The position numbers and the translations under genes were made by a program. Positions 1-64,000 of a stretch of 64,000 nt of DNA are shown one piece after another. Position 1 is the stretch's first letter. Each line of letters begins with the position of its first letter. The notes beneath the pieces were generated by a model. It was not told the origin of the DNA and did not search any database. It worked only from the letters and a program-made list of their open reading frames with translations. Source of the stretch: Halovivax limisalsi (GTDB taxonomy: Archaea > Halobacteriota > Halobacteria > Halobacteriales > Natrialbaceae); NCBI RefSeq assembly GCF_023093535.1, contig NZ_CP095757.1:1612001-1676000 (forward strand), given 5' to 3'.

Positions 1-261
1 GTGTTCGAGGCCGTCTGCCTGCAGTTTCTCGGCGATGGCCTCGCGAAGTTCGGGGATGCCGGCAGACGTGGTGTAGCCGGTGTGGCCGGCGTCCATGGCG
101 TCCTTGCCGGCTTCGACGACGTTCTCGGGCGTCGGGGCGTCGGGTTCGCCGACGCTCAGGTCGACCACGTCGGCGCCCTCGGCCTCGAGTTCCGAGGCGA
201 GCGCGGAGATGGCGAGCGTGGCGGACGGTTCGACTCTCGTGATGCGGTCTGCGTACTCCAT
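1..261 (-). CDS. Pyridoxal-phosphate aminotransferase, aspartate aminotransferase family (N-terminal part, cut by window edge)
   Basis: Only the first 87 codons are inside the window; the gene runs on past base 1. The reverse-strand reading starts MEYADRITRVEPSATLAIS and contains the VDLSVGEPDAPTPENV and GYTTSAGIPELREAIA segments. These are typical of the N-terminal arm and small domain of class I/II aminotransferases that use aspartate or related substrates. The catalytic lysine lies outside the window, so substrate range cannot be judged. It lies 80 bases downstream of ribH on the same strand and may be co-transcribed with it. Family assignment is firm; the exact amino donor is not known. 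Confidence 0.85.
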   Translation of the reverse strand, partial: MEYADRITRVEPSATLAISALASELEAEGADVVDLSVGEPDAPTPENVVEAGKDAMDAGHTGYTTSAGIPELREAIAEKLQADGLEH

Positions 262-341
262 ATGTTTCTTGAATCGGGTGCGTGGTGGGTTCGTCGGTGA
301 TCGGTACGTCGACGGCGACCGATTGGTTCGGCGACGATTCC

Positions 342-752
342 TCAGGCGGCCGGTAGCTCCTCGAGCAGCGAGAGGGCGCTCTCGACGGCTTTGCGGGCGT
401 TCGCGACGCGCTCGCGGGCCTCCGCGCCGGACATGCCGGGGCCCGTCACGCCGAGTGTGACCGGCGTGTCGCGCTCGAGGCTCACGTCGGACAGGCGCTG
501 GGCGGTCGCGTCGGTGATCACCTGGTCGTGGTCGGTGTCGCCCGTGACGACCGCGCCGATCACGACGACTGCGTCGATTGCCGCCCGCCGGGCGAGGCGG
601 TCGGCCGCGAGCGGGGCGTCGTACACGCCGGGCACCGAGACCACGGTCGCCACCTCCGCGCCGGCCTCGTCGGCCGCTTCGCGGGCGAGGTCCTCCATCT
701 CGCCGGTGACCGACCGGTTGAACTGTGCGACCACGAGTCCGAGCGTGGGCAT
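342..752 (-). CDS. ribH: 6,7-dimethyl-8-ribityllumazine synthase
   Basis: This 136-residue cytoplasmic enzyme condenses 5-amino-6-ribitylaminouracil with dihydroxybutanone phosphate, the penultimate step of riboflavin synthesis. The N-terminus LGLVVAQFNRSVTGEM carries the family FN substrate-binding motif. The VSVPGVYDAPLAADRLA and VVVIGAVVTGDTDHDQVI blocks match the conserved loops, with the catalytic-loop histidine in GDTDHD. Archaeal lumazine synthases are short like this one. A TATA-like TTTAGT about 28 bases upstream of the ATG suggests a leaderless transcript. The aminotransferase gene follows on the same strand. Confidence 0.92.
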   Translation of the reverse strand: MPTLGLVVAQFNRSVTGEMEDLAREAADEAGAEVATVVSVPGVYDAPLAADRLARRAAIDAVVVIGAVVTGDTDHDQVITDATAQRLSDVSLERDTPVTLGVTGPGMSGAEARERVANARKAVESALSLLEELPAA

Positions 753-1059
753 GCCCGAGGAGTCGGGCGGGCGAACTAAAGAGATACCGTTTGCGACCCA
801 TATTGTACGTGGCCCCGCTCGATCGGGATGCCGCCGATCGCCTGTCGTGGCGGATCACTGTCGTGCGGGATCGGAAGGCACCGAACTCCCTGCAGTTTCC
901 GTACTGGCGTCGTATTTCGCGCTCGTCGGCTCCGATCGCAAGCTTCGTTCGTCGGCTATCGCGCTTCTAGAGGCAGAACGCCGCGTTTCCCGGCGCCTTC
1001 CCAGAATTGCCCGGTCCTCGAGGTCGCGAGGCTCACCGACGCCGGATCGTCGGTGCGGA
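753..1059. other. Intergenic region without a recognised gene
   Basis: This stretch holds the likely ribH promoter at its left end (TTTAGT on the reverse strand near 776-781). No open frame here has haloarchaeal coding character. The long frames that cross it are arginine- and serine-rich shadows of neighbouring genes. I see no RNA gene or repeat. Confidence 0.6.
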
Positions 1060-1974
1060 CTACGTGGCGGTGTCCGCAAGGAAGGATTCGACGACTTCGT
1101 AGTGCGCGTCGGGCTGTTCCCAGAAGGGCATGTGGCTGCTGTCGTCGAACACGTGGAGACGAGCGTCCGGGATGCGGTCGGCGATGCCCCGTGCGATGGC
1201 TGGCGAAATTTCGTCGTATTCGCCCGACAACACGAGGGTCGAGACGTCGACCTCACTCAGTCGATCGCGGACGTCCCAGTCGCGAAGGCGCGCGGTCTCG
1301 AGGAGGACGTACTCGTTGGGGCCCCACATCAGGCCGTAGACGTCGAGATTGATCCGGTCGAACGTGGAGGCGACCGGACGCGGGTATTCTTCGGTCCGAC
1401 AGACGTGTTCGCGGTAGGCGCCGTCCAGCGCGGCTGCATATTCGGGCGCGTCGTAGGCTCGCCGGGCTTCCGTGCGCTCGATCGTGGCGCGTTCCTCCGC
1501 CGGCAGTTCCTCGACGACACGCCGCATCGACTCGTAGGCGCTCCGGGTGTCGGCGAGGGTGTTCGCGAGCACGAGTCCGTCGACGTGTCGACCGTATTCG
1601 AGGACGTACTCTTGGGCGAGCATACCGCCCCAGGACTGGCCGTAGAGAGCGAACGAACCGTCGGGGTCGATCGCCCGGCGCACGGCCTCGAGTTCGTCGC
1701 GGTAGTGCTCGACGGTGTAGCGGTCGAAATCACCGGGCGCGGGGTCGTCCGAACGACCGACGCCGAACTGATCGTAGAGGTAGACCGTCAGCTCGTCGCC
1801 GGCGTGGCGGGCGAGCGGCGCGAGGTAGTCGTGAGGCATACCAGGGCCGCCGTGGACGCCGACGAGGACGTCGTCTCCCGAACCGAAGCGTCGGTAGTAG
1901 AGTTCGTAGTCCTCGACGTCGAAGTGCCCCTCGCCGTGGTCGTGGGTGTCGAAGTAGTTTGGGTAATCTGTCAT
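1060..1974 (-). CDS. Proline iminopeptidase-type alpha/beta hydrolase
   Basis: This 304-residue alpha/beta hydrolase most likely cleaves N-terminal proline or other residues from small peptides in the cytoplasm. The oxyanion-hole motif HGGPG is at residues 41-45. The nucleophile is Ser114 in GQSWGG, and the other triad members are probably Asp254 (GEYDE) and His281 (SSHMPFW). The GQSWGG elbow and the LYDQFGVGRSD block are typical of the proline iminopeptidase/tricorn-interacting-factor F1 family (peptidase S33). The gene stands alone, is divergent from the PutP transporter genes, and has a TATA-like box 27 bases upstream of its ATG. True substrate is inferred. Confidence 0.85.
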   Translation of the reverse strand: MTDYPNYFDTHDHGEGHFDVEDYELYYRRFGSGDDVLVGVHGGPGMPHDYLAPLARHAGDELTVYLYDQFGVGRSDDPAPGDFDRYTVEHYRDELEAVRRAIDPDGSFALYGQSWGGMLAQEYVLEYGRHVDGLVLANTLADTRSAYESMRRVVEELPAEERATIERTEARRAYDAPEYAAALDGAYREHVCRTEEYPRPVASTFDRINLDVYGLMWGPNEYVLLETARLRDWDVRDRLSEVDVSTLVLSGEYDEISPAIARGIADRIPDARLHVFDDSSHMPFWEQPDAHYEVVESFLADTAT

Positions 1975-2000
1975 CGGTTGCGTAATTTCGAACCCCTCTT

Positions 2001-2070
2001 CATAAATCGTACCCCTCGGGAAATTTAGGGGATCGAACGTACATGAATTCGTTACTTACCCGAATATTTA
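2001..2070. promoter_or_regulatory. Divergent promoter pair between the peptidase and the PutP operon
   Basis: On the reverse strand, ATTTATG near 2001-2010 lies 27 bases before the peptidase ATG at 1974. On the forward strand, AATATTTA at 2063-2070 lies 27-34 bases before the ATG at 2097. Both spacings fit haloarchaeal TATA boxes feeding leaderless mRNAs. The region is AT-rich relative to its surroundings. Confidence 0.6.
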
Positions 2071-2096
2071 TGTGAGATCGGTCGTGATGGGATGGC

Positions 2097-2246
2097 ATGC
2101 CACTGTCCGCGATCGAACACCTGGCGCTGTGGGGACCGCCGCTGGTGATGCTACTGGTAACGATCGTGTACTATCTGCGGTGGGGGAAGGAGGCGGACGA
2201 GCGAGCGGCCCAACCGTCCCAGTCCTCCGTGAGCGGTGACCGCTGA
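2097..2246 (+). CDS. Small membrane protein paired with PutP symporter (49 aa)
   Basis: This 49-residue protein has one hydrophobic segment (about residues 12-28, PPLVMLLVTIVYYLRW) followed by a short charged C-terminal tail. The ATG is preceded at leaderless distance by a TATA-like box. Its TGA overlaps the ATG of the symporter gene by one base (TGATG), which implies translational coupling. Small single-span proteins preceding sodium/solute symporters are known in several prokaryotic lineages. The position suggests an accessory or stabilising subunit, but its function is inferred only from context. Assignment as a real gene rests on codon quality, overlap and promoter. Confidence 0.75.
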   Translation: MPLSAIEHLALWGPPLVMLLVTIVYYLRWGKEADERAAQPSQSSVSGDR

Positions 2247-3748
2247 TGGTCGAATCATCGACCATCACGTTCGCCCTCTACCTCCTGGTCGTCTTCGGCA
2301 TCGGCATCTTCGGCTATCTGGCAACCAATACGTTCGAGGACTTCGCGCTCGGCGGCCGCGGCATGAAAGACTGGGTCGTCGGCCTCAGCGCCCAGGCGTC
2401 CGACATGAGCATCTGGCTTCTCATCGGACTGCCGGCGACGGCTTACGCGATGGGCCTGTCGGCCATCTGGATCGGCATGGGTGTCATCGCGGGAACCGCC
2501 TTCAACTGGTTCTTCCTCAGCAAACGGATGCGCCGCTACAGCGGTCACCTCGAAAGCGTGACCGTCCTCGACTTCCTCGAGAAACGGGTCCGCGACGACC
2601 TCGGCATCATCAAACTCGTCGGCTCCGTCTCCCTCGTACTGTTCTACACGATCTCTACGTCCGGCGAATTCATCGGCTCGGGGAAAATTTTAAACGCCGT
2701 CTTCGGGTACGACTTCTTCACCGGCGTCCTCATCGGCGGCGTCCTCGTCCTCGTCTACACGCTCGTCGGCGGGTTCATCGCCGTCTCGTACACCGACGTC
2801 CTCCAGGCCCTGATCATGATCGTCGCCGTCGTCCTGCTCCCCGTCGTGGCATTCGTCGGCATCGGTAGCGTTGCCGGTGGCCTGACCGAACTCCAGCAAG
2901 TCTCGGGTGCCTCCCCCGGCCTGTTGGGCGGGAGTTCTGGCGTGCTGGCGATTATCGGGTTCTTCGCCGGCACGATCGGCATCGGATTCGGCTATCCCGG
3001 CCAACCCCACATCACGGTCCGGTACATGAGTATCGACGACCACCGGAATCTCCGCCGCGCATCCCTCATCGGAATGGTCTGGGTCATCTTCGCGACGTAC
3101 GGCGCCATCTTCCTGGGCTGGGCGGCCGGCGCGTACCTCGGTGGCGTCGAAAACACCGATCAGGTGATGCCGCTGCTGGCCGACGAACTGCTGCCCGGGT
3201 GGCTCGTCGGCATCCTCATGGCGGGCGCGATCGCCGGGATGATGTCGACGAGCGACTCGAAATTCCTCGTCGCGACCAACGCGGTCTCCTACAATCTCTA
3301 CAAGCGATTCGTCAACGAGGATGCCAGCGACCGGACGGTGTTGTGGGTGTCACGGATCGTGATGGCCGCGATCGTCGTCGCCGCTATCGCGCTCGCCCGG
3401 CCCTCCGGCGTGGTCTTTACGGTGATCCTCGGCGGCTGGGCCGGCATCGGCGCTTCGTTCGGCCCACTGCTGATCGCCTCACTGTACTGGAAACGGCTCA
3501 ACAAGTGGGGCGCGTACGCCGGCATGATCGTCGGCATGGCTACGGTCGCCATCTGGCTGTTCTTCGACATCGGAATCGTCTACGAACTCATCCCCGGGTT
3601 CCTCTTCTCGAGCGTTGCCATCGTCGCCGTCAGTCTCCTGACTGCGGAACCACCGGAGACCGTCCAGCGGGAGTTCGAGGACGCCACTGGAGCGTCCGGC
3701 CTCCGCGTCGAGGATGCCGGGGACACCGGCGTCCCTGGGGACGACTGA
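2246..3748 (+). CDS. putP: Sodium/proline symporter, SSS family (PutP-like)
   Basis: This 500-residue polytopic membrane protein of the sodium:solute symporter family has a dozen or so hydrophobic segments. Typical family features are FALGGRGMKDWVVGLSAQASDMSIWLL in the first helices (the sodium-site region), the GYPGQPHITVRYMS loop, and MAGAIAGMMSTSDSKFL, which matches the family signature with sodium-coordinating serine/threonine residues. The hydrophilic C-terminal tail (about 40 residues) is acidic. It probably imports proline or another compatible solute with Na+. The gene is coupled to the 49-residue membrane protein upstream. Substrate is inferred from overall similarity to PutP; pantothenate or other solutes are possible. 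Confidence 0.85.
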   Translation: MVESSTITFALYLLVVFGIGIFGYLATNTFEDFALGGRGMKDWVVGLSAQASDMSIWLLIGLPATAYAMGLSAIWIGMGVIAGTAFNWFFLSKRMRRYSGHLESVTVLDFLEKRVRDDLGIIKLVGSVSLVLFYTISTSGEFIGSGKILNAVFGYDFFTGVLIGGVLVLVYTLVGGFIAVSYTDVLQALIMIVAVVLLPVVAFVGIGSVAGGLTELQQVSGASPGLLGGSSGVLAIIGFFAGTIGIGFGYPGQPHITVRYMSIDDHRNLRRASLIGMVWVIFATYGAIFLGWAAGAYLGGVENTDQVMPLLADELLPGWLVGILMAGAIAGMMSTSDSKFLVATNAVSYNLYKRFVNEDASDRTVLWVSRIVMAAIVVAAIALARPSGVVFTVILGGWAGIGASFGPLLIASLYWKRLNKWGAYAGMIVGMATVAIWLFFDIGIVYELIPGFLFSSVAIVAVSLLTAEPPETVQREFEDATGASGLRVEDAGDTGVPGDD

Positions 3749-3936
3749 CCAGCCGCTTTCTCCGTTCGAACGCGAGCCGAACGGTCCGTCCCATCGGACG
3801 TACCGGTCCGCGGGCGTCGTGGGAGTTCCCCCTCGCCCCGCAATGGGACGGTCGAGTATCGACGTAGCGACGCCGTTCGGCGTGGGATCGTCCCGAGTGA
3901 GAATTCTTAAGCGCGCCCTTTCGCAATGATCCGACG

Positions 3937-5115
3937 ATGACTACGCTACGGACCCCAGGCCCGACGATCGGCGTCGTCGGCGGCGGACAGCTCGGACGGA
4001 TGCTCGGCGAAGCCGCGGCCCCGCTCGGGGTCGAACTCCTCGTCCTCGATCCGACGCCCGATTGCCCCGCGTCGCCGGTCGCTCGCGACCAGCTCGTCGC
4101 CGACTTCGACGACGAGGACGCGATCCGTCGACTCGCGGAGCGCTCCGACTTCCTCACCTTCGAGATCGAACTCGCCGACCAGGACGCGATGGAGCGGGTG
4201 AGCGAGGAGACGGGCGTGCCGATCCACCCGAAGCCGGCGACGCTGCGGACGATCCACGACAAGCTTGTCCAGAAGCGCGAACTCGAGGCCGCCGGGATCC
4301 CCGTCCCGCCGTTTCGCGCCGTCGAGGACGCCGACGACATCCGGGCGGCGATCGACGACTACGGGGCGCCGGTGATGCTCAAGGCCCGCACGGGCGGCTA
4401 CGACGGGCGGGGCAACGTCCCCGTCGAGTCGAAGGCGGATGCGGACGCCGCCATCGATGCAGTGGCCGGCCCAGCGATGGTCGAGTCGTTCGTCGACTAC
4501 GCGCGCGAGGTGAGCGTCATCGCCGTGAAGGGCGCGACCGACGCCGAGACCGGCGAGACCGAGGTGGCGACCTTCCCCGTCGGCGAGAACGTCCACCGCG
4601 AGGAGATCCTCCGGGAGACGATCGTCCCGACGCGCTCGAGCGACGCCGCCCGGGAGCGAGCGCACGACGTTGCGCGGGACGTCCTCGACGTGATGGACGG
4701 TCGCGGCGTCTACGGGATCGAATTTTTCGAAACCGACGACGAAGAGATTCTGCTCAACGAGATCGCCCCGCGCCCGCACAACTCGGGCCACTGGACGATC
4801 GAGGGCGCGCGAACCTCCCAGTTCGAACAGCACGTCCGCGCCGTCCTGGGCTGGCCGCTCGGCGCGACCGATCTCCGCTGTCCGACCGTCCTGGTGAACC
4901 TGCTCGGCGACGTCGAGGAGTCGAAACCCGCCGCGCTCGCCAACGTCGACCGGATCCACGAGACGGCGGGAGCGCACCTCCACTGGTACGGCAAGGCCGA
5001 GGCGCGACCGCTTCGGAAGATGGGCCACGTGACGGTGACCGGCTCGGGAACCGAGGACGTCGAGACGCTGCTGTCCGAGGCGACCGAACTGCGCGACGCG
5101 GTGACGTTCGAGTAG
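3937..5115 (+). CDS. purK: 5-(carboxyamino)imidazole ribonucleotide synthase
   Basis: This 392-residue ATP-grasp enzyme makes N5-CAIR from AIR, ATP and bicarbonate in purine synthesis. The N-terminal GVVGGGQLGRMLGEAA loop, the central ARTGGYDGRGNVPV ATP-grasp segment, EILLNEIAPRPHNSGHWTIE and GATDLRCPTVLVNLLG are all diagnostic. The promoter TTCTTAAG lies 26-33 bases before the ATG. Its partner purE begins at 7416. The two are commonly adjacent in haloarchaea (recalled), but here about 2.3 kb of accessory genes separates them. The last 60 bases, including the stop codon, are duplicated at 6015-6074. The reading frame itself is intact. Confidence 0.95.
   Translation: MTTLRTPGPTIGVVGGGQLGRMLGEAAAPLGVELLVLDPTPDCPASPVARDQLVADFDDEDAIRRLAERSDFLTFEIELADQDAMERVSEETGVPIHPKPATLRTIHDKLVQKRELEAAGIPVPPFRAVEDADDIRAAIDDYGAPVMLKARTGGYDGRGNVPVESKADADAAIDAVAGPAMVESFVDYAREVSVIAVKGATDAETGETEVATFPVGENVHREEILRETIVPTRSSDAARERAHDVARDVLDVMDGRGVYGIEFFETDDEEILLNEIAPRPHNSGHWTIEGARTSQFEQHVRAVLGWPLGATDLRCPTVLVNLLGDVEESKPAALANVDRIHETAGAHLHWYGKAEARPLRKMGHVTVTGSGTEDVETLLSEATELRDAVTFE
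5056..5115 (+). repeat. 60-bp direct repeat, copy 1 (3' end of purK)
   Basis: This is the purK terminus, from the GAC codon of DVETLLSEATEL to the TAG stop. Aligned with bases 6015-6074, it is identical at 57 of 60 positions (by eye), with no gaps. The differences are C/T at 5058, T/C at 5073 and G/A at 5112; two are synonymous and one changes Leu to Pro in the second copy. The two copies bracket the toxin-antitoxin pair. Confidence 0.9.
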
Positions 5116-5205
5116 CGCGAGGACGGTTTCCGAACGGGATGCCGTTCCCCGAGCAGCGTCTGGAACGAAGTTTTAGATTCGAGCCGACGGCAACCGTTGG
5201 CGGCC

Positions 5206-5240
5206 GGAACAACACTTATGCCGTTGTTCCCTATAACAAC
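5206..5240 (+). promoter_or_regulatory. Promoter and palindromic operator of the toxin-antitoxin pair
   Basis: A perfect 8-bp inverted repeat, GGAACAAC (5206-5213) and GTTGTTCC (5223-5230), is separated by 9 bases. A second inverted pair, GTTGTT (5223-5228) and AACAAC (5235-5240), has a 6-base spacer and shares the middle arm. The first spacer contains CTTATG at 5215-5220, 25-30 bases before the ATG at 5245, which fits a TATA box of a leaderless gene. A regulator bound here would mask the promoter, as expected for autorepression by a DNA-binding antitoxin. Binding itself is inferred. Confidence 0.65.
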
Positions 5241-5244
5241 AGAC

Positions 5245-5556
5245 ATGGGTGGGGACGATGACGCTGTCGAGTTGCTCTCCCAGACGGTCGACTTCGGGAG
5301 TCGGTATGCCGAAGTCACGGCGTGGGCGGTCCCGGAGTCTGAGCGGTATCCGGATGGGATCAAGCATTCGATGCAGTACGGAAATGCGGCCGGCGAAACG
5401 ATCGTTCGGTACGACAACTTTCCGGATCACCCTGGCGTCGCACACCACCACAAGCACGCCGAAGGTGGAGCGGTTGAGGCCGTCGAATTCGAGGGGTTGC
5501 GACCCCTCTTCGAACGATTCAAGCGAGAGGTGAACGAGTATGGAGACCCCTGGTAA
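5245..5556 (+). CDS. tumE: TumE-like toxin of a type II toxin-antitoxin pair (DUF6516 family)
   Basis: This 103-residue protein starts at ATG 5245; an in-frame ATG at 5220 would put the start inside the operator. Segments DGIKHSMQYGNAAGETIVRYDNFPDHPGVAHHHKH resemble the TumE/DUF6516 family, in which a small, probably nucleic-acid-acting toxin is encoded beside a winged-helix partner. The histidine-rich PGVAHHHKH stretch (about residues 65-73) could be catalytic or metal-binding. It overlaps the next gene by 17 bases, indicating coupled expression. Toxicity is a family-level inference. The pair is enclosed by direct repeats of the purK 3' end. Confidence 0.75.
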   Translation: MGGDDDAVELLSQTVDFGSRYAEVTAWAVPESERYPDGIKHSMQYGNAAGETIVRYDNFPDHPGVAHHHKHAEGGAVEAVEFEGLRPLFERFKREVNEYGDPW

Positions 5557-5971
5557 CGACACCGAAATGGGACAGTCCGACGATCGAACGCTACGGGTTC
5601 GGTTTCGAACCAGTAGCGACGACGACCTCGCGAATGCGCTCGAAGCGATCGACCGAGGAGACACGCCGGATCCGCACTTCGAAATCGTCTATCACGACCC
5701 CGAAGACGTCCATCGCGTGACCCGACCCAAAAATCTCGAACTGCTCCGGGCGATCGTCCAGTACGAACCCGGAAGCATCCGGGAAACGGCTCGGCGGGTC
5801 GATCGCGACGTCAGACAGGTCCACAGAAACCTCACCGAACTCGAAGACCTCCACTTGATCGAGCTCGTCGAGGACGGCCAGGCCAAACGGCCGCGCGTCT
5901 GGTACACGGCTATCGACATCGATCTGCCGCTCGTGACGCCGAGTGTCGGTTCGGATGAAGTCGAAGCGTGA
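5540..5971 (+). CDS. tumA: Winged-helix DNA-binding antitoxin partner (HVO_A0114/TumA-like)
   Basis: This 143-residue protein has an N-terminal beta-rich part (LRVRFRTSSDDDLANALEAI) and a winged-helix DNA-binding domain at about residues 62-128. The recognition region is SIRETARRVDRDVRQVHRNLTEL, followed by the wing LVEDGQAKRPRVWYTAI. This architecture matches the HVO_A0114-type putative DNA-binding family found next to TumE-type genes. It starts inside the end of tumE (17-base overlap). It most likely neutralises the toxin and represses the operon through the palindromic sites at 5206-5240. An alternative is a plain transcriptional repressor paired with an enzyme. Confidence 0.75.
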   Translation: METPGNDTEMGQSDDRTLRVRFRTSSDDDLANALEAIDRGDTPDPHFEIVYHDPEDVHRVTRPKNLELLRAIVQYEPGSIRETARRVDRDVRQVHRNLTELEDLHLIELVEDGQAKRPRVWYTAIDIDLPLVTPSVGSDEVEA

Positions 5972-6014
5972 CCGGACCGTCTCACGCTACGTGCACAGCG
6001 GGTCCGATCAGAAC

Positions 6015-6074
6015 GATGTCGAGACGCTGCCGTCCGAGGCGACCGAACTGCGCGACGCGGTGACGTTCGAATAG
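6015..6074 (+). repeat. 60-bp direct repeat, copy 2 (detached purK 3' end)
   Basis: A second copy of the final 19 codons plus stop of purK lies 44 bases after the end of the antitoxin gene. It is not attached to an intact upstream frame. It keeps the TAG stop and 57 of 60 bases, with one Leu-to-Pro change, as expected for a non-functional remnant. Together with copy 1 it defines a 959-bp unit (5056 to 6014) that contains exactly the toxin-antitoxin pair. Confidence 0.9.
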
Positions 6075-6119
6075 GCGGGTCGCCCGCCTCGCTCGTGACG
6101 AACCGATCCGCCGAGGAAA

Positions 6120-6521
6120 TCACTCACGAGAGCTATCGTAGACGTCTCTGAACTCCCGTTCCCGGCGGATCAACGTCTCGATGCCGTCTTCGAGCAAGAC
6201 GTCGCCGAGGATCGTCGCTCGATAGTAGGTGTAGGTGCCATCCTCGTCGCGTTCCGTTCGGACCCGTTCCTCGACGAGGCCGACGTCGCGGAGGATTCCC
6301 AGATGGTAGTGGAGGGTGCTGTCGTCGACATCGATCACTTCGTCCAGCTCACCGGGAGCGAATTCATCAGTGTGTGAGAGTCGATACAGGATTTCGAAGC
6401 GCGTCCGATTTCCGATCGCCGCCTGCATGTCGAGGTAGTCGTCCAGCGAGAGAACGCTCTCTTCAGGGAGGAGCGCCGCTGGATCTCTGGGACTCGGCGC
6501 GTCCGATCGTTTCGATTCCAT
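6120..6521 (-). CDS. ArsR-type winged-helix transcriptional regulator
   Basis: This 133-residue protein has a winged-helix domain at about residues 30-105. Conserved elements are AAIGNRTRFEILYRLSHTDEFAPGELDEVIDVDDSTLHYHLGILRDVGLVEER, followed by a wing with TYTYYRATILG. The STLHYHLGILRDVGLV recognition helix is typical of haloarchaeal ArsR-like regulators. No cysteines are present, so metal sensing of the classical ArsR type is unlikely. It lies in the accessory stretch between purK and purE, transcribed against both. Its target is unknown; the AT-rich segment upstream (GATATAAAAAG on the reverse strand, near 6590) may be its promoter. Confidence 0.8.
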   Translation of the reverse strand: MESKRSDAPSPRDPAALLPEESVLSLDDYLDMQAAIGNRTRFEILYRLSHTDEFAPGELDEVIDVDDSTLHYHLGILRDVGLVEERVRTERDEDGTYTYYRATILGDVLLEDGIETLIRREREFRDVYDSSRE

Positions 6522-6711
6522 TGCAAGAGAAATGGGCCGCCGTCTACGTAGTCGTTATCGAGCTAGGAATCACTGAAAAACCGTCTTTTTATATCAACTT
6601 CCGGACAGTCACACGTTCCGGCGACTGACCAGCAGCCCGGGACACCCGGCTCACAATCCGGCGCACGGGACGGTTGGGGAAGGAAACAGCGCATCAGTCC
6701 GTGGGGCCCGT

Positions 6712-7137
6712 TCAGAAGTCGTACTCGAAGACGTCCCACAGGGTCCAGACGCGAATCCCGTACGTGCTCTCGTAGTGCGAAACGACGTCGCGGCCGAACT
6801 CGGCTTCCTCGCCGCGTATCTTTCCGAGGTACGCCACTTCGTCGCCGGTATCTCGATATCCCCAGGCTGCCCCGCTATCCGTCGTATCGTTCATCTGCGT
6901 GAGCACGGCGATCGTCGTGCCGGGAACCGCTTCTAGCACCGCCGGCACGAACGTTTCGTGGTCCCTATCGTACGTCGATTCGATGTGGACGTAGATCCCG
7001 TCACCGGGGCGCTCGTTCGCGTCGTAGAGCGCAATAATGGCGTCGGAGTACGCATCGGGCCAGTTCGATCCGACCGTCTCTTTCGACAGCTCGCTGCCGA
7101 ATACCGAAAGGACGGACTGCATTCCCATACGCTGCAT
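6712..7137 (-). CDS. Hypothetical protein in the purK-purE accessory stretch
   Basis: This 141-residue acidic protein belongs to no family I recognise. An internal ATG three codons later (7128) is an equally good start. It has no signal peptide, membrane segment or known motif. Notable features are aromatic-rich segments YGIRVWTLWDVFEYDF at the C-terminus and AAWGYRDTGDEVAYLGKIRG, and a VHIESTYDRDHETFVPAV stretch; the pattern suggests a compact alpha/beta fold. Codon use is less GC3-biased than purK and purE, consistent with later acquisition. Its neighbours give no functional clue. Confidence 0.65.
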   Translation of the reverse strand: MQRMGMQSVLSVFGSELSKETVGSNWPDAYSDAIIALYDANERPGDGIYVHIESTYDRDHETFVPAVLEAVPGTTIAVLTQMNDTTDSGAAWGYRDTGDEVAYLGKIRGEEAEFGRDVVSHYESTYGIRVWTLWDVFEYDF

Positions 7138-7415
7138 TCGACTCGATTGGTCGTATTAGTTCTGTTTCACCACGTCCTGGCAATCTCTAATCCGTCGGAG
7201 CGTACGTCGAATCGTGACCGAAGACGCGCGGTTACTGACGTAGCAACTGCTTCGACCCGGGTACTCGCATCGATGCTATCGCTGCGTGCAGCGCCCGTCG
7301 TCGGCGGTCCCGGCTCCGATACCGGATTGGAGCGGCTTTCGAGTTGGGCGCACAATCTCGAGCGGTGACGACCGAACCCGCGCCTTTCATGGCGCCCGAC
7401 TTTGAACCCTGCCGT

Positions 7416-8060
7416 ATGAGCGAGGGCACCGTTTCCGAGTTGATCGACCGGCTCCGCGCGGAAGCCGAACAGGACCGCCCGGCCGCCGAGACCCCGGACG
7501 TGGGCATCGTCATGGGCAGCGACTCCGACCTCGAGACGATGATGACCGGCGGACGACGTCGCGGCGCGTACGACGCGTTCGTCGAGGAACTCGGGTTCGC
7601 CGAACAGACCGACTTCGAGGACCCGCCAGCCGAGCGTTTCACCTTCGAGACGTACGTCACCTCGGCCCACCGAACGCCCGATCTGATGACCGCGTACGCG
7701 GAGACCGCCGAGGATCGCGGCCTCGAGGTCGTCATCGCGGGCGCGGGCGGGAAATCCGCCGACCTGCCGAACATGACCGCCTCGATCGCCTATCCGTTGC
7801 CGGTGATCGGCGTTCCCGTCCAGGAGAAGTCCGTCGACTCGGTGATCGGGATGCCGACCGGCGCGCCGCTGGTCGCCGTCGACGCCGGCAAGTCGTTCAA
7901 CGCGGCGCTCTCCGCGGCGCAGATCCTCGCGCGCCAGCACGACGCGGTGCGCGACCGGCTCGTCGCCTACCACGACGCCCTCCGCGAGGGTGTCGGGGCC
8001 GTCTCGCGCGACCTCCACGATCGGGGAACCGAGGCGTTCGCGGCCGATCGTTCGGAGTGA
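7416..8060 (+). CDS. purE: 5-(carboxyamino)imidazole ribonucleotide mutase
   Basis: This 214-residue enzyme converts N5-CAIR (the PurK product) to CAIR. The phosphate-binding VGIVMGSDSDLETM motif (about residues 30-43), the TSAHRTPDLM histidine-containing loop and VVIAGAGGKSADLPNMTASIAYPLPVIGVPV are diagnostic of class I PurE. I chose ATG 7416 because the protein then begins MSEGTVSELIDRLRAEA with normal haloarchaeal composition; the upstream extension in the same frame is not protein-like. The protein has an extra segment after the first motif (GGRRRGAYDAFVEELGFAEQT), longer than in bacterial PurE. It is separated from purK by the accessory insertion. Confidence 0.95.
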   Translation: MSEGTVSELIDRLRAEAEQDRPAAETPDVGIVMGSDSDLETMMTGGRRRGAYDAFVEELGFAEQTDFEDPPAERFTFETYVTSAHRTPDLMTAYAETAEDRGLEVVIAGAGGKSADLPNMTASIAYPLPVIGVPVQEKSVDSVIGMPTGAPLVAVDAGKSFNAALSAAQILARQHDAVRDRLVAYHDALREGVGAVSRDLHDRGTEAFAADRSE

Positions 8061-8364
8061 CCGGTGGGTAGCGAGTACCGTGTGGGCGACGATTCGGGGA
8101 ACACACCGCGAGTCGTCCCCCGTCAACTCGGATGCGACGAGTAAGGAAGCGCTAGTTCACGCCGCGAGCGGAACGGCCGGGCGTGGCGTCTCGTACGGGG
8201 AAGCCGATCCCGTTCGAGGCAAATGGCGTCACGTAACCGACGATTGTGCGGGTCGGACTCCGGTCGATCGGGGCGGACCGGTAGAAAGTCGACGGCGAGA
8301 CGGCCCACGCGCCTCTCAGGGTTTGAGAATCCTTATATAGGGTTGTACCCAAGCCTCACGCGAG
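8061..8364. other. Intergenic region upstream of the complex I operon
   Basis: No convincing coding frame is present. The right end carries the nuoA promoter (TATA box at 8332-8339). The remaining sequence is GC-rich without a clear repeat or RNA gene. Confidence 0.6.
8332..8339 (+). promoter_or_regulatory. TATA box of the nuo operon
   Basis: CTTATATA at 8332-8339 lies 26-33 bases upstream of the nuoA ATG (8365), the normal spacing for a leaderless haloarchaeal transcript. It is the only strong promoter seen before the run of eleven overlapping nuo genes. Confidence 0.75.
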
Positions 8365-8778
8365 ATGAGTACCGCGTGGATAGCGATTAGTGCGATGGCC
8401 CTCGTCGGGGTCGGCTTGCCGATCGGCTTGATCGTCCTTTCGAGCCTCCTTCGGCCGAGCGTCCCCGAACCGGGCAAGCGCCAGACCTACGAGAGCGGTG
8501 AGATTCCGACCGGCGGAACGCGGTTCCGGTTCAACGTTCAGTACTACATGGTCGCGCTCCTCTTCGTCGTCTTCGACGTCGAGACGGCCTTCATCTTCCC
8601 CTGGGTCGTCATCTACCGGGACGCGCTGAACGCCGGCGCCTCGTCGTTCGACGTTCTGGCCCCCATGCTGGCGTTTCTCGCCGTTCTCGTCGTCGCGCTG
8701 GTCTGGGCGTGGCGCAACGGCGTCGTGAGCTGGGCGCGCAGTCAGACGACCGACTGGCAAACGACACTCGAACAATGA
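8365..8778 (+). CDS. nuoA: NADH dehydrogenase-like complex I, subunit A (NuoA)
   Basis: This 137-residue membrane subunit has three hydrophobic segments. The matrix-side loop contains RQTYESGEIPTGGTRFRFNVQYYMVALLFVVFDVETAFIFPW, the conserved NuoA/ND3 region; the usual conserved Cys of this loop is replaced here (TYESGE). The FDVE acidic pair in the second helix is kept. It is the first gene of the operon, and its TGA overlaps the nuoB ATG (ATGA), indicating coupled translation. The complex transfers electrons to menaquinone and pumps cations. Confidence 0.93.
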   Translation: MSTAWIAISAMALVGVGLPIGLIVLSSLLRPSVPEPGKRQTYESGEIPTGGTRFRFNVQYYMVALLFVVFDVETAFIFPWVVIYRDALNAGASSFDVLAPMLAFLAVLVVALVWAWRNGVVSWARSQTTDWQTTLEQ

Positions 8779-9473
8779 GCTCCGACATACACGATACGAC
8801 CGGTCCGAGAGACGTCGCGTCGAAAACGCAGGCGGCCCGGATGGGAGACGTCGACGATCGGTTCAACTCCAAACTCCGGGAGCTGTTCGGTTCGACCCCC
8901 TTCATCCTCACCAAGTTCGACGCCTTCCTGAACTGGGCGCGCAGTTCGTCGATGTTCGTCCTGCAGTTCGGGATCGCGTGCTGTTCGATCGAGATGATGG
9001 GGACGTACATGCCGGGCCACGACCTGGACCGCTTCGGGACGGGCGTTCCCCGCGCCTCGCCCCGGCAGGCGGACCTGCTGATCGTCCCGGGGACGATCGT
9101 CTCGAAGTTCGGCCCGCGACTGAAGCGCCTCTACGACCAGATGCCCGAGCCCAAGTTCGTCGTCGGGATGGGATCGTGTACGATCTCCGGCGGTCCGTTC
9201 CAGGAGGGGTACAACGTGGTCAAGGGTGCCGAGGAGATCATCCCCGTCGACATCCACGTCCCCGGCTGCCCGCCGCGGCCGGAGGCGCTGATCTACGGTA
9301 TCCGCAAACTCCAGGATCGCGTCCAGCACGGCGAGTCCGCCCCGGTGACGGTGAAACCGTACGAACTCGAGGAGTTCGGCGATCTGGAGCGAGACGAAGT
9401 GGTCCGTTCGCTCGCCGAGGAGATCGACGAGGAGACGCTAGTTATGCGCTACAACTGGGGTGACTCGCCGTGA
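8775..9473 (+). CDS. nuoB: Complex I subunit B (NuoB), N2 cluster protein
   Basis: This 232-residue peripheral subunit binds the terminal [4Fe-4S] cluster N2 next to the quinone site. Ligand cysteines are Cys69-Cys70 (GIACCSIEMM), Cys135 (GMGSCTISGG) and Cys165 (VPGCPPRPE). The ATG at 8775 overlaps the nuoA stop, and the N-terminal 30 residues are a hydrophilic extension seen in archaeal homologues. An earlier in-frame start would lie deep inside nuoA and is unlikely. Its C-terminus overlaps the GTG of nuoCD. Confidence 0.95.
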   Translation: MSSDIHDTTGPRDVASKTQAARMGDVDDRFNSKLRELFGSTPFILTKFDAFLNWARSSSMFVLQFGIACCSIEMMGTYMPGHDLDRFGTGVPRASPRQADLLIVPGTIVSKFGPRLKRLYDQMPEPKFVVGMGSCTISGGPFQEGYNVVKGAEEIIPVDIHVPGCPPRPEALIYGIRKLQDRVQHGESAPVTVKPYELEEFGDLERDEVVRSLAEEIDEETLVMRYNWGDSP

Positions 9474-11134
9474 GCCTGGAGGTTTCACGGCGAGAAGAGC
9501 CCGTCGAACGGACGGACGACCGCGAGACGCTCGAGGAACTGATCGGCGACCGCGCCATCGGCTGGGAGGACCACGTCAACGCCCAGGGCGTCGTCATCCG
9601 CCCGGACGAGGTCCAGTCGGTGCTTCGCACCCTGCGCGACGAGGGCGGCTTCGACCACCTCTCCTCGCTCACGGCCCAGGAGTACGACGACCGCTACGAG
9701 AGCATCTACCACCTGACGAAGTACGCGGATCGAACCCAGGAGGTCAGCGTCGTCGTGCCGACGAGCACGGACGAGCCGGTCAGCCAGAGTGCGGACGCCG
9801 TCTACCGCACCGCGGACTGGCACGAGCGGGAGGCCTACGACCTCGTCGGCATCCAGTACGACGAACATCCGGACCTCAGACGCATCTTGCTGCCGGAGAC
9901 GTGGCAGGGCCACCCGCTCGGGCGCGATTACGACCAGGACAAGCCCCAGCTCGTCAGCCTCTCCGAGCACGCGAATCCGATCGCCGAGCACCACCACGAC
10001 GAGGAACAGGACACGATGTTCCTCAACATCGGGCCGCACCACCCGGCGACTCACGGCGTCTTGCACCTCAAGGCCGTGCTCGACGGGGAGACGGTCGCCG
10101 ACGTCGAACCCGACATCGGCTATCTGCACCGCTGCGAGGAGCAGATGTGCCAGCAGGGCACCTACCGCCACCAGATCATGCCCTACCCCGACCGCTGGGA
10201 CTACGTCTCGGCCGGCCTCATCAACGAGTGGTCCTACGCGCGGGCGATCGAGGAGATGGCCGACATCGAGGTCCCCGAGTACGCCCAGGTGATCCGGACG
10301 ATGGGCGCGGAACTCAGCCGGATCGCCGCCCACCTGATCTCGATCGGCGCGTTCGCCCTGGACGTCATCGGCGACTTCACGGTGACCTTCCAGTACGCCT
10401 GGCAGGATCGCGAGGACGTCCTCAACATCCTCGAAGATCTCACCGGCCAGCGGATGATGTTCAACTACTTCCGACTCGGCGGGGTCGTCTGGGACATTCC
10501 GGAGCCCCGCGAGGAGTTCTTCGAGTCGATCCGGACCTTCCTCGAGAGCTTCGAGGGCTCGGTCGACGAGTACCACAACCTGATGGCCGAGAACGAGATC
10601 TTCCAGCTGCGGTGCATCGATACGGGCCACCTCGACCCCGAGACGGCCAAGAGCTACGGCGTCACCGGTCCCGTCGCCCGCGGCTCGGGTATCGACTACG
10701 ACGTCCGCCGGGACGACCCCTACGGCTACTACGAGGAGCTCGACTGGGACGTCGCGGTCCAGGACGGCTGTGACAACTACGCGCGCATCCTCGTGCGCAT
10801 GCGAGAGCTCGAGGAGTCCGCGCGGATCGTCGAGCAGTGCGTCGACATCTTAGAAGACTGGCCGGACGACGAGCGCGAGATCCAGTCGAACGTGCCGCGC
10901 ACGCTCAAGCCCGACGCCGATCAGGAGGTGTATCGGGCCGTCGAGGGCGCGAAGGGCGAACTCGGCATCTACATCCGCTCGGACGGCACGGACAAACCCG
11001 CCCGCTTCAAGATTCGCAGCCCGTGTTTCAGCAATCTGCAGGCCCTCGGCGAGGCGGCAAACGGCGAGTACGTGGCCGACCTGATCGCGACGCTCGGTAG
11101 CATCGACGTCATCCTCGGGGAGGTGGACCGGTAA
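9470..11134 (+). CDS. nuoCD: Complex I fused subunit C/D (NuoCD)
   Basis: This 554-residue protein fuses the NuoC domain (about residues 30-165, ending in the conserved DWHEREAYDLVGIQYDEHPDLRRI block) to NuoD (about 185-554, beginning at FLNIGPHHPATHGVLH). The NuoD part carries the quinone-chamber motif GPHHPATHG, IGYLHRCEEQ, and a C-terminus matching the hydrogenase-like large subunit (KIRSPCFSNLQALGE). It starts with GTG overlapping the nuoB stop (GTGA). C/D fusion is common in archaeal and some bacterial complexes. Together with NuoB and NuoI it forms the connecting module. Confidence 0.95.
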   Translation: MSLEVSRREEPVERTDDRETLEELIGDRAIGWEDHVNAQGVVIRPDEVQSVLRTLRDEGGFDHLSSLTAQEYDDRYESIYHLTKYADRTQEVSVVVPTSTDEPVSQSADAVYRTADWHEREAYDLVGIQYDEHPDLRRILLPETWQGHPLGRDYDQDKPQLVSLSEHANPIAEHHHDEEQDTMFLNIGPHHPATHGVLHLKAVLDGETVADVEPDIGYLHRCEEQMCQQGTYRHQIMPYPDRWDYVSAGLINEWSYARAIEEMADIEVPEYAQVIRTMGAELSRIAAHLISIGAFALDVIGDFTVTFQYAWQDREDVLNILEDLTGQRMMFNYFRLGGVVWDIPEPREEFFESIRTFLESFEGSVDEYHNLMAENEIFQLRCIDTGHLDPETAKSYGVTGPVARGSGIDYDVRRDDPYGYYEELDWDVAVQDGCDNYARILVRMRELEESARIVEQCVDILEDWPDDEREIQSNVPRTLKPDADQEVYRAVEGAKGELGIYIRSDGTDKPARFKIRSPCFSNLQALGEAANGEYVADLIATLGSIDVILGEVDR

Positions 11135-12225
11135 TGGGCGCCACGGCGGCTCCGCTCACACCGGGTACGGCGATCCCCTTTCCCGACGCGATCGGCGACC
11201 TGCTCGGGCTCGACGGCTTCGGCCTGCTCGGCACGCTGATCGCCTCGTTCATCGGCGCGTTCGTGATCGCGAACGTGCTGCTCGTGATGGCCGCATTCGC
11301 CGGCCCCTGGGGCAAGCGAAAGATCTTCGCGGACTTCTCCGATCGGTACGCAATCACCGAGCACGGTCCCTGGGGGATCCTCATCATCCCCGCCGCGGCG
11401 TTCCAGCTGATCTCGAAGGAACTCATCATCCCCGAGGGCGTCGATCGGCCAGCGTGGGACATCGCGCCGATCATCATGGTCTTCTCGGCGATGTTCGGCT
11501 TCGCCGTGATCCCGCTCGGGAACGGGATTCAGCTGGCGGATCCGGAGGTCGGCATCCTCTTCGTCTTCGCCGTCGCGTCGCTCGCGACGCTCGGCATGAT
11601 GCTCGCGGGCTACTCCTCGAACAACAAGTACTCGCTGATGGGCGGGTTGCGCGCGACCGCGCAGAACCTCGCCTACGAGATCCCGCTGATCGTGACCGGC
11701 GCGTCGGTCATCCTCTACACCGGCACGCTCCAGCTCTCGGAGATCGTCGCGGTTCAGGCCGAGACGCTGGTCCAGCTCGGGCCGGTCTCGATCCCCGGCT
11801 GGTTCGCGTTCGTCAATCCGTTCGCGTTCGTCCTCTTCATCGCGGCGGCGATGGCCGAGGTGGGCCGAAATCCGTTCGACACGCCGGAGGCGCCGACCGA
11901 GATCGTCGCCGGCTACCAGACGGAGTACTCGAGCGTCTACTTCGTCCTCGTCTACCTCTCGGAGTTCCTGCACATCTTCCTGAGCGGCGCCATCGTGGCG
12001 ACGCTCTTCCTCGGCGGCCCAGCCGGGCCGGGACCGGCGATACTGGGCGTCGGTTGGTTCCTGCTCAAGGTCGTCGCCTTCTTCCTGCTGACCCAGTGGT
12101 TCCGGACGGCGATGCCCCGCGTGCGCATCGACCAGCTGATCGAGATCGGCTGGAAGGGCATGCTCGTGGCCTCGTTCGCGAACCTGCTGCTGACGGCCCT
12201 GATCGTGGGGGTGTTCTTCGTATGA
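11134..12225 (+). CDS. nuoH: Complex I subunit H (NuoH)
   Basis: This 363-residue membrane subunit with about eight hydrophobic segments forms the quinone-access channel. The charged loops carry GKRKIFADFSDRYAITEHGPWGI, SSNNKYSLMGGLRATAQNLAYEIPL and EVGRNPFDTPEAPTEIVAGYQTEYSS, all hallmark NuoH/ND1 sequences including the acidic residues lining the E-channel. The ATG overlaps the nuoCD TAA by one base, and its own TGA overlaps the nuoI ATG. Function is clear from sequence and context. Confidence 0.95.
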   Translation: MGATAAPLTPGTAIPFPDAIGDLLGLDGFGLLGTLIASFIGAFVIANVLLVMAAFAGPWGKRKIFADFSDRYAITEHGPWGILIIPAAAFQLISKELIIPEGVDRPAWDIAPIIMVFSAMFGFAVIPLGNGIQLADPEVGILFVFAVASLATLGMMLAGYSSNNKYSLMGGLRATAQNLAYEIPLIVTGASVILYTGTLQLSEIVAVQAETLVQLGPVSIPGWFAFVNPFAFVLFIAAAMAEVGRNPFDTPEAPTEIVAGYQTEYSSVYFVLVYLSEFLHIFLSGAIVATLFLGGPAGPGPAILGVGWFLLKVVAFFLLTQWFRTAMPRVRIDQLIEIGWKGMLVASFANLLLTALIVGVFFV

Positions 12226-12683
12226 TCGGACTGCTCAAATCACTCGGGACGACGATGAAGCACGCGCTGGACGGCGAAGTGTACACGGTGGCCTACCCGG
12301 ACGAGACGCCGAAGGTCTCGCCGCGATTCCGCGGGGTCCACAAGTTCAGCCAGGAGCGCTGCATCTGGTGTCGCCAGTGCGAGAAGGTCTGTCCGAACGA
12401 CACCATCCAGATCGTGATGGACGACCAGCGAAACGGCGAGCAGTACAACCTCCACATCGGCCAGTGCGTCTACTGTCGGCTCTGCGAGGAGGTCTGCCCG
12501 ACCGACGCCATCCTCCTGACCCAGAACTTCGAGTTCACGGCCGACACGAAAGACGAGTTCGTCTACAACAAAGAACAGCTCAAGGGCGTCCCCTGGTACA
12601 AGGACATCGACCCGCTCGAAGCCAGGGAGCCGGATCGGTCGGGCTGGGTCGGCGAGGGCGAGGGGGAGGTGGATTACCAATGA
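12222..12683 (+). CDS. nuoI: Complex I subunit I (NuoI), 2x[4Fe-4S] ferredoxin-like
   Basis: This 153-residue peripheral subunit contains two classical [4Fe-4S] motifs: Cys47/50/53/57 (CIWCRQCEKVCP) and Cys82/85/88/92 (CVYCRLCEEVCP). These clusters pass electrons toward N2 in NuoB. The ATG at 12222 overlaps the nuoH stop; the longer open frame upstream is a shadow of nuoH. In a complex lacking NuoEFG, NuoI is the likely entry point for electrons from ferredoxin or another soluble donor. The C-terminus is acidic. Confidence 0.95.
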   Translation: MIGLLKSLGTTMKHALDGEVYTVAYPDETPKVSPRFRGVHKFSQERCIWCRQCEKVCPNDTIQIVMDDQRNGEQYNLHIGQCVYCRLCEEVCPTDAILLTQNFEFTADTKDEFVYNKEQLKGVPWYKDIDPLEAREPDRSGWVGEGEGEVDYQ

Positions 12684-12961
12684 TGCAGGAAGCCGCGTTC
12701 GCGCTCTTCGCCGCGATCACGCTGTCGAGCGCCGCCGGCGTCGTCCTGCTGCAAGACCCCTGGCACTCGGCGCTCATGCTGGGCGTCTCCCTGCTCTCGG
12801 TCGCGGCCCACTACGTCATGCTCACGGCGGAGTTCGTCGCCGTCATCCAGGTGCTGGTCTACGTCGGCGGCGTGCTCGTCCTGATCTCGTTCGTCGTCAT
12901 GTTGACGAAGGTCGACGCCAGCGAGGCGCCCGGCGAGGACGCGGAGGTGGCGGGCCGATGA
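12680..12961 (+). CDS. nuoJ1: Complex I subunit J, N-terminal half (NuoJ1)
   Basis: This 93-residue protein has three hydrophobic segments and corresponds to the first half of bacterial NuoJ/ND6. The key block AEFVAVIQVLVYVGGVLVLISFVVML contains the conserved glutamate and the pi-bulge helix of transmembrane segment 3. Two adjacent ATGs (12680 and 12683) are possible starts; the first overlaps the nuoI stop. In haloarchaea nuoJ is split into two genes, and the second half follows immediately with a four-base overlap. Confidence 0.9.
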   Translation: MMQEAAFALFAAITLSSAAGVVLLQDPWHSALMLGVSLLSVAAHYVMLTAEFVAVIQVLVYVGGVLVLISFVVMLTKVDASEAPGEDAEVAGR

Positions 12962-13464
12962 CGCGCCCGCGACTCGTTCCGCTGGGGGGCCGGCTCGTCC
13001 CCGGCCTGCTGGCCGTCGCCCTGTTCGCGTTCCTCGCGCTGGTCGTCCTCGGAACCGACTTCGGCGCGATGACCGGCTACGACGACGTCTCGATCACCGC
13101 CGCGATCGGCTACTCGCTGTTCGATCTCGAGGGACTACAGGCGAGCCGGGGCGTTCCCGACACCGAGCCGTTCCTCGTCGCCTTCATCCTGATCGCGGTC
13201 GTCTTAGACGCCGCGCTCGACGCCTCGATCGTCCTCGCGAAGCGCGAGGATGCGGGCGAGTCGACGCTTCCCGCGTCGTTCGACGCGTCCGATACGAGGG
13301 CCACCGTCGACGACGCCGCGACCGGGGCCGGAGCGTCCGGCGAATCGGCCGCGGCGACGGACGGGGGGACGCGGCCCACCGAGGCCGGCGCGTCCGACGC
13401 GGCGGCCGCCGAGGGCGGCCCTGGCGGTACCACCGGCGGGGAGAACGGAGGTGACGCGGCGTGA
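12958..13464 (+). CDS. nuoJ2: Complex I subunit J, C-terminal half (NuoJ2)
   Basis: This 168-residue protein has two hydrophobic segments (about residues 14-35 and 70-92) equivalent to the last helices of NuoJ; the conserved feature is ITAAIGYSLFDLEGLQ before the second helix. The final 70 residues are a low-complexity Ala/Gly/Asp/Glu/Thr tail without membrane character, an acidic extension that is probably cytoplasmic and disordered. It overlaps nuoJ1 and nuoK by four bases each. Confidence 0.85.
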   Translation: MTRPRLVPLGGRLVPGLLAVALFAFLALVVLGTDFGAMTGYDDVSITAAIGYSLFDLEGLQASRGVPDTEPFLVAFILIAVVLDAALDASIVLAKREDAGESTLPASFDASDTRATVDDAATGAGASGESAAATDGGTRPTEAGASDAAAAEGGPGGTTGGENGGDAA

Positions 13465-13763
13465 TCGGATTGCAGTACTACCTCCTGCTGTCGGCCGGAC
13501 TGTTCTGCATCGGTCTGTTCGGCATCCTGACCCGGCGGAACGCGCTCATGTTCCTGATGTCCGTCGAGCTGATGGTGAACGCGGCCGCCGTCAATCTTGT
13601 CGCGGTCTCGGCGTACTACGGGACGCTCACGGGGCAGGTGTTCACCCTGTTCGTCCTCGGGCTCGCGGCCGCGGAGGTCGCGGTCGGGCTCGGCATCATC
13701 ATGGTGTTGCACCGCAACTTCGGAACGATCGACGTCACGACGCCGACGACGATGAGGTGGTAA
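13461..13763 (+). CDS. nuoK: Complex I subunit K (NuoK)
   Basis: This 100-residue membrane subunit has three transmembrane segments and the antiporter-like half-channel glutamates of NuoK/ND4L, seen in LMFLMSVELMVNAAAVNLVAVSAYY and FVLGLAAAEVAVGLGIIMVL. GTG is the start and overlaps the nuoJ2 stop. Length equals the family norm. It belongs to the proton-pumping arm. Confidence 0.95.
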   Translation: MIGLQYYLLLSAGLFCIGLFGILTRRNALMFLMSVELMVNAAAVNLVAVSAYYGTLTGQVFTLFVLGLAAAEVAVGLGIIMVLHRNFGTIDVTTPTTMRW

Positions 13764-13764
13764 G

Positions 13765-15789
13765 ATGGAGGGACTGTTCAGCTACGCGCCCGCGATCGTC
13801 CTGTTCCCGCTCGTCGCGTTCGCCGTGACCCTGCTGTTCGGTCGGCACCTGCCGAAAGGCGGTGCCATTCCCGGCATCGCGGCCACGGGCGGGTCGCTCG
13901 TTCTCTCGGTCGTGATGGCGTTCGCCCTCGTGGGCTCGGATCCGGTCGACGAGGTGCTGTACACGTGGGTCGAGACCGACGCGATTACGTTCCACTTCGG
14001 CGCGCTACTCGATCCGCTGTCGGTCGGGATGCTCGTCGTGGTCTCGCTGATCGCCTTCCTCGTCCACGTCTTCAGTCTGAGCTACATGAACGCCGAGGGC
14101 GAGACCGGCCTGCCCCGGTACTACGCCGGGCTGGGCCTCTTTACGTTCAGCATGCTCGCGTTCGTGATCGCCGACAACCTGCTGATGGCGTTCATCTTCT
14201 TCGAGCTCGTCGGGCTGTGCTCGTGGATCCTCATCGGCTTCTGGCACGAGACCCGCTCTGCGCCGTCCGCCGCGAAGAAGGCGTTCCTCGTCACGCGCTT
14301 CGGGGACTACTTCTTCCTGCTCGGGGTCGTCGCCATCGCCGCCTCGTTCGGCACGCTGGGCTTCGCCGGCGACGACTCGTTCGTCGCGGCGGCCGAGGCG
14401 GCCATCGCCGGCACCGGCGACGCCTCGATCCCCGGCGGCCTGGGCGCGGAAACCTGGGTGACGGTCGCCGGGTTGCTGGTGCTCGGCGGCGTCATCGGCA
14501 AGTCGGCGCAGTTCCCGCTTCACACCTGGCTCCCGGACGCGATGGAGGGTCCGACGCCGGTCTCGGCGCTCATCCACGCGGCGACGATGGTCGCCGCCGG
14601 CGTCTACCTCGTCGCGCGGATGTTCGGCTTCTACGCCCAGAGCCCGACGGCGCTTGCCATCATCGCGTTCGTCGGCGGCTTCACGGCGCTGTTCGCCGCG
14701 ACGATGGGCTGTGTCAAGGACGACATCAAACAGGTGCTCGCGTACTCGACGATCTCGCAGTACGGCTACATGATGCTGGCACTCGGCGTCGGCGGCTACG
14801 TCGCCGGCGTCTTCCACCTGTTCAACCACGCGATCTTCAAGGCGCTGCTGTTCCTCGGCGCCGGCGCGGTCATCATCGCGATGCACCACGAGCAGGACAT
14901 GTGGGAGATGGGCGGGCTCAAGGATCGCATGCCCGTCACCTACTACGCGTTCCTGGCGGGCTCGCTCGCGCTCGCGGGCATCATCCCGTTCAGCGGCTTC
15001 TGGTCGAAGGACGAGGTGCTCTACGACGCCCTGATCGTCGGCCTCTCCGAGCCGCTCATCCTCGCCGCGTACGCGATGGGGCTGGTGGCCGTCTTCTTCA
15101 CCGGCTTCTACACCATCCGGATGGTGTTGCTCACGTTCCACGGCGAACCCCGTACCGACGAAGCGGAGTCTCCCCACGCGATCGGCATTCCGGCGAAGGT
15201 TCCGCTGGTCGTCCTCGGCGTGCTGGCGACGATCGGCGGCCTCATGAACCTCAAACCGCTCGAGGAACTCCTCGGGCTCGACGTCGCGTACCTCGAGCGG
15301 TGGCTCGACGGTCAGGGCGTCGGCGCGTTCTCGGAGCTGACGTATCACGCCTACGGCGACGCCGTCCACTACGGTCACGAGTACGTCGGCGGGCCGGAGG
15401 GGACGGTGCTCCTGAGCGCGGTCCTCTCGCTGGGACTGGCGCTGGGCGGGGCCGCCCTCGCCTGGACGTTGTATCACGCGCCCGAACCGCGTCGTCACAC
15501 CGAACGCCTCGGCCGCGTTCGCGACGTTGTCGCGGCGAACTACTACCAGGACGAGTATCAGGTCTGGCTCGCGCGTGACGTGACCCTGCCGACGGCGCGA
15601 CTCACCGACCGCTTCGACCAGACGGCCATCGACGGCGTCGTAAACGGCGTCAGCGCGGTGAGTCTGTTCGGCGGCGGTCGCGTGCGCCGGCTCCAGTCGG
15701 GGCTCGTGACCAACTACGCCGCCCTGATCGTCCTCGGCCTGCTCGCGATACTGGTAACCTTCGGCTTCGTCGGAGGGTGGTTCCTATGA
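13765..15789 (+). CDS. nuoL: Complex I subunit L (NuoL)
   Basis: This 674-residue Mrp-antiporter-like pump subunit has about sixteen membrane segments. Conserved elements include DPLSVGMLVVVSLIAFLVHVFS, FIFFELVGLCSWILIGFW (helix 5 glutamate), SAQFPLHTWLPDAMEGPTPVSALIHAATMVAAGVYL (helices 7-8 lysine/histidine region) and GFWSKDEVLYDAL. The C-terminal lateral-helix region is shorter than in E. coli and ends in a hydrophobic anchor. One base separates it from nuoK, and its stop overlaps the nuoM start. Confidence 0.95.
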   Translation: MEGLFSYAPAIVLFPLVAFAVTLLFGRHLPKGGAIPGIAATGGSLVLSVVMAFALVGSDPVDEVLYTWVETDAITFHFGALLDPLSVGMLVVVSLIAFLVHVFSLSYMNAEGETGLPRYYAGLGLFTFSMLAFVIADNLLMAFIFFELVGLCSWILIGFWHETRSAPSAAKKAFLVTRFGDYFFLLGVVAIAASFGTLGFAGDDSFVAAAEAAIAGTGDASIPGGLGAETWVTVAGLLVLGGVIGKSAQFPLHTWLPDAMEGPTPVSALIHAATMVAAGVYLVARMFGFYAQSPTALAIIAFVGGFTALFAATMGCVKDDIKQVLAYSTISQYGYMMLALGVGGYVAGVFHLFNHAIFKALLFLGAGAVIIAMHHEQDMWEMGGLKDRMPVTYYAFLAGSLALAGIIPFSGFWSKDEVLYDALIVGLSEPLILAAYAMGLVAVFFTGFYTIRMVLLTFHGEPRTDEAESPHAIGIPAKVPLVVLGVLATIGGLMNLKPLEELLGLDVAYLERWLDGQGVGAFSELTYHAYGDAVHYGHEYVGGPEGTVLLSAVLSLGLALGGAALAWTLYHAPEPRRHTERLGRVRDVVAANYYQDEYQVWLARDVTLPTARLTDRFDQTAIDGVVNGVSAVSLFGGGRVRRLQSGLVTNYAALIVLGLLAILVTFGFVGGWFL

Positions 15790-17354
15790 TGATCGAGTTG
15801 CTCCTCGCGGTCGCCTTCGCAGGCGCGGCCGTCACGTTCCTGGCACCGAATCGCATCGCCGGCAAACTGGCCCTGCTCGTCAGCCTGCTGCCCGCGGGGA
15901 TCTCGCTGTGGCTGTTCGCCGCCTTCGACGGCAGCGGGAACGCCCTGCTCGGCGGCGACCTGGCGTTCGAGTCGCAGGCGACGTGGTTCAGCCTCGGCCA
16001 GTACGACGTCTCGTGGTTCGTCGGCCTCGACGGCATCAGCCTGCCGCTGGTCGTGCTGACGACCGTGCTGACGACGCTCGCGATCCTCTCGTCGTGGACG
16101 CCGATCGACGAGCGCGAGTCCCAGTTCTACGGCCTCGTGCTGTTCATCGAGGCGAACCTGCTCGGCGTCTTCGTCGCGCTGGACTTCTTCCTCTGGTTCA
16201 TCTTCTGGGAGGCCGTCCTCATCCCGATGTACCTGCTGATCGGGATCTGGGGCGGGCCGCGCCGGAAGTACGCGGCGGTGAAGTTCTTCGTCTACACGAA
16301 CGTCGCCTCGCTCGTGCTGTTCGGCGCCTTCGTCGCCTTCGTCTTCGGTATGGGGGGCGACGTGAGTAGCTTCTCGTTGCCCGAGATCACGCAGGCGTTC
16401 CACGACGGCGGCCTCGTGGGCAACGCCTACGGCATCGAGGCGCCATTGCTCGCCTCGATCATCTTCGTGGCGCTGTTCCTCGGCTTCGCCGTCAAGGTGC
16501 CCGTCGTCCCGTTCCACACCTGGCTGCCCGACGCCCACGTCGAGGCGCCGACGCCGGCGTCGGTGCTGCTGGCGGGCGTCTTGCTGAAGATGGGGACCTA
16601 CGCCCTGCTCCGGTTCAACTTCACGATGTTCCCCGAGCAAGTCGAAGCGTTCGCGATCCCGATCGCCGCGATCGCCGGGATCAGCGTCATCTACGGAGCG
16701 CTGCTCGCGCTCGCCCAGACGGACCTCAAGCGGATCGTGGCCTACTCCTCGGTCTCCTCGATGGGGTACGTTATCCTGGGACTCGTTGCAGCGACGCAGT
16801 TCGGCGTCAGCGGCGCCACCTTCCAGATGGTGAGTCACGGCCTCATCTCCGGACTCATGTTCATGGCCGTCGGCGTCGTCTACAACGCGACCCACACCCG
16901 GATGGTCACCGACATGTCCGGGCTGGCACAGAAGATGCCCGTCGCCGTCTGGATCTTCGTCGCCGGCGCGTTCGGATACATGGGTCTGCCGCTGATGAGC
17001 GGCTTCTTCGCCGAGTTCTCGATCTTCTACGGCGCCTTCGGCTCCGACCTGCTCGCCTACGCGCCCCTCTTCACCGCGATCGCGATGTTCGGCATCGTGA
17101 TCGTCGCGGGCTACCTGCTCTTTGCGATGCAGCGCAGTCTGTTCGGGCCCTACGCGCTCGAGACCGACTACGAGATCGGTCGGGCGCCGGTCCACGACAT
17201 CGCGCCGATGCTGATCCTGCTGGGGCTGATCGTCGTCCTCGGCGTGGCGCCGGAGACCATCTTCGATCGTATCACCGACGCGGCCGATCCGATCGTGGAC
17301 CTGTACGCGGCCGACGGGACCGGCGTGGCCGCATCCGGAGGTGATGGCGCGTGA
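15786..17354 (+). CDS. nuoM: Complex I subunit M (NuoM)
   Basis: This 522-residue antiporter-like pump subunit has about fourteen membrane segments. Family sequences include FVGLDGISLPLVVLTTVLTTLAILSSW, FFLWFIFWEAVLIPMYLLIGIWGG (helix 5 glutamate), KVPVVPFHTWLPDAHVEAPTPASVLLAGVLLKMG and FKRIVAYSSVSSMGYVILG-like DLKRIVAYSSVSSMG. I chose ATG 15786, which overlaps the nuoL stop; a GTG at 15777 would add three residues. The C-terminus overlaps the nuoN GTG. Confidence 0.95.
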   Translation: MMIELLLAVAFAGAAVTFLAPNRIAGKLALLVSLLPAGISLWLFAAFDGSGNALLGGDLAFESQATWFSLGQYDVSWFVGLDGISLPLVVLTTVLTTLAILSSWTPIDERESQFYGLVLFIEANLLGVFVALDFFLWFIFWEAVLIPMYLLIGIWGGPRRKYAAVKFFVYTNVASLVLFGAFVAFVFGMGGDVSSFSLPEITQAFHDGGLVGNAYGIEAPLLASIIFVALFLGFAVKVPVVPFHTWLPDAHVEAPTPASVLLAGVLLKMGTYALLRFNFTMFPEQVEAFAIPIAAIAGISVIYGALLALAQTDLKRIVAYSSVSSMGYVILGLVAATQFGVSGATFQMVSHGLISGLMFMAVGVVYNATHTRMVTDMSGLAQKMPVAVWIFVAGAFGYMGLPLMSGFFAEFSIFYGAFGSDLLAYAPLFTAIAMFGIVIVAGYLLFAMQRSLFGPYALETDYEIGRAPVHDIAPMLILLGLIVVLGVAPETIFDRITDAADPIVDLYAADGTGVAASGGDGA

Positions 17355-18916
17355 GCGCGCCCGTCATCGATCCGATCCAGTTGCCCGACTGGGCCGCGCT
17401 GGCGCCGGTGTTCGCGCTCGGAGCGGCCGCGTTCGTCGTCTTCGCGCTCGATACGATCCGGCCGGACGCGGTCGATCGCTCGCTGCTCGCGGGGACGACC
17501 GCCGGCGGCGCACTGGCAGGGCTCGGGATCGGTCTCTGGTTCCTGCTCGCCGGGGTCGGCGCGCCCGAGCCGGGCGGCCTCGGCGAGCTGACGATGTTCG
17601 ACGCTCAGCTCGTCGTCGACCAGCTCGCGCTCTTCTTCATGGTGGTCACCGCGATCGTGACCGCGCTCGTCGCGATCGCGAGCTACGACTACATGGAGGG
17701 CCACGCCTACCAGGCCGAGTACTACTCGCTGCTGTTGCTGGCGGCGACCGGGATGGCGACGATGGCCGCGGCCAACAGCCTCGTGACGGTCTTCCTGGCG
17801 TTCGAACTCGCGAGCCTGCCGTCGTACGCGCTGGTGGCCATCCTCAAGGACAACCGCGGCAGCGTCGAGGCGGGGCTGAAGTACTTCCTGATCGGCGCGC
17901 TCTCCTCGGCGATCTTCGTCTTCGGCATCAGCCTCGTCTACGCGGCGACGGGCGCGCTGCGGCTGGACCTGATCGCGGACGTCCTCACCGGCCGGACCGG
18001 CCAGCACCCGGTCACCGGAGCCGCCCACGACGTGACGGCGTTCGACGGCTTGCTCGGCGTCGGCCTGCTGCTGGTGCTCGGCGGCATCGCGTTCAAGATG
18101 GCGAGCGTTCCGTTCCACTTCTGGGCGCCGGAGGCCTACGAGGGTGCGCCGGCGCCGATCGCGGCCTTCCTCTCCTCGGCGTCGAAGGCCGCCGGCTTCG
18201 TCGTCGCGTTCCGCGTCTTCATCGAGGCGTTCCCGGTCAACTCGACCGCGAGCGTCGTCGGCTTCGACTGGCCGCTGGTCTTCGCGGCGCTGGCGGTGGT
18301 GACGATGACGGTCGGAACCTTCGCCGCGGCCGTCCAGGAGAACGTCAAGCGGATGCTCGCGTACTCCTCGGTCGGCCACGCGGGCTACGCCCTCATCGGG
18401 CTGGCGGGCGTGGGAGCGGGCGCCGGCGACCTCGTCGTCGGGGCGGCGTTCGCCCACCTGCTCGTCTACGCCTTCATGAACACGGGCGCGTTCCTCTTCG
18501 TCGCGCTGGCCGAACACTGGGGGGTCGGCCGCACGTTCGCCGACTACAACGGGCTGGGCCGGTCGGCGCCGGTCGCCAGCGTCGCCCTCACCGTCTTCAT
18601 GTTCAGCCTGGCCGGCGTCCCGCCGCTGTCTGGCTTCTGGAGCAAGTACCTGCTCTACGCCGGCGCGCTGGAGTCGGGCATGATCGTGCTCGCGGCCGCG
18701 CTCGTGATCAACAGCGCTCTCTCGCTGTACGTCTACCTGCGGCTGGTCAAGGCCGTCTGGATCGACGAGCCGATCACCGAGCGCGAGCCGCTGGCCCAGC
18801 CGGTCGGCCTCTACGCGGCCATCCTCGTCGCGGCCGTCATGACGGTCGTCATCCTGCCCGGCTTCGGGCCGGTTGGCGAGGCCGCGATCGACGCGGCCGG
18901 CTCGATCCTGCGGTAA
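17351..18916 (+). CDS. nuoN: Complex I subunit N (NuoN)
   Basis: This 521-residue antiporter-like pump subunit is the last gene of the operon. It has about fourteen membrane segments and conserved blocks: VFLAFELASLPSYALVAILK, GLKYFLIGALSSAIFVFG, FKMASVPFHFWAPEAYEGAPAPIAAFLSSASKAAGF and NVKRMLAYSSVGHAGYALIG. It starts with GTG overlapping nuoM. No nuoE, nuoF or nuoG follows, as known for haloarchaeal complex I. The complex therefore cannot bind NADH in the usual way and presumably takes electrons from another donor. Confidence 0.95.
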   Translation: MSAPVIDPIQLPDWAALAPVFALGAAAFVVFALDTIRPDAVDRSLLAGTTAGGALAGLGIGLWFLLAGVGAPEPGGLGELTMFDAQLVVDQLALFFMVVTAIVTALVAIASYDYMEGHAYQAEYYSLLLLAATGMATMAAANSLVTVFLAFELASLPSYALVAILKDNRGSVEAGLKYFLIGALSSAIFVFGISLVYAATGALRLDLIADVLTGRTGQHPVTGAAHDVTAFDGLLGVGLLLVLGGIAFKMASVPFHFWAPEAYEGAPAPIAAFLSSASKAAGFVVAFRVFIEAFPVNSTASVVGFDWPLVFAALAVVTMTVGTFAAAVQENVKRMLAYSSVGHAGYALIGLAGVGAGAGDLVVGAAFAHLLVYAFMNTGAFLFVALAEHWGVGRTFADYNGLGRSAPVASVALTVFMFSLAGVPPLSGFWSKYLLYAGALESGMIVLAAALVINSALSLYVYLRLVKAVWIDEPITEREPLAQPVGLYAAILVAAVMTVVILPGFGPVGEAAIDAAGSILR

Positions 18917-18987
18917 CTCCGGCTGCAAGCGACCGATTCCGGGCGAGAGCCGGTTGTCTTTTACGCGACAGGGTCGAAGCCGCGGGC

Positions 18988-20466
18988 ATGGCACGGCGGC
19001 TCGTCCTCGGGTGTGGTGACGTGGGAGCGACGATGCTGCAGTCGCTCGACGCCGTCACCTGCCTCGTGGACGAGCCGGCGACGGTCGAACGCCTCCGGGA
19101 CGCGGGGATCGCCGCCCAGACGGGCGATCCGACGGATCGGACGACGCTCGCCGCGTACGAACCGCCGCGCACGGTGATCGTCGCCGGCGACCGGACGGAT
19201 CGGAACGTCGAGGCGGCCGAGGCCGCACGCGCACAGTTTCCGGACGCGATCCTGCTGGCGTACGCCGGCGGCAATCTCACGCCGGACGCCTGGGAGCGGC
19301 TGTCTGCGGTCGCCGACGACGTCGTCGAACCGGCGGGGGCGCTTTCGGCCCGGGTGCTCGACCGGGCGGCGAGCCCGGAGGCGGAGACCGCCAGGCGGCT
19401 CCGTGCGGCCCTGCTGTCGCTCGACGGGCCGCTCGCCGTCGTGACCCACGACAACCCGGATCCCGACGCGATCGCGAGCGCGGTCGCACTCGTCGACCTG
19501 GCCGAGGCCCTCGACGTCGAGGCGCAGGCGTGTTACTTCGGCGAGATCTCCCACCAGGAGAATCGGGCGATGGTCAACCTGCTCGATCTCGACATCGAGC
19601 GCGTCGACGAGTCGGACGATATCGACGAGTACGGGTCGATCGCGCTGGTCGATCACTCACGCCCGGGGGTCAACGACGGGCTGGCGCCCGATCGGGACGT
19701 CGACATCGTCATCGATCACCACCCGCCGCGCGGTCCGGTCGCCGGGCGGTTCGTCGACCTCCGGACGGCCGTCGGGGCGACGAGCACGGTGATGGCGGAG
19801 TACGTGGACAAATCCGGCGTCGCGTTCGACGGGCGGACGGCGACGGCGTTGCTCTACGGCATTCGGGTCGACACGAACGACTTCACGCGGGAGACGTCGT
19901 CGCTCGACTTCGAGGCGGCCGCGACGCTTCGGCCCCACGCGGACGCGGACGTCCTCGAACGGATCGAACAGCCGACGATCGACGGCGAGACGCTCGACAC
20001 GATCGCCCGGGCGATCAAACGACGGGTGCGCTACGACGACGTCATCGTCGCGAGCGCCGGTCAGATCGCGAGTCGCGACGCGCTTCCCCAGGCCGCCGAC
20101 CGACTCCTCTCGATCGAGGGCGTCGCGACGACCCTCGTCTTCGGGATGCTCGACGAGATGGTGTTCTGCTCCGCGCGCTCGCGCGACCGGAATCTCGATC
20201 TCGGCGAGGTGATCCGCGACGCCTTCGAGCCGATCGGTAGCGCCGGCGGCCACAGCGACATGGCCGGCGCCCAGCTCGAGATCGGCGTCCTCGGCGAACT
20301 CGAGGGCGGCGACGTCGACGCCGCCGGACGGACCGATCGGATCCTCACGGCCGTCGAGGAGGTCGTCGAGAAACGCTTCGTCGAGGCGATCGAGAGTCAG
20401 CCGGGTGCGCCCGTCGCCTCGTACGATCGCGAGAGCGAGATCCTCTTCGAGGCCGGTCGGGACTGA
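18988..20466 (+). CDS. DHH-family phosphoesterase with N-terminal TrkA-N-like domain
   Basis: This 492-residue cytoplasmic protein has an N-terminal Rossmann-like domain (residues 1-110, VLGCGDVGATML), a DHH phosphoesterase core (about 145-320: VVTHDNPDPDAIASAVAL, ALVDHSRPG, DIVIDHHPP) and a C-terminal DHHA1-type domain (ending near GGHSDMAGAQLEIG). The aspartate and histidine metal ligands are intact, so phosphodiesterase or nanoRNase/c-di-nucleotide hydrolase activity is plausible. The start is set by TCTTTTACG 24-31 bases upstream of ATG 18988; the long upstream frame is a nuoN shadow. Substrate is unknown. Confidence 0.88.
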   Translation: MARRLVLGCGDVGATMLQSLDAVTCLVDEPATVERLRDAGIAAQTGDPTDRTTLAAYEPPRTVIVAGDRTDRNVEAAEAARAQFPDAILLAYAGGNLTPDAWERLSAVADDVVEPAGALSARVLDRAASPEAETARRLRAALLSLDGPLAVVTHDNPDPDAIASAVALVDLAEALDVEAQACYFGEISHQENRAMVNLLDLDIERVDESDDIDEYGSIALVDHSRPGVNDGLAPDRDVDIVIDHHPPRGPVAGRFVDLRTAVGATSTVMAEYVDKSGVAFDGRTATALLYGIRVDTNDFTRETSSLDFEAAATLRPHADADVLERIEQPTIDGETLDTIARAIKRRVRYDDVIVASAGQIASRDALPQAADRLLSIEGVATTLVFGMLDEMVFCSARSRDRNLDLGEVIRDAFEPIGSAGGHSDMAGAQLEIGVLGELEGGDVDAAGRTDRILTAVEEVVEKRFVEAIESQPGAPVASYDRESEILFEAGRD

Positions 20467-20573
20467 CGGTCGCCCGGGAGCGTCACCTGCGTGGCTGATC
20501 GACGGCGGCGCTACGGCGCCCGACCCGACCGCAGAAGCGCACCCTTTTGTCATCCGGGAACGAGGTCGTACGT

Positions 20574-21395
20574 ATGGACGAGGCGTGGCGTGGAAACAAG
20601 CCCCAGGTGGGCGAGTACATGACCCAGGACGTCGTGACCGTCTCGCCGGACGCCGGGGTCGCCGACGTGGCCCGGCGCATCGCCGAGAGCGACAACCACA
20701 GCGGCTATCCCGTCTGCGAGCGCCGTCGCGTCGAGGGGTTCATCAGCGCGCGCGATCTGCTCCTCGCCGCGGACGACGAGCCGATCTGGAAGGTGATGAC
20801 GACGGACCTCATCGTCGCGCACCCGGAGATGAAGGTGACCGACGCGGCCCGCGTCATCCTCCGGTCGGGCATCCAGAAGCTGCCGGTGGTCGACGACGCG
20901 GGCAACCTCGTCGGCATCATCTCGAACGCGGACGTCATCCGCAGCCAGATCGAGCGCGCGACGCCGGAGAAGGTGGGAAAGCTCATCCGAACGCTCTCGA
21001 ACATCCACGGCGTCGACTTCGAGCAGACGCGACGGACGGTGCCGCTGGTGGACCTCATCCCGACGCAGGGGCGGGTCTACGCCGACGAACTCGAGGGTCG
21101 ACGCTACGAACTCGAACACGGGCTTGCCGAACCGCTCGTCGTCATCGACAACGCGGGAACCCTCCTGCTCGCCGACGGCCACCACCGCGTTCTCGCGGCC
21201 GACCGCCTCGACATCGACGAGATGGACGCATACGTGATCGAGACGGCCGAGCCGATCGACCTCGGGATGGCCCGCACCGCGCGCAAGGAGGGACTCTCGT
21301 CGCTCGAGGACATCGAGGTCGTCGACTACGCCCGCCACCCGCTCGTCGAGACGACCAAGCGGTTGCAGGCCGACGGCTCGTCCGGCGAGGAGTGA
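20574..21395 (+). CDS. CBS-domain protein with C-terminal ParB-like domain
   Basis: This 273-residue soluble protein has two CBS domains (about residues 10-65 and 68-125: VGEYMTQDVVTVSPDAGVADVA and VMTTDLIVAHPEMKVTDAARVI). They are followed by a ParB/sulfiredoxin-like domain (about 145-235) with VPLVDLIPTQGRVYADELE, LAEPLVVIDN and the LADGHHRVLAADRL motif. CBS pairs usually bind adenine nucleotides. The ParB-like fold may bind DNA or act as a nucleotide-dependent enzyme. CCTTTTGT at 20543-20550 sets the start at ATG 20574. It is probably regulatory; the ligand and target are unknown. Confidence 0.85.
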   Translation: MDEAWRGNKPQVGEYMTQDVVTVSPDAGVADVARRIAESDNHSGYPVCERRRVEGFISARDLLLAADDEPIWKVMTTDLIVAHPEMKVTDAARVILRSGIQKLPVVDDAGNLVGIISNADVIRSQIERATPEKVGKLIRTLSNIHGVDFEQTRRTVPLVDLIPTQGRVYADELEGRRYELEHGLAEPLVVIDNAGTLLLADGHHRVLAADRLDIDEMDAYVIETAEPIDLGMARTARKEGLSSLEDIEVVDYARHPLVETTKRLQADGSSGEE

Positions 21396-21520
21396 CGCCG
21401 CGGCGAACGGCCGGCTTTTACGGTGAGCGGAGTGGTGCAGTGGTCGACCGGACCGATAACCGAGCGACGCACGGGCGAGTTGAAAATGATTATGAGGCAA
21501 CCACTCGTCGGTTCGCTCGA

Positions 21521-22684
21521 ATGAGCGACCCCAGTGTCTCGGACCGGGTCGACGGGCGGAGCGGATCCGTCACCGCCGTGGACGACGCCGTCGAGAACCG
21601 GTCCGAACCGGCTGACGCCGACGGTCGTGATGGGGATGGGTCCCACGACGGCCGCCGTCGCGATTCGACCGCGCCGACCGCCGATCCCGTCGTCCGGGCG
21701 CGCGATCTCACCAAGACGTACGGCAGCGGCGAGGAAGCCGTGACGGCGGTCGAGGGCGTCGACCTCGAGATCGAGCGCGCCAGCGCGGTCGGGATCCTCG
21801 GCCCGAACGGGGCGGGCAAGACCACGACGATCAAGCTCCTGCTGGGGTTGATCCTGCCCGACGCTGGCGAGGCGCGCATCGACGGCGTCGACGTCCTCGA
21901 GTCGCCCCGGCGGGGCTATCGCGCGGTCGCAGCGATGCTGGAAGGCGCCCGGAACGTCTACTGGCGCCTCACGGTCCGGGAGAACGTCCGGTACTTCGCC
22001 CGGCTCGCCGACCGACCGGCCGATCCCGCGCGTATCGACGCGCTGATCGAGCAGGTGGGACTGACCGAGAAGGCCGACGCGACGGTCAACGAACTCTCCC
22101 GCGGGATGAAACAAAAGACGTCGCTTGCGTGTACGCTCGTCCGCGACACGCCGGTCGTCTTTCTCGACGAACCCACGCTGGGCCTCGACGTCGAGAGTTC
22201 GCTCGACCTGCGCCGAGAGCTGCGGACGCTCGTCGACGAGGAGGACCGCACGGTGATCATCTCGAGTCACGACATGGACGTCATCGAGGCCGTCTGCGAC
22301 CGCGTCGTCATCATGAACGAGGGGCGGATCGTCGCGGACGACTCGATCGAGGACCTCCGGTCGGTGTTTCGGACGCAGGCCTACCGGGTTCGCCTCGACG
22401 GGGCGCTCTCGCGCGAGACGAAGGCCGCGCTGGAGGCGGACGTCGGCGCGACGGAGTGGGTCGAACGCAACGGGACGACGCAGTTCGACGCGCGAACCGT
22501 CCGGGGCGCCGAGTTTCACGGCATGCTGTCGACGATCGAGGCCTCCGATGCGACCTTCCGCTCGGTCGACCTGCTCGAACCCGATTTGGAGGAGATCTTC
22601 CTGGAAGTGACCGACGGGACGGCGGATCCGATCGAGGGGAGCGACGCCGTTGATGCGTCCGGGAACGGGGGTGCAAGTCGATGA
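21521..22684 (+). CDS. ABC-2 type exporter, ATP-binding subunit
   Basis: This 387-residue ATPase has Walker A GPNGAGKTT, Q-loop region LEGARNVYWRLTV, signature LSRGMKQK, Walker B VVFLDEPT and the SSHD switch histidine. The first 55 residues are a low-complexity acidic extension with no known domain. The C-terminal segment (about residues 285-370) resembles DUF4162-like regulatory tails of multidrug or antibiotic exporters. I placed the start at ATG 21521, the first ATG after an AT-rich patch (GAAAATGATTATG). Its stop overlaps the permease ATG. The substrate is not evident. Confidence 0.9.
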   Translation: MSDPSVSDRVDGRSGSVTAVDDAVENRSEPADADGRDGDGSHDGRRRDSTAPTADPVVRARDLTKTYGSGEEAVTAVEGVDLEIERASAVGILGPNGAGKTTTIKLLLGLILPDAGEARIDGVDVLESPRRGYRAVAAMLEGARNVYWRLTVRENVRYFARLADRPADPARIDALIEQVGLTEKADATVNELSRGMKQKTSLACTLVRDTPVVFLDEPTLGLDVESSLDLRRELRTLVDEEDRTVIISSHDMDVIEAVCDRVVIMNEGRIVADDSIEDLRSVFRTQAYRVRLDGALSRETKAALEADVGATEWVERNGTTQFDARTVRGAEFHGMLSTIEASDATFRSVDLLEPDLEEIFLEVTDGTADPIEGSDAVDASGNGGASR

Positions 22685-23511
22685 GCGGGGAGCCTGGTGG
22701 GCCCGGCGATGGCGGAGCCGAGCCCCGTTCCAGCGCGGCGTCGCTCCGCCGCCTCACCGCGGCCGTGTTCGAGAAGCAGGTCATCCTGCTCAGGCGCTAC
22801 TGGATCAACACGGCGACCATGCTCGTCACCTCCTACGTCTTCTTCGCGATCATCTTCTACGGGGGCCAGGCCGTGGCCGGGCCCGCCATCGAGGGCTCGC
22901 TCGACGGGCTCGTCGTCGGCTTCTTCCTGTTTACCGCGACGCTCGCGGCGTTCTTCGGGACGGCCCGGAACGTCCAGCGCGAGGCCCAGTGGGGCACGCT
23001 CGAACAGCTGTTCATGTCGCCCCACGGCATCGGGCGGGTGATGGCCGTCAAGTCGGTCTGGAACGTGCTCTGGAGCGTCGCCGTCGCGTTCGTCCTGCTC
23101 GTCGTCATGCTGGTGACGACGGGGCGGACGCTGACGGTCGACCCCCTGACCGTGACTGTCGTGACGGGACTGGCCATCTGTTCGGTTCTGGGGCTCGGCT
23201 TCGTCGTCGCCGGGCTCTCGTTGCTGTACAAGCGCATCGAGAACGTCCAGCAATTGGTGCAGTTCGCCTTCATCGGCCTCATCGCCGCACCAGCGACGGA
23301 CGTCCACTGGGCGATCGACCTCCTCCCGCTCTCGGCGGGCAGCGGGCTGCTCCAGCGCTCGATGACCGAGGGGACGACGCTGCTCTCGTTCAGGGTCGGC
23401 GATATCTTCATCCTCGTCGGCACCGGCGTCGGCTACCTCTTCGGTGGCTACTTCGTCTTCCAGCTGTGCGTCCGGCGGGCTCGTCGACTCGGCGTGATGG
23501 GTCACTACTGA
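22681..23511 (+). CDS. ABC-2 type exporter, permease subunit
   Basis: This 276-residue membrane protein has six hydrophobic segments in the ABC-2 permease pattern: a short cytoplasmic N-terminus (FEKQVILLRRYWINT), then TM helices with QREAQWGTLEQLFMSPHGIGRVM in the first cytoplasmic loop, a classical ABC-2 coupling sequence. The ATG overlaps the stop of the ATPase gene by four bases, so the two form one transporter. It could export a lipid, drug or peptide; nothing in the neighbourhood narrows this down. Confidence 0.88.
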   Translation: MSGEPGGPGDGGAEPRSSAASLRRLTAAVFEKQVILLRRYWINTATMLVTSYVFFAIIFYGGQAVAGPAIEGSLDGLVVGFFLFTATLAAFFGTARNVQREAQWGTLEQLFMSPHGIGRVMAVKSVWNVLWSVAVAFVLLVVMLVTTGRTLTVDPLTVTVVTGLAICSVLGLGFVVAGLSLLYKRIENVQQLVQFAFIGLIAAPATDVHWAIDLLPLSAGSGLLQRSMTEGTTLLSFRVGDIFILVGTGVGYLFGGYFVFQLCVRRARRLGVMGHY

Positions 23512-23659
23512 ACTCGATCTCGTCGGCGCGCAGCCGAGCGACTGCCGAATATCCTTACTCCCCGGCGTGTGGTTCGGCGTCGTGCGTCCGTCCCTGTTCC
23601 GCTCACCGATCACGGTTCGCCGAGAGCGGAGCAAGAACAGACCGCTCTATCACTGGTGC

Positions 23660-23753
23660 ATGCCGTCGATTTAATTATATACTATTCATCTTAACATTTG
23701 TATGTACTATATGCCAAGGAAATAAGTACTTGTTCCGTGGATTTTATTTCGCA
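23660..23753 (+). promoter_or_regulatory. AT-rich promoter region of the secreted HExxH protein
   Basis: Bases 23672-23750 are markedly AT-rich, with TTTAATTATATACTATTC, TATGTACTATATG and GATTTTATTTCG. This contrasts with the GC-rich surroundings. Several TATA-like elements are possible; GGATTTTATTTC ends only a few bases before ATG 23754, so the better candidate is ATGTACTATATG about 40 bases upstream. Confidence 0.45.
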
Positions 23754-24590
23754 ATGCAACGGCGTACGCTTCTGAAAACGGTCGGTGCGGCTGCGGTAGT
23801 CGGAGCGGCCGCGTCTGGCACGGCAACTGCCGACAGCCACGAGAACGATTCGAGGGAGTACAGGGAGCTCACGATCCGTATTCGGACGGACGAAGGCACC
23901 GATCCGACGCACGACTATCACGAGGGTGCCATCGAGGGACTCGACGACTTCGGCGTGTGGCTCGAGACGTGGATGCCGTACGTCGACAGCGTCGAGGTAC
24001 TAGACCAGACGGGATTTGCGGATTTCGATCCGATCGGCGATATTGACGACGTGGCGGACCAGTATCCGGACTATACCGACACGCCGGACTCGCTCAACGT
24101 GTGTCTGACCTCGAGCACTGATCTGTCTGCTGGCTACGCCGACGGAAAGCTGTACAATGCCGACTCGGATGGTACGAACGCCCATTGCTACGTCAACTCA
24201 AACCATATACCCGTAATCGATCTCGGGTCGGATGCGGGTTACAACTTTGCGGTTCACGAAGCGATCCACTGCATGACATATCACACGACGAGCGATACTG
24301 GCGCGAAGCTTGACCACGGGTTCGGTGAAACGTGGAATCCGCTGTTTGATCGTCTACAAGCGTCCATCATGGTCACGGGATATGCCAACGAGTGGCAAGA
24401 CTACGAACCCCAAATCCCGGATACAGAATGTGACGGGTCCAGCCTGAGCCAGGGCAGGAGGCCGGAATACAATCCCGTGATAACGGAGTGTACTGCGAAC
24501 GAGCTGGTGGCCTTCCACTTTGGCGACAAGTACGACGCGGCCTCGCCGGCGACCGGGCGTCTCGATATCTCCGAGAACGAGGGCTGGTAA
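23754..24590 (+). CDS. Tat-secreted predicted zinc metalloprotease-like protein
   Basis: This 278-residue protein has a twin-arginine signal (QRRTLLKTVGAAAVV, cleavage probably after TATA near residue 26). The mature part carries HEAIHCMTYH at about residues 165-174, an HExxH zinc site. A later ITECTANELVAFHFGDKYD could supply a third ligand. Four to five cysteines (Cys residues in NVCLTS, AHCYVN, IHCMTY, DTECDG, ITECTA) suggest extracellular disulfides. It has lower GC and more relaxed codon use than its neighbours, and AT-rich flanking DNA, consistent with recent transfer. I do not recognise a named family; protease activity is inferred from the motif. Confidence 0.7.
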   Translation: MQRRTLLKTVGAAAVVGAAASGTATADSHENDSREYRELTIRIRTDEGTDPTHDYHEGAIEGLDDFGVWLETWMPYVDSVEVLDQTGFADFDPIGDIDDVADQYPDYTDTPDSLNVCLTSSTDLSAGYADGKLYNADSDGTNAHCYVNSNHIPVIDLGSDAGYNFAVHEAIHCMTYHTTSDTGAKLDHGFGETWNPLFDRLQASIMVTGYANEWQDYEPQIPDTECDGSSLSQGRRPEYNPVITECTANELVAFHFGDKYDAASPATGRLDISENEGW

Positions 24591-24810
24591 CCGGCCGCTC
24601 GCGGCAGCAGGGTCGACACGCGAGCGGCAGTACCCGGTAACCGAACGTTCCCGTCAAGCGCTCACTGATCGGAAGTGCATTCGTCCGCCGTCCGGACCTC
24701 ACGTCGAGACTCCGGGCTGGTCAGATCGGTCGGGCGTCCGGCCTCGGAAACGGTTTCCTGCACGACGCGGTTCCCGAAGGCTAATGTCGATTCCGGTGTA
24801 ATCTCGGCGC

Positions 24811-26514
24811 ATGTACGACGAGGAGGAACTCTCCGACATTCGGGAGGGCCGATCCCGGTGGGAGAGCGAGACGCTCGACCCCGTACTCGAGCGATTCGGC
24901 GAGCGCAAGGATCGCTTCGCGTCGGTCTCGAACCTCGAGGTCGACCGGCTCTACACGCCCGATGACGTGGCCGACCTCGACTACGACGCGGATCTCGGCT
25001 TCCCGGGCGAGGAACCCTACACCCGCGGCCCGTACCCGACGATGTACCGGGGTCGGACCTGGACGATGCGCCAGTTCGCCGGCTTCGGGACGGCCGAGGA
25101 GACTAACGAGCGCTTTCACTACCTGATCGAGCAGGGCCAGACGGGGCTCTCGACGGCCTTCGACATGCCCTCCCTGATGGGGCTGGATTCGGATCACCGG
25201 ATGAGCGAGGGCGAGGTCGGCAAGGAGGGCGTCGCGGTCGACACCCTGCGGGACATGGAGATCCTCTTCGACGGCATCGACCTCGACGAGGTCTCGACGA
25301 GCTTTACGATCAACCCCTCGGCGCCGGTGATCTACGCGATGTACGTCGCGCTGGCCGATCAACAGGGCGTCCCGCGCGAGGAGATCCGCGGAACCCTCCA
25401 GAACGACATGTTCAAGGAGTTCATCGCGCAGAAGGAGTGGACGATCCCGCCCGAACCATCCCTCGACCTGGTGACGGACGTCGTCGAGTTCAGCGCGCAG
25501 GAGACGCCGAAGTTCCACCCGATCTCGGTCTCGGGCTATCACATCCGCGAGGCCGGTTCGACGGCGGTCCAGGAACTCGCGTTCACCCTGGCGGACGGCT
25601 TCGGCTACGTCGAGGACGCGATGGACCGCGGGCTCGACGTCGACGACTTCGCCCCCAGACTCTCCTTTTTCTTCAACTGTCACAACTCCTTCTTCGAGGA
25701 GGTCGCGAAGTTCCGCGCCGCGCGGCGCATCTACGCCCGCGTGATGGACGAGTGGTACGACGCCGAGAAGGCGGAGTCGAAGCGCCTGAAATTCCACACC
25801 CAGACAGCGGGGCAGTCGCTGACCGCCCAGCAGCCGCTCAACAACGTCGTCCGCGTGACGATCCAGGCGCTGGCCGGCGTCATGGGCGGCACCCAGAGCC
25901 TCCACACCAACAGCTTCGACGAGGCGCTGGCGCTGCCGAGCGAGGAGGCCGTCCGCGTCTCGCTGCGCACCCAGCAGATCATCGCCGAGGAATCCGGCGT
26001 CGCCGACATCGTCGACCCGCTGGGCGGGTCCTTCGCCGTCGAGAGCCTCACCAACGAGGTCGAGAAGAAGGCGATGGCCTACATCGAGGAGATCAAGGAG
26101 CTGGGCGACGGCTCGGTGCGCGACGGCATCCTCCAGGGGATCGACGACGGCTTCTTCCTCCGGGAGATCCAGGAGGCCTCCTACGAGTACCAGGAGCGCG
26201 TCGAGCGCGGCGAGGAGGTCGTCGTGGGCGTCAACGAGTACACCCTGGAGGAAGACACCAGCCCCGACCTGCTGCACGTCGACGAGGAAGCCGCGAAGGA
26301 GCGCCAGCTCGATCGCCTCGCCGAGGTCAAGGACGAACGCGACGACGCCGCCGTGGACGAGACGCTCGACGCGCTCCGCGATGCGATCGACAACGACGAG
26401 AACACCATCCCCTACATCGTCGACGCCGTGAAGGCCTACGCGACGATGGGCGAGATCATGCAGGTCTTCGAGGACGTCCACGGCTCCTACACCGAGCAGA
26501 TCGGCCTCGCGTAA
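24811..26514 (+). CDS. Acyl-CoA mutase large subunit, methylmalonyl-/isobutyryl-CoA mutase family
   Basis: This 567-residue catalytic subunit of a B12-dependent acyl-CoA mutase contains only the TIM-barrel domain. The B12-binding domain (DxHxxG) must come from a separate small subunit. Family blocks include [58 protein letters not shown]-like [20 protein letters not shown] and [17 protein letters not shown]. At the positions of Tyr89 and Arg207 in the classical methylmalonyl-CoA mutase it has Phe89 and Gln207, the pair described for isobutyryl-CoA mutase. It may therefore interconvert isobutyryl- and butyryl-CoA rather than act in propionate metabolism. It stands alone, without a small subunit nearby. 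Confidence 0.85.
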
Positions 26515-26558
26515 GGTCGACGCCGGGTGAATCGGGGCCACCGACGAAACGGGATTCC

Positions 26559-27335
26559 TTACTCGACGATCGACACGTCGTCCCCGACACGAAGCATCTC
26601 GTCACGGTCGGTCTCCGGCACGGTCGTGATCGTCATCAGGGTGTAGAAGTGCTCGAACGCCGTCTCGTCGGCCCACTCGGGGAACGTCTCCCGGCGCTTT
26701 CGGACGAACCGCTCGCGAAACTCCGGCGTCTCGGCACCCGTGTCCGGATCGCGTTGCGGGACGACGCAGCGACCGCACGGCTTCACGCCGTCGAACCTGA
26801 CGCCGCCGATTTCGAAGGCGGGCGCGTCCGCGCCGACGAAGCGATCCTCCCAGAACGGCTCGACGCCGCCGATCTCGATATTGGCTCGCATGCGTCGGCG
26901 GACGCTCTCGACGGAGAGTTCGTCGAACCAGTCCGCGACGGTCGCAAGCGTGGCCGTGCTGATCACGGACGGGCCCATCGAGCGGCGATCGACGTAGCCG
27001 TTCGCTTCGTCGCGCTCGAGTGAGATCTCGAGGTCGAAGTACGCCCCGAACCACGCCTCGGCGTCGCGACGGCCGGACTCCGCGTCGAGGTCGAACTGTC
27101 GCCGCGTCCCGTCCGGCGATTCGACCGCGAGCGCGTACGTGTCGGGATCGAACGCCGTCCCGAGGTCGTGGACGGCCGGCGTCCGTTTTCCGTTGACGAC
27201 GTCGCCGTCGGCGTCGAACAGCGCGAACTCGCGGTCCGACTCGAGCGTGCCGCCGGGGGTGAACCGCGACGACTCGACGTCGATTCCGTCGAGCGCTTTC
27301 ACCGGGTAGACGCGCAATCGTTCGAGCGTAGCCAT
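26559..27335 (-). CDS. MOSC domain-containing protein
   Basis: This 258-residue protein has an N-terminal MOSC beta-barrel (MATLERLRVYPVKALDG, residues 1-100) and a C-terminal MOSC sulfur-carrier domain with GGVRFDGVKPCGRCVVPQRDPDTG. The conserved cysteine sits in the KPCGRC motif (about residue 196). The family transfers sulfur to molybdenum cofactor or reduces N-hydroxylated compounds, like YcbX/mARC. I chose ATG 27335; the frame stays open further upstream but with arginine-rich, non-haloarchaeal composition. No molybdenum genes are nearby, so the precise substrate is open. Confidence 0.88.
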   Translation of the reverse strand: MATLERLRVYPVKALDGIDVESSRFTPGGTLESDREFALFDADGDVVNGKRTPAVHDLGTAFDPDTYALAVESPDGTRRQFDLDAESGRRDAEAWFGAYFDLEISLERDEANGYVDRRSMGPSVISTATLATVADWFDELSVESVRRRMRANIEIGGVEPFWEDRFVGADAPAFEIGGVRFDGVKPCGRCVVPQRDPDTGAETPEFRERFVRKRRETFPEWADETAFEHFYTLMTITTVPETDRDEMLRVGDDVSIVE

Positions 27336-27415
27336 CGCCGGACCGTCTCGGCGGGAGCGAGTTAGTCGTTCGCGTTCGGGCGACGGGGCTTGCGGTCTGG
27401 TCTCCGTCCCGCGAA

Positions 27416-27973
27416 TCACTCGTCGGGGGCTCGCGCGATCAGTTCGACGCGCCGCTCGTCCGCATCCTCGTCGTAGCGCTCGACGATCAGCTCGTCGACC
27501 GCCGCTCGCAGCTCTCCGCGTTCGAAGCGATACCGAGCGCCGGGTCCGGACCTCGCGTCGCTCGCGACGAGGTGGTGCTCGTAGCAGAGGGCGCCGCCGG
27601 GGCGAAGCCCGTCGACGATCCCGTCGAGGCGATCGCGCGCGTCGAAGAAGCTTATCGCGACGAGGTCGTACGTCGCGCTCCGGACGCAATAGCGGTCGGC
27701 GTCGGCGAGGATCCACTCGACCGAGACGCCGCGAGCGCTCGCGCGTTCCCGAGCGGGGTCGAGCATCGCGCGCGAGATGTCGATCGCGTCGACGGTCCAC
27801 CCGCGTTCGGCGAGGAAGATCGCGTTCCGCCCGCGGCCCGTCGCGACGTCCAGCGCGCGGCCCGGCGATCGGTCCCCGGCGGCGGTCCGGACGACCGCGG
27901 CGGGAGTCTCGACGGCGTCGCCGCTCCGTCCGCTTCCGTCTTCCTCCCGGCGGCGCATCTCCTCGCCCGTCAT
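27416..27973 (-). CDS. Class I SAM-dependent methyltransferase (TehB-like)
   Basis: This 185-residue methyltransferase has motif I ALDVATGRGRNAIFLAERGWTVDAIDIS at about residues 40-67, an acidic residue after beta-2 (DAIDIS), and motif IV region YDLVAISFFDARDRLDGIVDGLRPGGALCYE. The GRNA pattern after motif I is typical of tellurite-resistance TehB-like methyltransferases, which are small single-domain enzymes. Substrate is unknown. It is transcribed opposite to acs and toward the MOSC gene; the 80-base gap allows co-transcription. Confidence 0.82.
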   Translation of the reverse strand: MTGEEMRRREEDGSGRSGDAVETPAAVVRTAAGDRSPGRALDVATGRGRNAIFLAERGWTVDAIDISRAMLDPARERASARGVSVEWILADADRYCVRSATYDLVAISFFDARDRLDGIVDGLRPGGALCYEHHLVASDARSGPGARYRFERGELRAAVDELIVERYDEDADERRVELIARAPDE

Positions 27974-28120
27974 CCGATCGTGCGCTCACTTCGCCCGCTC
28001 GCCTTGTAAACGGCGTCCCGACCCGACCGAACCGATCGGCGCCCTGCGACCGACTCGACGACCAGAATTCGACGGGAGTGAGAATGTTTATCCGGCCCAT
28101 CGGTGAAGTTTGACGCGACC

Positions 28121-30097
<1,977 letters not shown>

Positions 30098-30241
30098 TCG
30101 AGACGCGACGACGACAGATTCGAACTAGACGCATGGGCCGTCGTTGCGACTGACCTGGCACTGTTGCAGTTCGCTGCCGATAATCGAATCGGGCTCTCGG
30201 CGGTCCGTAGCGGAGGAACGCTTAATGCATAAACCGAATTT
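30098..30241. other. AT-rich intergenic segment downstream of acs
   Basis: This gap and the region up to 30534 have lower GC than the surrounding genes. An AGGAGG-like GGAGG at 30212-30216 precedes an ATG at 30225, but that frame gives a 52-residue product rich in Pro, Ser and Arg. I favour the hydrophobic frame starting at 30242 as the real gene. Confidence 0.4.
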
Positions 30242-30415
30242 ATGGGGTCCCTATCGGATCGGCGCTTCTTCGGTATGTGTTTGCTCGCCTCTATCTTCGG
30301 ATTCGCCATTTGGCTCCTTGCTTTCCAGACGTCCAGCGCGGCTTGGATATTCGGTATCGCCTTATCCGTTCTTGCCTCGTTGAAATTTCTAGACGGCTAT
30401 TGTACTGCCACGTAA
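30242..30415 (+). CDS. Predicted two-helix membrane microprotein (57 aa)
   Basis: This 57-codon frame starts with MGSLSDRRFFG, has a positively charged N-terminus and then two hydrophobic stretches (about residues 11-28, MCLLASIFGFAIWLLAF, and 32-49, SAAWIFGIALSVLASL), separated by a short turn, and ends DGYCTAT. The hydrophobic periodicity is much better than in the other frames, which suggests a real small inner-membrane protein. The promoter is unclear: CTTAATGC lies only 14-21 bases upstream. An internal ATG at codon 12 is an alternative start. No family recognised. Confidence 0.5.
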   Translation: MGSLSDRRFFGMCLLASIFGFAIWLLAFQTSSAAWIFGIALSVLASLKFLDGYCTAT

Positions 30416-30534
30416 GCAGCACAACGTAACGGCTCTCCCCCGAACCCGATTTAATTAAGCTACTGTATCCATTATATTGTTGCTTCTCGTCGATTGTACA
30501 GTCTGTATCCGGAGTTCGCGAACGTCGTCTCGAC

Positions 30535-31599
30535 TCAGGCGTCGCGCTCGACGACGAACCGGGCGAACGAGCGCAACTGCTCGGCCGCGTCGGGGTCGAT
30601 GTCGAGGGCGTCGACGTGCGCGATCGCCTCGTCGGAGAGCGACCGCGCTCGCTCTTTCGCAAACTCGATGCTCCCCGCAGCCTCCAGGATCTCGAGGGCC
30701 TCGTGAATCTCCGCGTCGGTGTTCTCGTCGGCGGCGATGATGTCGGTCAGTCGGTCCGCGTCCGCGGGATCGCTCTTCTCGGTGGCGTGTAAGACGAGCA
30801 GCGTCTTCTTGCCCTCGCGGATGTCGTTGCCGAAGGCCTTTCCGAAGTCGCCCGCGCGCCCCAGCGAGTGCTCGACGTCGAGGACGTCGTCGCCGATCTG
30901 GAAGGCGACGGCGATCGTCTCGGCGTACGCGGCGACGTGGCGTTCGACCTCGGCCGGCTGGTCGGTGACGATGGCGGCCAGGCGAGCGACGATCCGACCC
31001 AGACAGCCCGTCTTGCACGCGCACATCTCGAGGTACTGCTCGCGCGAGATCCGGACGTCGCGCTCGTTGTGCCAGTGGATGTCCATCCCCTGGCCGAGGT
31101 GGGTGCGATTGAGTTCGTGCATGAGCATCTCGTAGGCCGCGAGCCGACGCTCCGGCGGTAACTCGCCCGGGTTGTGCGTGAGTATCTTCAGCGGGATGAA
31201 GTACATCGCGTTGCCGGCGTTGAGCGCGACGTCCCGACCGTAGCGGTGGTGTAACGCGGGTTCACCCCGGCGCGTCTCGGCTTCGTCCTCGACGTCGTCG
31301 ACGATGATCGTCCCGTTGTGCAGTATCTCCGGGATCGTCGCGTACGGGAGGTAGTCCTCGGGGTCCTCCCCGAACGCCTCGACGAAGACCAGAAAGAGCA
31401 CGGCTCGCCAGCGCTTCCCGCCGCGATCCAGCAGCTCCCAGATCGGATCGGCCAGGGCGCGCTGAATTCCCTCGGGATCGTACTCGTACGTGGGCTCGCC
31501 GAAGTAGGACTCGAGGTAGGCATCGTCGATCTCGCGTGCCAACACCCCCGCGATGGCCTCGTCGATGGCCGGACGCCACTCGGCAAGCGTCTCCTGCAT
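30535..31599 (-). CDS. idsA: Polyprenyl (geranylgeranyl) diphosphate synthase
   Basis: This 354-residue trans-prenyltransferase elongates isoprenyl diphosphates, probably to geranylgeranyl diphosphate for archaeal lipids. It has both aspartate-rich motifs: the first in HNGTIIVDDVEDEAETRRG (DDVED, about residues 100-104) and the second in VAFQIGDDVLDVEHS. GGKRWRAVL contains the substrate-binding Lys and Arg. Length is as usual for archaeal short-chain synthases. The phosphomevalonate decarboxylase gene is 1.4 kb away. Product chain length cannot be fixed by eye. Confidence 0.9.
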   Translation of the reverse strand: MQETLAEWRPAIDEAIAGVLAREIDDAYLESYFGEPTYEYDPEGIQRALADPIWELLDRGGKRWRAVLFLVFVEAFGEDPEDYLPYATIPEILHNGTIIVDDVEDEAETRRGEPALHHRYGRDVALNAGNAMYFIPLKILTHNPGELPPERRLAAYEMLMHELNRTHLGQGMDIHWHNERDVRISREQYLEMCACKTGCLGRIVARLAAIVTDQPAEVERHVAAYAETIAVAFQIGDDVLDVEHSLGRAGDFGKAFGNDIREGKKTLLVLHATEKSDPADADRLTDIIAADENTDAEIHEALEILEAAGSIEFAKERARSLSDEAIAHVDALDIDPDAAEQLRSFARFVVERDA

Positions 31600-31718
31600 A
31601 CCTCCCCGGTCACAGACCGGCGTGAAAAAGCTTCAGTTCCCGCGAGAAGCGTGTCGGCGCGGTGACTACCGATACGTGATGGCAGTGCCGATGCGACCCG
31701 AGATGGATCCCTGCCCGG

Positions 31719-31955
31719 TTAACTTTCCTCCGGCGGCTCGTCCCGGTGATAGTCGGGATTCTCCTGTTCGAGTGCGTCGCCTTCGCGTTCCTGGGACGCG
31801 TGTTCGACGTCCTGGCGCCGGTCCGCCTCCTGCGCTCGCTCCTCGGCGTCCTGCTGTTCGGCGCGAAGTTCGTCGTCCTCGTCCGCGTCCTCGCGCTCCT
31901 CGTCGGCCGCGGCCGGATGCTCGTCGAGCCCGTGTTCGTTGTTCTCGTCGACCAT
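31719..31955 (-). CDS. Small highly acidic hypothetical protein
   Basis: This 78-residue protein is almost entirely charged (Glu, Asp, Gln, Arg) with no hydrophobic core, for example REDADEDDELRAEQQDAEER and ALEQENPDYHRDEPPEES. It is likely disordered or an extended helix. TTTTCACC about 30 bases upstream on the reverse strand may be its promoter. The reading frame upstream of ATG 31955 is arginine- and serine-rich and probably non-coding. Such short acidic proteins are frequent in haloarchaea; no function can be assigned. Confidence 0.6.
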   Translation of the reverse strand: MVDENNEHGLDEHPAAADEEREDADEDDELRAEQQDAEERAQEADRRQDVEHASQEREGDALEQENPDYHRDEPPEES

Positions 31956-31974
31956 TGGGACCACCGAGTCTGGG

Positions 31975-32165
31975 CTACCGTCGTCGGGTGAAAAGGGCTT
32001 GGGCTTGCAAGGTGCTCTCGGTATCGAATACCGGGAGCAGGCGCCCCGAACGGACGGTATAGTGGCGATCCGCGGCGGCTGCGACGATCGCGATTTCGGT
32101 CGTCCCCCGATCGGTCCCGGCGTACAGCGATGTGCGGAAGTCGCGGACGGCTTCGGCCGGGAGGG
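31975..32165 (-). pseudogene. Coding-like fragment after nth without a recognisable start
   Basis: On the reverse strand, about 61 codons from just after the nth stop to TAG (31975-31977) read DTLPAEAVRDFRTSLYAGTDR, then GTTEIAIVAAAADRHYTVRSG and RLLPVFDTESTLQAQALFTRRR. Codon third positions are strongly GC-biased and the protein looks native. No ATG, GTG or TTG begins this frame behind nth. The GTG that overlaps the nth TGA (GCGTGACACC) is in another frame. A small indel near the start, or use of a non-standard start, would explain this. I do not recognise the family. Confidence 0.45.
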
Positions 32166-32167
32166 TG

Positions 32168-32854
32168 TCACGCCCAGGGTTCGCCCGAGGCCAGATCGAT
32201 TGCGCTGTCGCCCTTCTCGGACGGACAGACGTCCGCGAGCACGCACTCGTCACACTCCGGATTTCGCGCCGTGCAGATCGCCCGGCCGTGGTCGATCAAC
32301 AGGTGCGTGAACTGCACCCAGTAGCCTTCGGGGACGACGTCGAGCAGATCCTGTTCGATGGCTTCCGGGCGTTCTTCCTCCGTAATGGCGAGCCGTCGGG
32401 TCAGTCGCTGCACGTGCGTGTCGACGACGATCCCCTCGACCACGTCGTGGCCGTGCTGGAGCACGACGTTGGCGGTCTTCCGACCGACGCCCGGCAGCTC
32501 GGTCAGTTCCTCCATGGTATCGGGGACCTCGCCGTCGTGCTCGTCGACGATAATCCCGCAGGCCTCGCGGATGTACGTCGCCTTGTTGTTGTAGAAGTTG
32601 ATCGAGTCGAGCGCGTCCGCGAGTTCTTCCTGGGGCGCGTTCGCGTAGTCTTCGGCCGACTGGTAGGTCTCGAAGAGGTGCTCGGTCTCGGCGTTGACCC
32701 GCTCGTCGGTACACTGCGCCGAGAGGATCACCGCGATCAGCAACTCGAGGCGATTGGAGTACCGAAGCGAGATCGTCGAATCGGGGTACTCCGCCTCGAG
32801 TCGCTCGATCACCGTTTCGGTCTGCGCCGCCGGGTCGCCACGCGGTTCACCCAT
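32168..32854 (-). CDS. nth: Endonuclease III
   Basis: This 228-residue base-excision DNA glycosylase/AP lyase removes oxidised pyrimidines. It has the helix-hairpin-helix LPGVGRKTANVVL with the catalytic lysine, the following catalytic aspartate in VDTHVQRL, and a [4Fe-4S] cluster motif C-x6-C-x2-C-x5-C in CTARNPECDECVLADVC. The start MGEPRGDPAAQTETVIERLEAEY at 32854 is preferred; upstream codons in frame are arginine- and serine-rich. It lies head-to-head with mvaD. Confidence 0.93.
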   Translation of the reverse strand: MGEPRGDPAAQTETVIERLEAEYPDSTISLRYSNRLELLIAVILSAQCTDERVNAETEHLFETYQSAEDYANAPQEELADALDSINFYNNKATYIREACGIIVDEHDGEVPDTMEELTELPGVGRKTANVVLQHGHDVVEGIVVDTHVQRLTRRLAITEEERPEAIEQDLLDVVPEGYWVQFTHLLIDHGRAICTARNPECDECVLADVCPSEKGDSAIDLASGEPWA

Positions 32855-32957
32855 CGCCCGTGACTTCCGCGAGCAGCCATTTGAGCGATTCGATCGGCGG
32901 ATCGTCGCCTCCCACTCGGATTTCTGCGTCGTCCGGTCGCCACTCCGAAAGCCGTGA

Positions 32958-32965
32958 CCTTTATG
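32958..32965 (+). promoter_or_regulatory. TATA box of the phosphomevalonate decarboxylase gene
   Basis: CCTTTATG at 32958-32965 is 25-32 bases before ATG 32990. This supports that ATG as the start of a leaderless mRNA, against the earlier in-frame ATG inside the box. Confidence 0.65.
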
Positions 32966-32989
32966 CAACCATCACTCCCGTGTCTCGAT

Positions 32990-33973
32990 ATGAAAGCGAC
33001 GGCGATGGCTCATCCCATCCAGGGGCTCGTCAAGTATCACGGGCTGCGGGACGACCTGGAGCGCTATCCCTACCACGACAGCATCAGCGTCTGTACCGCC
33101 CCGAGTCACACGCGCACGACCGTCGAGTTCTCGATGGACTACGACGAGGACACCTACGTCGTCGACGGGGAGGAACTCACCGGGACCGGGTTCGACCGCC
33201 TGGAGCGCGTCGTCGAGAAGGCCCGCGGCATGTCCGACGCCGCCCACACCGTCTACCCCTGCCGGATCGAGTCCGAAAACAGCTTCCCGTCGAACGTCGG
33301 CCTCGGTTCCTCGTCGTCCGGCTTCGCCGCCGCCGCGATGGCGCTCTCGGAAGCGGCCGAACTCGACGTCTCGACGGCCGAGATCTCGACCATCGCCCGC
33401 GTCGGCTCCTCGTCGGCCGCCCGCGCGGTCACCGGCGCCTTCTCCATCCTCACGCACGGGCTCACCGACGAGGACTGCCACGCCCGCCGACTGCAGACCT
33501 CGCTACACGAGGACCTCCGGACGGTCGTCGCGCTGGTTCCCTACCACAAGGACACCGACGACGCCCACGAGGAGGCCGCCGACAGCCACATGTTCGACGC
33601 GCGCCGCGCCCACGTCCAGGACCAGCTCGCCGAGATGAAGGCCGCCCTCCGCCAGGACGACTTCGAGCGCACGTTCGAACTCGCCGAGCACGACTCGCTG
33701 AGCCTCGCCGCCACCACCATGACCGGCCCCGAGGGCTGGGTCTACTGGCAACCCGCCACCCTCGCCGTCTTCAACAAAGTCCGCGAACTCCGCGCGGAGG
33801 AGGACATTCCCGTCTACTTCTCGACGGACACCGGCGCCAGCGTCTACGTCAACACCACCGAGGAACACGTCGACCGCGTCGAGGAGGCCGTCGCCGACAC
33901 CGGCGTCTCGACCACCACCTGGAGCGTCGGCGGCCCCGCGAAACTCTTGGACGAGGACGAACACCTGTTCTAA
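32990..33973 (+). CDS. mvaD: Phosphomevalonate decarboxylase, haloarchaeal type
   Basis: This 327-residue GHMP-kinase-fold enzyme begins MKATAMAHPIQGLVKYHGL, the conserved start of the decarboxylase family. It carries the ATP-binding loop NSFPSNVGLGSSSSGFAAAAMALS and VYFSTDTGASVYVNTTEEHV with the catalytic aspartate. In Haloferax volcanii the homologue decarboxylates mevalonate 5-phosphate, feeding an isopentenyl phosphate kinase (modified mevalonate pathway). By homology this gene should do the same rather than act on mevalonate diphosphate. The AT-rich start region and its TATA box fix the start. Confidence 0.88.
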   Translation: MKATAMAHPIQGLVKYHGLRDDLERYPYHDSISVCTAPSHTRTTVEFSMDYDEDTYVVDGEELTGTGFDRLERVVEKARGMSDAAHTVYPCRIESENSFPSNVGLGSSSSGFAAAAMALSEAAELDVSTAEISTIARVGSSSAARAVTGAFSILTHGLTDEDCHARRLQTSLHEDLRTVVALVPYHKDTDDAHEEAADSHMFDARRAHVQDQLAEMKAALRQDDFERTFELAEHDSLSLAATTMTGPEGWVYWQPATLAVFNKVRELRAEEDIPVYFSTDTGASVYVNTTEEHVDRVEEAVADTGVSTTTWSVGGPAKLLDEDEHLF

Positions 33974-34377
33974 ACCAAACTTTTGCGCTGCGGGCCAGCG
34001 AAGCTGGCCCTCGGCAAAACTTTGATGAAAAGCACTCCTCCTTCCCCGCCAGCCGCGCGAAGCGCGGCTTACTCGCGGCTTCGCCGCTCGTATTCACGCG
34101 GCGCGTAGCGCCGCGCTTTCCGGGTCAGTCGTCGGCCCGCTCGCTCGCCCGCGCCGCGGACTCGCTCGCGGTGGATTCGCCGGAGACTGCCAGCCCTTCC
34201 CCGTTGACGCGCGGATCGCTCCGCGATTACGCGCTCCAGGCTCTGCGGCTCGTTCGGTACGCCACACGCGTTTGGACGGCGGTCAATCCACCGAACTCAG
34301 TTATGCTACCGTCGATACCGGCAGTCATATTATTCGGACGTCACAACAATGAATTACCGACGAACGCACTCGCACCA
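33974..34377 (+). repeat. Cluster of short perfect hairpins with GAA/GTA/TTC loops
   Basis: No gene is evident. The region carries a series of palindromic hairpins: 33992-34010 (GGGCCAGC-GAA-GCTGGCCC), 34051-34069 (AGCCGCGC-GAA-GCGCGGCT), 34075-34087 (GCGGC-TTC-GCCGC), 34097-34115 (CGCGGCGC-GTA-GCGCCGCG) and 34210-34225 (CGCGGA-TCGC-TCCGCG). The first is bordered by AAACTTTTGCG and CAAAACTTTGATGAAAAGC. The pattern recalls dispersed intergenic repeat elements of haloarchaea. The first hairpin might also serve as a terminator for mvaD. AT-rich sequence near 34325-34335 (TCATATTATT) may be the promoter of the next gene. Confidence 0.65.
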
Positions 34378-34992
34378 ATGAATCCGTTCAACAACGCACT
34401 CGACTGGAGCTTTCGGGGGAAGTACGTCCGCGTCTACGGAACGAATCGGGTCTACGAGGGGTGGGTCGACCGCATCCACCACAAGCGCTCGAGCGTCATC
34501 GTCCACGACGCGGTCGACGTCACCGACGACGCCGAACGCGACGTCGGTTCCGTCTACGTCCGCGTGGTCGAACTAATCGAGGTGCTCTCGCCGTCGAAGG
34601 TCATCGAACTCGTCCCGATCGACCGCATCGAGCCCGCTCCCCACCACGATCTGGACTTCGACGTCTCGGACGAGGACATGCGTGCGGCCTACCGCGATCA
34701 GTTCACGGGCGGTTACCCCGTCGTACGGCCGATCGCCGACGGCGACGAACCTCGCTACGAACTCATCAACGGACACAAGCGCATCGCAGCCTGTCGTCGC
34801 GTGGGCCTCGACGCCCACCCGGTCGAGGTCGTCGAGGCGACGGACGAGGAGGCGAGCGAACTGTTCGACCTCGCCCACCGCGACCAGTCCTCGTCGGTGG
34901 ACGCCGATCGCCCGGCGAATCCCGATTCGACGCGCGATGAATCGGCGTCGCTCGAACCCGGTGGCGCAGGCGATGCCGAGTCCGAGTCGTGA
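34378..34992 (+). CDS. ParB-like domain protein
   Basis: This 204-residue protein begins MNPFNNALDWSFRGKYVRVYG, with a beta-rich N-terminal part, followed by a ParB/Srx-like domain: SKVIELVPIDRIEPAPHHDL, GYPVVRPIADGDEPRYELINGHKRIAACRRVGLDAHPVEVVEA. The INGHKRI segment is the ParB-type motif also seen in the CBS protein at 20574. The last 45 residues are acidic and low complexity. A true plasmid-partition role is unlikely because no parA is adjacent. It is probably a DNA-binding or regulatory protein. Start ATG 34378 is the first in frame after the hairpin region. Confidence 0.75.
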   Translation: MNPFNNALDWSFRGKYVRVYGTNRVYEGWVDRIHHKRSSVIVHDAVDVTDDAERDVGSVYVRVVELIEVLSPSKVIELVPIDRIEPAPHHDLDFDVSDEDMRAAYRDQFTGGYPVVRPIADGDEPRYELINGHKRIAACRRVGLDAHPVEVVEATDEEASELFDLAHRDQSSSVDADRPANPDSTRDESASLEPGGAGDAESES

Positions 34993-35130
34993 GCCGACCG
35001 CTCCGCCGCTCGACGATCGAGCGATGGGCGGATGGATCGGCGGCGCCGTCGCGCGGGCAGTGCCGATCGAGAGCGAGACTCGCTGCAGCGTCGCCACAGA
35101 CCTAACTGCACCCGCGGCGTACGTCGAGGC

Positions 35131-36294
35131 ATGCACGTCGTCGTTCTCGGTGGCGGGTACGCCGGCCTCGTTACCACGCGGCGACTCGAACGACGACTGC
35201 CGAGCGACGTCCGATTGACGCTGGTCAACGAGTCGCCGGACCACGTCCTCAAGCACGAACTCCACCGGGTGATCAGACGGCCGGCGATGGCGAACGCGAT
35301 CAGGCTCTCGTTGCCCGCCGTGACCGACCGCGCGCGGATCCACGTCGCGACCGTCGAGTCGCTCGACCGAGCCGGACGGATCGTCGAGTGCTCGACCGGC
35401 CCGATCGAGTACGACTACTGCGTGTGCTGTCTTGGGACGGCGACCGACTATCACGGCATGGCGAGCGTCCGTGACCGGGCGGTCCCGCTGGCGTCCAGCG
35501 CGGACGCGCTGGCGATCAGATCCGGGTATCGCGAGGCGCTCGAATCGGCGGGATCCGTTCGCCTCGTCGTCGGTGGCGCCGGACTCTCGGGCGTTCAGGT
35601 CGCGGGCGAGCTCGCGGCACTCGCCCGTGCGTGGGACGCGTCGGATCGAACGACGGTGACGCTGCTCGAACGGGCGTCGACCGTCGCACCTGGCTTTCCA
35701 CCCCGCTTCGCCGCGGCGATCCGGGAGGCGCTCGACGCGAGCGGCGTCCGGGTCGAACCGGAGACGACGGTCGTGGGGGCCGACGACGGCGCGGTCGAAA
35801 CCGCGGACGGGCGATCGGTCCCGTTCGATCAGCTGGTGTGGACGGGGGGCATTCGGGGGACCGACGCCCAGCGCGGTACGCGCCCGACCGTCGGACCGGC
35901 TTTACAACTCGACCGGTTCACCTTCGGCTGCGGCGACGCGGTGCGCGTCGAAGACGCCACCGGTGACCGCGTCCCCGCCAGCGCACAATCTGCCCGCCAG
36001 ACGGCGCGGACGGCCGCGGAAAACGTCGATCGACTCGTGCGGCACGATCGATCGTCGACGGCTCCGCCCGCGGCCGTCGATCTCGACGAATTCGAGTGGG
36101 CCGCGCCGGGCTGGGCCGTCAGCGTCGGCGACGACGCCGTGGCCATCGTCGGCTCACGGGTGGTCACCGGCCGGCCCGCGAGGATCGCGAAGGCGGCCGC
36201 CGGCGCGCGGCATCTGGCTGCCGTCGGCGCGGGGCGGACGGCGTTCGAGCTGGCGCGGACCGAGCTCGCGTCCGGGCCGGCCGACTGTCCGTGA
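35131..36294 (+). CDS. NAD(P)H dehydrogenase (NDH-2-like) FAD-dependent oxidoreductase
   Basis: This 387-residue pyridine nucleotide-disulfide oxidoreductase-like protein has FAD motif VVLGGGYAGLVTTRRLERRL at residues 4-23, a second Rossmann region VRLVVGGAGLSGVQVAGELA, and TFGCGDAVRV near the C-terminal FAD-contact region. The family oxidises NAD(P)H and reduces quinone without pumping, so it could supply electrons that the NuoEFG-lacking complex I cannot. No C-terminal hydrophobic anchor was seen. ATG 35131 is the first ATG after the gap. Related flavoproteins (sulfide:quinone oxidoreductase-like) are possible, but their catalytic cysteine pair is not apparent. Confidence 0.83.
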   Translation: MHVVVLGGGYAGLVTTRRLERRLPSDVRLTLVNESPDHVLKHELHRVIRRPAMANAIRLSLPAVTDRARIHVATVESLDRAGRIVECSTGPIEYDYCVCCLGTATDYHGMASVRDRAVPLASSADALAIRSGYREALESAGSVRLVVGGAGLSGVQVAGELAALARAWDASDRTTVTLLERASTVAPGFPPRFAAAIREALDASGVRVEPETTVVGADDGAVETADGRSVPFDQLVWTGGIRGTDAQRGTRPTVGPALQLDRFTFGCGDAVRVEDATGDRVPASAQSARQTARTAAENVDRLVRHDRSSTAPPAAVDLDEFEWAAPGWAVSVGDDAVAIVGSRVVTGRPARIAKAAAGARHLAAVGAGRTAFELARTELASGPADCP

Positions 36295-36339
36295 CCGACT
36301 CGCGGTTTCGCTACTCGGTTTCCGGCCGGTCGCTCGATC

Positions 36340-37320
36340 TCACGTGTAGCGATCGAGTCCCGTCTGGACGAGCGACGTCTCGATGCGTTCGAAGCCGCGC
36401 GCCACCTCGTCGGCGTCGACGCCCCACTCCTCGCAGACGTACTCGCGCGCCGCGTCGACGTCCGGATCGAGATCCGTCGTGTACGCGTAGTCGTCGGTCA
36501 CGTTCGGCTCGCGGAAGAGCTGGCGGACCCGGTCGCCGTACTCGACGTGATCGCCGCGGGCCTCGAGCGCGCTCCAGAGGTCGCCGTGCTCGTCGATCAG
36601 CGAGAGGGCCGTCTTCGGACCGATGCCGTCGACGCCGGGGTTGAAGTCCGTCCCGATCAGAATCGCGACGTCGATCAGCTGTTCGAGCGTGAGGTCGTGT
36701 GCGGCGAGCGTGGCCTCGAGGTCCATCAGCTCCGGATCGCCCTTGCTGGTGAGCTGGCGAAGGGTGCGCGGCGAGCCGAACAACAGCGCGTCGTAGTCTT
36801 CCGACCCGACGTAGTCCGCGTCGCCGTTGCGGACGATCCGCGCGGCCTGGGCCTCTCCCTCGGCGGGGGCTTCGACGACGGGGACGTCGAGCAGCGAGAG
36901 CAGTTCCCGGCTCGTCTCCTGAATCGTCTCCGTCAGGCGCTGCGTGTAGGATTCGAGTCGAGCCACCGCCACGGGATCGTCCGCCTCGCGAGCCGCTTCG
37001 AGTTGTTCCTCGTAGTCCGCGCGCTGCTCGCGTCGGGCCTCGATCTCGTCGGCCTTGAGGTCGGACGGGCCGCCGTCGAAGACCATCACCGGGACGATGT
37101 CGTGCTCGAAGAACTTCGGCAGTCCCTGGACGATCCCGACGAGGTTGGCCACCTCCGTTCCGTCGCCGGTGGTGTAGATCGAGGCGTTCGTCCACTTCAC
37201 CGTCGTCGTCAGGTACCGATAGAGCCAGTTGTGGGCGTCGACGGCGACGACCGATCCCTCGAGGTCGTCGAACGGCACCGATTCGATCGACGCGATGTCC
37301 CGAAGTGCTGCGTTTCCCAT
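36340..37320 (-). CDS. fen: Flap endonuclease 1
   Basis: This 326-residue structure-specific nuclease removes 5' flaps during Okazaki-fragment processing and repair. Metal-binding acids are visible: Asp28 (AVDAHNW), Asp82 ([10 protein letters not shown]), Glu154 and Glu156 ([10 protein letters not shown]), Asp175/Asp177 ([11 protein letters not shown]) and the helix-two-turn-helix region with [18 protein letters not shown]. The C-terminus QTGLDRYT resembles a PCNA-interacting box. It is a single gene transcribed toward the NDH-2-like flavoprotein gene. Length is that of archaeal FEN1. Confidence 0.95.
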
Positions 37321-37426
37321 CGGAGATGCCTTCGGACGGCTGGGATTTGAGCGTTGGCCTCCGGCACGGCTGGACCCAGCCGATGGATCCCGACTGGACC
37401 CGCTCGCCGGCGCGTCCCGAAACCCG

Positions 37427-37978
37427 TCACTCCTGGGACGCGTCGTCGAGCCGACCCGGGGTCCCGCGTTCGAGCCGATCCGCGACGAACGACCGCTCTT
37501 CGTCGGTCAGATCGCGGTCCGCGAACGCCTCCAGCCCCGATCGATAGCGCTCCTCCCTCCCTTCGGCGGGCGGAAACGAGAGGACGAGTTCCGCGATTCC
37601 GGTCGTCTCCCCGGTGAAGCCGAACCCGACCCGATGGAGCGCCTCGTACGCGTACGGGTTGTTGACGGCGATCCGCACCGATTCGAACTCGCGCGCGAGC
37701 GCCCGGTCGCGAACGAACGCGCAGAGTCGCGGCCCGATTCCCTCGCCGCGACGGTCCGCGCGCACGGTGACGTACCGCAGCCAGCACCGCCGCGGATCGG
37801 TCCGGTCTTCGTTGAACGCGACCGCCGCCACGATCGACCCGTCGTCGCGCGCGACGGCCTTGCCGGTCGAGGACATGACGAACTTGCCTGCGTAGGCGAA
37901 CCGCTCGTGATCGAGCCGGAGCGTCGGGCCGTCGGCCGGCCAGCCGAGCAGGTCGCACGAGATCGAGTCAACTGCCAC
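37427..37978 (-). CDS. GNAT-family N-acetyltransferase
   Basis: This 183-residue protein has a GNAT core at about residues 50-130: [40 protein letters not shown], containing the acetyl-CoA-binding R-x-x-G-x-G/A pattern (RRGEGIG), then [24 protein letters not shown]. The catalytic substrate is not evident. It lies upstream of fen on the same strand with a 106-base gap, so co-transcription is possible but not clear. A short acidic C-terminal tail follows the domain. Confidence 0.82.
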
Positions 37979-38112
37979 GCCTTCGTCTACGGATTCCGCC
38001 GGGAAAGTTCACCCGGTTCCACCATCTCAAGAAGCCCTAAATTCCAAAAATTTCGTCAGCAATTGATCCTTGAACTTCTCCAAGGAGGGGTCAAACGGTT
38101 CATCAAAGGAAA

Positions 38113-38123
38113 GGTATAATAAG
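38113..38123 (+). promoter_or_regulatory. TATA box of the small zinc-ribbon gene
   Basis: GGTATAATAAG at 38113-38123 lies 23-33 bases before ATG 38146 in an AT-rich gap of about 120 bases. It is one of the strongest promoter-like sequences in the window. Confidence 0.7.
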
Positions 38124-38145
38124 TAGATGTTCCAGATAAACAGAC

Positions 38146-38346
38146 ATGGCAACCACAGACGACGCCTTCGACGGCCTCACCGAATACTGCGAGGAGTGCG
38201 ATCTGGATACGCTGCATGAAGTGTCTGTCCAGCTTCGAACGGAGAGCCTGAAGGAGGAGAACAGCCAGTTTTCCCGCGAGCCATACCGCGTGACCGAGTG
38301 CCAGCGCTGCGGTCGTCGCGACAGTCAGCGGATGAACAACGCCTGA
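38146..38346 (+). CDS. Small putative zinc-ribbon protein (66 aa)
   Basis: This 66-residue protein has two CxxC pairs: Cys15/Cys18 (YCEECDLDT) and Cys52/Cys55 (ECQRCGRRD). These could hold one zinc ion in a zinc-ribbon fold. It resembles a widespread family of short haloarchaeal zinc-ribbon proteins (DUF7835-like, recalled). The N-terminus is acidic, and a strong TATA box precedes it at leaderless distance. Proposed roles are nucleic-acid binding or regulatory; the sequence gives no further hint. Confidence 0.8.
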   Translation: MATTDDAFDGLTEYCEECDLDTLHEVSVQLRTESLKEENSQFSREPYRVTECQRCGRRDSQRMNNA

Positions 38347-38513
38347 TTCGAACCGGGAAACGGTCCGGTGGGGACAACTACCGCGGGTCCTCCCGGACGA
38401 AATTGCATCTTCCGTGAGCCGTCTGACCGCGGGTAAACACCTGTGTACGCCCTCGTAGGCCCGATCCTGTGCCGACTCGCTCTGAATACGGCTCGCTTGC
38501 GTTCCTCGAAAAG

Positions 38514-38584
38514 TGCGCGGACCGGGATTTGAACCCGGGCCATGAGCTTGGAAGGCTCAGGTCCTACCACTAGACCATCCGCGC
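38514..38584 (-). tRNA. tRNA-Gly, anticodon UCC
   Basis: The reverse strand folds as a 71-nt tRNA. The acceptor stem GCGCGGA pairs perfectly with TCCGCGC, and the discriminator is A. The D-arm is GTCT-AGTGGTA-GGAC. The anticodon stem TGAGC/GCTCA encloses the loop CTTCCAA with anticodon TCC (reads GGA and possibly GGG). The T-arm is CCGGG-TTCAAAT-CCCGG. CCA is not encoded, as usual in haloarchaea. No intron is seen. Confidence 0.95.
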
Positions 38585-38640
38585 GCACTCGGTCGGTTGT
38601 CGGGCCTCGGTAAAGAGACTTCTCTTTCCCAGCCGGTCGA

Positions 38641-39333
38641 TCACGCGTCGGGACCGGCCACCGTCGCGTAACAGTTGCCGCTCGACATCTCCCGCGCGAG
38701 CACGTCGAGACCGCTCGCCGCGAGGTCGCGTTCGAACTCGTCGGGCGCGTAAATGTGGTAGAACCGGTCGACGACCGTCCCGCCCGGCAGCGTCCACTCG
38801 ACCGTCGTATCGAAGCCGGTTGTGTCCGCCTCGCTCCGGTCGTCGAAGCGGTCGTGGGCGGTCGACCAGACCGAAACGAGTGCGCGGCCGCCCGCGTCGA
38901 GTACCCGCGCCAGTTCGTCGAGGCTGGCCCGTCGGGTTTCCATGGTGGGCAGGTGGTGAAGCGTCGCGACGTAGAGGCCGCAGTCGACGGCATCCGTCCC
39001 GATCGGGAGACGCGCGGCGTCGGCCTGGAGCGGGTCGAGCGCGTCCGCGAAGGATCGCTCGCGGGCTCGCTCGCGTCCCGCGTCGAGGAGCGAGCGGCTG
39101 ACGTCGACGCCGACGACGCGATCCACGTGCGAGGCGAGCACTTCGGCGTGGCGACAGTTGCCGCAGCCGAGGTCGAGACCGATTATCGGGTCCGTCCTCG
39201 CGTCCGCGTCGTCGAGGCTGCGCGGGATATCCTCGACGAACGCTTCCACCTCCGGCCACGCGTACGCTCGCGTCTCGGCGAAGTGACTCCCGATGCGCTC
39301 GTAGGTTCGCCTGACCTCGCGGCGCCGGTCCAT
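38641..39333 (-). CDS. Trm9/ABH8-like SAM methyltransferase (probable tRNA wobble-uridine methyltransferase)
   Basis: This 230-residue class I methyltransferase begins MDRRREVRRTYERIGSHFAE followed by TRAYAWPEVEAFV, which matches the start of eukaryotic Trm9/ABH8 proteins. It has motif I IGLDLGCGNCRHAEVLASHV and VVGVDVSRSLL. Trm9 methylates the carboxymethyl group on wobble uridine (cm5U to mcm5U) of tRNAs including tRNA-Gly(UCC). The gene lies immediately upstream of the tRNA-Gly(UCC) gene on the same strand (57-base gap), which supports this role. A general small-molecule methyltransferase cannot be excluded. Confidence 0.8.
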   Translation of the reverse strand: MDRRREVRRTYERIGSHFAETRAYAWPEVEAFVEDIPRSLDDADARTDPIIGLDLGCGNCRHAEVLASHVDRVVGVDVSRSLLDAGRERARERSFADALDPLQADAARLPIGTDAVDCGLYVATLHHLPTMETRRASLDELARVLDAGGRALVSVWSTAHDRFDDRSEADTTGFDTTVEWTLPGGTVVDRFYHIYAPDEFERDLAASGLDVLAREMSSGNCYATVAGPDA

Positions 39334-39520
39334 GTTCCGTCTCCCGCCAGCCCGGGCTAAAGCGGTTCGGATTCGAGCGATCGAACGCGTTCAATGGGTG
39401 CTTGAAGTGTCGATTACTGTCTTCTGAGGCGGGTCTTCCATCGATCGCGTTCCGATACCGCCTGATCCAGCCTCGCTCGTCACCGATCCAGGGAGGCGCG
39501 GCTGTCGAGTGCGACGGTCG

Positions 39521-39703
39521 TCACTCTCTCACGACGACGGCCGCATCGGAGGCGTTTCGTTTCGCGCTCTCGATGCCCTTCCGGGCGCCAGCCTTCCGGT
39601 CGTATCCTTCACCGCTGTCCGCGATGATGTTGCCGTTGTCGTGGCCGAGCCGCCAGCGCCACTCGCCCGCGCCTCGTCGCCGTAACCCACGAAACGAGCC
39701 TTG
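39521..39703 (-). pseudogene. DUF1508 (YegP-like) protein remnant
   Basis: The reverse-strand frame ending with TGA at 39521-39523 reads GEWRWRLGHDNGNIIADSGEG, then YDRKAGARKGIESAKRNASDA and AVVVRE. This is a clear DUF1508 repeat unit (WRWRL, NGxIIADSGEGY, GIxSxKRNA). The frame is open only to a TAG at 39704-39706 and has no ATG, GTG or TTG before the domain. Upstream coding sense seems to continue in another frame. It looks like a truncated or frameshifted gene rather than a functional one. It lies just downstream of the amphi-Trp gene on the same strand. Confidence 0.6.
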
Positions 39704-39897
39704 CTATCGCCCGTTCCACCGCCGTCGGTGATCGTCGGCCGACCGGATTCGCCCGGCGGACTCGGCTGCGCTTGGCCCCGTCGGGTTCGGTTCCCAGGTT
39801 CGACCGATCGCGGTCGCCCACGCTGACGGGACGATCCGCCAACAGAACGTCCCTCGCCCGGTTCGAATTCGACGTGCTCGGTCGGGATCGACAGGAT

Positions 39898-40209
39898 CTA
39901 CTCGGCGTCGACCGATACCGCCTCGCCGTCTTCGATCGGCCACTCGAGTTCGACTTCGAGTTCGGCTTCGTCGTCGCCGACCTCGTACTCCACCTCGAGT
40001 TCGAAGCGTTCCGGAATTGCGGCCGTGAAGCCGTTCGCCCCTTCGATGTCGATTTCACCGTTCTCGACGCCGGAGGCGACCTCGCGCAGGATCGCCGCCC
40101 CGTCGGAGCGTCCCATCACTCGCTCGCCCTCGTGTTCGGTGTCCTCGTTGCCGTCGGGCGTCTCCGTCGATTCCGCTTCGGCCTCGGACGCATCGTCGTC
40201 TGCGACCAT
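39898..40209 (-). CDS. amphi-Trp domain protein
   Basis: This 103-residue acidic protein has an N-terminal low-complexity stretch (residues 1-28) and an amphi-Trp-like domain: MGRSDGAAILREVASGVENGE, then IDIEGANGFTAAIPERFELEV, YEVGDDEAELEVELEWPIED. This beta-rich domain is common in haloarchaea; its role is not well established. The family assignment rests on the VASGVENGEIDIEGANGFTA and ELEVELEW pattern. A degraded DUF1508 gene follows directly. An internal methionine at residue 32 is a possible alternative start. Confidence 0.75.
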   Translation of the reverse strand: MVADDDASEAEAESTETPDGNEDTEHEGERVMGRSDGAAILREVASGVENGEIDIEGANGFTAAIPERFELEVEYEVGDDEAELEVELEWPIEDGEAVSVDAE

Positions 40210-40433
40210 ATTCGACCCTCACCGTCCGTTACATAAATGGTTCGCCTTTCGATACTGACGGTTCGAGATCGACGACGGGTGTCCGTCGATGGGCCGGGCG
40301 AGCCCCGGTCACGCGCGAGTCGGGCGACGGGGAGTGAGTGGTTCCCGATCGGCAGGCCGGCTGCGCACCGCACCGGGATACGTAGCCGGCGACGGGAGCG
40401 GTAGGGGGCACGACTGCCGCAGGTTTGCGCGCG

Positions 40434-41078
40434 TTACTCCGCGGACTGAACGGCGGGGGACTCTGTCGGGCCGCGGTACGAAACCGAACCCGCCTCGCTG
40501 TCGTAGCGGATGACGCCCGCCTCGTCGAGTTTCGGGAGGTGACAGTGGTGAAGCTGGATGGCGACCCGTTCGGTCGCTGCGTCCCCCGCCGCGTCGCCAG
40601 ACGGAGCAACCTCGCGGGCCAGGTGATCCCGCGTCACCGGCTTCGGTGCCGCTTCGCGGACGATATCGAGGACGGCTCGACGCTGCGGATCGGTGATCCC
40701 GCGCTCGGATCGCTCCGCCGCGTCGCGGTCGAACGGGCCCGCAGCGGCGTTCGCACTCCGATCGGATAGCCGAACGACGCCCTCCGTTCGATGCCAGACG
40801 ATGACGCCCCGATCGGCCAGTGCGGGCAGGTCGACGTGGTGGAGTCGAATCCGATATCGTCGTCGCTCCGCGTCGCGATCGGACGCCGTCTCGGACGCGG
40901 TATCGGCCCGGTCCCCGTCTGACGCGGTTGCGAGGTCGCTAGCGAGATCGGCAACGGCGACCCACCCCTCCCGGTCACCGAGGGACTTGACGACTCGGTG
41001 GCTCACCCGTGACGAGCGCGTCCCGTCAGTCCCGCGGCGATTCTGCCCTCGTTGACGTTCGGCTGGTGACCGTCCCAT
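40434..41078 (-). CDS. Tandem DUF7344-like winged-helix regulator
   Basis: This 214-residue protein contains two winged-helix domains of the haloarchaeal DUF7344 type. The first (about residues 25-115) includes YRIRLHHVDLPALADRGVIVWHRTEG; the second (about 130-205) includes VAIQLHHCHLPKLDEAGVIRYDSEAG. Both have the LHHxxLPxLxxxGVI signature. I chose ATG 41078 rather than the ATG at 41132, because the latter lies within the TATA box (41121-41129). It probably controls transcription, perhaps of nearby signalling genes. Target DNA is unknown. Confidence 0.75.
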   Translation of the reverse strand: MGRSPAERQRGQNRRGTDGTRSSRVSHRVVKSLGDREGWVAVADLASDLATASDGDRADTASETASDRDAERRRYRIRLHHVDLPALADRGVIVWHRTEGVVRLSDRSANAAAGPFDRDAAERSERGITDPQRRAVLDIVREAAPKPVTRDHLAREVAPSGDAAGDAATERVAIQLHHCHLPKLDEAGVIRYDSEAGSVSYRGPTESPAVQSAE

Positions 41079-41120
41079 CTTGCTCGATCCATCGGTCGCC
41101 CGGGGGTTGAGCGTGCGCCC

Positions 41121-41129
41121 AAATATATT
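41121..41129 (-). promoter_or_regulatory. TATA box of the tandem winged-helix gene
   Basis: On the reverse strand, AATATATTT at 41121-41129 lies 43-51 bases before ATG 41078, giving a leader of roughly 15-20 nt. The upstream in-frame ATG (41130-41132) directly abuts this box, so it cannot be transcribed from it; this decides the start. Confidence 0.6.
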
Positions 41130-41277
41130 CATTCGGCTGATAGCGACCGTCAGACCGGACTGAATAGACGCGGCGGACGGCGGCTACGTGCGGCGGATCG
41201 ACCGCTGCGGGCCGCCCCGACCGGGTCGTTGGGTGCGGACCGATCGAGCCGCCGCGAGTCGCGAACGAATGCGGGCG

Positions 41278-42945
41278 CTACGTCGTCGTGTCGGTCGGCT
41301 CGCCGCCCTCGGTCGAAAAGAGCGATTCGAACACTCGTCGTTCGGCGGCCCGAAGGCGCTGGTTGAACGTCGCCGGGGCGATGTCGAGTCGGTCGGCGAG
41401 CTCCTGGCCGGTGGTCTTTCGCGGCCAGTCGTAGAGCCCGGCGGCGAACGCGGTTTCGAGCGCGACGCGTTGTTTCGCCGTCAGCGCGTTCCGGACGATC
41501 GATCGCAACGCCGAGATGTCGTCGGTTTGCTCGACGGTGCGTTGGGCGCGGGTCCGGGCCCCCGGACAGTGCCGACGGACGAGGTCTCGCAACTGTCGTT
41601 TGTCACGGCCGGGCGGGAACTCGACGGCGAACTGGAGCGAGCCGCCCTCGACGGTGGCGCCGGTGACGCGGCCGCCGTGGGTGCCGACTGCGTCGACCAG
41701 CTCCGCGGCGGCCGTCGAGGTCGCTTCGAACTCGCAGCCATCCTCGCCGTCGGCGAGGACGCGGACGTCGTCGACGAGTGCGGTGGACTCGGCCGCGTCG
41801 CGCACGGCCGACGGGGAGACGTCGCGGGTGCGACCGTACCCGACGACGGAATCGTCCGTTCGGACGACGTTCTCGACGTCGACCCGCCCGCCGTCCGTCG
41901 TGAGGGAGACGAGCGCCGCGGGCGGTTCCGCGACGTCGAACTCGAACCGGAGCACCGTATCGGCGATCAGCGCCTGCTTGCGCTCGATCGCGGTGATCGC
42001 GTGGCCGATGACCGTGCCCAGTCGCGAGAGGATGTCCGTCTCGGGTCGGCTGAACGCCTCCGGAGCGGCCGAGTAGACGTTCAGGAGGCCGTAGAGCACC
42101 GACTCGTACCGGATGGGGATCGACGCGCTGGAGCGATAGCCGCGTTCGATCGCCTCCGCCCGCCACGGTTCGTACGCTGGATCCGTCTGGGCGTTCTGGA
42201 CGGTCTGTACCGCCATGGTGCGGGCGGCCCGTCCGGCGGGTCCCTTGGCCGTCTCGCCCTCGGTGGCCGTGATCGTGACCTCGTCCAGATAGCCGTCCTC
42301 GACCCCGGCTGCGACGCGCGGGGTGATCCTGTCGTTCGCCCCGTTTACCTCGCCGATCCAGGCGAAGCGATAGGCGTCCGACTCGACGAGGCGGTCACAG
42401 ACCGCCCGCTCCAGCTCCTCGCGGGTCGAGGTCGTGATCACGGCGTGGGTAACGTCCTGGCCGATCTCGTTGAGGCGATTGAGCGTCTCGAGCTGGGACC
42501 GGCGTCGAGCCCGCTCTCGGTCCTGCCGCGTTCGTTCGATGGCGTAGCGGATCGTCCGGACGAGCAGTTCGCTCGTCACCTTGTCTTTGACCAGGTAGTC
42601 CTGCGCGCCGCGCTCGATCGCGCAAACGGCGATCTCCTCGTCGGAGTTGCCGGTGAGCACGACGATCGGGACGAACTCGACCGCGTCCGCGACCGCGGTC
42701 ACCGTTTCGAGGCCGGTCGACCCGGGCAGCCCCAGGTCGAGGAGGACGACGTCGGCGTCGGGTGCGCGATCGAGGCCGTCGTCGAGGGTCGGCTCGTGGC
42801 GAACGCGGGCGTCGACCACGTCGGCCGATTCCGCCTCGGATCGCACGAGGGGGCGAGTCGCCGCTCGAAGCAGTTCCTCGATGAGTCTGGCGTCACCGGG
42901 ATTGTCTTCGATCAGGAGGACGTCGAGTGTCGCGTCGGCGGTCAT
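41278..42945 (-). CDS. Bat-like regulator: receiver, GAF, bacterio-opsin activator and HTH-10 domains
   Basis: This 555-residue protein starts with a response-regulator receiver (residues 1-130; LLIEDNPGDARLIEELL, phospho-acceptor Asp in VVLLDLGLPG, lysine in DYLVKDK). A coiled linker, a GAF domain (about 150-320), a bacterio-opsin activator domain (about 340-470) and a C-terminal HTH_10 (LTAKQRVALETAFAAGLYDW, then TTGQELADRLDIAPATFNQRL) follow. It should be a DNA-binding regulator responding to phosphorylation plus a small ligand or light/redox cue. It shares this plan with the 720-residue protein at 43716-45878, so the two are probably paralogues. No kinase gene is adjacent. Confidence 0.88.
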   Translation of the reverse strand: MTADATLDVLLIEDNPGDARLIEELLRAATRPLVRSEAESADVVDARVRHEPTLDDGLDRAPDADVVLLDLGLPGSTGLETVTAVADAVEFVPIVVLTGNSDEEIAVCAIERGAQDYLVKDKVTSELLVRTIRYAIERTRQDRERARRRSQLETLNRLNEIGQDVTHAVITTSTREELERAVCDRLVESDAYRFAWIGEVNGANDRITPRVAAGVEDGYLDEVTITATEGETAKGPAGRAARTMAVQTVQNAQTDPAYEPWRAEAIERGYRSSASIPIRYESVLYGLLNVYSAAPEAFSRPETDILSRLGTVIGHAITAIERKQALIADTVLRFEFDVAEPPAALVSLTTDGGRVDVENVVRTDDSVVGYGRTRDVSPSAVRDAAESTALVDDVRVLADGEDGCEFEATSTAAAELVDAVGTHGGRVTGATVEGGSLQFAVEFPPGRDKRQLRDLVRRHCPGARTRAQRTVEQTDDISALRSIVRNALTAKQRVALETAFAAGLYDWPRKTTGQELADRLDIAPATFNQRLRAAERRVFESLFSTEGGEPTDTTT

Positions 42946-43051
42946 GGGAGGGTGCTCGACGAGCGGACGAACGAACCGTCGGTGACCATTTCCGCCGGAC
43001 GGTAATAGGCGACTCGGTCTCGATCACTCGGGTCCGACGGCCCGCGACGGT

Positions 43052-43243
43052 TCAGGCGTCCTGACCGTCGAGCCAGGCATCTTTACACGTCTCGTCGCAG
43101 AACGGGTGCAGCGTTACCGAGCCGTCGATCCGGTCCGTCGCGATGGGGTACCAGTCGCTCGTGTCGATCACCGACCCGCACCGGGTGCATACTTCGTACT
43201 CCTGGCGTGTGCTGGTGTCCGCTCGCTCCGTCCGTTCAGACAT
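43052..43243 (-). CDS. Small zinc-binding protein (DUF7576-like)
   Basis: This 63-residue protein starts MSERTERADTSTRQEYEV and has a CTRCGSVIDTSDWYPIATDR segment and a LHPFCDETCKDAW segment. Four cysteines in two CxxC/CxxxC pairs give a likely zinc knuckle of the DUF7576 type (recalled). A frame start three codons earlier (43252) is possible. Such small proteins often accompany signalling or redox genes in haloarchaea. It lies between the Bat-like regulators. Confidence 0.72.
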   Translation of the reverse strand: MSERTERADTSTRQEYEVCTRCGSVIDTSDWYPIATDRIDGSVTLHPFCDETCKDAWLDGQDA

Positions 43244-43359
43244 CGGCGCCACCCTCGCGGTCGTCCGTCCACCCGAGCAGGACGTGGCGGCCGGTCGGAG
43301 CGGTCCGTCGCGGGGTCGGTCGGCGACCGGTCGGCTCCCGAGCGGTGGATCGACCCATC

Positions 43360-43644
43360 TCAGGCGCGGGCACTCCGCCCCGTCGGCGTCACGACGACCT
43401 CGCCGTCACCGTGGACGACGACCTCGCAGCCGGCCATCGTAAACCGGAGCTCGCCGTTCGTCTGGCCCGTTCCGGTCGAGAAGAGCGCGTCGAGCGCGTC
43501 CGGATCGAGCACGTCGTAGAGCGGCGTCATCTCGAGGGGATCGGCGTCGGTCGCCGCTGCCACTTCCTCGATGACTCGCTCGCTCACTGGGGCGTCGTAG
43601 TCGGTCGTCGGGGTCGTCGCGGTGAGTCCGGTCTGTTGATCCAT
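43360..43644 (-). CDS. HalOD1 output-domain protein
   Basis: This 94-residue protein consists of a single halobacterial output domain 1 (HalOD1): VSERVIEEVAAATDADPLEMT, then PLYDVLDPDALDALFSTG and a C-terminal beta stretch GELRFTMAGCEVVVHGDGEVVV. HalOD1 occurs at the ends of response regulators and as free-standing proteins; its exact role is undefined. Start ATG 43644 is preferred because upstream residues in frame are atypical. It probably acts with the nearby receiver-containing proteins. Confidence 0.82.
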   Translation of the reverse strand: MDQQTGLTATTPTTDYDAPVSERVIEEVAAATDADPLEMTPLYDVLDPDALDALFSTGTGQTNGELRFTMAGCEVVVHGDGEVVVTPTGRSARA

Positions 43645-43715
43645 GACTCGTGGAACGGTGACGATTCGGATAGGCGCTGTGACGACACCCGTAGGGATGC
43701 GAAGGAGTGACACAC

Positions 43716-45878
43716 CTATTCACGTTGGTCCACGTCGACCGCGCCGAGGCGGCCGCCGTCGAAGAGGCGGCGGCACAGCTTTCGCTCGGCCGTCCTGAGG
43801 TGGCCGTTGAAGGTCGGTTGCGTGATGTCGAGCGAGGCGGCGACCTCCTCGCCCGTCCGCTCGCGCGGCCACTCGAAGTAGCCGCTGCGGTAGGCCGTTC
43901 GGAGCGTCTCCAGTTGTCGCTCGGTGAGTTCGTCCGTGAGCGCGTCTTCGAACGTCTCCCGGGACCGGTCCAGCCGATCCCTGTCGCGGCGGGCGACGAG
44001 TTCCGTTCCCGGATGGATCGCGTCGAGTCGATCGACGAACGCCCTGACGTCCGTCGTGTCGGGCAACTCGGCGACGACGTCCGCGGTCTCGGCCGTCACC
44101 TCGATCGATCGGGCGATCGCGCCGCACTCGACGAGGGTCCAGGGAATCGTCGGTCCCGTGACCGTCAGCTCGAAGCGACCGGCCGCCGGGTCGCCGCCGT
44201 CCTCCCCGACGCGTGCGAGCGTTTTGACGTTCGGGAGGTCGTCGGCGACGGGCCGGAGGTCGGTCTCGTCGACGCCGTCGATGTAGACGTAGACCCGGGC
44301 GCTGCCGTCGGTCTGGGGGACGATCCCGTCGTACTCGATCGCGCAGTTCGCTCGCCGGGCGAGCCGGCCGAGCAGGTCGTCGGGGTCCGTCATCGCCAAC
44401 CTGAGCTCGACGATGCTGTCCGTCAACAGCGCCTGGCGCGTCTCGGCCGCGTTGATGGCGTTCGCGATCGTATCGCCCAGCTCCTCGAACGTCGTCGCCG
44501 TCTCGTCGTCGATCGCCCCGGGATCCGACCCGAAGACGGTCAACACGCCGTAGGAGAGGTCGTTGTACGTGAGCGGGACGCTGACGACCGACTGGAGCCC
44601 GGCCGAGAGTGCGGCCGTTCGCCACGCCGCGCCGCGTAAGTCCGCGGCGACGTTCGCCTCGACGGTCGCGCGGCCCGTCGCGCCGGTCGTGACGCCCGGC
44701 GGGCCGTCCCCGTCGTCGATCGAGAGCGAGATGGCGTCGAGGTAGCCCTGATCCTCGCCGGCCCACGACCGCGGGCGGAGGACGTCGCCCGCCGCTTCGC
44801 CGACCCAGGCGAACGCGAACCGCTCGTCGCTCGTGAGGCGCTCGCAGACGGCGTCCTCGATGGCCTCGCGCGTCGTCGCCTGGACGAGCACCTGATCGAT
44901 GTCGCGGATGATCTCGTTCATCCGGTTGACCGCCTGGAGTTGCGCGTTCCGCTCCGTGAGTTCGCGCTCGTGTTCGAGCAGGGATTCCTCGCGCTCGACG
45001 CGTTCGAGCGCGGCTTCGGCCGTCGCCGCCAGGTGATCCGCGGTCCGTTCGGTCTGCTGGTCGATCGCGTCCGCCTCGGCGGAGACGGCGACGACGACGC
45101 CGTGGTCGCCCAGCGGGATCCAGACGCCGCTTCGGATGACCGAACTCGCGCTCTCGATCGCCGGGTCGTCGTTCGGCGTCGGGAGCGACAGCGATTCGCC
45201 CGTGATGAACGCCCGCCACGTCGTCGAATCGTCGTCGGGACCGTACGTCGGGACGTCGCCGAAGATCGCTTCGGTCGCCGGCGTCGTCGCCGCGGGCCGA
45301 AGCTCGTTCGCCGCCTCGTCGAAGAGGTAGACCACGATGCCGGCGACGTCGAGGACGTCGGCGGCGGCGTCGACCGTGAGCCGGCCCACCTCGTCTTTCG
45401 ATTCGGCCTGGATGAGCGCCCGGCTCGCGTCGTGGAGCGCCCGCTGGGTGCGTTCGAACTTCTTGCGCTCGATCGCGTGGCGGATCGACCGGCCGAGCAA
45501 CTTCGGGGTCAGTTCGTTTTTGACCAGGTACTCCTGTGCGCCCTGCTGGACGGCCTCGACGCCGACGCGCTCGTCGTCGAGCCCAGTCAGGACCACGATC
45601 GGCAGCTCGCGAGTCTCCGCGAGGACGGCCTCGAGCGTCTCGATCCCCCTCGAATCGGGCAATCCGAGATCGAGCAGCACGACGTCGATCGACGCGTCGT
45701 CCAGTCGGTCCAGCCCCGCGGCCAGTCGATCAGCGTGCTGGAGGTCGACGCCGCTGTCGGCCGTCCGCTCGAGCGATCCCGGAACCGGTCCCGTCGCGTC
45801 GGTGAGCAACTCCTCGATGAGTCTGACGTCGCCGGGGTTGTCCTCGATCAGCAGGATGTCGCGCTCGGCCCCGCTCAT
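43716..45878 (-). CDS. Bat-like regulator: receiver, two GAF, bacterio-opsin activator and HTH-10 domains
   Basis: This 720-residue paralogue of the 41278-42945 protein is longer by one GAF domain. Order: receiver (1-130; LLIEDNPGDVRLIEELL, VVLLDLGLPDSRG, EYLVKNE), GAF 1 (about 150-300), coiled segment with SLLEHERELTERNAQLQAVN, GAF 2 (about 320-480), bacterio-opsin activator domain (about 490-640) and HTH_10 (LTERQLETLRTAYRSGYFEW, then ERTGEEVAASLDITQPTFNG). It probably integrates phosphorylation with a second sensory input. Separated by the zinc and HalOD1 genes from its paralogue, it shares strand and likely origin by duplication. Confidence 0.88.
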   Translation of the reverse strand: MSGAERDILLIEDNPGDVRLIEELLTDATGPVPGSLERTADSGVDLQHADRLAAGLDRLDDASIDVVLLDLGLPDSRGIETLEAVLAETRELPIVVLTGLDDERVGVEAVQQGAQEYLVKNELTPKLLGRSIRHAIERKKFERTQRALHDASRALIQAESKDEVGRLTVDAAADVLDVAGIVVYLFDEAANELRPAATTPATEAIFGDVPTYGPDDDSTTWRAFITGESLSLPTPNDDPAIESASSVIRSGVWIPLGDHGVVVAVSAEADAIDQQTERTADHLAATAEAALERVEREESLLEHERELTERNAQLQAVNRMNEIIRDIDQVLVQATTREAIEDAVCERLTSDERFAFAWVGEAAGDVLRPRSWAGEDQGYLDAISLSIDDGDGPPGVTTGATGRATVEANVAADLRGAAWRTAALSAGLQSVVSVPLTYNDLSYGVLTVFGSDPGAIDDETATTFEELGDTIANAINAAETRQALLTDSIVELRLAMTDPDDLLGRLARRANCAIEYDGIVPQTDGSARVYVYIDGVDETDLRPVADDLPNVKTLARVGEDGGDPAAGRFELTVTGPTIPWTLVECGAIARSIEVTAETADVVAELPDTTDVRAFVDRLDAIHPGTELVARRDRDRLDRSRETFEDALTDELTERQLETLRTAYRSGYFEWPRERTGEEVAASLDITQPTFNGHLRTAERKLCRRLFDGGRLGAVDVDQRE

Positions 45879-46161
45879 CGTGGCCGATGCGTTAGCGGGA
45901 CCGTTTTCGGTGACGCATCGAGACGACCTGTCCGACGAGTGCTCGACGGGGCGTCGGTCGCGGACCGCGTGCGGTCCCGTTGCAGACGAGTCGGACGCCG
46001 TCCGCTCGGAGACGAACCAGTTTCCATCGTCAGGAGTGAATGGGACGGGAGGGGAAAAGCGCTCCTGACTGATCTCCGCTCGTCAGTCCCGCCCCACTCG
46101 ATACGCCGATTCGATCGATAGCTGCCCGACTACCGGGCCGAAGTGCGGCATTTCGGGGTCG

Positions 46162-46614
46162 TTATTCGGGGCGCGGCGGCAGTCGGACGAGCGTGAGCCA
46201 GAATTCCTCGAACGTCTGGACGAGGTCGATAAAATCGTTCGGGCGCACCGGTTTGGTGAGGTAGGCGTTCGAATTGCGCTCGTAGCTCTCGACGACGTCC
46301 CGTTCCGATTCGGAACTCGTCAGGATGATTACCGGCAGGCGGTGGAGGTCGTCGTCCGCTCTGATCCGCTCGAGCACGTCGTGTCCGTCGAGCTTCGGGA
46401 GGTTGAGGTCGAGCAGCACGAGGTGGGGTCGCGTCGCGTCCTCGTACTCGCCGCGCTGGAATAGAAAGTCGAGCGCCGCCTCGCCGTCGCTGACCACGTG
46501 GAGGGTGTTGTTGATGCCGCCTTCCCGGAAGGCTTCTTTCGTGAGGCGCACGTCACCGGGATTATCCTCGACGAGCAAAATCTCGATCGGCTCTCCCTCC
46601 CGGTGCTCGGTCAT
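46162..46614 (-). CDS. Single-domain response regulator
   Basis: This 150-residue protein is a receiver domain: ILLVEDNPGDVRLTKEAFRE with the acidic pocket, phospho-acceptor Asp in LVLLDLNLPKLDG, Thr/Ser in IILTSSES and conserved Lys in YLTKPVRP. No output domain is attached. It resembles Rcp1/CheY-like receivers common beside haloarchaeal histidine kinases. The ATG at 46614 is chosen because the nine upstream residues (MPRTARKRS) are atypical. It probably relays a signal to the Bat-like regulators, although no kinase is encoded in this window. Confidence 0.88.
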   Translation of the reverse strand: MTEHREGEPIEILLVEDNPGDVRLTKEAFREGGINNTLHVVSDGEAALDFLFQRGEYEDATRPHLVLLDLNLPKLDGHDVLERIRADDDLHRLPVIILTSSESERDVVESYERNSNAYLTKPVRPNDFIDLVQTFEEFWLTLVRLPPRPE

Positions 46615-46755
46615 ACTCCTCTTTCGGGCAGTCCGCGGCAAAGTGATTTCGATGTACGTCCTGCCGGTGACGGATCCACGGAATCGGCGTCCGAGTCGTA
46701 GGCGCGGAGGTTCGGCGGTCGCGCTCTCGCCGCGGGGCTCCCGCGCTCACCGCAG

Positions 46756-48726
46756 TCAGTCGTCGACCGCCTCGGTCTCCTCCCCGTCCGACTCCCCCGT
46801 CGTCTCGTTTGCTTCCTCCCCGTCCGACTCCGATTCGTCGTCCGATCCCGTTCCGTCGTCGCCGTTCTCGGCCCCCTTTTCGCCGCTCTCCCCGTCATCT
46901 TCGGTTTCAGCGTCTCCGTCATCGCCGTCATCGTCGTCCATCCCGACGCCGTCGGGGTGCGGTTCGATCGACTCGCCCTCGCCGTCGGGCACGATGCGCC
47001 AGACCTCGCCGGTTTCGCCGTCGGTGTAGCGCGCGGTCGTCAGCACGTAGAGTTCGTCGTCGTGGTCGCGGCCGAACGCGAGGACGAACCGGTTGATCCG
47101 GTCGTTTTCCGCGTCCGAGACCGACAGTTCCTGGATCTCCCAGAGGTCGTCCCGGCTGCGATCGGCCGTCGCCTCGTACTCCCGGACTGGCGAGGCGAAC
47201 AGCGATCCGTCGGGCGTCCCGAAGGAGCTGCTCCAGTCGCCGTAGACGTACGTCTCTTGTAGCTCGGTCACGGAATCGCCCTCGTAGACGTAGCCGCCGG
47301 TGATCGAGATCCCGAGCGTCTCGCCCTCGACGAGGTGCGGGTACTGGATCACCGGATCGATGAGGGGTTCGCCGCCGCGGACGTCGTCCGGCGTCGCACT
47401 CGGACACTCCTCGGGCGGCTCGCCCGGGTTCTCCGTGCTGAAGCACTCGATTCCCTCTTTGACGTTCCAGCCGTAGTTGCCGCCGTTCTCGACGATGTCG
47501 ACCTCCTCGAAGAGATTCTGGCCGACGTCGGCGACGAAGAATCGCCCTTCGCCGTCGAACGACGCCCGCCACGGGTTGCGAAGGCCCCACGCGAAGTACT
47601 CGTCCATCCCCTCGTCGCTGTCGACCAACGGATTGTCGTCGGGGATGCCGTACGGGCGACCGTCGTCACCCTCGGCGTCGACGTCGATCCGGAGGATGCC
47701 GCCGAGGAGGTTCTCCGTCGTGTTCTGGCCGTTGCCGCCCTCGTTCGCGTCGTACCAGTCCTCGACGTGGCCGAGTCCGACGTCGTTGGCGTTGCCGCCG
47801 TCGCCGAACGGGACGTAGAGGTAGTCGTCCGGGCCGAAGAGCACGGCGCCGGCGTTGTGGTTGAACTGGGGCTCCGGCACCTCGAGCAGGATCTCTTCGG
47901 AGTCGGGGTCGCCGGTCTCGTGGTCGTCGCTCGCGGTCGAAAACTCGGCGAGAATGGCGGTGTGGTCGTAGTCCTCCGGCGTGTCGTCGGTCGGCGGCGC
48001 GCTGTAGCGGACGAAAAAGCGGCCGTTCTCCCGGAAGTCCGGGTGGAACGCGAGTCCGAGTAGCCCCCGCTCGTCGAACTCGCCGGTCCCGCCGCTGACC
48101 TCGACGATCCGGTCGGAGAGATCGAGGAACGGCTCAGCCCTGAGCTGCATCTCCCCCGAGTCCGTTCCGCCCTGACTGGCGCCGTTCCCGGCACCGTCAC
48201 CCGCTCCGTCGGATTCGTTGTCGTCGGCAACTCCGCCGGTCTCGTTCCCGGCTGCGCCCGCGCCGGTGGATTCGTTTCCGTCCTCGGTGACGTTGCCTTC
48301 GTCCGTTCCGTCGCCGGTTTCCGCGTCGGTTCCAGCCTCGCCGTCCGCGGCATCTCCGTCCGCCGTCGCGGGTTCGATCACCCGGATCTGGCCGAGCTGG
48401 TCGACGACGTAGAACCGATCCTCCTGTCCGGGGGCGACTTCGAACCCCACGGGTGCGGTGAACCCGCCCGCGACGCGTTCGAGTCCGATGGTCGGCCCCT
48501 CGCCGACGATCTCGTCCCGGCTCGGTCCCGTCGACTCGTCTTCGCCGTTCGTTTCGGTCCCGCCCGACTCGTTCTCGTCTTGCGCGATCGCCGGACCGGT
48601 CAGGCTCACCGCCGCGCCGGTCGCCGCCGCGGCCTTCATGAACACGCGTCGCGACGAATCCGTCCGCGAGCGTTGTCCGTCGCGCCCGCACGGTGGCCCG
48701 TCGGGATCGAATGGTGGATTGGTCAT
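46756..48726 (-). CDS. Tat-secreted PQQ-dependent sugar dehydrogenase-like protein (GSDH family)
   Basis: This 656-residue protein has a twin-arginine signal (SSRRVFMKAAAATGAAVSL, residues 24-42, cleaved near AIA). The mature part has a beta-propeller: YVVDQLGQIRVIE, FHPDFRENGRFFVRYSAPP, FNHNAGAVLFGPDDYLYVPF, GDGGNANDVG, YFAWGLRNPWRASFDGEGRF, VADVGQNLFEEVDIVENGGN, typical of soluble glucose/sorbosone dehydrogenases. Two acidic Asp/Glu/Gly low-complexity stretches occur, one near residues 130-185 within the fold and one at the C-terminus (about 600-656), likely disordered. It is predicted to oxidise sugars outside the cell with PQQ or similar. Cofactor use is inferred. Confidence 0.85.
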   Translation of the reverse strand: MTNPPFDPDGPPCGRDGQRSRTDSSRRVFMKAAAATGAAVSLTGPAIAQDENESGGTETNGEDESTGPSRDEIVGEGPTIGLERVAGGFTAPVGFEVAPGQEDRFYVVDQLGQIRVIEPATADGDAADGEAGTDAETGDGTDEGNVTEDGNESTGAGAAGNETGGVADDNESDGAGDGAGNGASQGGTDSGEMQLRAEPFLDLSDRIVEVSGGTGEFDERGLLGLAFHPDFRENGRFFVRYSAPPTDDTPEDYDHTAILAEFSTASDDHETGDPDSEEILLEVPEPQFNHNAGAVLFGPDDYLYVPFGDGGNANDVGLGHVEDWYDANEGGNGQNTTENLLGGILRIDVDAEGDDGRPYGIPDDNPLVDSDEGMDEYFAWGLRNPWRASFDGEGRFFVADVGQNLFEEVDIVENGGNYGWNVKEGIECFSTENPGEPPEECPSATPDDVRGGEPLIDPVIQYPHLVEGETLGISITGGYVYEGDSVTELQETYVYGDWSSSFGTPDGSLFASPVREYEATADRSRDDLWEIQELSVSDAENDRINRFVLAFGRDHDDELYVLTTARYTDGETGEVWRIVPDGEGESIEPHPDGVGMDDDDGDDGDAETEDDGESGEKGAENGDDGTGSDDESESDGEEANETTGESDGEETEAVDD

Positions 48727-49238
48727 GTCTCTCCGGCGCGGTCGGTGGCGAGATCTGTCTATAAATGGACGCTATCGTTCCACACGAAACTCGGCTCTTC
48801 CCGACTCCGTCGAGCGGTAATGGCGTATTCGGACTCGCCCAAGCCGGCTCCAGTCCGCCGCTGCAGTGGTCCCGGAACCGCAAGAGCCGGTCGAACGAGC
48901 CCGTATCAGGCGCCTACCGCGAGTAATTCGGTGCTCGTTTCGCACGGGTCGCCGATCGACATCGCGACGGTCGCGTCGGGATGGTGGCGATCCGAGTCCG
49001 TGGCACACCCGACCGGCCGGCGGGAGATCACGTGGTAGGGGGAACACGAGGCACCCGGGGCCGGTTGACGAATAGGATGAGACTGACAGTCGTGTACCCA
49101 AACTGTTTTGAGTGATTCGCGAGCACCGTTGCGTGTGCGTTCGTTCTATCGTCTCGCCGGATCGGTCGGCCCGCAGTCACCTTCCCGCCGGTCCGCGAGC
49201 TGGGGTGTCGGGGGCTACCGACCGGCGGGTCGGGATCG
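48727..49238. other. Intergenic region between sugar dehydrogenase and transporter
   Basis: About 510 bases separate two divergently transcribed genes. The frames that cross it encode Arg/Ser-rich products of poor composition. A short AT-containing patch near 48765-48780 (TCTATAAATGG, forward) could be a TATA region for the dehydrogenase on the reverse strand. I see no RNA gene or repeat. Confidence 0.5.
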
Positions 49239-51311
49239 ATGACCGATCCCGTCCTCTCGACCGGGGCGCTGGTCGTCTTCGCGCTGATCGCGGTCACGCT
49301 GGTCCTGTTCGTCACGGAGGTCATTCCGACCGACGCGACCGCGATCGGCGTGCTGGTCTCGCTGGCCGTCCTGGAGCCGCTGACAGGCGTCTCGGCGGGC
49401 GAGGCCATCTCCGGGTTCGCCAGCACGGCGACGATCACCATCGTCGCGATGTACATGCTTAGCGCGGGCATCCAGCGGACGGGACTCGTCCAGCGACTGG
49501 GCCTCTCGCTCGCGCGCTTCGCCCGCGGCAGCGAGACGCGGGCGCTCGCGGCCACGATCGCGACCACCGGCCCGCTCGCGGGCTTCGTCAACAACACGCC
49601 GATCGTCGCGATCTTCATCCCGATGATCTCCGAACTCGCGGCGAAGACGGGAATCTCGGCCTCGAAGCTCTTACTGCCGCTCTCCTACGCGGCCATCCTC
49701 GGCGGCACGCTGACGCTCATCGGGACGTCGACGAACCTGCTCGCGAGCGAGTTCGCCGTGGAGCTCGTCGGCCGCGACGCGATCGGATTGTTCGAGTTCA
49801 GCGCGCTCGGGGTCGTGATCCTCGCGGTCGGGCTCGCCTACCTCATGACCGTCGGCCGCTGGCTGACGCCGGAGCGCGCCCCCGTCGAGGGCGACCTCGT
49901 CGACGAGTTCGACCTCGAGGACCACCTCTCACAGGTCCGGGTGCGACCGGACGCCGACGCGGTCGGCTCGACCGTCGGCGACCTCGAATCGCGATCGGAC
50001 GCGAAGATCCGAATCCTCCAGTTGCGACGCGACGACGGTCGAGCGCTGGCGTACGACGAGGACGGGACTGGCGACCACTCGACGGCGACGGCGGCGGCCG
50101 GCGAGTCGCCGGTCGAGAGCGCCGCGACGCCGTCCGAGGAGGAAGCCGTCGCCACTGCGGATCCGCCGGCGGCCCCCTCGGACCACCCGGCGGGCACGAC
50201 CGGCGCGGCCGAATCCGTCACCGACTCGTCGCCGGATTCGGCGGACGGGGTGGCCGCCGGGGACGCCTCGTTCGCGTCGGTCAGCCCGGACACGCGGATC
50301 GAGGCGGACGACGTCCTGACCGTTCACGGGACGTTGCAGGCGGTCAATCGCTTCGTCGGCGATCAGGGACTCTCGCAACTGGTCCGCCGGTCCGTCACTG
50401 ACGAAACGTTCGAAGCCGCCGCGAGCGACGACGTGCTCGCGAAGGCCGTCGTCCCGCCGGAGTCGTCCTTCGCCGGTGAGAAACTGGCCGACTCGCACCT
50501 CCGGGAGGTCTACCGGACGACGGTGCTGGCGATCCGTCGCGACGGCGAGTTGCTTCGCACCGACCTCGGGGAGACGCGACTCGAGCCCGGCGATCTCCTG
50601 TTGCTCCAGACCGTCCCCGAGACCGTCGAGTACTTCGGCGACGGGACGGACCTGGTCGTCGTCGACGAGGACGCGCTCGATCGACTGCTCGCGGACGAGC
50701 CGGCCGAACGCGCGCCGCTCTCGCCGAAGACCCCGATCGCGCTGGGGATCATGGCTGGCGTGATCGGGGCGGCCGCGCTCGGCGTCCTCCCGATCGTGAT
50801 CTCGGCGCTGGCCGGCGTCTTCTGCATGGTCCTCACGGGCTGTCTCTCGACGAGCGACGCCTACGACGCGGTCTCGTGGAACGTGGTGTTCCTCCTCGCG
50901 GGCGTCCTGCCGCTGGGGATCGCGCTCGAGGCGACGGGCGGATCGGCGGTCATCGCGGGCGCGCTGGGGGCGACGGACCCGTACCTCTCGCACGCGGGTA
51001 TCCTGTTCCTGTGTTACCTCGTGACCGGGGTGCTCGCGAACGTGATCACGCCCGTCGCGACGATCGTGTTGATGACGCCGATCGCCGTCGATACCGCGAC
51101 GAGCCTCGGCGCCGCGCCGTTTTCGTTCCTGCTCGCGGTGATGTTCGCCGCGGCGACCTCGTTCTCGACGCCGGTCGGCTACCAGACCAACCTCATGGTC
51201 TACGGGCCGGGCCGGTACGAGTTCACCGACTTCCTCCGGGTCGGCGGCCCGCTGCAACTGCTGCTCTCCGTGGTCACGTCGATCGGGATCGTGGCAATCT
51301 GGGGCGTCTGA
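49239..51311 (+). CDS. SLC13/DASS-family transporter with RCK_C domains
   Basis: This 690-residue membrane protein has two transport halves. The N-terminal half (residues 1-210) carries FVNNTPIVAIFIPMISELAA and GGTLTLIGTSTNLLASE, the conserved SNT/TNT ion- and substrate-binding regions of divalent anion:sodium symporters. Two TrkA-C (RCK_C) modules lie about 225-350 and 390-480 (VVPPESSFAGEKLADSHLRE). The C-terminal half (about 500-690) holds FLLAGVLPLGIALEATGG and ATSFSTPVGYQTNLMVYG. A low-complexity Ala/Ser/Glu/Pro insert splits the first RCK_C module near 280-345. Transported ion may be sulfate, phosphate or dicarboxylate. Confidence 0.82.
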   Translation: MTDPVLSTGALVVFALIAVTLVLFVTEVIPTDATAIGVLVSLAVLEPLTGVSAGEAISGFASTATITIVAMYMLSAGIQRTGLVQRLGLSLARFARGSETRALAATIATTGPLAGFVNNTPIVAIFIPMISELAAKTGISASKLLLPLSYAAILGGTLTLIGTSTNLLASEFAVELVGRDAIGLFEFSALGVVILAVGLAYLMTVGRWLTPERAPVEGDLVDEFDLEDHLSQVRVRPDADAVGSTVGDLESRSDAKIRILQLRRDDGRALAYDEDGTGDHSTATAAAGESPVESAATPSEEEAVATADPPAAPSDHPAGTTGAAESVTDSSPDSADGVAAGDASFASVSPDTRIEADDVLTVHGTLQAVNRFVGDQGLSQLVRRSVTDETFEAAASDDVLAKAVVPPESSFAGEKLADSHLREVYRTTVLAIRRDGELLRTDLGETRLEPGDLLLLQTVPETVEYFGDGTDLVVVDEDALDRLLADEPAERAPLSPKTPIALGIMAGVIGAAALGVLPIVISALAGVFCMVLTGCLSTSDAYDAVSWNVVFLLAGVLPLGIALEATGGSAVIAGALGATDPYLSHAGILFLCYLVTGVLANVITPVATIVLMTPIAVDTATSLGAAPFSFLLAVMFAAATSFSTPVGYQTNLMVYGPGRYEFTDFLRVGGPLQLLLSVVTSIGIVAIWGV

Positions 51312-51409
51312 CTCCCTGCTGCGATTCTGCCTCACCGAACGGACCGTCCCCGTTCGTCGAACCGAACCGCTCGTCGCCGCTCCGTCGGGCGGTTACACGA
51401 CCCCCGGGA

Positions 51410-51417
51410 TTTTTATC
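51410..51417 (+). promoter_or_regulatory. TATA box of the oxidase operon
   Basis: TTTTTATC at 51410-51417 lies 26-33 bases before ATG 51443, the first gene of the heme-copper oxidase operon. This places the transcript start at or next to that ATG. Confidence 0.7.
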
Positions 51418-51442
51418 GCGATTCGTGCTACCACGTGCCATC

Positions 51443-51589
51443 ATGTCGGAGCGTCCGGCGGACACACCACCGCTGATGCAACGGCTGTACGACAGAATCT
51501 GGCTCATCGCGCTCGTGGCCGTCCTCGTCTGGGCGACCACGTACGTGCTGTGGGGATACGTGGACATTCTCGCGATTCCGGCGGGGTGA
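51443..51589 (+). CDS. Small membrane subunit of the heme-copper oxidase-type complex (48 aa)
   Basis: This 48-residue protein has a charged N-terminus (MSERPADTPPLMQRLYDR) and one hydrophobic segment (about residues 20-42, WLIALVAVLVWATTYVLWGYV). It is the first gene of the operon, with a TATA box at leaderless distance and only four bases before the subunit II gene. A single-helix subunit (IIa/CbaD type) is common in B-type oxidases. The role is inferred from position. Confidence 0.7.
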   Translation: MSERPADTPPLMQRLYDRIWLIALVAVLVWATTYVLWGYVDILAIPAG

Positions 51590-51593
51590 TCCG

Positions 51594-52139
51594 ATGACGT
51601 CACCGCTCGAATCCCCGGACGGAAACTGGTGGAACCAACCGATCAACCGCCGCGAGGGTATCTGGCTGGGACTGGCCGGGATCTGGTCGGTCGGCATCTT
51701 CGCCTGGATGAGCGGCTTCACCCGCTTCGGCGAGCAGAACCCGATCGGCCCGACCTACGAGGTCGAGACCGAGGAGTACCTGCAGACGGTTCAGGACTAC
51801 CAGGACGAGGCCGAAGACACCGACGAGGGACTCGTTCCGCCCGGCACCGACGTCTACATCGCGGGAATGCGCTTCAGCTGGCTGGGAACGCCGGTCGTCC
51901 TCGAGACCGGGACGGAGTACGACTTCCACCTCAGCTCGATCGACGTCCAGCACGGCTTCTCGCTCCGGCCGGAGCACGCGCTGAGCAAGCAGATGAACTT
52001 CCAGGTGTTGCCGGGCTACGAGTGGGTCCTGCCGATGGAGTTCGACGAACCCGGCGAGTACCACATCATCTGCAACGAGTTCTGCGGTGAGGGCCACCGA
52101 ACGATGCACGGTCGGATCGTCGTTCAGGAGGGCGAGTGA
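51594..52139 (+). CDS. Heme-copper oxidase-type subunit II with CuA site
   Basis: This 181-residue membrane-anchored cupredoxin has a short cytoplasmic N-terminus, one transmembrane helix (about residues 22-43) and an outer cupredoxin domain. CuA ligands are His120 (DVQHGF), Cys160, Glu162, Cys164, His168 and Met171 (CNEFCGEGHRTM). Such a two-copper centre accepts electrons from halocyanin or cytochrome c and passes them to subunit I. Length resembles the short ba3-type subunit II. The complete CuA set argues for a redox-active enzyme. Confidence 0.9.
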   Translation: MTSPLESPDGNWWNQPINRREGIWLGLAGIWSVGIFAWMSGFTRFGEQNPIGPTYEVETEEYLQTVQDYQDEAEDTDEGLVPPGTDVYIAGMRFSWLGTPVVLETGTEYDFHLSSIDVQHGFSLRPEHALSKQMNFQVLPGYEWVLPMEFDEPGEYHIICNEFCGEGHRTMHGRIVVQEGE

Positions 52140-52140
52140 G

Positions 52141-53904
52141 ATGGCCCACAGGTACGACGTCCTCGGACTCTTCGACAACGACTACGACGAGGAGGGCTTT
52201 CGCCGGTGTTCGGTGACGGGCCTGGACATCCATCACACCGCGGAAAACATGGTGAAGCTGTTCGGCCTGACGGCCGTCGTCGCGATGATCGTCGGCGGCA
52301 TCTTCGCCTTCTTCGTCGCGATGACGCGCTGGGAACTCGTCGGCCTGCTCGGGCCCGAGAGCTACTACAAGCACCTCTCGATGCACGCCTGGAACCTGCT
52401 CATCTTCTGGATGGTCTTCCTGGAGATCGCCATCCTGTACGTGGGCGGGCCGATGGTGCTCGGCCGGCGGTTGTCGTGGTCGCCAGTCGCCCTGCTCGGC
52501 TGGGTGGTGATGGTCGTCGGGGCGGTGCTGGTCAACGCCGGCATCTGGCTGACCTCGCTGCCGGACGAAGCGCCGCTGTTGACGGCGTACGTGCCGCTGA
52601 CCGCCCACACCTGGTTCTACGTCGGCGCCGTCACGTTCATCCTCGGGGCGATCGTCGCCGCGCTCCCCTTCTTCGTGACCATCTGGAAGGAAAAGCGCGG
52701 CGAGCCCTGGAAGACGCTGCCGCTCGTGACCTTCGGCGCGTTCGCGACGTCGATCATCGCCTTCGAGGCGCTGCTGGGCGGTCTCATCACGTTCGCCGTC
52801 ACCCTGCTCTGGCGGGTCGAGCTCATCGCGTGGATGGACGCCGCGTGGTACCGCCACATGTACTGGACCATCGGACACAGCACCCAGCAGATCAACCTCG
52901 CGGCGATGGTGACCGTCTGGTACTTCCTCACCCACGTCGTCGGCGGCGCGGAGGTCGTCAGCGAGAAGGTCTCGCGCACCGCCTTCATCCTCTACATCCT
53001 CTTCATCAACCTCGGGGCCGCCCACCACATCCTGTCCGATCCGGTCGTCTCGACCGGCTGGCGCGTCTGGAACGCCTCCTACGCGCTGTACGGCGCGGCC
53101 TTCGCCAGCATGATTCACGCCTTCGCGATCCCGGCGGGGATCGAGGCGGGCCGACGCAAGCGCGGGCAGGGGCGCGGTCTCTTCGGCTGGCTCACCTCGG
53201 CGCCGTGGACGAATCCGGTCTTCTCCGCGACGATCTTCAGCATCATCCTCTTCGGCTTCGTCGGCGGCATCACCGGCGTCGTCATGGGCCAGCTCCAGGT
53301 CAACATGACCTGGCACAACACGTTCGCGACGGTCGGACACTTCCACGCGACGGTGGCGCTCGGGACGACCCTCGCGTTCATGGGACTGATCTACTTCGTC
53401 GTCCGGACGATGTTCATGCGCCGGCTCGCGCTCGGCCGGCTCGCGACCCTCCAGCCGTACCTCTACGCCGGCGGGATGGGCATCGCCACCATGATGATGC
53501 TGTACGCCGGCCTCCTCTACGGCGTGCCCCGGCGCACGGTCGAGGTGGTGCGGAACATTCCGGGCGCGAACTTCGACCTCGCGGCCGCGGCGCCGCTCAT
53601 GACCATCTTCGGGATCTTCGCCCTGGTTGCGATCGTCGCTGGGGCCGCGTTCGTCCTGATCGCCGTCGTCTCGATCCTCTTCGGCGAGCGCGTCGTCGAC
53701 GGCCCGGACGGCACCGGCCTGGTCCTCGAAGGCGGGCCGCGACTCGCCGACGGCGGCGGCCCGGTGGTCGACGAGGACGATCCGGTCCACGCCTACGAGA
53801 TGCGGGGCACGTTCGTCATCGTGCTGATCTTCTTCGTCATGTTCGTCGTGGCGTACGCGGCGAACTGGTACCTGCTGTCGGAACTGTGGTCCGTGGGGCT
53901 CTGA
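52141..53904 (+). CDS. Heme-copper oxidase-type subunit I lacking the active-site tyrosine (candidate NO reductase)
   Basis: This 587-residue, about 13-helix protein is of B-type (ba3-like) organisation. Heme ligands are His82 (LSMHAWN) and the His400/His402 pair (VGHFHATV); CuB ligands are His246 (YWTIGHSTQQ) and His295/His296 (GAAHHILSD). In oxygen-reducing B-type enzymes the sequence after the first CuB histidine is HPxVY, with Tyr four residues on; here it is H-S-T-Q-Q, so the tyrosine position is Gln250. Loss of that tyrosine is described for NO-reducing family members. Hence oxygen reduction is doubtful and NO reduction is the better guess. Annotation pipelines would call this cytochrome oxidase subunit I. 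Confidence 0.85.
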   Translation: MAHRYDVLGLFDNDYDEEGFRRCSVTGLDIHHTAENMVKLFGLTAVVAMIVGGIFAFFVAMTRWELVGLLGPESYYKHLSMHAWNLLIFWMVFLEIAILYVGGPMVLGRRLSWSPVALLGWVVMVVGAVLVNAGIWLTSLPDEAPLLTAYVPLTAHTWFYVGAVTFILGAIVAALPFFVTIWKEKRGEPWKTLPLVTFGAFATSIIAFEALLGGLITFAVTLLWRVELIAWMDAAWYRHMYWTIGHSTQQINLAAMVTVWYFLTHVVGGAEVVSEKVSRTAFILYILFINLGAAHHILSDPVVSTGWRVWNASYALYGAAFASMIHAFAIPAGIEAGRRKRGQGRGLFGWLTSAPWTNPVFSATIFSIILFGFVGGITGVVMGQLQVNMTWHNTFATVGHFHATVALGTTLAFMGLIYFVVRTMFMRRLALGRLATLQPYLYAGGMGIATMMMLYAGLLYGVPRRTVEVVRNIPGANFDLAAAAPLMTIFGIFALVAIVAGAAFVLIAVVSILFGERVVDGPDGTGLVLEGGPRLADGGGPVVDEDDPVHAYEMRGTFVIVLIFFVMFVVAYAANWYLLSELWSVGL

Positions 53905-53916
53905 CCCGCTCTACTC

Positions 53917-54645
53917 ATGGCTGAAGACGACGTCCCTCCGTCGGAGCCGGCACCGCACCCTGTCGCGTGGATCCGCCGGACCCTCCGATCCGGCTGGAAC
54001 GACTTCCGGAGCGTCTACTACGCGAACACGCTCATCTGGCGCGTCTTCAAGAGCGGCGCGCTGATCTTTCTCGGGCTGTTCTGCTGGGCGGGCGCGAACC
54101 TCCTGCTGTCCTACCGGCCCGACTGGGCGATACTGTACTACGTGCTGGCCTACGGCTTTCTGCTGCTGTTCTGGGGCCCGTTCACCCACTTCGTCGTCGT
54201 CCCATTCGTGATCCGGATCCGGCGAGGCGGCCCCGATAGCCGGATCGAGCGGTTCCTCTCGCGTCACGGCTCGAAGGCGAACCTGTCGATCTTCTTCGCC
54301 CTCGTCCTGATTCTCGGGACGTACCCGATCGGACCCATGGTCTTCGAGTTCCAGCTCCCCTCCGGCGGCGGTGGCGAGAGCGTGACCGCGCAACTGCAGT
54401 GTACGAAATCGGCCGAGACCGTCCACTGTCACCTCTCCGACTCGCGCGGGATCGACAGCGTCGTCGTCACCTCCGGCGGCGAGCGCGTCGAGCGAGTCGC
54501 GGATCCCCCCTTCGAGTTCAACCTCGAGATCGACGAGTTAGAGGCGGTGCGAGGGCAAGAACAGTTCCGGGTCGAACTCAAGGATCGTAACGGCGAGACG
54601 CTTCGGACGTTCCTCCGCATCGTCGATACGATTCCGGGTGGGTAG
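53917..54645 (+). CDS. Membrane protein of the oxidase operon with outer domain
   Basis: This 242-residue protein follows subunit I by 12 bases on the same strand. It has about four hydrophobic segments between residues 47 and 145 (SGALIFLGLFCWAGANLLL, ILYYVLAYGFLLLFWGPF, FVVVPFVIRI, LSIFFALVLILGTYPIGPM). These precede a C-terminal outer domain of about 90 residues rich in beta-strands and holding two cysteines (LQCTKSAETVHCHL). I know no family. The position suggests an accessory subunit or assembly factor of the oxidase-like complex; the cysteine pair could be structural or bind copper. Confidence 0.7.
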   Translation: MAEDDVPPSEPAPHPVAWIRRTLRSGWNDFRSVYYANTLIWRVFKSGALIFLGLFCWAGANLLLSYRPDWAILYYVLAYGFLLLFWGPFTHFVVVPFVIRIRRGGPDSRIERFLSRHGSKANLSIFFALVLILGTYPIGPMVFEFQLPSGGGGESVTAQLQCTKSAETVHCHLSDSRGIDSVVVTSGGERVERVADPPFEFNLEIDELEAVRGQEQFRVELKDRNGETLRTFLRIVDTIPGG

Positions 54646-54696
54646 CGCGGCGCCGGACCGGCGTCTCCGCGTTACCGAAGCCACACGGGACGACCG

Positions 54697-57243
54697 TTAG
54701 TCTTCGTCCGGGGCCAGCAGCCGGCGTCGCGAGTTCGTCACGACGAGGATGCTACTGCCCGCCATCGCGAGCGCGGCGAACAGCGGGTTCAGGACGCTTG
54801 CGACCGCGAGCGGCAGTGCGACCGCGTTGTAACACAGGGCCCAGGCGACGTTCTCGCGAATCCGTCGCCGGGTCGCCCGCGCGAGGTCGAACACGGCCGG
54901 GACGTCGGTCAGGCGGCCGTCGAGGATCGCGACATCGGCGGCCTCGCCGGCGCGGGCCGTCCCGCCGAACGCGATGCCGACGTCCGCGGCCGCGAGCGCC
55001 GGCGCGTCGTTCGTCCCGTCGCCGACCATCGCGACCGTCCCCGCGGCGCCGAGCCGGCGGATCGTCGCCGTCTTGCCGTCCGGCGGCACGCCCGCGAACA
55101 CCCGATCGACGGCCGGGTGGTCCCGAAACCGGGCGGCGGCCGACTCGCCGTCGCCCGAGAGGACGATCACCGACTGCTCGTCGAACGCCGCGAGCGCATC
55201 CTCCCACTCGGTGCGGTCGCGGTCGCCGACGATCGCAACGGCGGCCGCCCGGTCGCCCCGACCGATCACCGCGGGTACGTTCCCCGACGCCCGCGCGTCC
55301 GCGACGGCGCTCTCGAGTCGATCCGGGAGCGGGCCGCAGCGTCGCTCGACGAGGGCCGGCGTGCCGACGACGACCCGCTCCCCGTCGACCTCCCCGCTGA
55401 CACCCTCACCGGGATGCCGTTCGAAGTTCGCCACATCGCTGGCGGGTGCGTCGACGGCCGTCGGTTCGGCAGGCGTGTCGGCCGCCGGCGATTCGGCGCT
55501 TCCGGTACGCTCCTCGACACGCTCGACGTCGCCGCCGTCGGTCACCCTCGCTTCGCCGCGGGCGCCCGTCTCGCCGGCGGCCGTTTCACGCGCGTGATCC
55601 ACGATCGCTTCACCGACGGGATGTGACGATCGCCGTTCGACCGCGGCCGCCGGTGCCAGCGCGTCCCCGTCGCCGACCACTCGCTGGACTCGCATCTCAC
55701 CGGTCGTGAGCGTCCCCGTTTTGTCGAAGACGATCGTGTCGACGGCCGGCGCGGCCTCGAACAGGGTGCCGTTGGTGACGACGATGCCGCGCTCGAGCGC
55801 GTCGCGGAGGCCGCCGGCGATGGCGAGCGGGGTCGCCAGCCCCATCGCGCAGGGACAGGCCGCGACCAGCACCGTCAATCCGGCGAGCAGCGCCGCCGCG
55901 GTCCCGTTGCCGACGGCCAGGTGCCAGCCGGCGACGCCGGCACCGAGCAGGAGGACCAGCGGGACGAAGACGGTCGCGAGTCGGTCGGCGAATCGCTGGA
56001 CGCCGGGGCGCGTGCTCTGGACGGACCAGAGCAACGACGTGATGCGATCGAGCGTGCTCTCGGCCGCATCGTCGACGCGGACGACGAGCGCGTCGTCGGT
56101 GACGACGCTCCCGCCGATGACGGTGTCGCCCGGCCGTTTCGTCACCGGTAGCGACTCGCCCGTCAGGACGGCCTCGTCGACGGCCGCGACGCCCTCGCGA
56201 ACGGTACCGTCGATCGGGACGCGTTCGCCCGGCCGAACGACGACGTCGTCGCCCGGTTCGATCGCGTCGACCGGGATCGTCTCCGTCGACCCATCCTCGG
56301 TCAGCCGGGTCGCCTCGGTCACCCGCGTCGTGATGAGGTCCGACAGTCGGCCCGTCGCCCGCCGTTTCAGCGTCCCCTCGTAGTAGCCGCCGGCGGTGAC
56401 GACGAGGACGATGGCGATCGAGACGTCGTAGTAGAGGTGCGTTCCGCCGGAGAGAAGAGTCACCGTACTGTAGCCGGACGCGGCGAGGATCGCCACCGAG
56501 AGCAGGAGGTCCATGTTCGGCCGGCGCGTCCGCAGACTGACGTACCCACCGCGAAGGATCGGCCACCCGGAGTAGCAGACGACGATAGTGGTGAGGGCCG
56601 CGACCATCACCATCGGGAAGTACAGGCCGAACGCGGCCGTCCGATCCGCCGCGAGGATCCCCGACTCGAGACCGACGTAGCTCGGATAGAGGAAGAAGAT
56701 GTACCACGGCATGACGAGCATCGCGAGGAACACCCCGGCGACCAGCCGTCCGAGTTCGTCGTCCCGACGCGGTGAGGATGCCGACGCGGACTCGTCGCGG
56801 TGGCGGGCGGTGTACCCGTAGCCGCTCACGGCCGCCGGAAGGTCCGCGGGATCGATTCGCTCGGGATCGTAGCTGACCCGGGCCGTATCCGTGGCGTAGC
56901 TCGCCTCGACGGTCCCGATTCCGTCCTCAGATTCGCCCCGGAGCGAGACGAACGCCTCGCACGTCGAACAGTGCATCCCGTCGACCTCGAGGAACGCCCG
57001 GGCCAGTTCGTCGTCGGGGGCCTCCTGATCCGCGGTCCTCGCGCCATCGGGACCCGCGGTCTCCGAGTCCTCGGCGCCCGCCGCTGCTCGCGCCTCGAGG
57101 TCGTCCCGACCCACGTCCTCGACGTCCTCGAGCGATCGTGCGACGTCGAGGCACCCGCGACAGCAGAAGGCCCCGCGAACGTCGCTCGCCGTGTGAGCCG
57201 AATCAGGCGTCGGAAGTCCGCACAGGGTACACTCCGCTTCCAT
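54697..57243 (-). CDS. Heavy-metal P-type ATPase, FixI/CcoI-like copper exporter
   Basis: This 848-residue P1B ATPase has a cysteine-rich N-terminus (CTLCGLPTP and AFCCRGCLDV, residues 6-31) and an HMA domain with DGMHCSTCEAF (Cys92, Cys95). The CPC motif is at 463-465 in AACPCAMGLATP and the phospho-acceptor is Asp507 in DKTGTLTTG; HP and TGDGxND-type segments (SSHPVGEA, MVGDGTNDAPAL) follow. The FCCxGC N-terminus is characteristic of FixI/CcoI pumps that feed copper to heme-copper oxidases. The gene is convergent with the oxidase operon, with 51 bases between the stops. Its ATG at 57243 is preferred to one 51 bases upstream. Copper specificity is inferred from the CPC motif. Confidence 0.88.
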   Translation of the reverse strand: MEAECTLCGLPTPDSAHTASDVRGAFCCRGCLDVARSLEDVEDVGRDDLEARAAAGAEDSETAGPDGARTADQEAPDDELARAFLEVDGMHCSTCEAFVSLRGESEDGIGTVEASYATDTARVSYDPERIDPADLPAAVSGYGYTARHRDESASASSPRRDDELGRLVAGVFLAMLVMPWYIFFLYPSYVGLESGILAADRTAAFGLYFPMVMVAALTTIVVCYSGWPILRGGYVSLRTRRPNMDLLLSVAILAASGYSTVTLLSGGTHLYYDVSIAIVLVVTAGGYYEGTLKRRATGRLSDLITTRVTEATRLTEDGSTETIPVDAIEPGDDVVVRPGERVPIDGTVREGVAAVDEAVLTGESLPVTKRPGDTVIGGSVVTDDALVVRVDDAAESTLDRITSLLWSVQSTRPGVQRFADRLATVFVPLVLLLGAGVAGWHLAVGNGTAAALLAGLTVLVAACPCAMGLATPLAIAGGLRDALERGIVVTNGTLFEAAPAVDTIVFDKTGTLTTGEMRVQRVVGDGDALAPAAAVERRSSHPVGEAIVDHARETAAGETGARGEARVTDGGDVERVEERTGSAESPAADTPAEPTAVDAPASDVANFERHPGEGVSGEVDGERVVVGTPALVERRCGPLPDRLESAVADARASGNVPAVIGRGDRAAAVAIVGDRDRTEWEDALAAFDEQSVIVLSGDGESAAARFRDHPAVDRVFAGVPPDGKTATIRRLGAAGTVAMVGDGTNDAPALAAADVGIAFGGTARAGEAADVAILDGRLTDVPAVFDLARATRRRIRENVAWALCYNAVALPLAVASVLNPLFAALAMAGSSILVVTNSRRRLLAPDED

Positions 57244-57428
57244 GGTCTCTGGCGGCGATACTACGTCACGTGACTCGTCCCACGCCGAAACCATTACTGG
57301 TTCGGGTCAATTCACTGTCACCCGCGGGGACGAACTGGTGGCCGCGATCCGGGATTCGTCGGAGCGCAGTCGATCGTGCGGCGGGTCGGCCAGCGACTGG
57401 ATGCGGTCGACCGGCGCGACGCCGGCGG

Positions 57429-57809
57429 TCACTCGTTGAGGTGAGAACGGTAGCCTTTGGGTTCGAAGCCGCGTCGACAGATGATGTCCTGGCGGCCGAC
57501 GGTGATGGCGCTGACCTGGTTGTCGGCTTCCATCTCGGAGATGACGGATTCGAGGCGCGACTCGGACCATCCAGTCTTCTCGATCACGGTGTCGCGTTCC
57601 ACGCGGCCACCCCGTTTGACGAGGAGCCTGAGGATCACGTCCTCGTCGGCGAGGTCGCGTTCGTCGACGCCGTACTCGACCTGTTCGGCGAAGCTCACCG
57701 TCTCCTCCGTTTCGTCCGGTTCGTCCACCCCCTGCGCGGCGTCGGAGGTCTCGACCGAGTCGGATCCGAGTCGGGACGAGAGCTGGGACCAGAGGTTTTT
57801 GAGTACCAT
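57429..57809 (-). CDS. Predicted winged-helix protein of unknown function
   Basis: This 126-residue protein has an N-terminal acidic, low-complexity half (residues 1-50) and a C-terminal winged-helix-like domain: LADEDVILRLLVKRGGRVERD, then TVIEKTGWSESRLESVISEMEADNQVSAITVGRQDIICRRGF. The GWSESRLESVISEM segment is a good recognition helix. Families with this shape include haloarchaeal helix-turn-helix regulators, some with redox-sensing cysteines. Here one cysteine (DIICRRG) lies at the end. Its targets are not evident. Confidence 0.65.
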   Translation of the reverse strand: MVLKNLWSQLSSRLGSDSVETSDAAQGVDEPDETEETVSFAEQVEYGVDERDLADEDVILRLLVKRGGRVERDTVIEKTGWSESRLESVISEMEADNQVSAITVGRQDIICRRGFEPKGYRSHLNE

Positions 57810-58004
57810 ATCGTTTGATCACCGTTCGGTTACTTGGACGTCGTACGACGCCCGCGTACCTTGTAGTTGTGCTTCCCGTCGACCGGGAAGTAACCGTTGG
57901 CTGTCGATGTCTCTGCTCTCCATCCTCATAAATCAGCCCCCCGCTCGCCGACGTCGGGCGTTTCGTAACCGACCGTCCCCTCGGGATTTCGACCGTGGCG
58001 GACG

Positions 58005-58814
58005 TCACTCGGCCGACCGCTCCCGTCGACGGCCCTGATAGTCGGCGGCGATGGCCGAGAGGTGCGCGTCGGGCCCCGTCGTGTGCGGGGCGACGAGCGG
58101 CGAGACGCTGATCTTGCCCTCGACGACGGCCCGGCGGTCGGTCCCCTCGGGATCGGGGATGGCTTCGGGGTCCATGGTCTCCCAGACGCCGTCCTCGACG
58201 GTGATCGTCGACCCCTCGCGCGTCGCGTCCATCTCGTAGCGGTGAGAGGGACGGGTGACGACCATCGGCGGGTTCTCGCCGCCGTTCATCGGGACGTTGA
58301 CGTTGAGGTAGGACATGTCGTCGAAGAGGTCCGTCCCCAGGGTGCGCTCGACGAGGTATCGCGTCGCTCGCACGGCCTCCCTGAAGTCGTCGACGCCCGT
58401 CTCGACCTCGGCCAGCGATCGTTCGCCCACCGGGACGTACATCGAGGTGGCGATGGCCGGGACGTCGAAGAAGGCCGCCTCGACCGCGGCGCTGATCGTC
58501 CCCGACCGACCGAGGACGTACGAGCCCAAATTCGCCCCCTCGTTGCAGCCCGCGACGACGAGGTCGGGCGACGGCGCGAGCTCGGCCAGGCCGACGACGA
58601 CGCAATCGGCCGGCGTCCCCGAGATGGCGTACCCGCCGGGGCGCTCCTTGACGGTCACCTCGTTGGAGATCGCCCGGCCGCAAGCGCTCTGGTCCGTCGC
58701 CGGCGCGACGACGGTGACGTCGCCGATCGCCGACAGCCCCTCGGCCATCGCCTGGATGCCCGGCTCGTCGATGCCGTCGTCGTTCGTCAGCAAGATTTCG
58801 GGCCGCTCGTCCAT
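58005..58814 (-). CDS. surE: 5'/3'-nucleotidase SurE
   Basis: This 269-residue metal-dependent phosphatase has the N-terminal motif EILLTNDDGIDEPGIQAMAE (Asp-Asp and Asn metal ligands) and the downstream loop SPDLVVAGCNEGANLG with the conserved Asn. RPSHRYEMDATREG lies in the C-terminal part. It removes phosphate from nucleoside monophosphates and polyphosphate. The start at 58814 follows from MDERPEILLTNDDG; four upstream codons are also open. It is the last gene of the tyrA-rsm22-surE run on the reverse strand, separated by 78 bases. Confidence 0.92.
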   Translation of the reverse strand: MDERPEILLTNDDGIDEPGIQAMAEGLSAIGDVTVVAPATDQSACGRAISNEVTVKERPGGYAISGTPADCVVVGLAELAPSPDLVVAGCNEGANLGSYVLGRSGTISAAVEAAFFDVPAIATSMYVPVGERSLAEVETGVDDFREAVRATRYLVERTLGTDLFDDMSYLNVNVPMNGGENPPMVVTRPSHRYEMDATREGSTITVEDGVWETMDPEAIPDPEGTDRRAVVEGKISVSPLVAPHTTGPDAHLSAIAADYQGRRRERSAE

Positions 58815-58892
58815 ACGATTGGTCAACGCTCCCGACGCGAAAAGCCCATCGGAGCGTGAAGTGACGCGTCCCTCGACCGGGAGTTCGCGGCG

Positions 58893-60392
58893 TCAGGCGA
58901 GCGGATCCACGATCGTCTCCTCGTCGACGACCAGGTTGTACGCCGCCTCGTCGTCGTTCCACAGCGAGAGCGCTGACTCGAACGCCAGCAGGTCGCCGTA
59001 GTCCGCTTCCCGCAGCGGGCGATTGAGCCCCGTCTCCTTCGTCACGACGGCGTAGTGGTCGCGCTCCTCGCTCCCGTCGGAGATCTTGTACAGCGGATTC
59101 GACCGGTCGCCGCCCGGTCCCCCCGACTCGTCGCCGTCGCTAAGCGAGCGGCTCACCTTCGCGGCGACGAGGTCGATCCGGTTCGAGACGTGTGTGTCCA
59201 TATCGGCCATCCTTGCCCACGTGGCCGTATCGAGGGACGCGTCGTGATATCGGGAGCCGTCCACGCGGAGGATGCTGTAGGAAAACTGGACGTCGACGTT
59301 GACGAACTCGCCGGGCGCGTGGTCCTCGCCGGTGGCCGCCCCGTCGAGGCGCGACTGGACGTCGGGGACGGCGACGTCGGGTCGGACATCGAACGACCAG
59401 CCGCGATCGCTGGGCCGTTCGCCCGGCCAGAGCCGCGGCATCGGGCCGTAAACGGTCACCGGGCGCGGGCCGTCCTCGTCGGCGTCCGTCCCGGTTTTCC
59501 CGTCGCCACCGGGCGGCGACTCGACGGCTCGTTCCACCCGTCGAAGGCCGATGCTGGTCTCGCGATCGGCGGGCGCCATCGCGAGCAACGAGCCGTCGTC
59601 CGCGAGCGTCCGGCAGTAGCGCCGGGTGACCGATACGGGGTCGTCGAGCTCGCTCAGGACGTTACACAGCATGACGAGATCGACCGTCCCGTCGCCGGTG
59701 GCCTCGGCCGGGTCGAAGCTCTCGGCGGTTTCGCGGTGAACCTCCCAGTGGACGTTCCGACCGGTCTCGGCGAGCAGCGCTTCGAGCACGTCCGCGGCCG
59801 CGCTCGGCTCGACCGCGTGGTACTCCAGCAGGGCGTCGTCGGGGAGGTAGTCGGCGAGCCCGAGGGCCGGGCCGCCGACGCCGGCGCCGAGATCGAGGAC
59901 CCGGAGCCGACGGCCGAGCAACCCCCTATCGGCGAGGTCGTCGAGGGCGTACTGCACTGCGGCGTAGTAGCCCGGCAGGTGGTAGATCGCGTACGCGGCG
60001 GCGACGTCGCGGTCGTAGGTGACCGGCCCGCCGGCGAGGTACTGGGCTTTCGTTCGCCGGAGGGTCGACCGGAGCAGATCGCCCGAGGGCCCCTCGTGCC
60101 AGTCCGGGCCGTACTCGTCGGCCAGCCAGTCGTCGAGTCGATCCTCGTACCGCGCGGGAACCTCCCGGATCGGACCGGATAACGGGCTCACCGGGTCGCC
60201 CTGGGCGGGGACGAACGTGCCGTCCGCGCGCTCGATCAGGCCGAGATCGGGCGCCTCCTCGCGGAGGTACTGTCTGACCACCGCGGGGTGTGGCCGGCCG
60301 TCGACGTACTCGTGGATCTCGTCGGGATCGATCGGGCGGACGTTGCGCAGGTACTTCGCGTTCTCACGCACCGCCTCGCGCTGGTCGGTCAT
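58893..60392 (-). CDS. Rsm22-like small-subunit ribosomal methyltransferase family protein
   Basis: This 499-residue protein has an N-terminal hydrophilic domain, a Rossmann methyltransferase core at about residues 130-310 with LRVLDLGAGVGGPALGLADYL, and an insert of acidic low-complexity sequence near 290-310. DLVMLCNVLSELDDPVSVTR matches the post-I/motif IV region of Rsm22-like proteins, which act on small-subunit rRNA or assemble with it. It overlaps tyrA by four bases upstream (ATGA) and precedes surE. The C-terminal WNDDEAAYNLVVDEETI is acidic. The methyl acceptor is not fixed by the sequence. Confidence 0.75.
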   Translation of the reverse strand: MTDQREAVRENAKYLRNVRPIDPDEIHEYVDGRPHPAVVRQYLREEAPDLGLIERADGTFVPAQGDPVSPLSGPIREVPARYEDRLDDWLADEYGPDWHEGPSGDLLRSTLRRTKAQYLAGGPVTYDRDVAAAYAIYHLPGYYAAVQYALDDLADRGLLGRRLRVLDLGAGVGGPALGLADYLPDDALLEYHAVEPSAAADVLEALLAETGRNVHWEVHRETAESFDPAEATGDGTVDLVMLCNVLSELDDPVSVTRRYCRTLADDGSLLAMAPADRETSIGLRRVERAVESPPGGDGKTGTDADEDGPRPVTVYGPMPRLWPGERPSDRGWSFDVRPDVAVPDVQSRLDGAATGEDHAPGEFVNVDVQFSYSILRVDGSRYHDASLDTATWARMADMDTHVSNRIDLVAAKVSRSLSDGDESGGPGGDRSNPLYKISDGSEERDHYAVVTKETGLNRPLREADYGDLLAFESALSLWNDDEAAYNLVVDEETIVDPLA

Positions 60393-61291
60393 CTCGATGG
60401 CTCACCCCGCCCGTCGCGGCCTCGTCCGCTCGTCTCGGCGTCCGCGCGATCCTCGTCGACGCGATCCGGTCCACCGTGGACGCCGCGATCCGGCTCCTCC
60501 TCGGCGCAATCGCCCTCGCCCCGCCCGTCCCACGTCGCCGCCACCTCGCCGAGCAGGGCCTGCAGTTCGTCGTGGTCCGCGGCCGCGACGCGCTCGGCGG
60601 CTCGCGCCACCGACTCGGCGCCGTCGAATCGTTCCTGCACGTCGGCGTAAACCCGCGGCGTCCCGTCGGTCAGGCGTTCGACCTGCTCCCTGAGGGCGGC
60701 GTAGACCGGCGTCTCGAACGCCTCGGGGACCGGCCGCGCCGCCAGTCCGAACGCGATGGTGGCGGCGTGGGTCGCGGCCTGGACGGATTCCATCGCCGCG
60801 TCGTGTTCTGCCGCCGTGGTCTCGACGAGGTCGTTGCCGGCACGCTCCAGGTCGGCGAGGAGCGCGTCCGTCAACGGACCCGGCTCCCCTCGGACGTACG
60901 CGACGGACCCGGGCGCTCGCTGCGGGGCGAACAGCGGGTGGAGACTGAGTCGCTCGATATCCGGCGCGCGGCCGGCCATGGCCGAAAGCGGTGCGGCCAT
61001 CACGCCCGAGACGTCGACGATCGCCCCGTCGGCGCGGCCGGCCTGGGCCTCCACGGCCGACTCGACGACGCCCATCGGGACGGCGAGACAGACGACGTCG
61101 AAGCGTTCGTCATCGTCGTCGAACCCCGAACGCGTCGTCCCGTCCGGGTCGACCGGCACGACCCGGCCGTCGGCGGCCGCGGCCAGTTCCCGGGCAGCAT
61201 CGTCGTCCACGTCCGCGACCGCGACGTTCGCGTCGAGTACGCTCGCGAGCCACCGACCCATTGCCCCGGCACCGACGATGAGCACCTCCAT
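60389..61291 (-). CDS. tyrA: Prephenate dehydrogenase
   Basis: This 300-residue enzyme of tyrosine synthesis has the N-terminal NAD-binding motif MEVLIVGAGAMGRWLASVLD and AGRADGAIVDVSGVMAAPLSAM, and a second domain with LSLHPLFAPQRAPGSVAYVRG and the active-site segment ATHAATIAF. The HPLFAP block with its histidine is a good diagnostic. It is unusually acidic at the C-terminus, where a charged tail of about 45 residues extends past the catalytic fold. Its gene overlaps the Rsm22-like gene by four bases. Substrate arogenate instead of prephenate cannot be excluded. Confidence 0.88.
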   Translation of the reverse strand: MEVLIVGAGAMGRWLASVLDANVAVADVDDDAARELAAAADGRVVPVDPDGTTRSGFDDDDERFDVVCLAVPMGVVESAVEAQAGRADGAIVDVSGVMAAPLSAMAGRAPDIERLSLHPLFAPQRAPGSVAYVRGEPGPLTDALLADLERAGNDLVETTAAEHDAAMESVQAATHAATIAFGLAARPVPEAFETPVYAALREQVERLTDGTPRVYADVQERFDGAESVARAAERVAAADHDELQALLGEVAATWDGRGEGDCAEEEPDRGVHGGPDRVDEDRADAETSGRGRDGRGEPSR

Positions 61292-61563
61292 TGGGAGGTG
61301 GTATCGAGCGCCCGCGCAAAAGGGGTTCGGTCGCATGCGTCCGATCGCCGTTTCTCGACCGCCTGCTCCGGCGTGAGTCGCTGGCACCGACGCTCGTCCG
61401 TACCCGTCGATAGTACCGTTGGGCGGGAGCCGACCGACCGCTCGAATGGCGGAGTCGTCGGTCGCCACGATCTCGGGGCCGGTGAATCGTCCACGTTCCG
61501 GCCGTCTTACAAAAACGACTATCAGGAAACGCTTTAGCCGATTTTCGTGGAAATCCAGCCCGA

Positions 61564-62790
61564 ATGCCGACCATTCAACGCGTCGTGTGGCACTACTACG
61601 CCTATCGCGTCACGACGTCGATCGGCCTCTACCTGCCGGTCGGTGTCGTCTTCCTGACGGAGGTTCGGAATTTCGGGCTGGACGCGGTCGGGACGATCAT
61701 GGCGGCCTACCTCGTCGCGATGCTGCTCGCGGAGCTTCCCACGGGCTATCTGGGCGACCGCGTCGGTCGGCGGGCGAGTCTGGCCGTCGGGAGCGCGGTG
61801 ACGGCGACGGCGATGGCGGCCTGGCCGCTGCTGGAGACGCCGCTTCAGTACCTGTGCATCAACGTCTTCTGGGCGACGGGGACCACCTTTCGATCCGGGA
61901 CGGCCAGCGCGTTGCTGTACGAAATCCTCGACGAGACCGGATCCGCCGATCAGTTCGCTCGGATCAGCGGTCGAGCTGCGACGCTTCGCTTGCTGGCCTC
62001 GGCGATCGGCGCCCTCGCGGCGGGCCTGCTGGTCACCGTCGACTGGTCGGCGCCGTTTTTGGCCAATGCCGCGCTGGCCGCGCTCGGCATCCCACTTCTG
62101 GTGACGCTCCCGCGCGTCGACGGCGAGACTCGCCATTCCGGCGGCCAGCCGTCCTTCCGCGTTCGGGACGCGCTCAGAACGATCCGCCTCCAGACGAGTC
62201 GACCGGATATTCGGTGGTTCGTCGCCTACACGGCGCTTTTCTACGGGGTATACCAGCTCGGAATGGCGTTCGAACAACCCGCGATGCGCGCCGCGGGCGT
62301 TCCGGTGGCCGGATTGGGCGCCGTGTACGCCGGCTTCAAGTTCGTCTCCGCCGGCGCCGCGTCGACGGCCGGGTGGTTGCAAGATCGCCTCGGCGCTCGC
62401 GGCGTCTACCTTGGCATCGCCCCCGTCGTCGGAATCGCCTTCGCGTCTGCCGCCGTCTGGCCGGTGCTCGTCGTGCCGGCCTTGTTCGTCAGTCGGGGCG
62501 CGAGCGCTGTTTCCCGCCCGATCCGAAACCAGTATCTCAACGATCGGCTTGACGACGTCGGGCGAGCGACCGTGCTCTCGGGTGCTTCGATGGTCCTGTC
62601 CGTCTGTGCGGCGATACTCGACGTCGTTGGGGGTGTAATCGCGACCGGCACGGGTCCGGTCAAATTGCTCGCCGGCGCAGGGATCGCGGCCGCCGGCGCC
62701 GGCGGACTCCTCTGGCTGCTGGTCGATCCGGTCCGGACGGGCGAAACCCACCTGACCGGCGGTGAGAGTCCCGCGGTAGCGCCGGAGTGA
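61564..62790 (+). CDS. MFS transporter
   Basis: This 408-residue protein has about twelve hydrophobic segments and the loop motif between helices 2 and 3, LPTGYLGDRVGRRASLAVG (variant of D-x-x-x-D-R-x-G-R-R), that identifies the major facilitator superfamily. A promoter-like GCTTTAGCC lies 25-33 bases upstream. The substrate is not evident; drug or metabolite export is typical for related haloarchaeal MFS proteins. It stands alone between tyrA and an M24 peptidase, divergent from the former. Confidence 0.88.
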   Translation: MPTIQRVVWHYYAYRVTTSIGLYLPVGVVFLTEVRNFGLDAVGTIMAAYLVAMLLAELPTGYLGDRVGRRASLAVGSAVTATAMAAWPLLETPLQYLCINVFWATGTTFRSGTASALLYEILDETGSADQFARISGRAATLRLLASAIGALAAGLLVTVDWSAPFLANAALAALGIPLLVTLPRVDGETRHSGGQPSFRVRDALRTIRLQTSRPDIRWFVAYTALFYGVYQLGMAFEQPAMRAAGVPVAGLGAVYAGFKFVSAGAASTAGWLQDRLGARGVYLGIAPVVGIAFASAAVWPVLVVPALFVSRGASAVSRPIRNQYLNDRLDDVGRATVLSGASMVLSVCAAILDVVGGVIATGTGPVKLLAGAGIAAAGAGGLLWLLVDPVRTGETHLTGGESPAVAPE

Positions 62791-62984
62791 CTGTCGACTG
62801 CCGGCGGCATCGTGGGGCGCTCCATTGCACTGCGGCGCCGTTGGCGATCTCGCGGATCGTCGCCCCGTGAGCGTGGATGACGGACCCGTGACAGTCGAAA
62901 CCGGTGGACACGCCCGGACAGTCTACCCGTGACGGCTCCACGATGCGGTCGTGCCGCCGTCACTCGTCGCCCCATCAGTGTCCG

Positions 62985-64000
62985 TTAGCGACGGTCCGCG
63001 GGCTCGATTGCCACCGGGTAGTCGGTGAGGTTCTCGTAGCCGTCCTCGGTGATCACGACCAGGTCTTCGATGCGGACGCCGCCCACGGCGGGGTCGTAGA
63101 TGCCCGGTTCGACCGAGACCACGTGCCCGGGTTCGAGCTCCTCGCCGCCGAACGAGAGGCTCGGTCCCTCGTGCACCTCGAGGCCGACGCCGTGGCCGGT
63201 GCCGTGGATGTAGCCCGTGTCCGTCTCGGGGTCGCTCCTGAGCGTCTCGTGGCCCGCGTCCTCGATGACGTCGCAGACGACGTCGTGGACCTCGTCGCCG
63301 GTGACGCCGGGTTCGAGCCGGTCGAGCGCGGCCTCGAACGCCTCGCGGGTGACCGCGTACCGCCGCTCGATCTCGGCCGCGGCCTCGCCGCGGACGAACG
63401 TCCGGGTCATGTCCCCGCAGTACTTCGTCGCCTTGTCCTGCGGGAAGATGTCGATCACGATGGTCTCGCCCGCTTCGAGCGGCCCGCTCCCGCGGTCGTG
63501 CGGGTCGGCCGCGTCGGCGCCGCAGGCGACGATCGTCTCGTCGAGCGCGCAGCCCTCGCGCAGCAGGGCGATCTCGATCGCCGTGGCGACGCGCTCGCTC
63601 GTCAACACCTCGCCCTCGTGGTAGAGGACGCCGTCGCGCACGTCGGCGCTCGCGATCAGCCCCTCCGCGACGGCCATCGCCCGCTGGTTCGCCGCCTGGG
63701 TCTCGCGGATGTGTTCGATCTCCCGATCGCTCTTCGTCTCGCGAATCTCGCCGACGACGTCGTCGGTGTCGACGGTCACCTCGATCCCGCGCTCGCGGAG
63801 GCCGTCGGCCGTCCCCACGGGGCTCTCGGCGGGGACGGCGACCGACTCGACGTCGTGATCGGCCATGAAGGCCGCCAGGAGGCGGGATTTTGCCTCCGCC
63901 TGCCCGTACTCGGCGCGCAGGTCGCGGTAGTCGTAGACCGCCAGCTTTGTCACGCTATCGGCGTCGGCCTCGCTCTGCGCCCGGCCGTACTCGAGGCCGG
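62985..64000 (-). CDS. M24-family Xaa-Pro aminopeptidase (5' end outside window)
   Basis: About 338 codons are inside the window and the frame stays open to the right edge: GLEYGRAQSEADADS precedes TKLAVYDYRDLRAEYG in frame, so the apparent GTG start at 63953 is probably internal. The catalytic domain holds the five metal-ligand blocks: IDIFPQDKATKYCGDMTRTF (two Asp), GTGHGVGLEVHEGP (His), VVSVEPGIYDP (Glu) and GGVRIEDLVV (Glu). The N-terminal creatinase-like domain is mostly outside. It releases N-terminal residues before proline from peptides. Other M24 enzymes such as creatinase are less likely. Confidence 0.85.
   Translation of the reverse strand, partial: GLEYGRAQSEADADSVTKLAVYDYRDLRAEYGQAEAKSRLLAAFMADHDVESVAVPAESPVGTADGLRERGIEVTVDTDDVVGEIRETKSDREIEHIRETQAANQRAMAVAEGLIASADVRDGVLYHEGEVLTSERVATAIEIALLREGCALDETIVACGADAADPHDRGSGPLEAGETIVIDIFPQDKATKYCGDMTRTFVRGEAAAEIERRYAVTREAFEAALDRLEPGVTGDEVHDVVCDVIEDAGHETLRSDPETDTGYIHGTGHGVGLEVHEGPSLSFGGEELEPGHVVSVEPGIYDPAVGGVRIEDLVVITEDGYENLTDYPVAIEPADRR

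Follow-up and report, generated by a model that had tools for sequence, protein, structure and literature searches.

The eNOR gene cluster

The DNA analyzed here (the window) is a 64,000-nucleotide stretch of the Halovivax limisalsi genome, to which positions refer unless a locus is named. It carries a cluster of four genes (51443-54645), all of which are open (Table 1). The largest has no internal stop upon translation and encodes a 587-aa heme-copper oxidase subunit I, which matches Pfam COX1 but scores far under the cut-off of NCBIfam CtaD. Its nearest solved proteins in a PDB search are the Thermus thermophilus ba3 oxidases, of the B-type; its identity to B-type oxidases is below 30%. Alignment with ba3 and other B-type oxidases recovers all six histidines reported by the first-pass annotation of this DNA: the low-spin heme ligands His82/His402, the high-spin heme ligand His400, and the CuB ligands His246/His295/His296. 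The HPxVY motif of B-type oxidases, however, corresponds to HSTQQ (His246 to Gln250) in subunit I. Gln250, encoded by CAG at 52888-52890, thus takes position +4 from His246, where B-type oxygen reductases have the His-cross-linked tyrosine of helix VI (Tyr237 in ba3), and this tyrosine is absent. The gene boundaries, the GHSTQQ motif and the residue numbering given in the first-pass annotation all agree with the translation and the alignment.

Table 1. Features of the eNOR cluster and the adjacent ATPase gene in the window.
Feature	Position	Strand	Basis
Putative small single-helix subunit, 48 aa, first cluster gene	51443..51589	+	ATG..TGA, 4 bases ahead of subunit II
Subunit II, CuA cupredoxin domain plus a single membrane helix at the N-terminus	51594..52139	+	PDB match, ligand alignment
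Predicted eNOR subunit I, heme-copper catalytic subunit	52141..53904	+	Pfam COX1 182 bits; alignment; diagnostic columns; tree
eNOR-linked orphan membrane protein, 242 aa	53917..54645	+	Genome distribution; model pLDDT 85
Copper-type P1B ATPase, HMA domain	54697..57294	-	Pfam E1-E2_ATPase, HMA; NCBIfam ATPase-IB1_Cu over cut-off

Subunit II matches the CuA subunit of T. thermophilus ba3 oxidase in the PDB (E = 2e-16) and is of the same kind. Its CuA ligands, aligned across loci, are complete (H120, C160, E162, C164, H168 and M171), as had been claimed for the gene next door to subunit I. A single-helix small subunit appears to be conserved from archaea to bacteria: homologues of the 48-aa ORF lie at the same place in those haloarchaeal loci whose upstream DNA is covered, and ORFs of 41-60 aa with a similar pattern lie upstream of subunit II in four bacterial loci (L035-L037 and L045). 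In its position we liken the 48-aa protein to IIa, the small subunit of ba3 oxidase. A homologue of the P1B ATPase is found beside eNOR in most relatives, and the window's ATPase probably supplies copper for CuA/CuB assembly.

Just upstream of the cluster (49239-51311) lies a gene for a CitMHS citrate/anion-transporter-like protein with an inserted TrkA_C domain, which was not found beside eNOR in relatives. Further upstream, on the reverse strand (46756-48726), is a gene for a large, secreted-looking protein with a twin-Arg-like start and a very acidic repetitive tail, judged by eye only to be glucose/sorbosone-dehydrogenase-like.

Diagnostic residues and phylogeny of subunit I

We compared subunit I with 17 haloarchaeal loci (63-73% identity, including Halovivax asiaticus JCM 14624 and a Natronomonas strain), with a second copy in the same genome, and with three bacterial proteins from Defluviimonas, Thermomicrobium and Thermus (about 40% identity). 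Glutamine occupies the Gln250 column in all 22 of these proteins, whereas all eight B-type oxidases, two of which are encoded by the window's own genome, have tyrosine. Gln250 can therefore be attributed neither to chance nor to sequencing error. The two sets are also completely split at Q249, N252, A255, Y285, H326 and other columns, and Glu95 is invariant in the eNOR clade in a column unlike that of the B-type oxidases. Gln249, Asn252, Tyr285, Glu95 and His326, which the first-pass annotation did not mention, are thus as diagnostic as Gln250.

Phylogeny was among the checks proposed in the first-pass annotation. A maximum-likelihood tree was built with qNOR and the B-type oxidases included. 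Subunit I and its 21 Gln-bearing relatives, among them the Natronomonas, Thermomicrobium, Thermus and Defluviimonas proteins, form one group (support 99/98), and the Tyr-bearing B-type oxidases form a separate one (97/100). The position of qNOR in this tree was disregarded because its branch is very long.

Two plasmid-borne eNORs of Thermus thermophilus (L037, 11983-13668; L045, 2483-4165) have GHFK rather than GHFH, so that a lysine stands where the low-spin heme would have its second histidine ligand. Plasmid B-type-like oxidases with an LHAIVYF motif were seen in Janthinobacterium and Mesorhizobium, and the latter adjoins an NnrS gene although its tyrosine is kept.

Assignment to the eNOR family

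The eNOR family was predicted in 2008 by Hemp and Gennis, who are followed in a later survey (PMC8756737). It is recognized by glutamine at the tyrosine position together with a cupredoxin subunit II encoded immediately upstream; the survey notes such genes in Natronomonas and elsewhere in the Halobacteria, and adds that they frequently go under the wrong name of cytochrome c oxidase (PMC8756737). In PMC11388526, which cites Murali et al. 2024, the family is listed as biochemically characterized on the basis of a Rhodothermus enzyme, and the eNOR of Ardenticatena shares an operon with NirK (PMC4653789). With eNOR, the family of Hemp & Gennis (2008) and Murali et al. (2024) that was expanded in PMC8756737, the Halovivax system has in common the COX1-type fold with six histidines, the glutamine for tyrosine and a gene for CuA subunit II right before that of subunit I. 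B-type ancestry, linkage to nir genes and occurrence in Halobacteria are shared as well (PMC8756737), and subunit I groups with the Gln-bearing bacterial and haloarchaeal proteins, apart from the B-type oxidases. We therefore regard the cluster as very probably encoding an eNOR, a CuA-bearing NO reductase from the B-type branch. This assignment draws on the motif and on the bacterial relatives, in a comparison that does not include the assayed Rhodothermus marinus enzyme.

The first-pass annotation offered two readings, a CuA-type NO reductase misannotated as a terminal oxidase or a novel enzyme. Motif, tree and genome context support the former. The latter fails, as does that of a novel oxidase, because Gln250 defines eNOR in the literature, Halobacteria included. 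No homologue that shares the GHSTQQ motif and reduces O2 was found. Subunit I is an otherwise ordinary eNOR, and what is new here is modest: how strictly eNOR goes with NirK in haloarchaea, a small subunit that is conserved, and an orphan protein of the membrane.

Other members of the superfamily fit less well. The bNOR/CuANOR of Bacillus azotoformans and sNOR are likewise CuA or cupredoxin NO reductases of the B-type branch, but their active-site residue is Asn (PMC8756737, Table A4), and Gln250 rules out both. It also rules out cNOR and qNOR, in which Glu is expected, along with FeB instead of CuB; the qNOR of the same genome indeed has Glu in the aligned column. That qNOR (NorZ) presumably catalyzes the same reaction as eNOR, but it belongs to another branch of the superfamily, is without a CuA subunit and is a longer single chain than subunit I. 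A B-type oxygen reductase is ruled out by Gln250 and by the place of subunit I outside the Tyr clade.

Association of eNOR with NirK in haloarchaea

The window's genome, a single 3.89-Mb contig, encodes seven COX1-type proteins: two A-type oxidases, two Tyr-bearing B-type oxidases, one qNOR and two eNORs. A search for nitrite reductase elsewhere in the genome, also suggested in the first-pass annotation, found NirK over the model cut-off. NosZ is full-length, yet under its model's cut-off, and no match to NarG was found in the genome. With NirK, the NO reductases and NosZ, the equipment spans nitrite to N2. The second eNOR operon (L005, 2570064-2571845) has GHGTQQ and is 64% identical to the window copy; this genome is the only one with two copies among the 25 sampled eNOR genomes. 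NirK is 47 kb from the second copy and about 860 kb from the window copy, so that the latter, in a genome with qNOR, could be redundant.

eNOR was found in 25 of 116 haloarchaeal genomes. NirK is present in all 25 of them and in 36 of the 91 genomes without eNOR (P = 5.6e-9, Fisher's exact test, a value that overstates independence because the genomes are related). In five genera (g2, g6, g8, g27 and g31), the species without eNOR are also without NirK, whereas two others (g15 and g35) include species that have NirK but no eNOR. NirK lies no more than about 6 kb from eNOR in 9 of 17 loci and within about 10 kb in many eNOR genomes; in a genus mate of the window's organism the distance is 4.8 kb. 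Among bacteria, the relative on a Thermus plasmid has nirS and an Rrf2 regulator nearby.

A survey of haloarchaea gives qNor as their NO reductase (PMC8400030). Seven of the 116 genomes have NirK and eNOR and no qNOR match, which is at odds with that survey. Since eNORs are automatically annotated as terminal oxidases, the N2O potential of hypersaline habitats is undercounted.

Proposed mechanism and proton path

The ligand set, the conservation of glutamine, the clade, the operon and the NirK association were observed directly in this study; what is predicted, by analogy with published studies of the family, is that the enzyme reduces NO and takes up protons along a K-channel-like path. Halocyanin is the probable soluble carrier that would feed electrons into CuA of subunit II. 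Next in line would be the low-spin heme (ligands His82/His402), followed by the site made up of CuB (His246, His295 and His296) and the high-spin heme (His400). There two NO molecules would be joined and reduced (2 NO + 2 e- + 2 H+ -> N2O + H2O). Such two-electron chemistry would need no tyrosyl radical, which could explain the replacement of tyrosine by Gln250.

We assume that the K-path of ba3 oxidase includes Tyr237, Tyr244, Tyr248, Ser309 and Thr312. In the alignment, Tyr248 and Ser309 are kept in subunit I as Tyr261 and Ser323, and Tyr237, Tyr244 and Thr312 correspond to Gln250, Val257 and His326. His326, like Glu95, is both invariant within the eNOR clade and specific to it. An AlphaFold model of subunit I, built from 18 sequences, has a pLDDT of 62.5, with residues 290-322 and 380-400 below 50. 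It is usable for the overall ba3-like fold only, ba3 being also the best fold match in the PDB. Given this low confidence, we claim no geometry for the binuclear center, that of Tyr285 included.

Alternative readings of the locus

Subunit I might still be an O2 reductase, either without a cross-linked tyrosine or with one supplied by another helix. Its B-type ancestry and its electron entry through CuA are oxidase-like, and a candidate residue exists: Tyr285 of helix VII, on the same helix as the His295/His296 pair, is present in all 22 eNOR-clade proteins and in none of the eight B-type oxidases. In C-type cbb3 oxidases the active-site tyrosine comes from helix VII, 6 residues before the HH pair. 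Tyr285, however, is 10 residues before it and would lie about one turn too deep to bond His246; it could in principle be a substitute tyrosine, but it is poorly placed and the spacing does not support this role. Furthermore, the strict association with NirK, together with the operons and neighborhoods containing NirK or NirS, fits NO rather than O2, for which four Tyr-bearing heme-copper oxidases are available in the genome. We consider O2 reduction very unlikely. Slightly less credible still is that a duplication or transfer left behind a degenerate or inactive paralogue. The genome's two eNOR copies, which share 64% identity, would allow for it, yet ligands and diagnostic residues are intact, the four genes have no stops, and subunit I shares 73-74% identity with its genus relatives without a long branch.

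A different question, which concerns role within the eNOR assignment, is whether the enzyme chiefly detoxifies NO under micro-oxic conditions instead of respiring it to conserve energy. Detoxification would fit the genome's three NO reductases (qNOR and two eNORs), its lack of a NarG match and the absence of NirK near the window copy. The link to NirK is nevertheless stricter for eNOR (25 of 25 genomes) than for qNOR, as 11 of 58 qNOR genomes are without NirK, and this points to denitrification and not to defense against outside NO. A chiefly detoxifying eNOR is a minority possibility, though one to be taken seriously.

An orphan membrane protein linked to haloarchaeal eNOR

The last gene of the cluster encodes a 242-aa membrane protein with no match in Pfam or NCBIfam. 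It is present in 24 of the 25 eNOR genomes and in only one of the 91 haloarchaeal genomes without eNOR. The sole eNOR genome without it (G034) is an assembly of 120 contigs, in which the eNOR match is truncated at residue 532. This may be where a contig stops, and the 242-aa gene may then just be missing from the assembly. The protein distinguishes the window cluster from the bacterial eNOR loci (L035-L037 and L045), beside which, by annotation, it was not seen; a collection of 72,556 plasmids gave no match either. Its model (pLDDT 85) shows three long helices in the membrane and, on the outer side, an Ig/FnIII-like domain in which Cys162 and Cys171 are invariant. In a fold search only the outer domain was matched, to FnIII/Ig-like modules; searching the PDB by profile gave no credible match.

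We lean towards the view that haloarchaeal eNORs contain or depend on this protein as a subunit or assembly factor specific to their lineage. If so, the strictly linked protein, which neither Pfam nor NCBIfam covers, would be a dedicated and testable new part of a CuA-type NO reductase complex. The copy in the one genome without eNOR (G036, which is also without NirK) is decayed, a fragment with a stop (L046, 4035-4373). No eNOR remnant was found in the 7 kb around this fragment, and the genus mates of G036 carry both eNOR and NirK.
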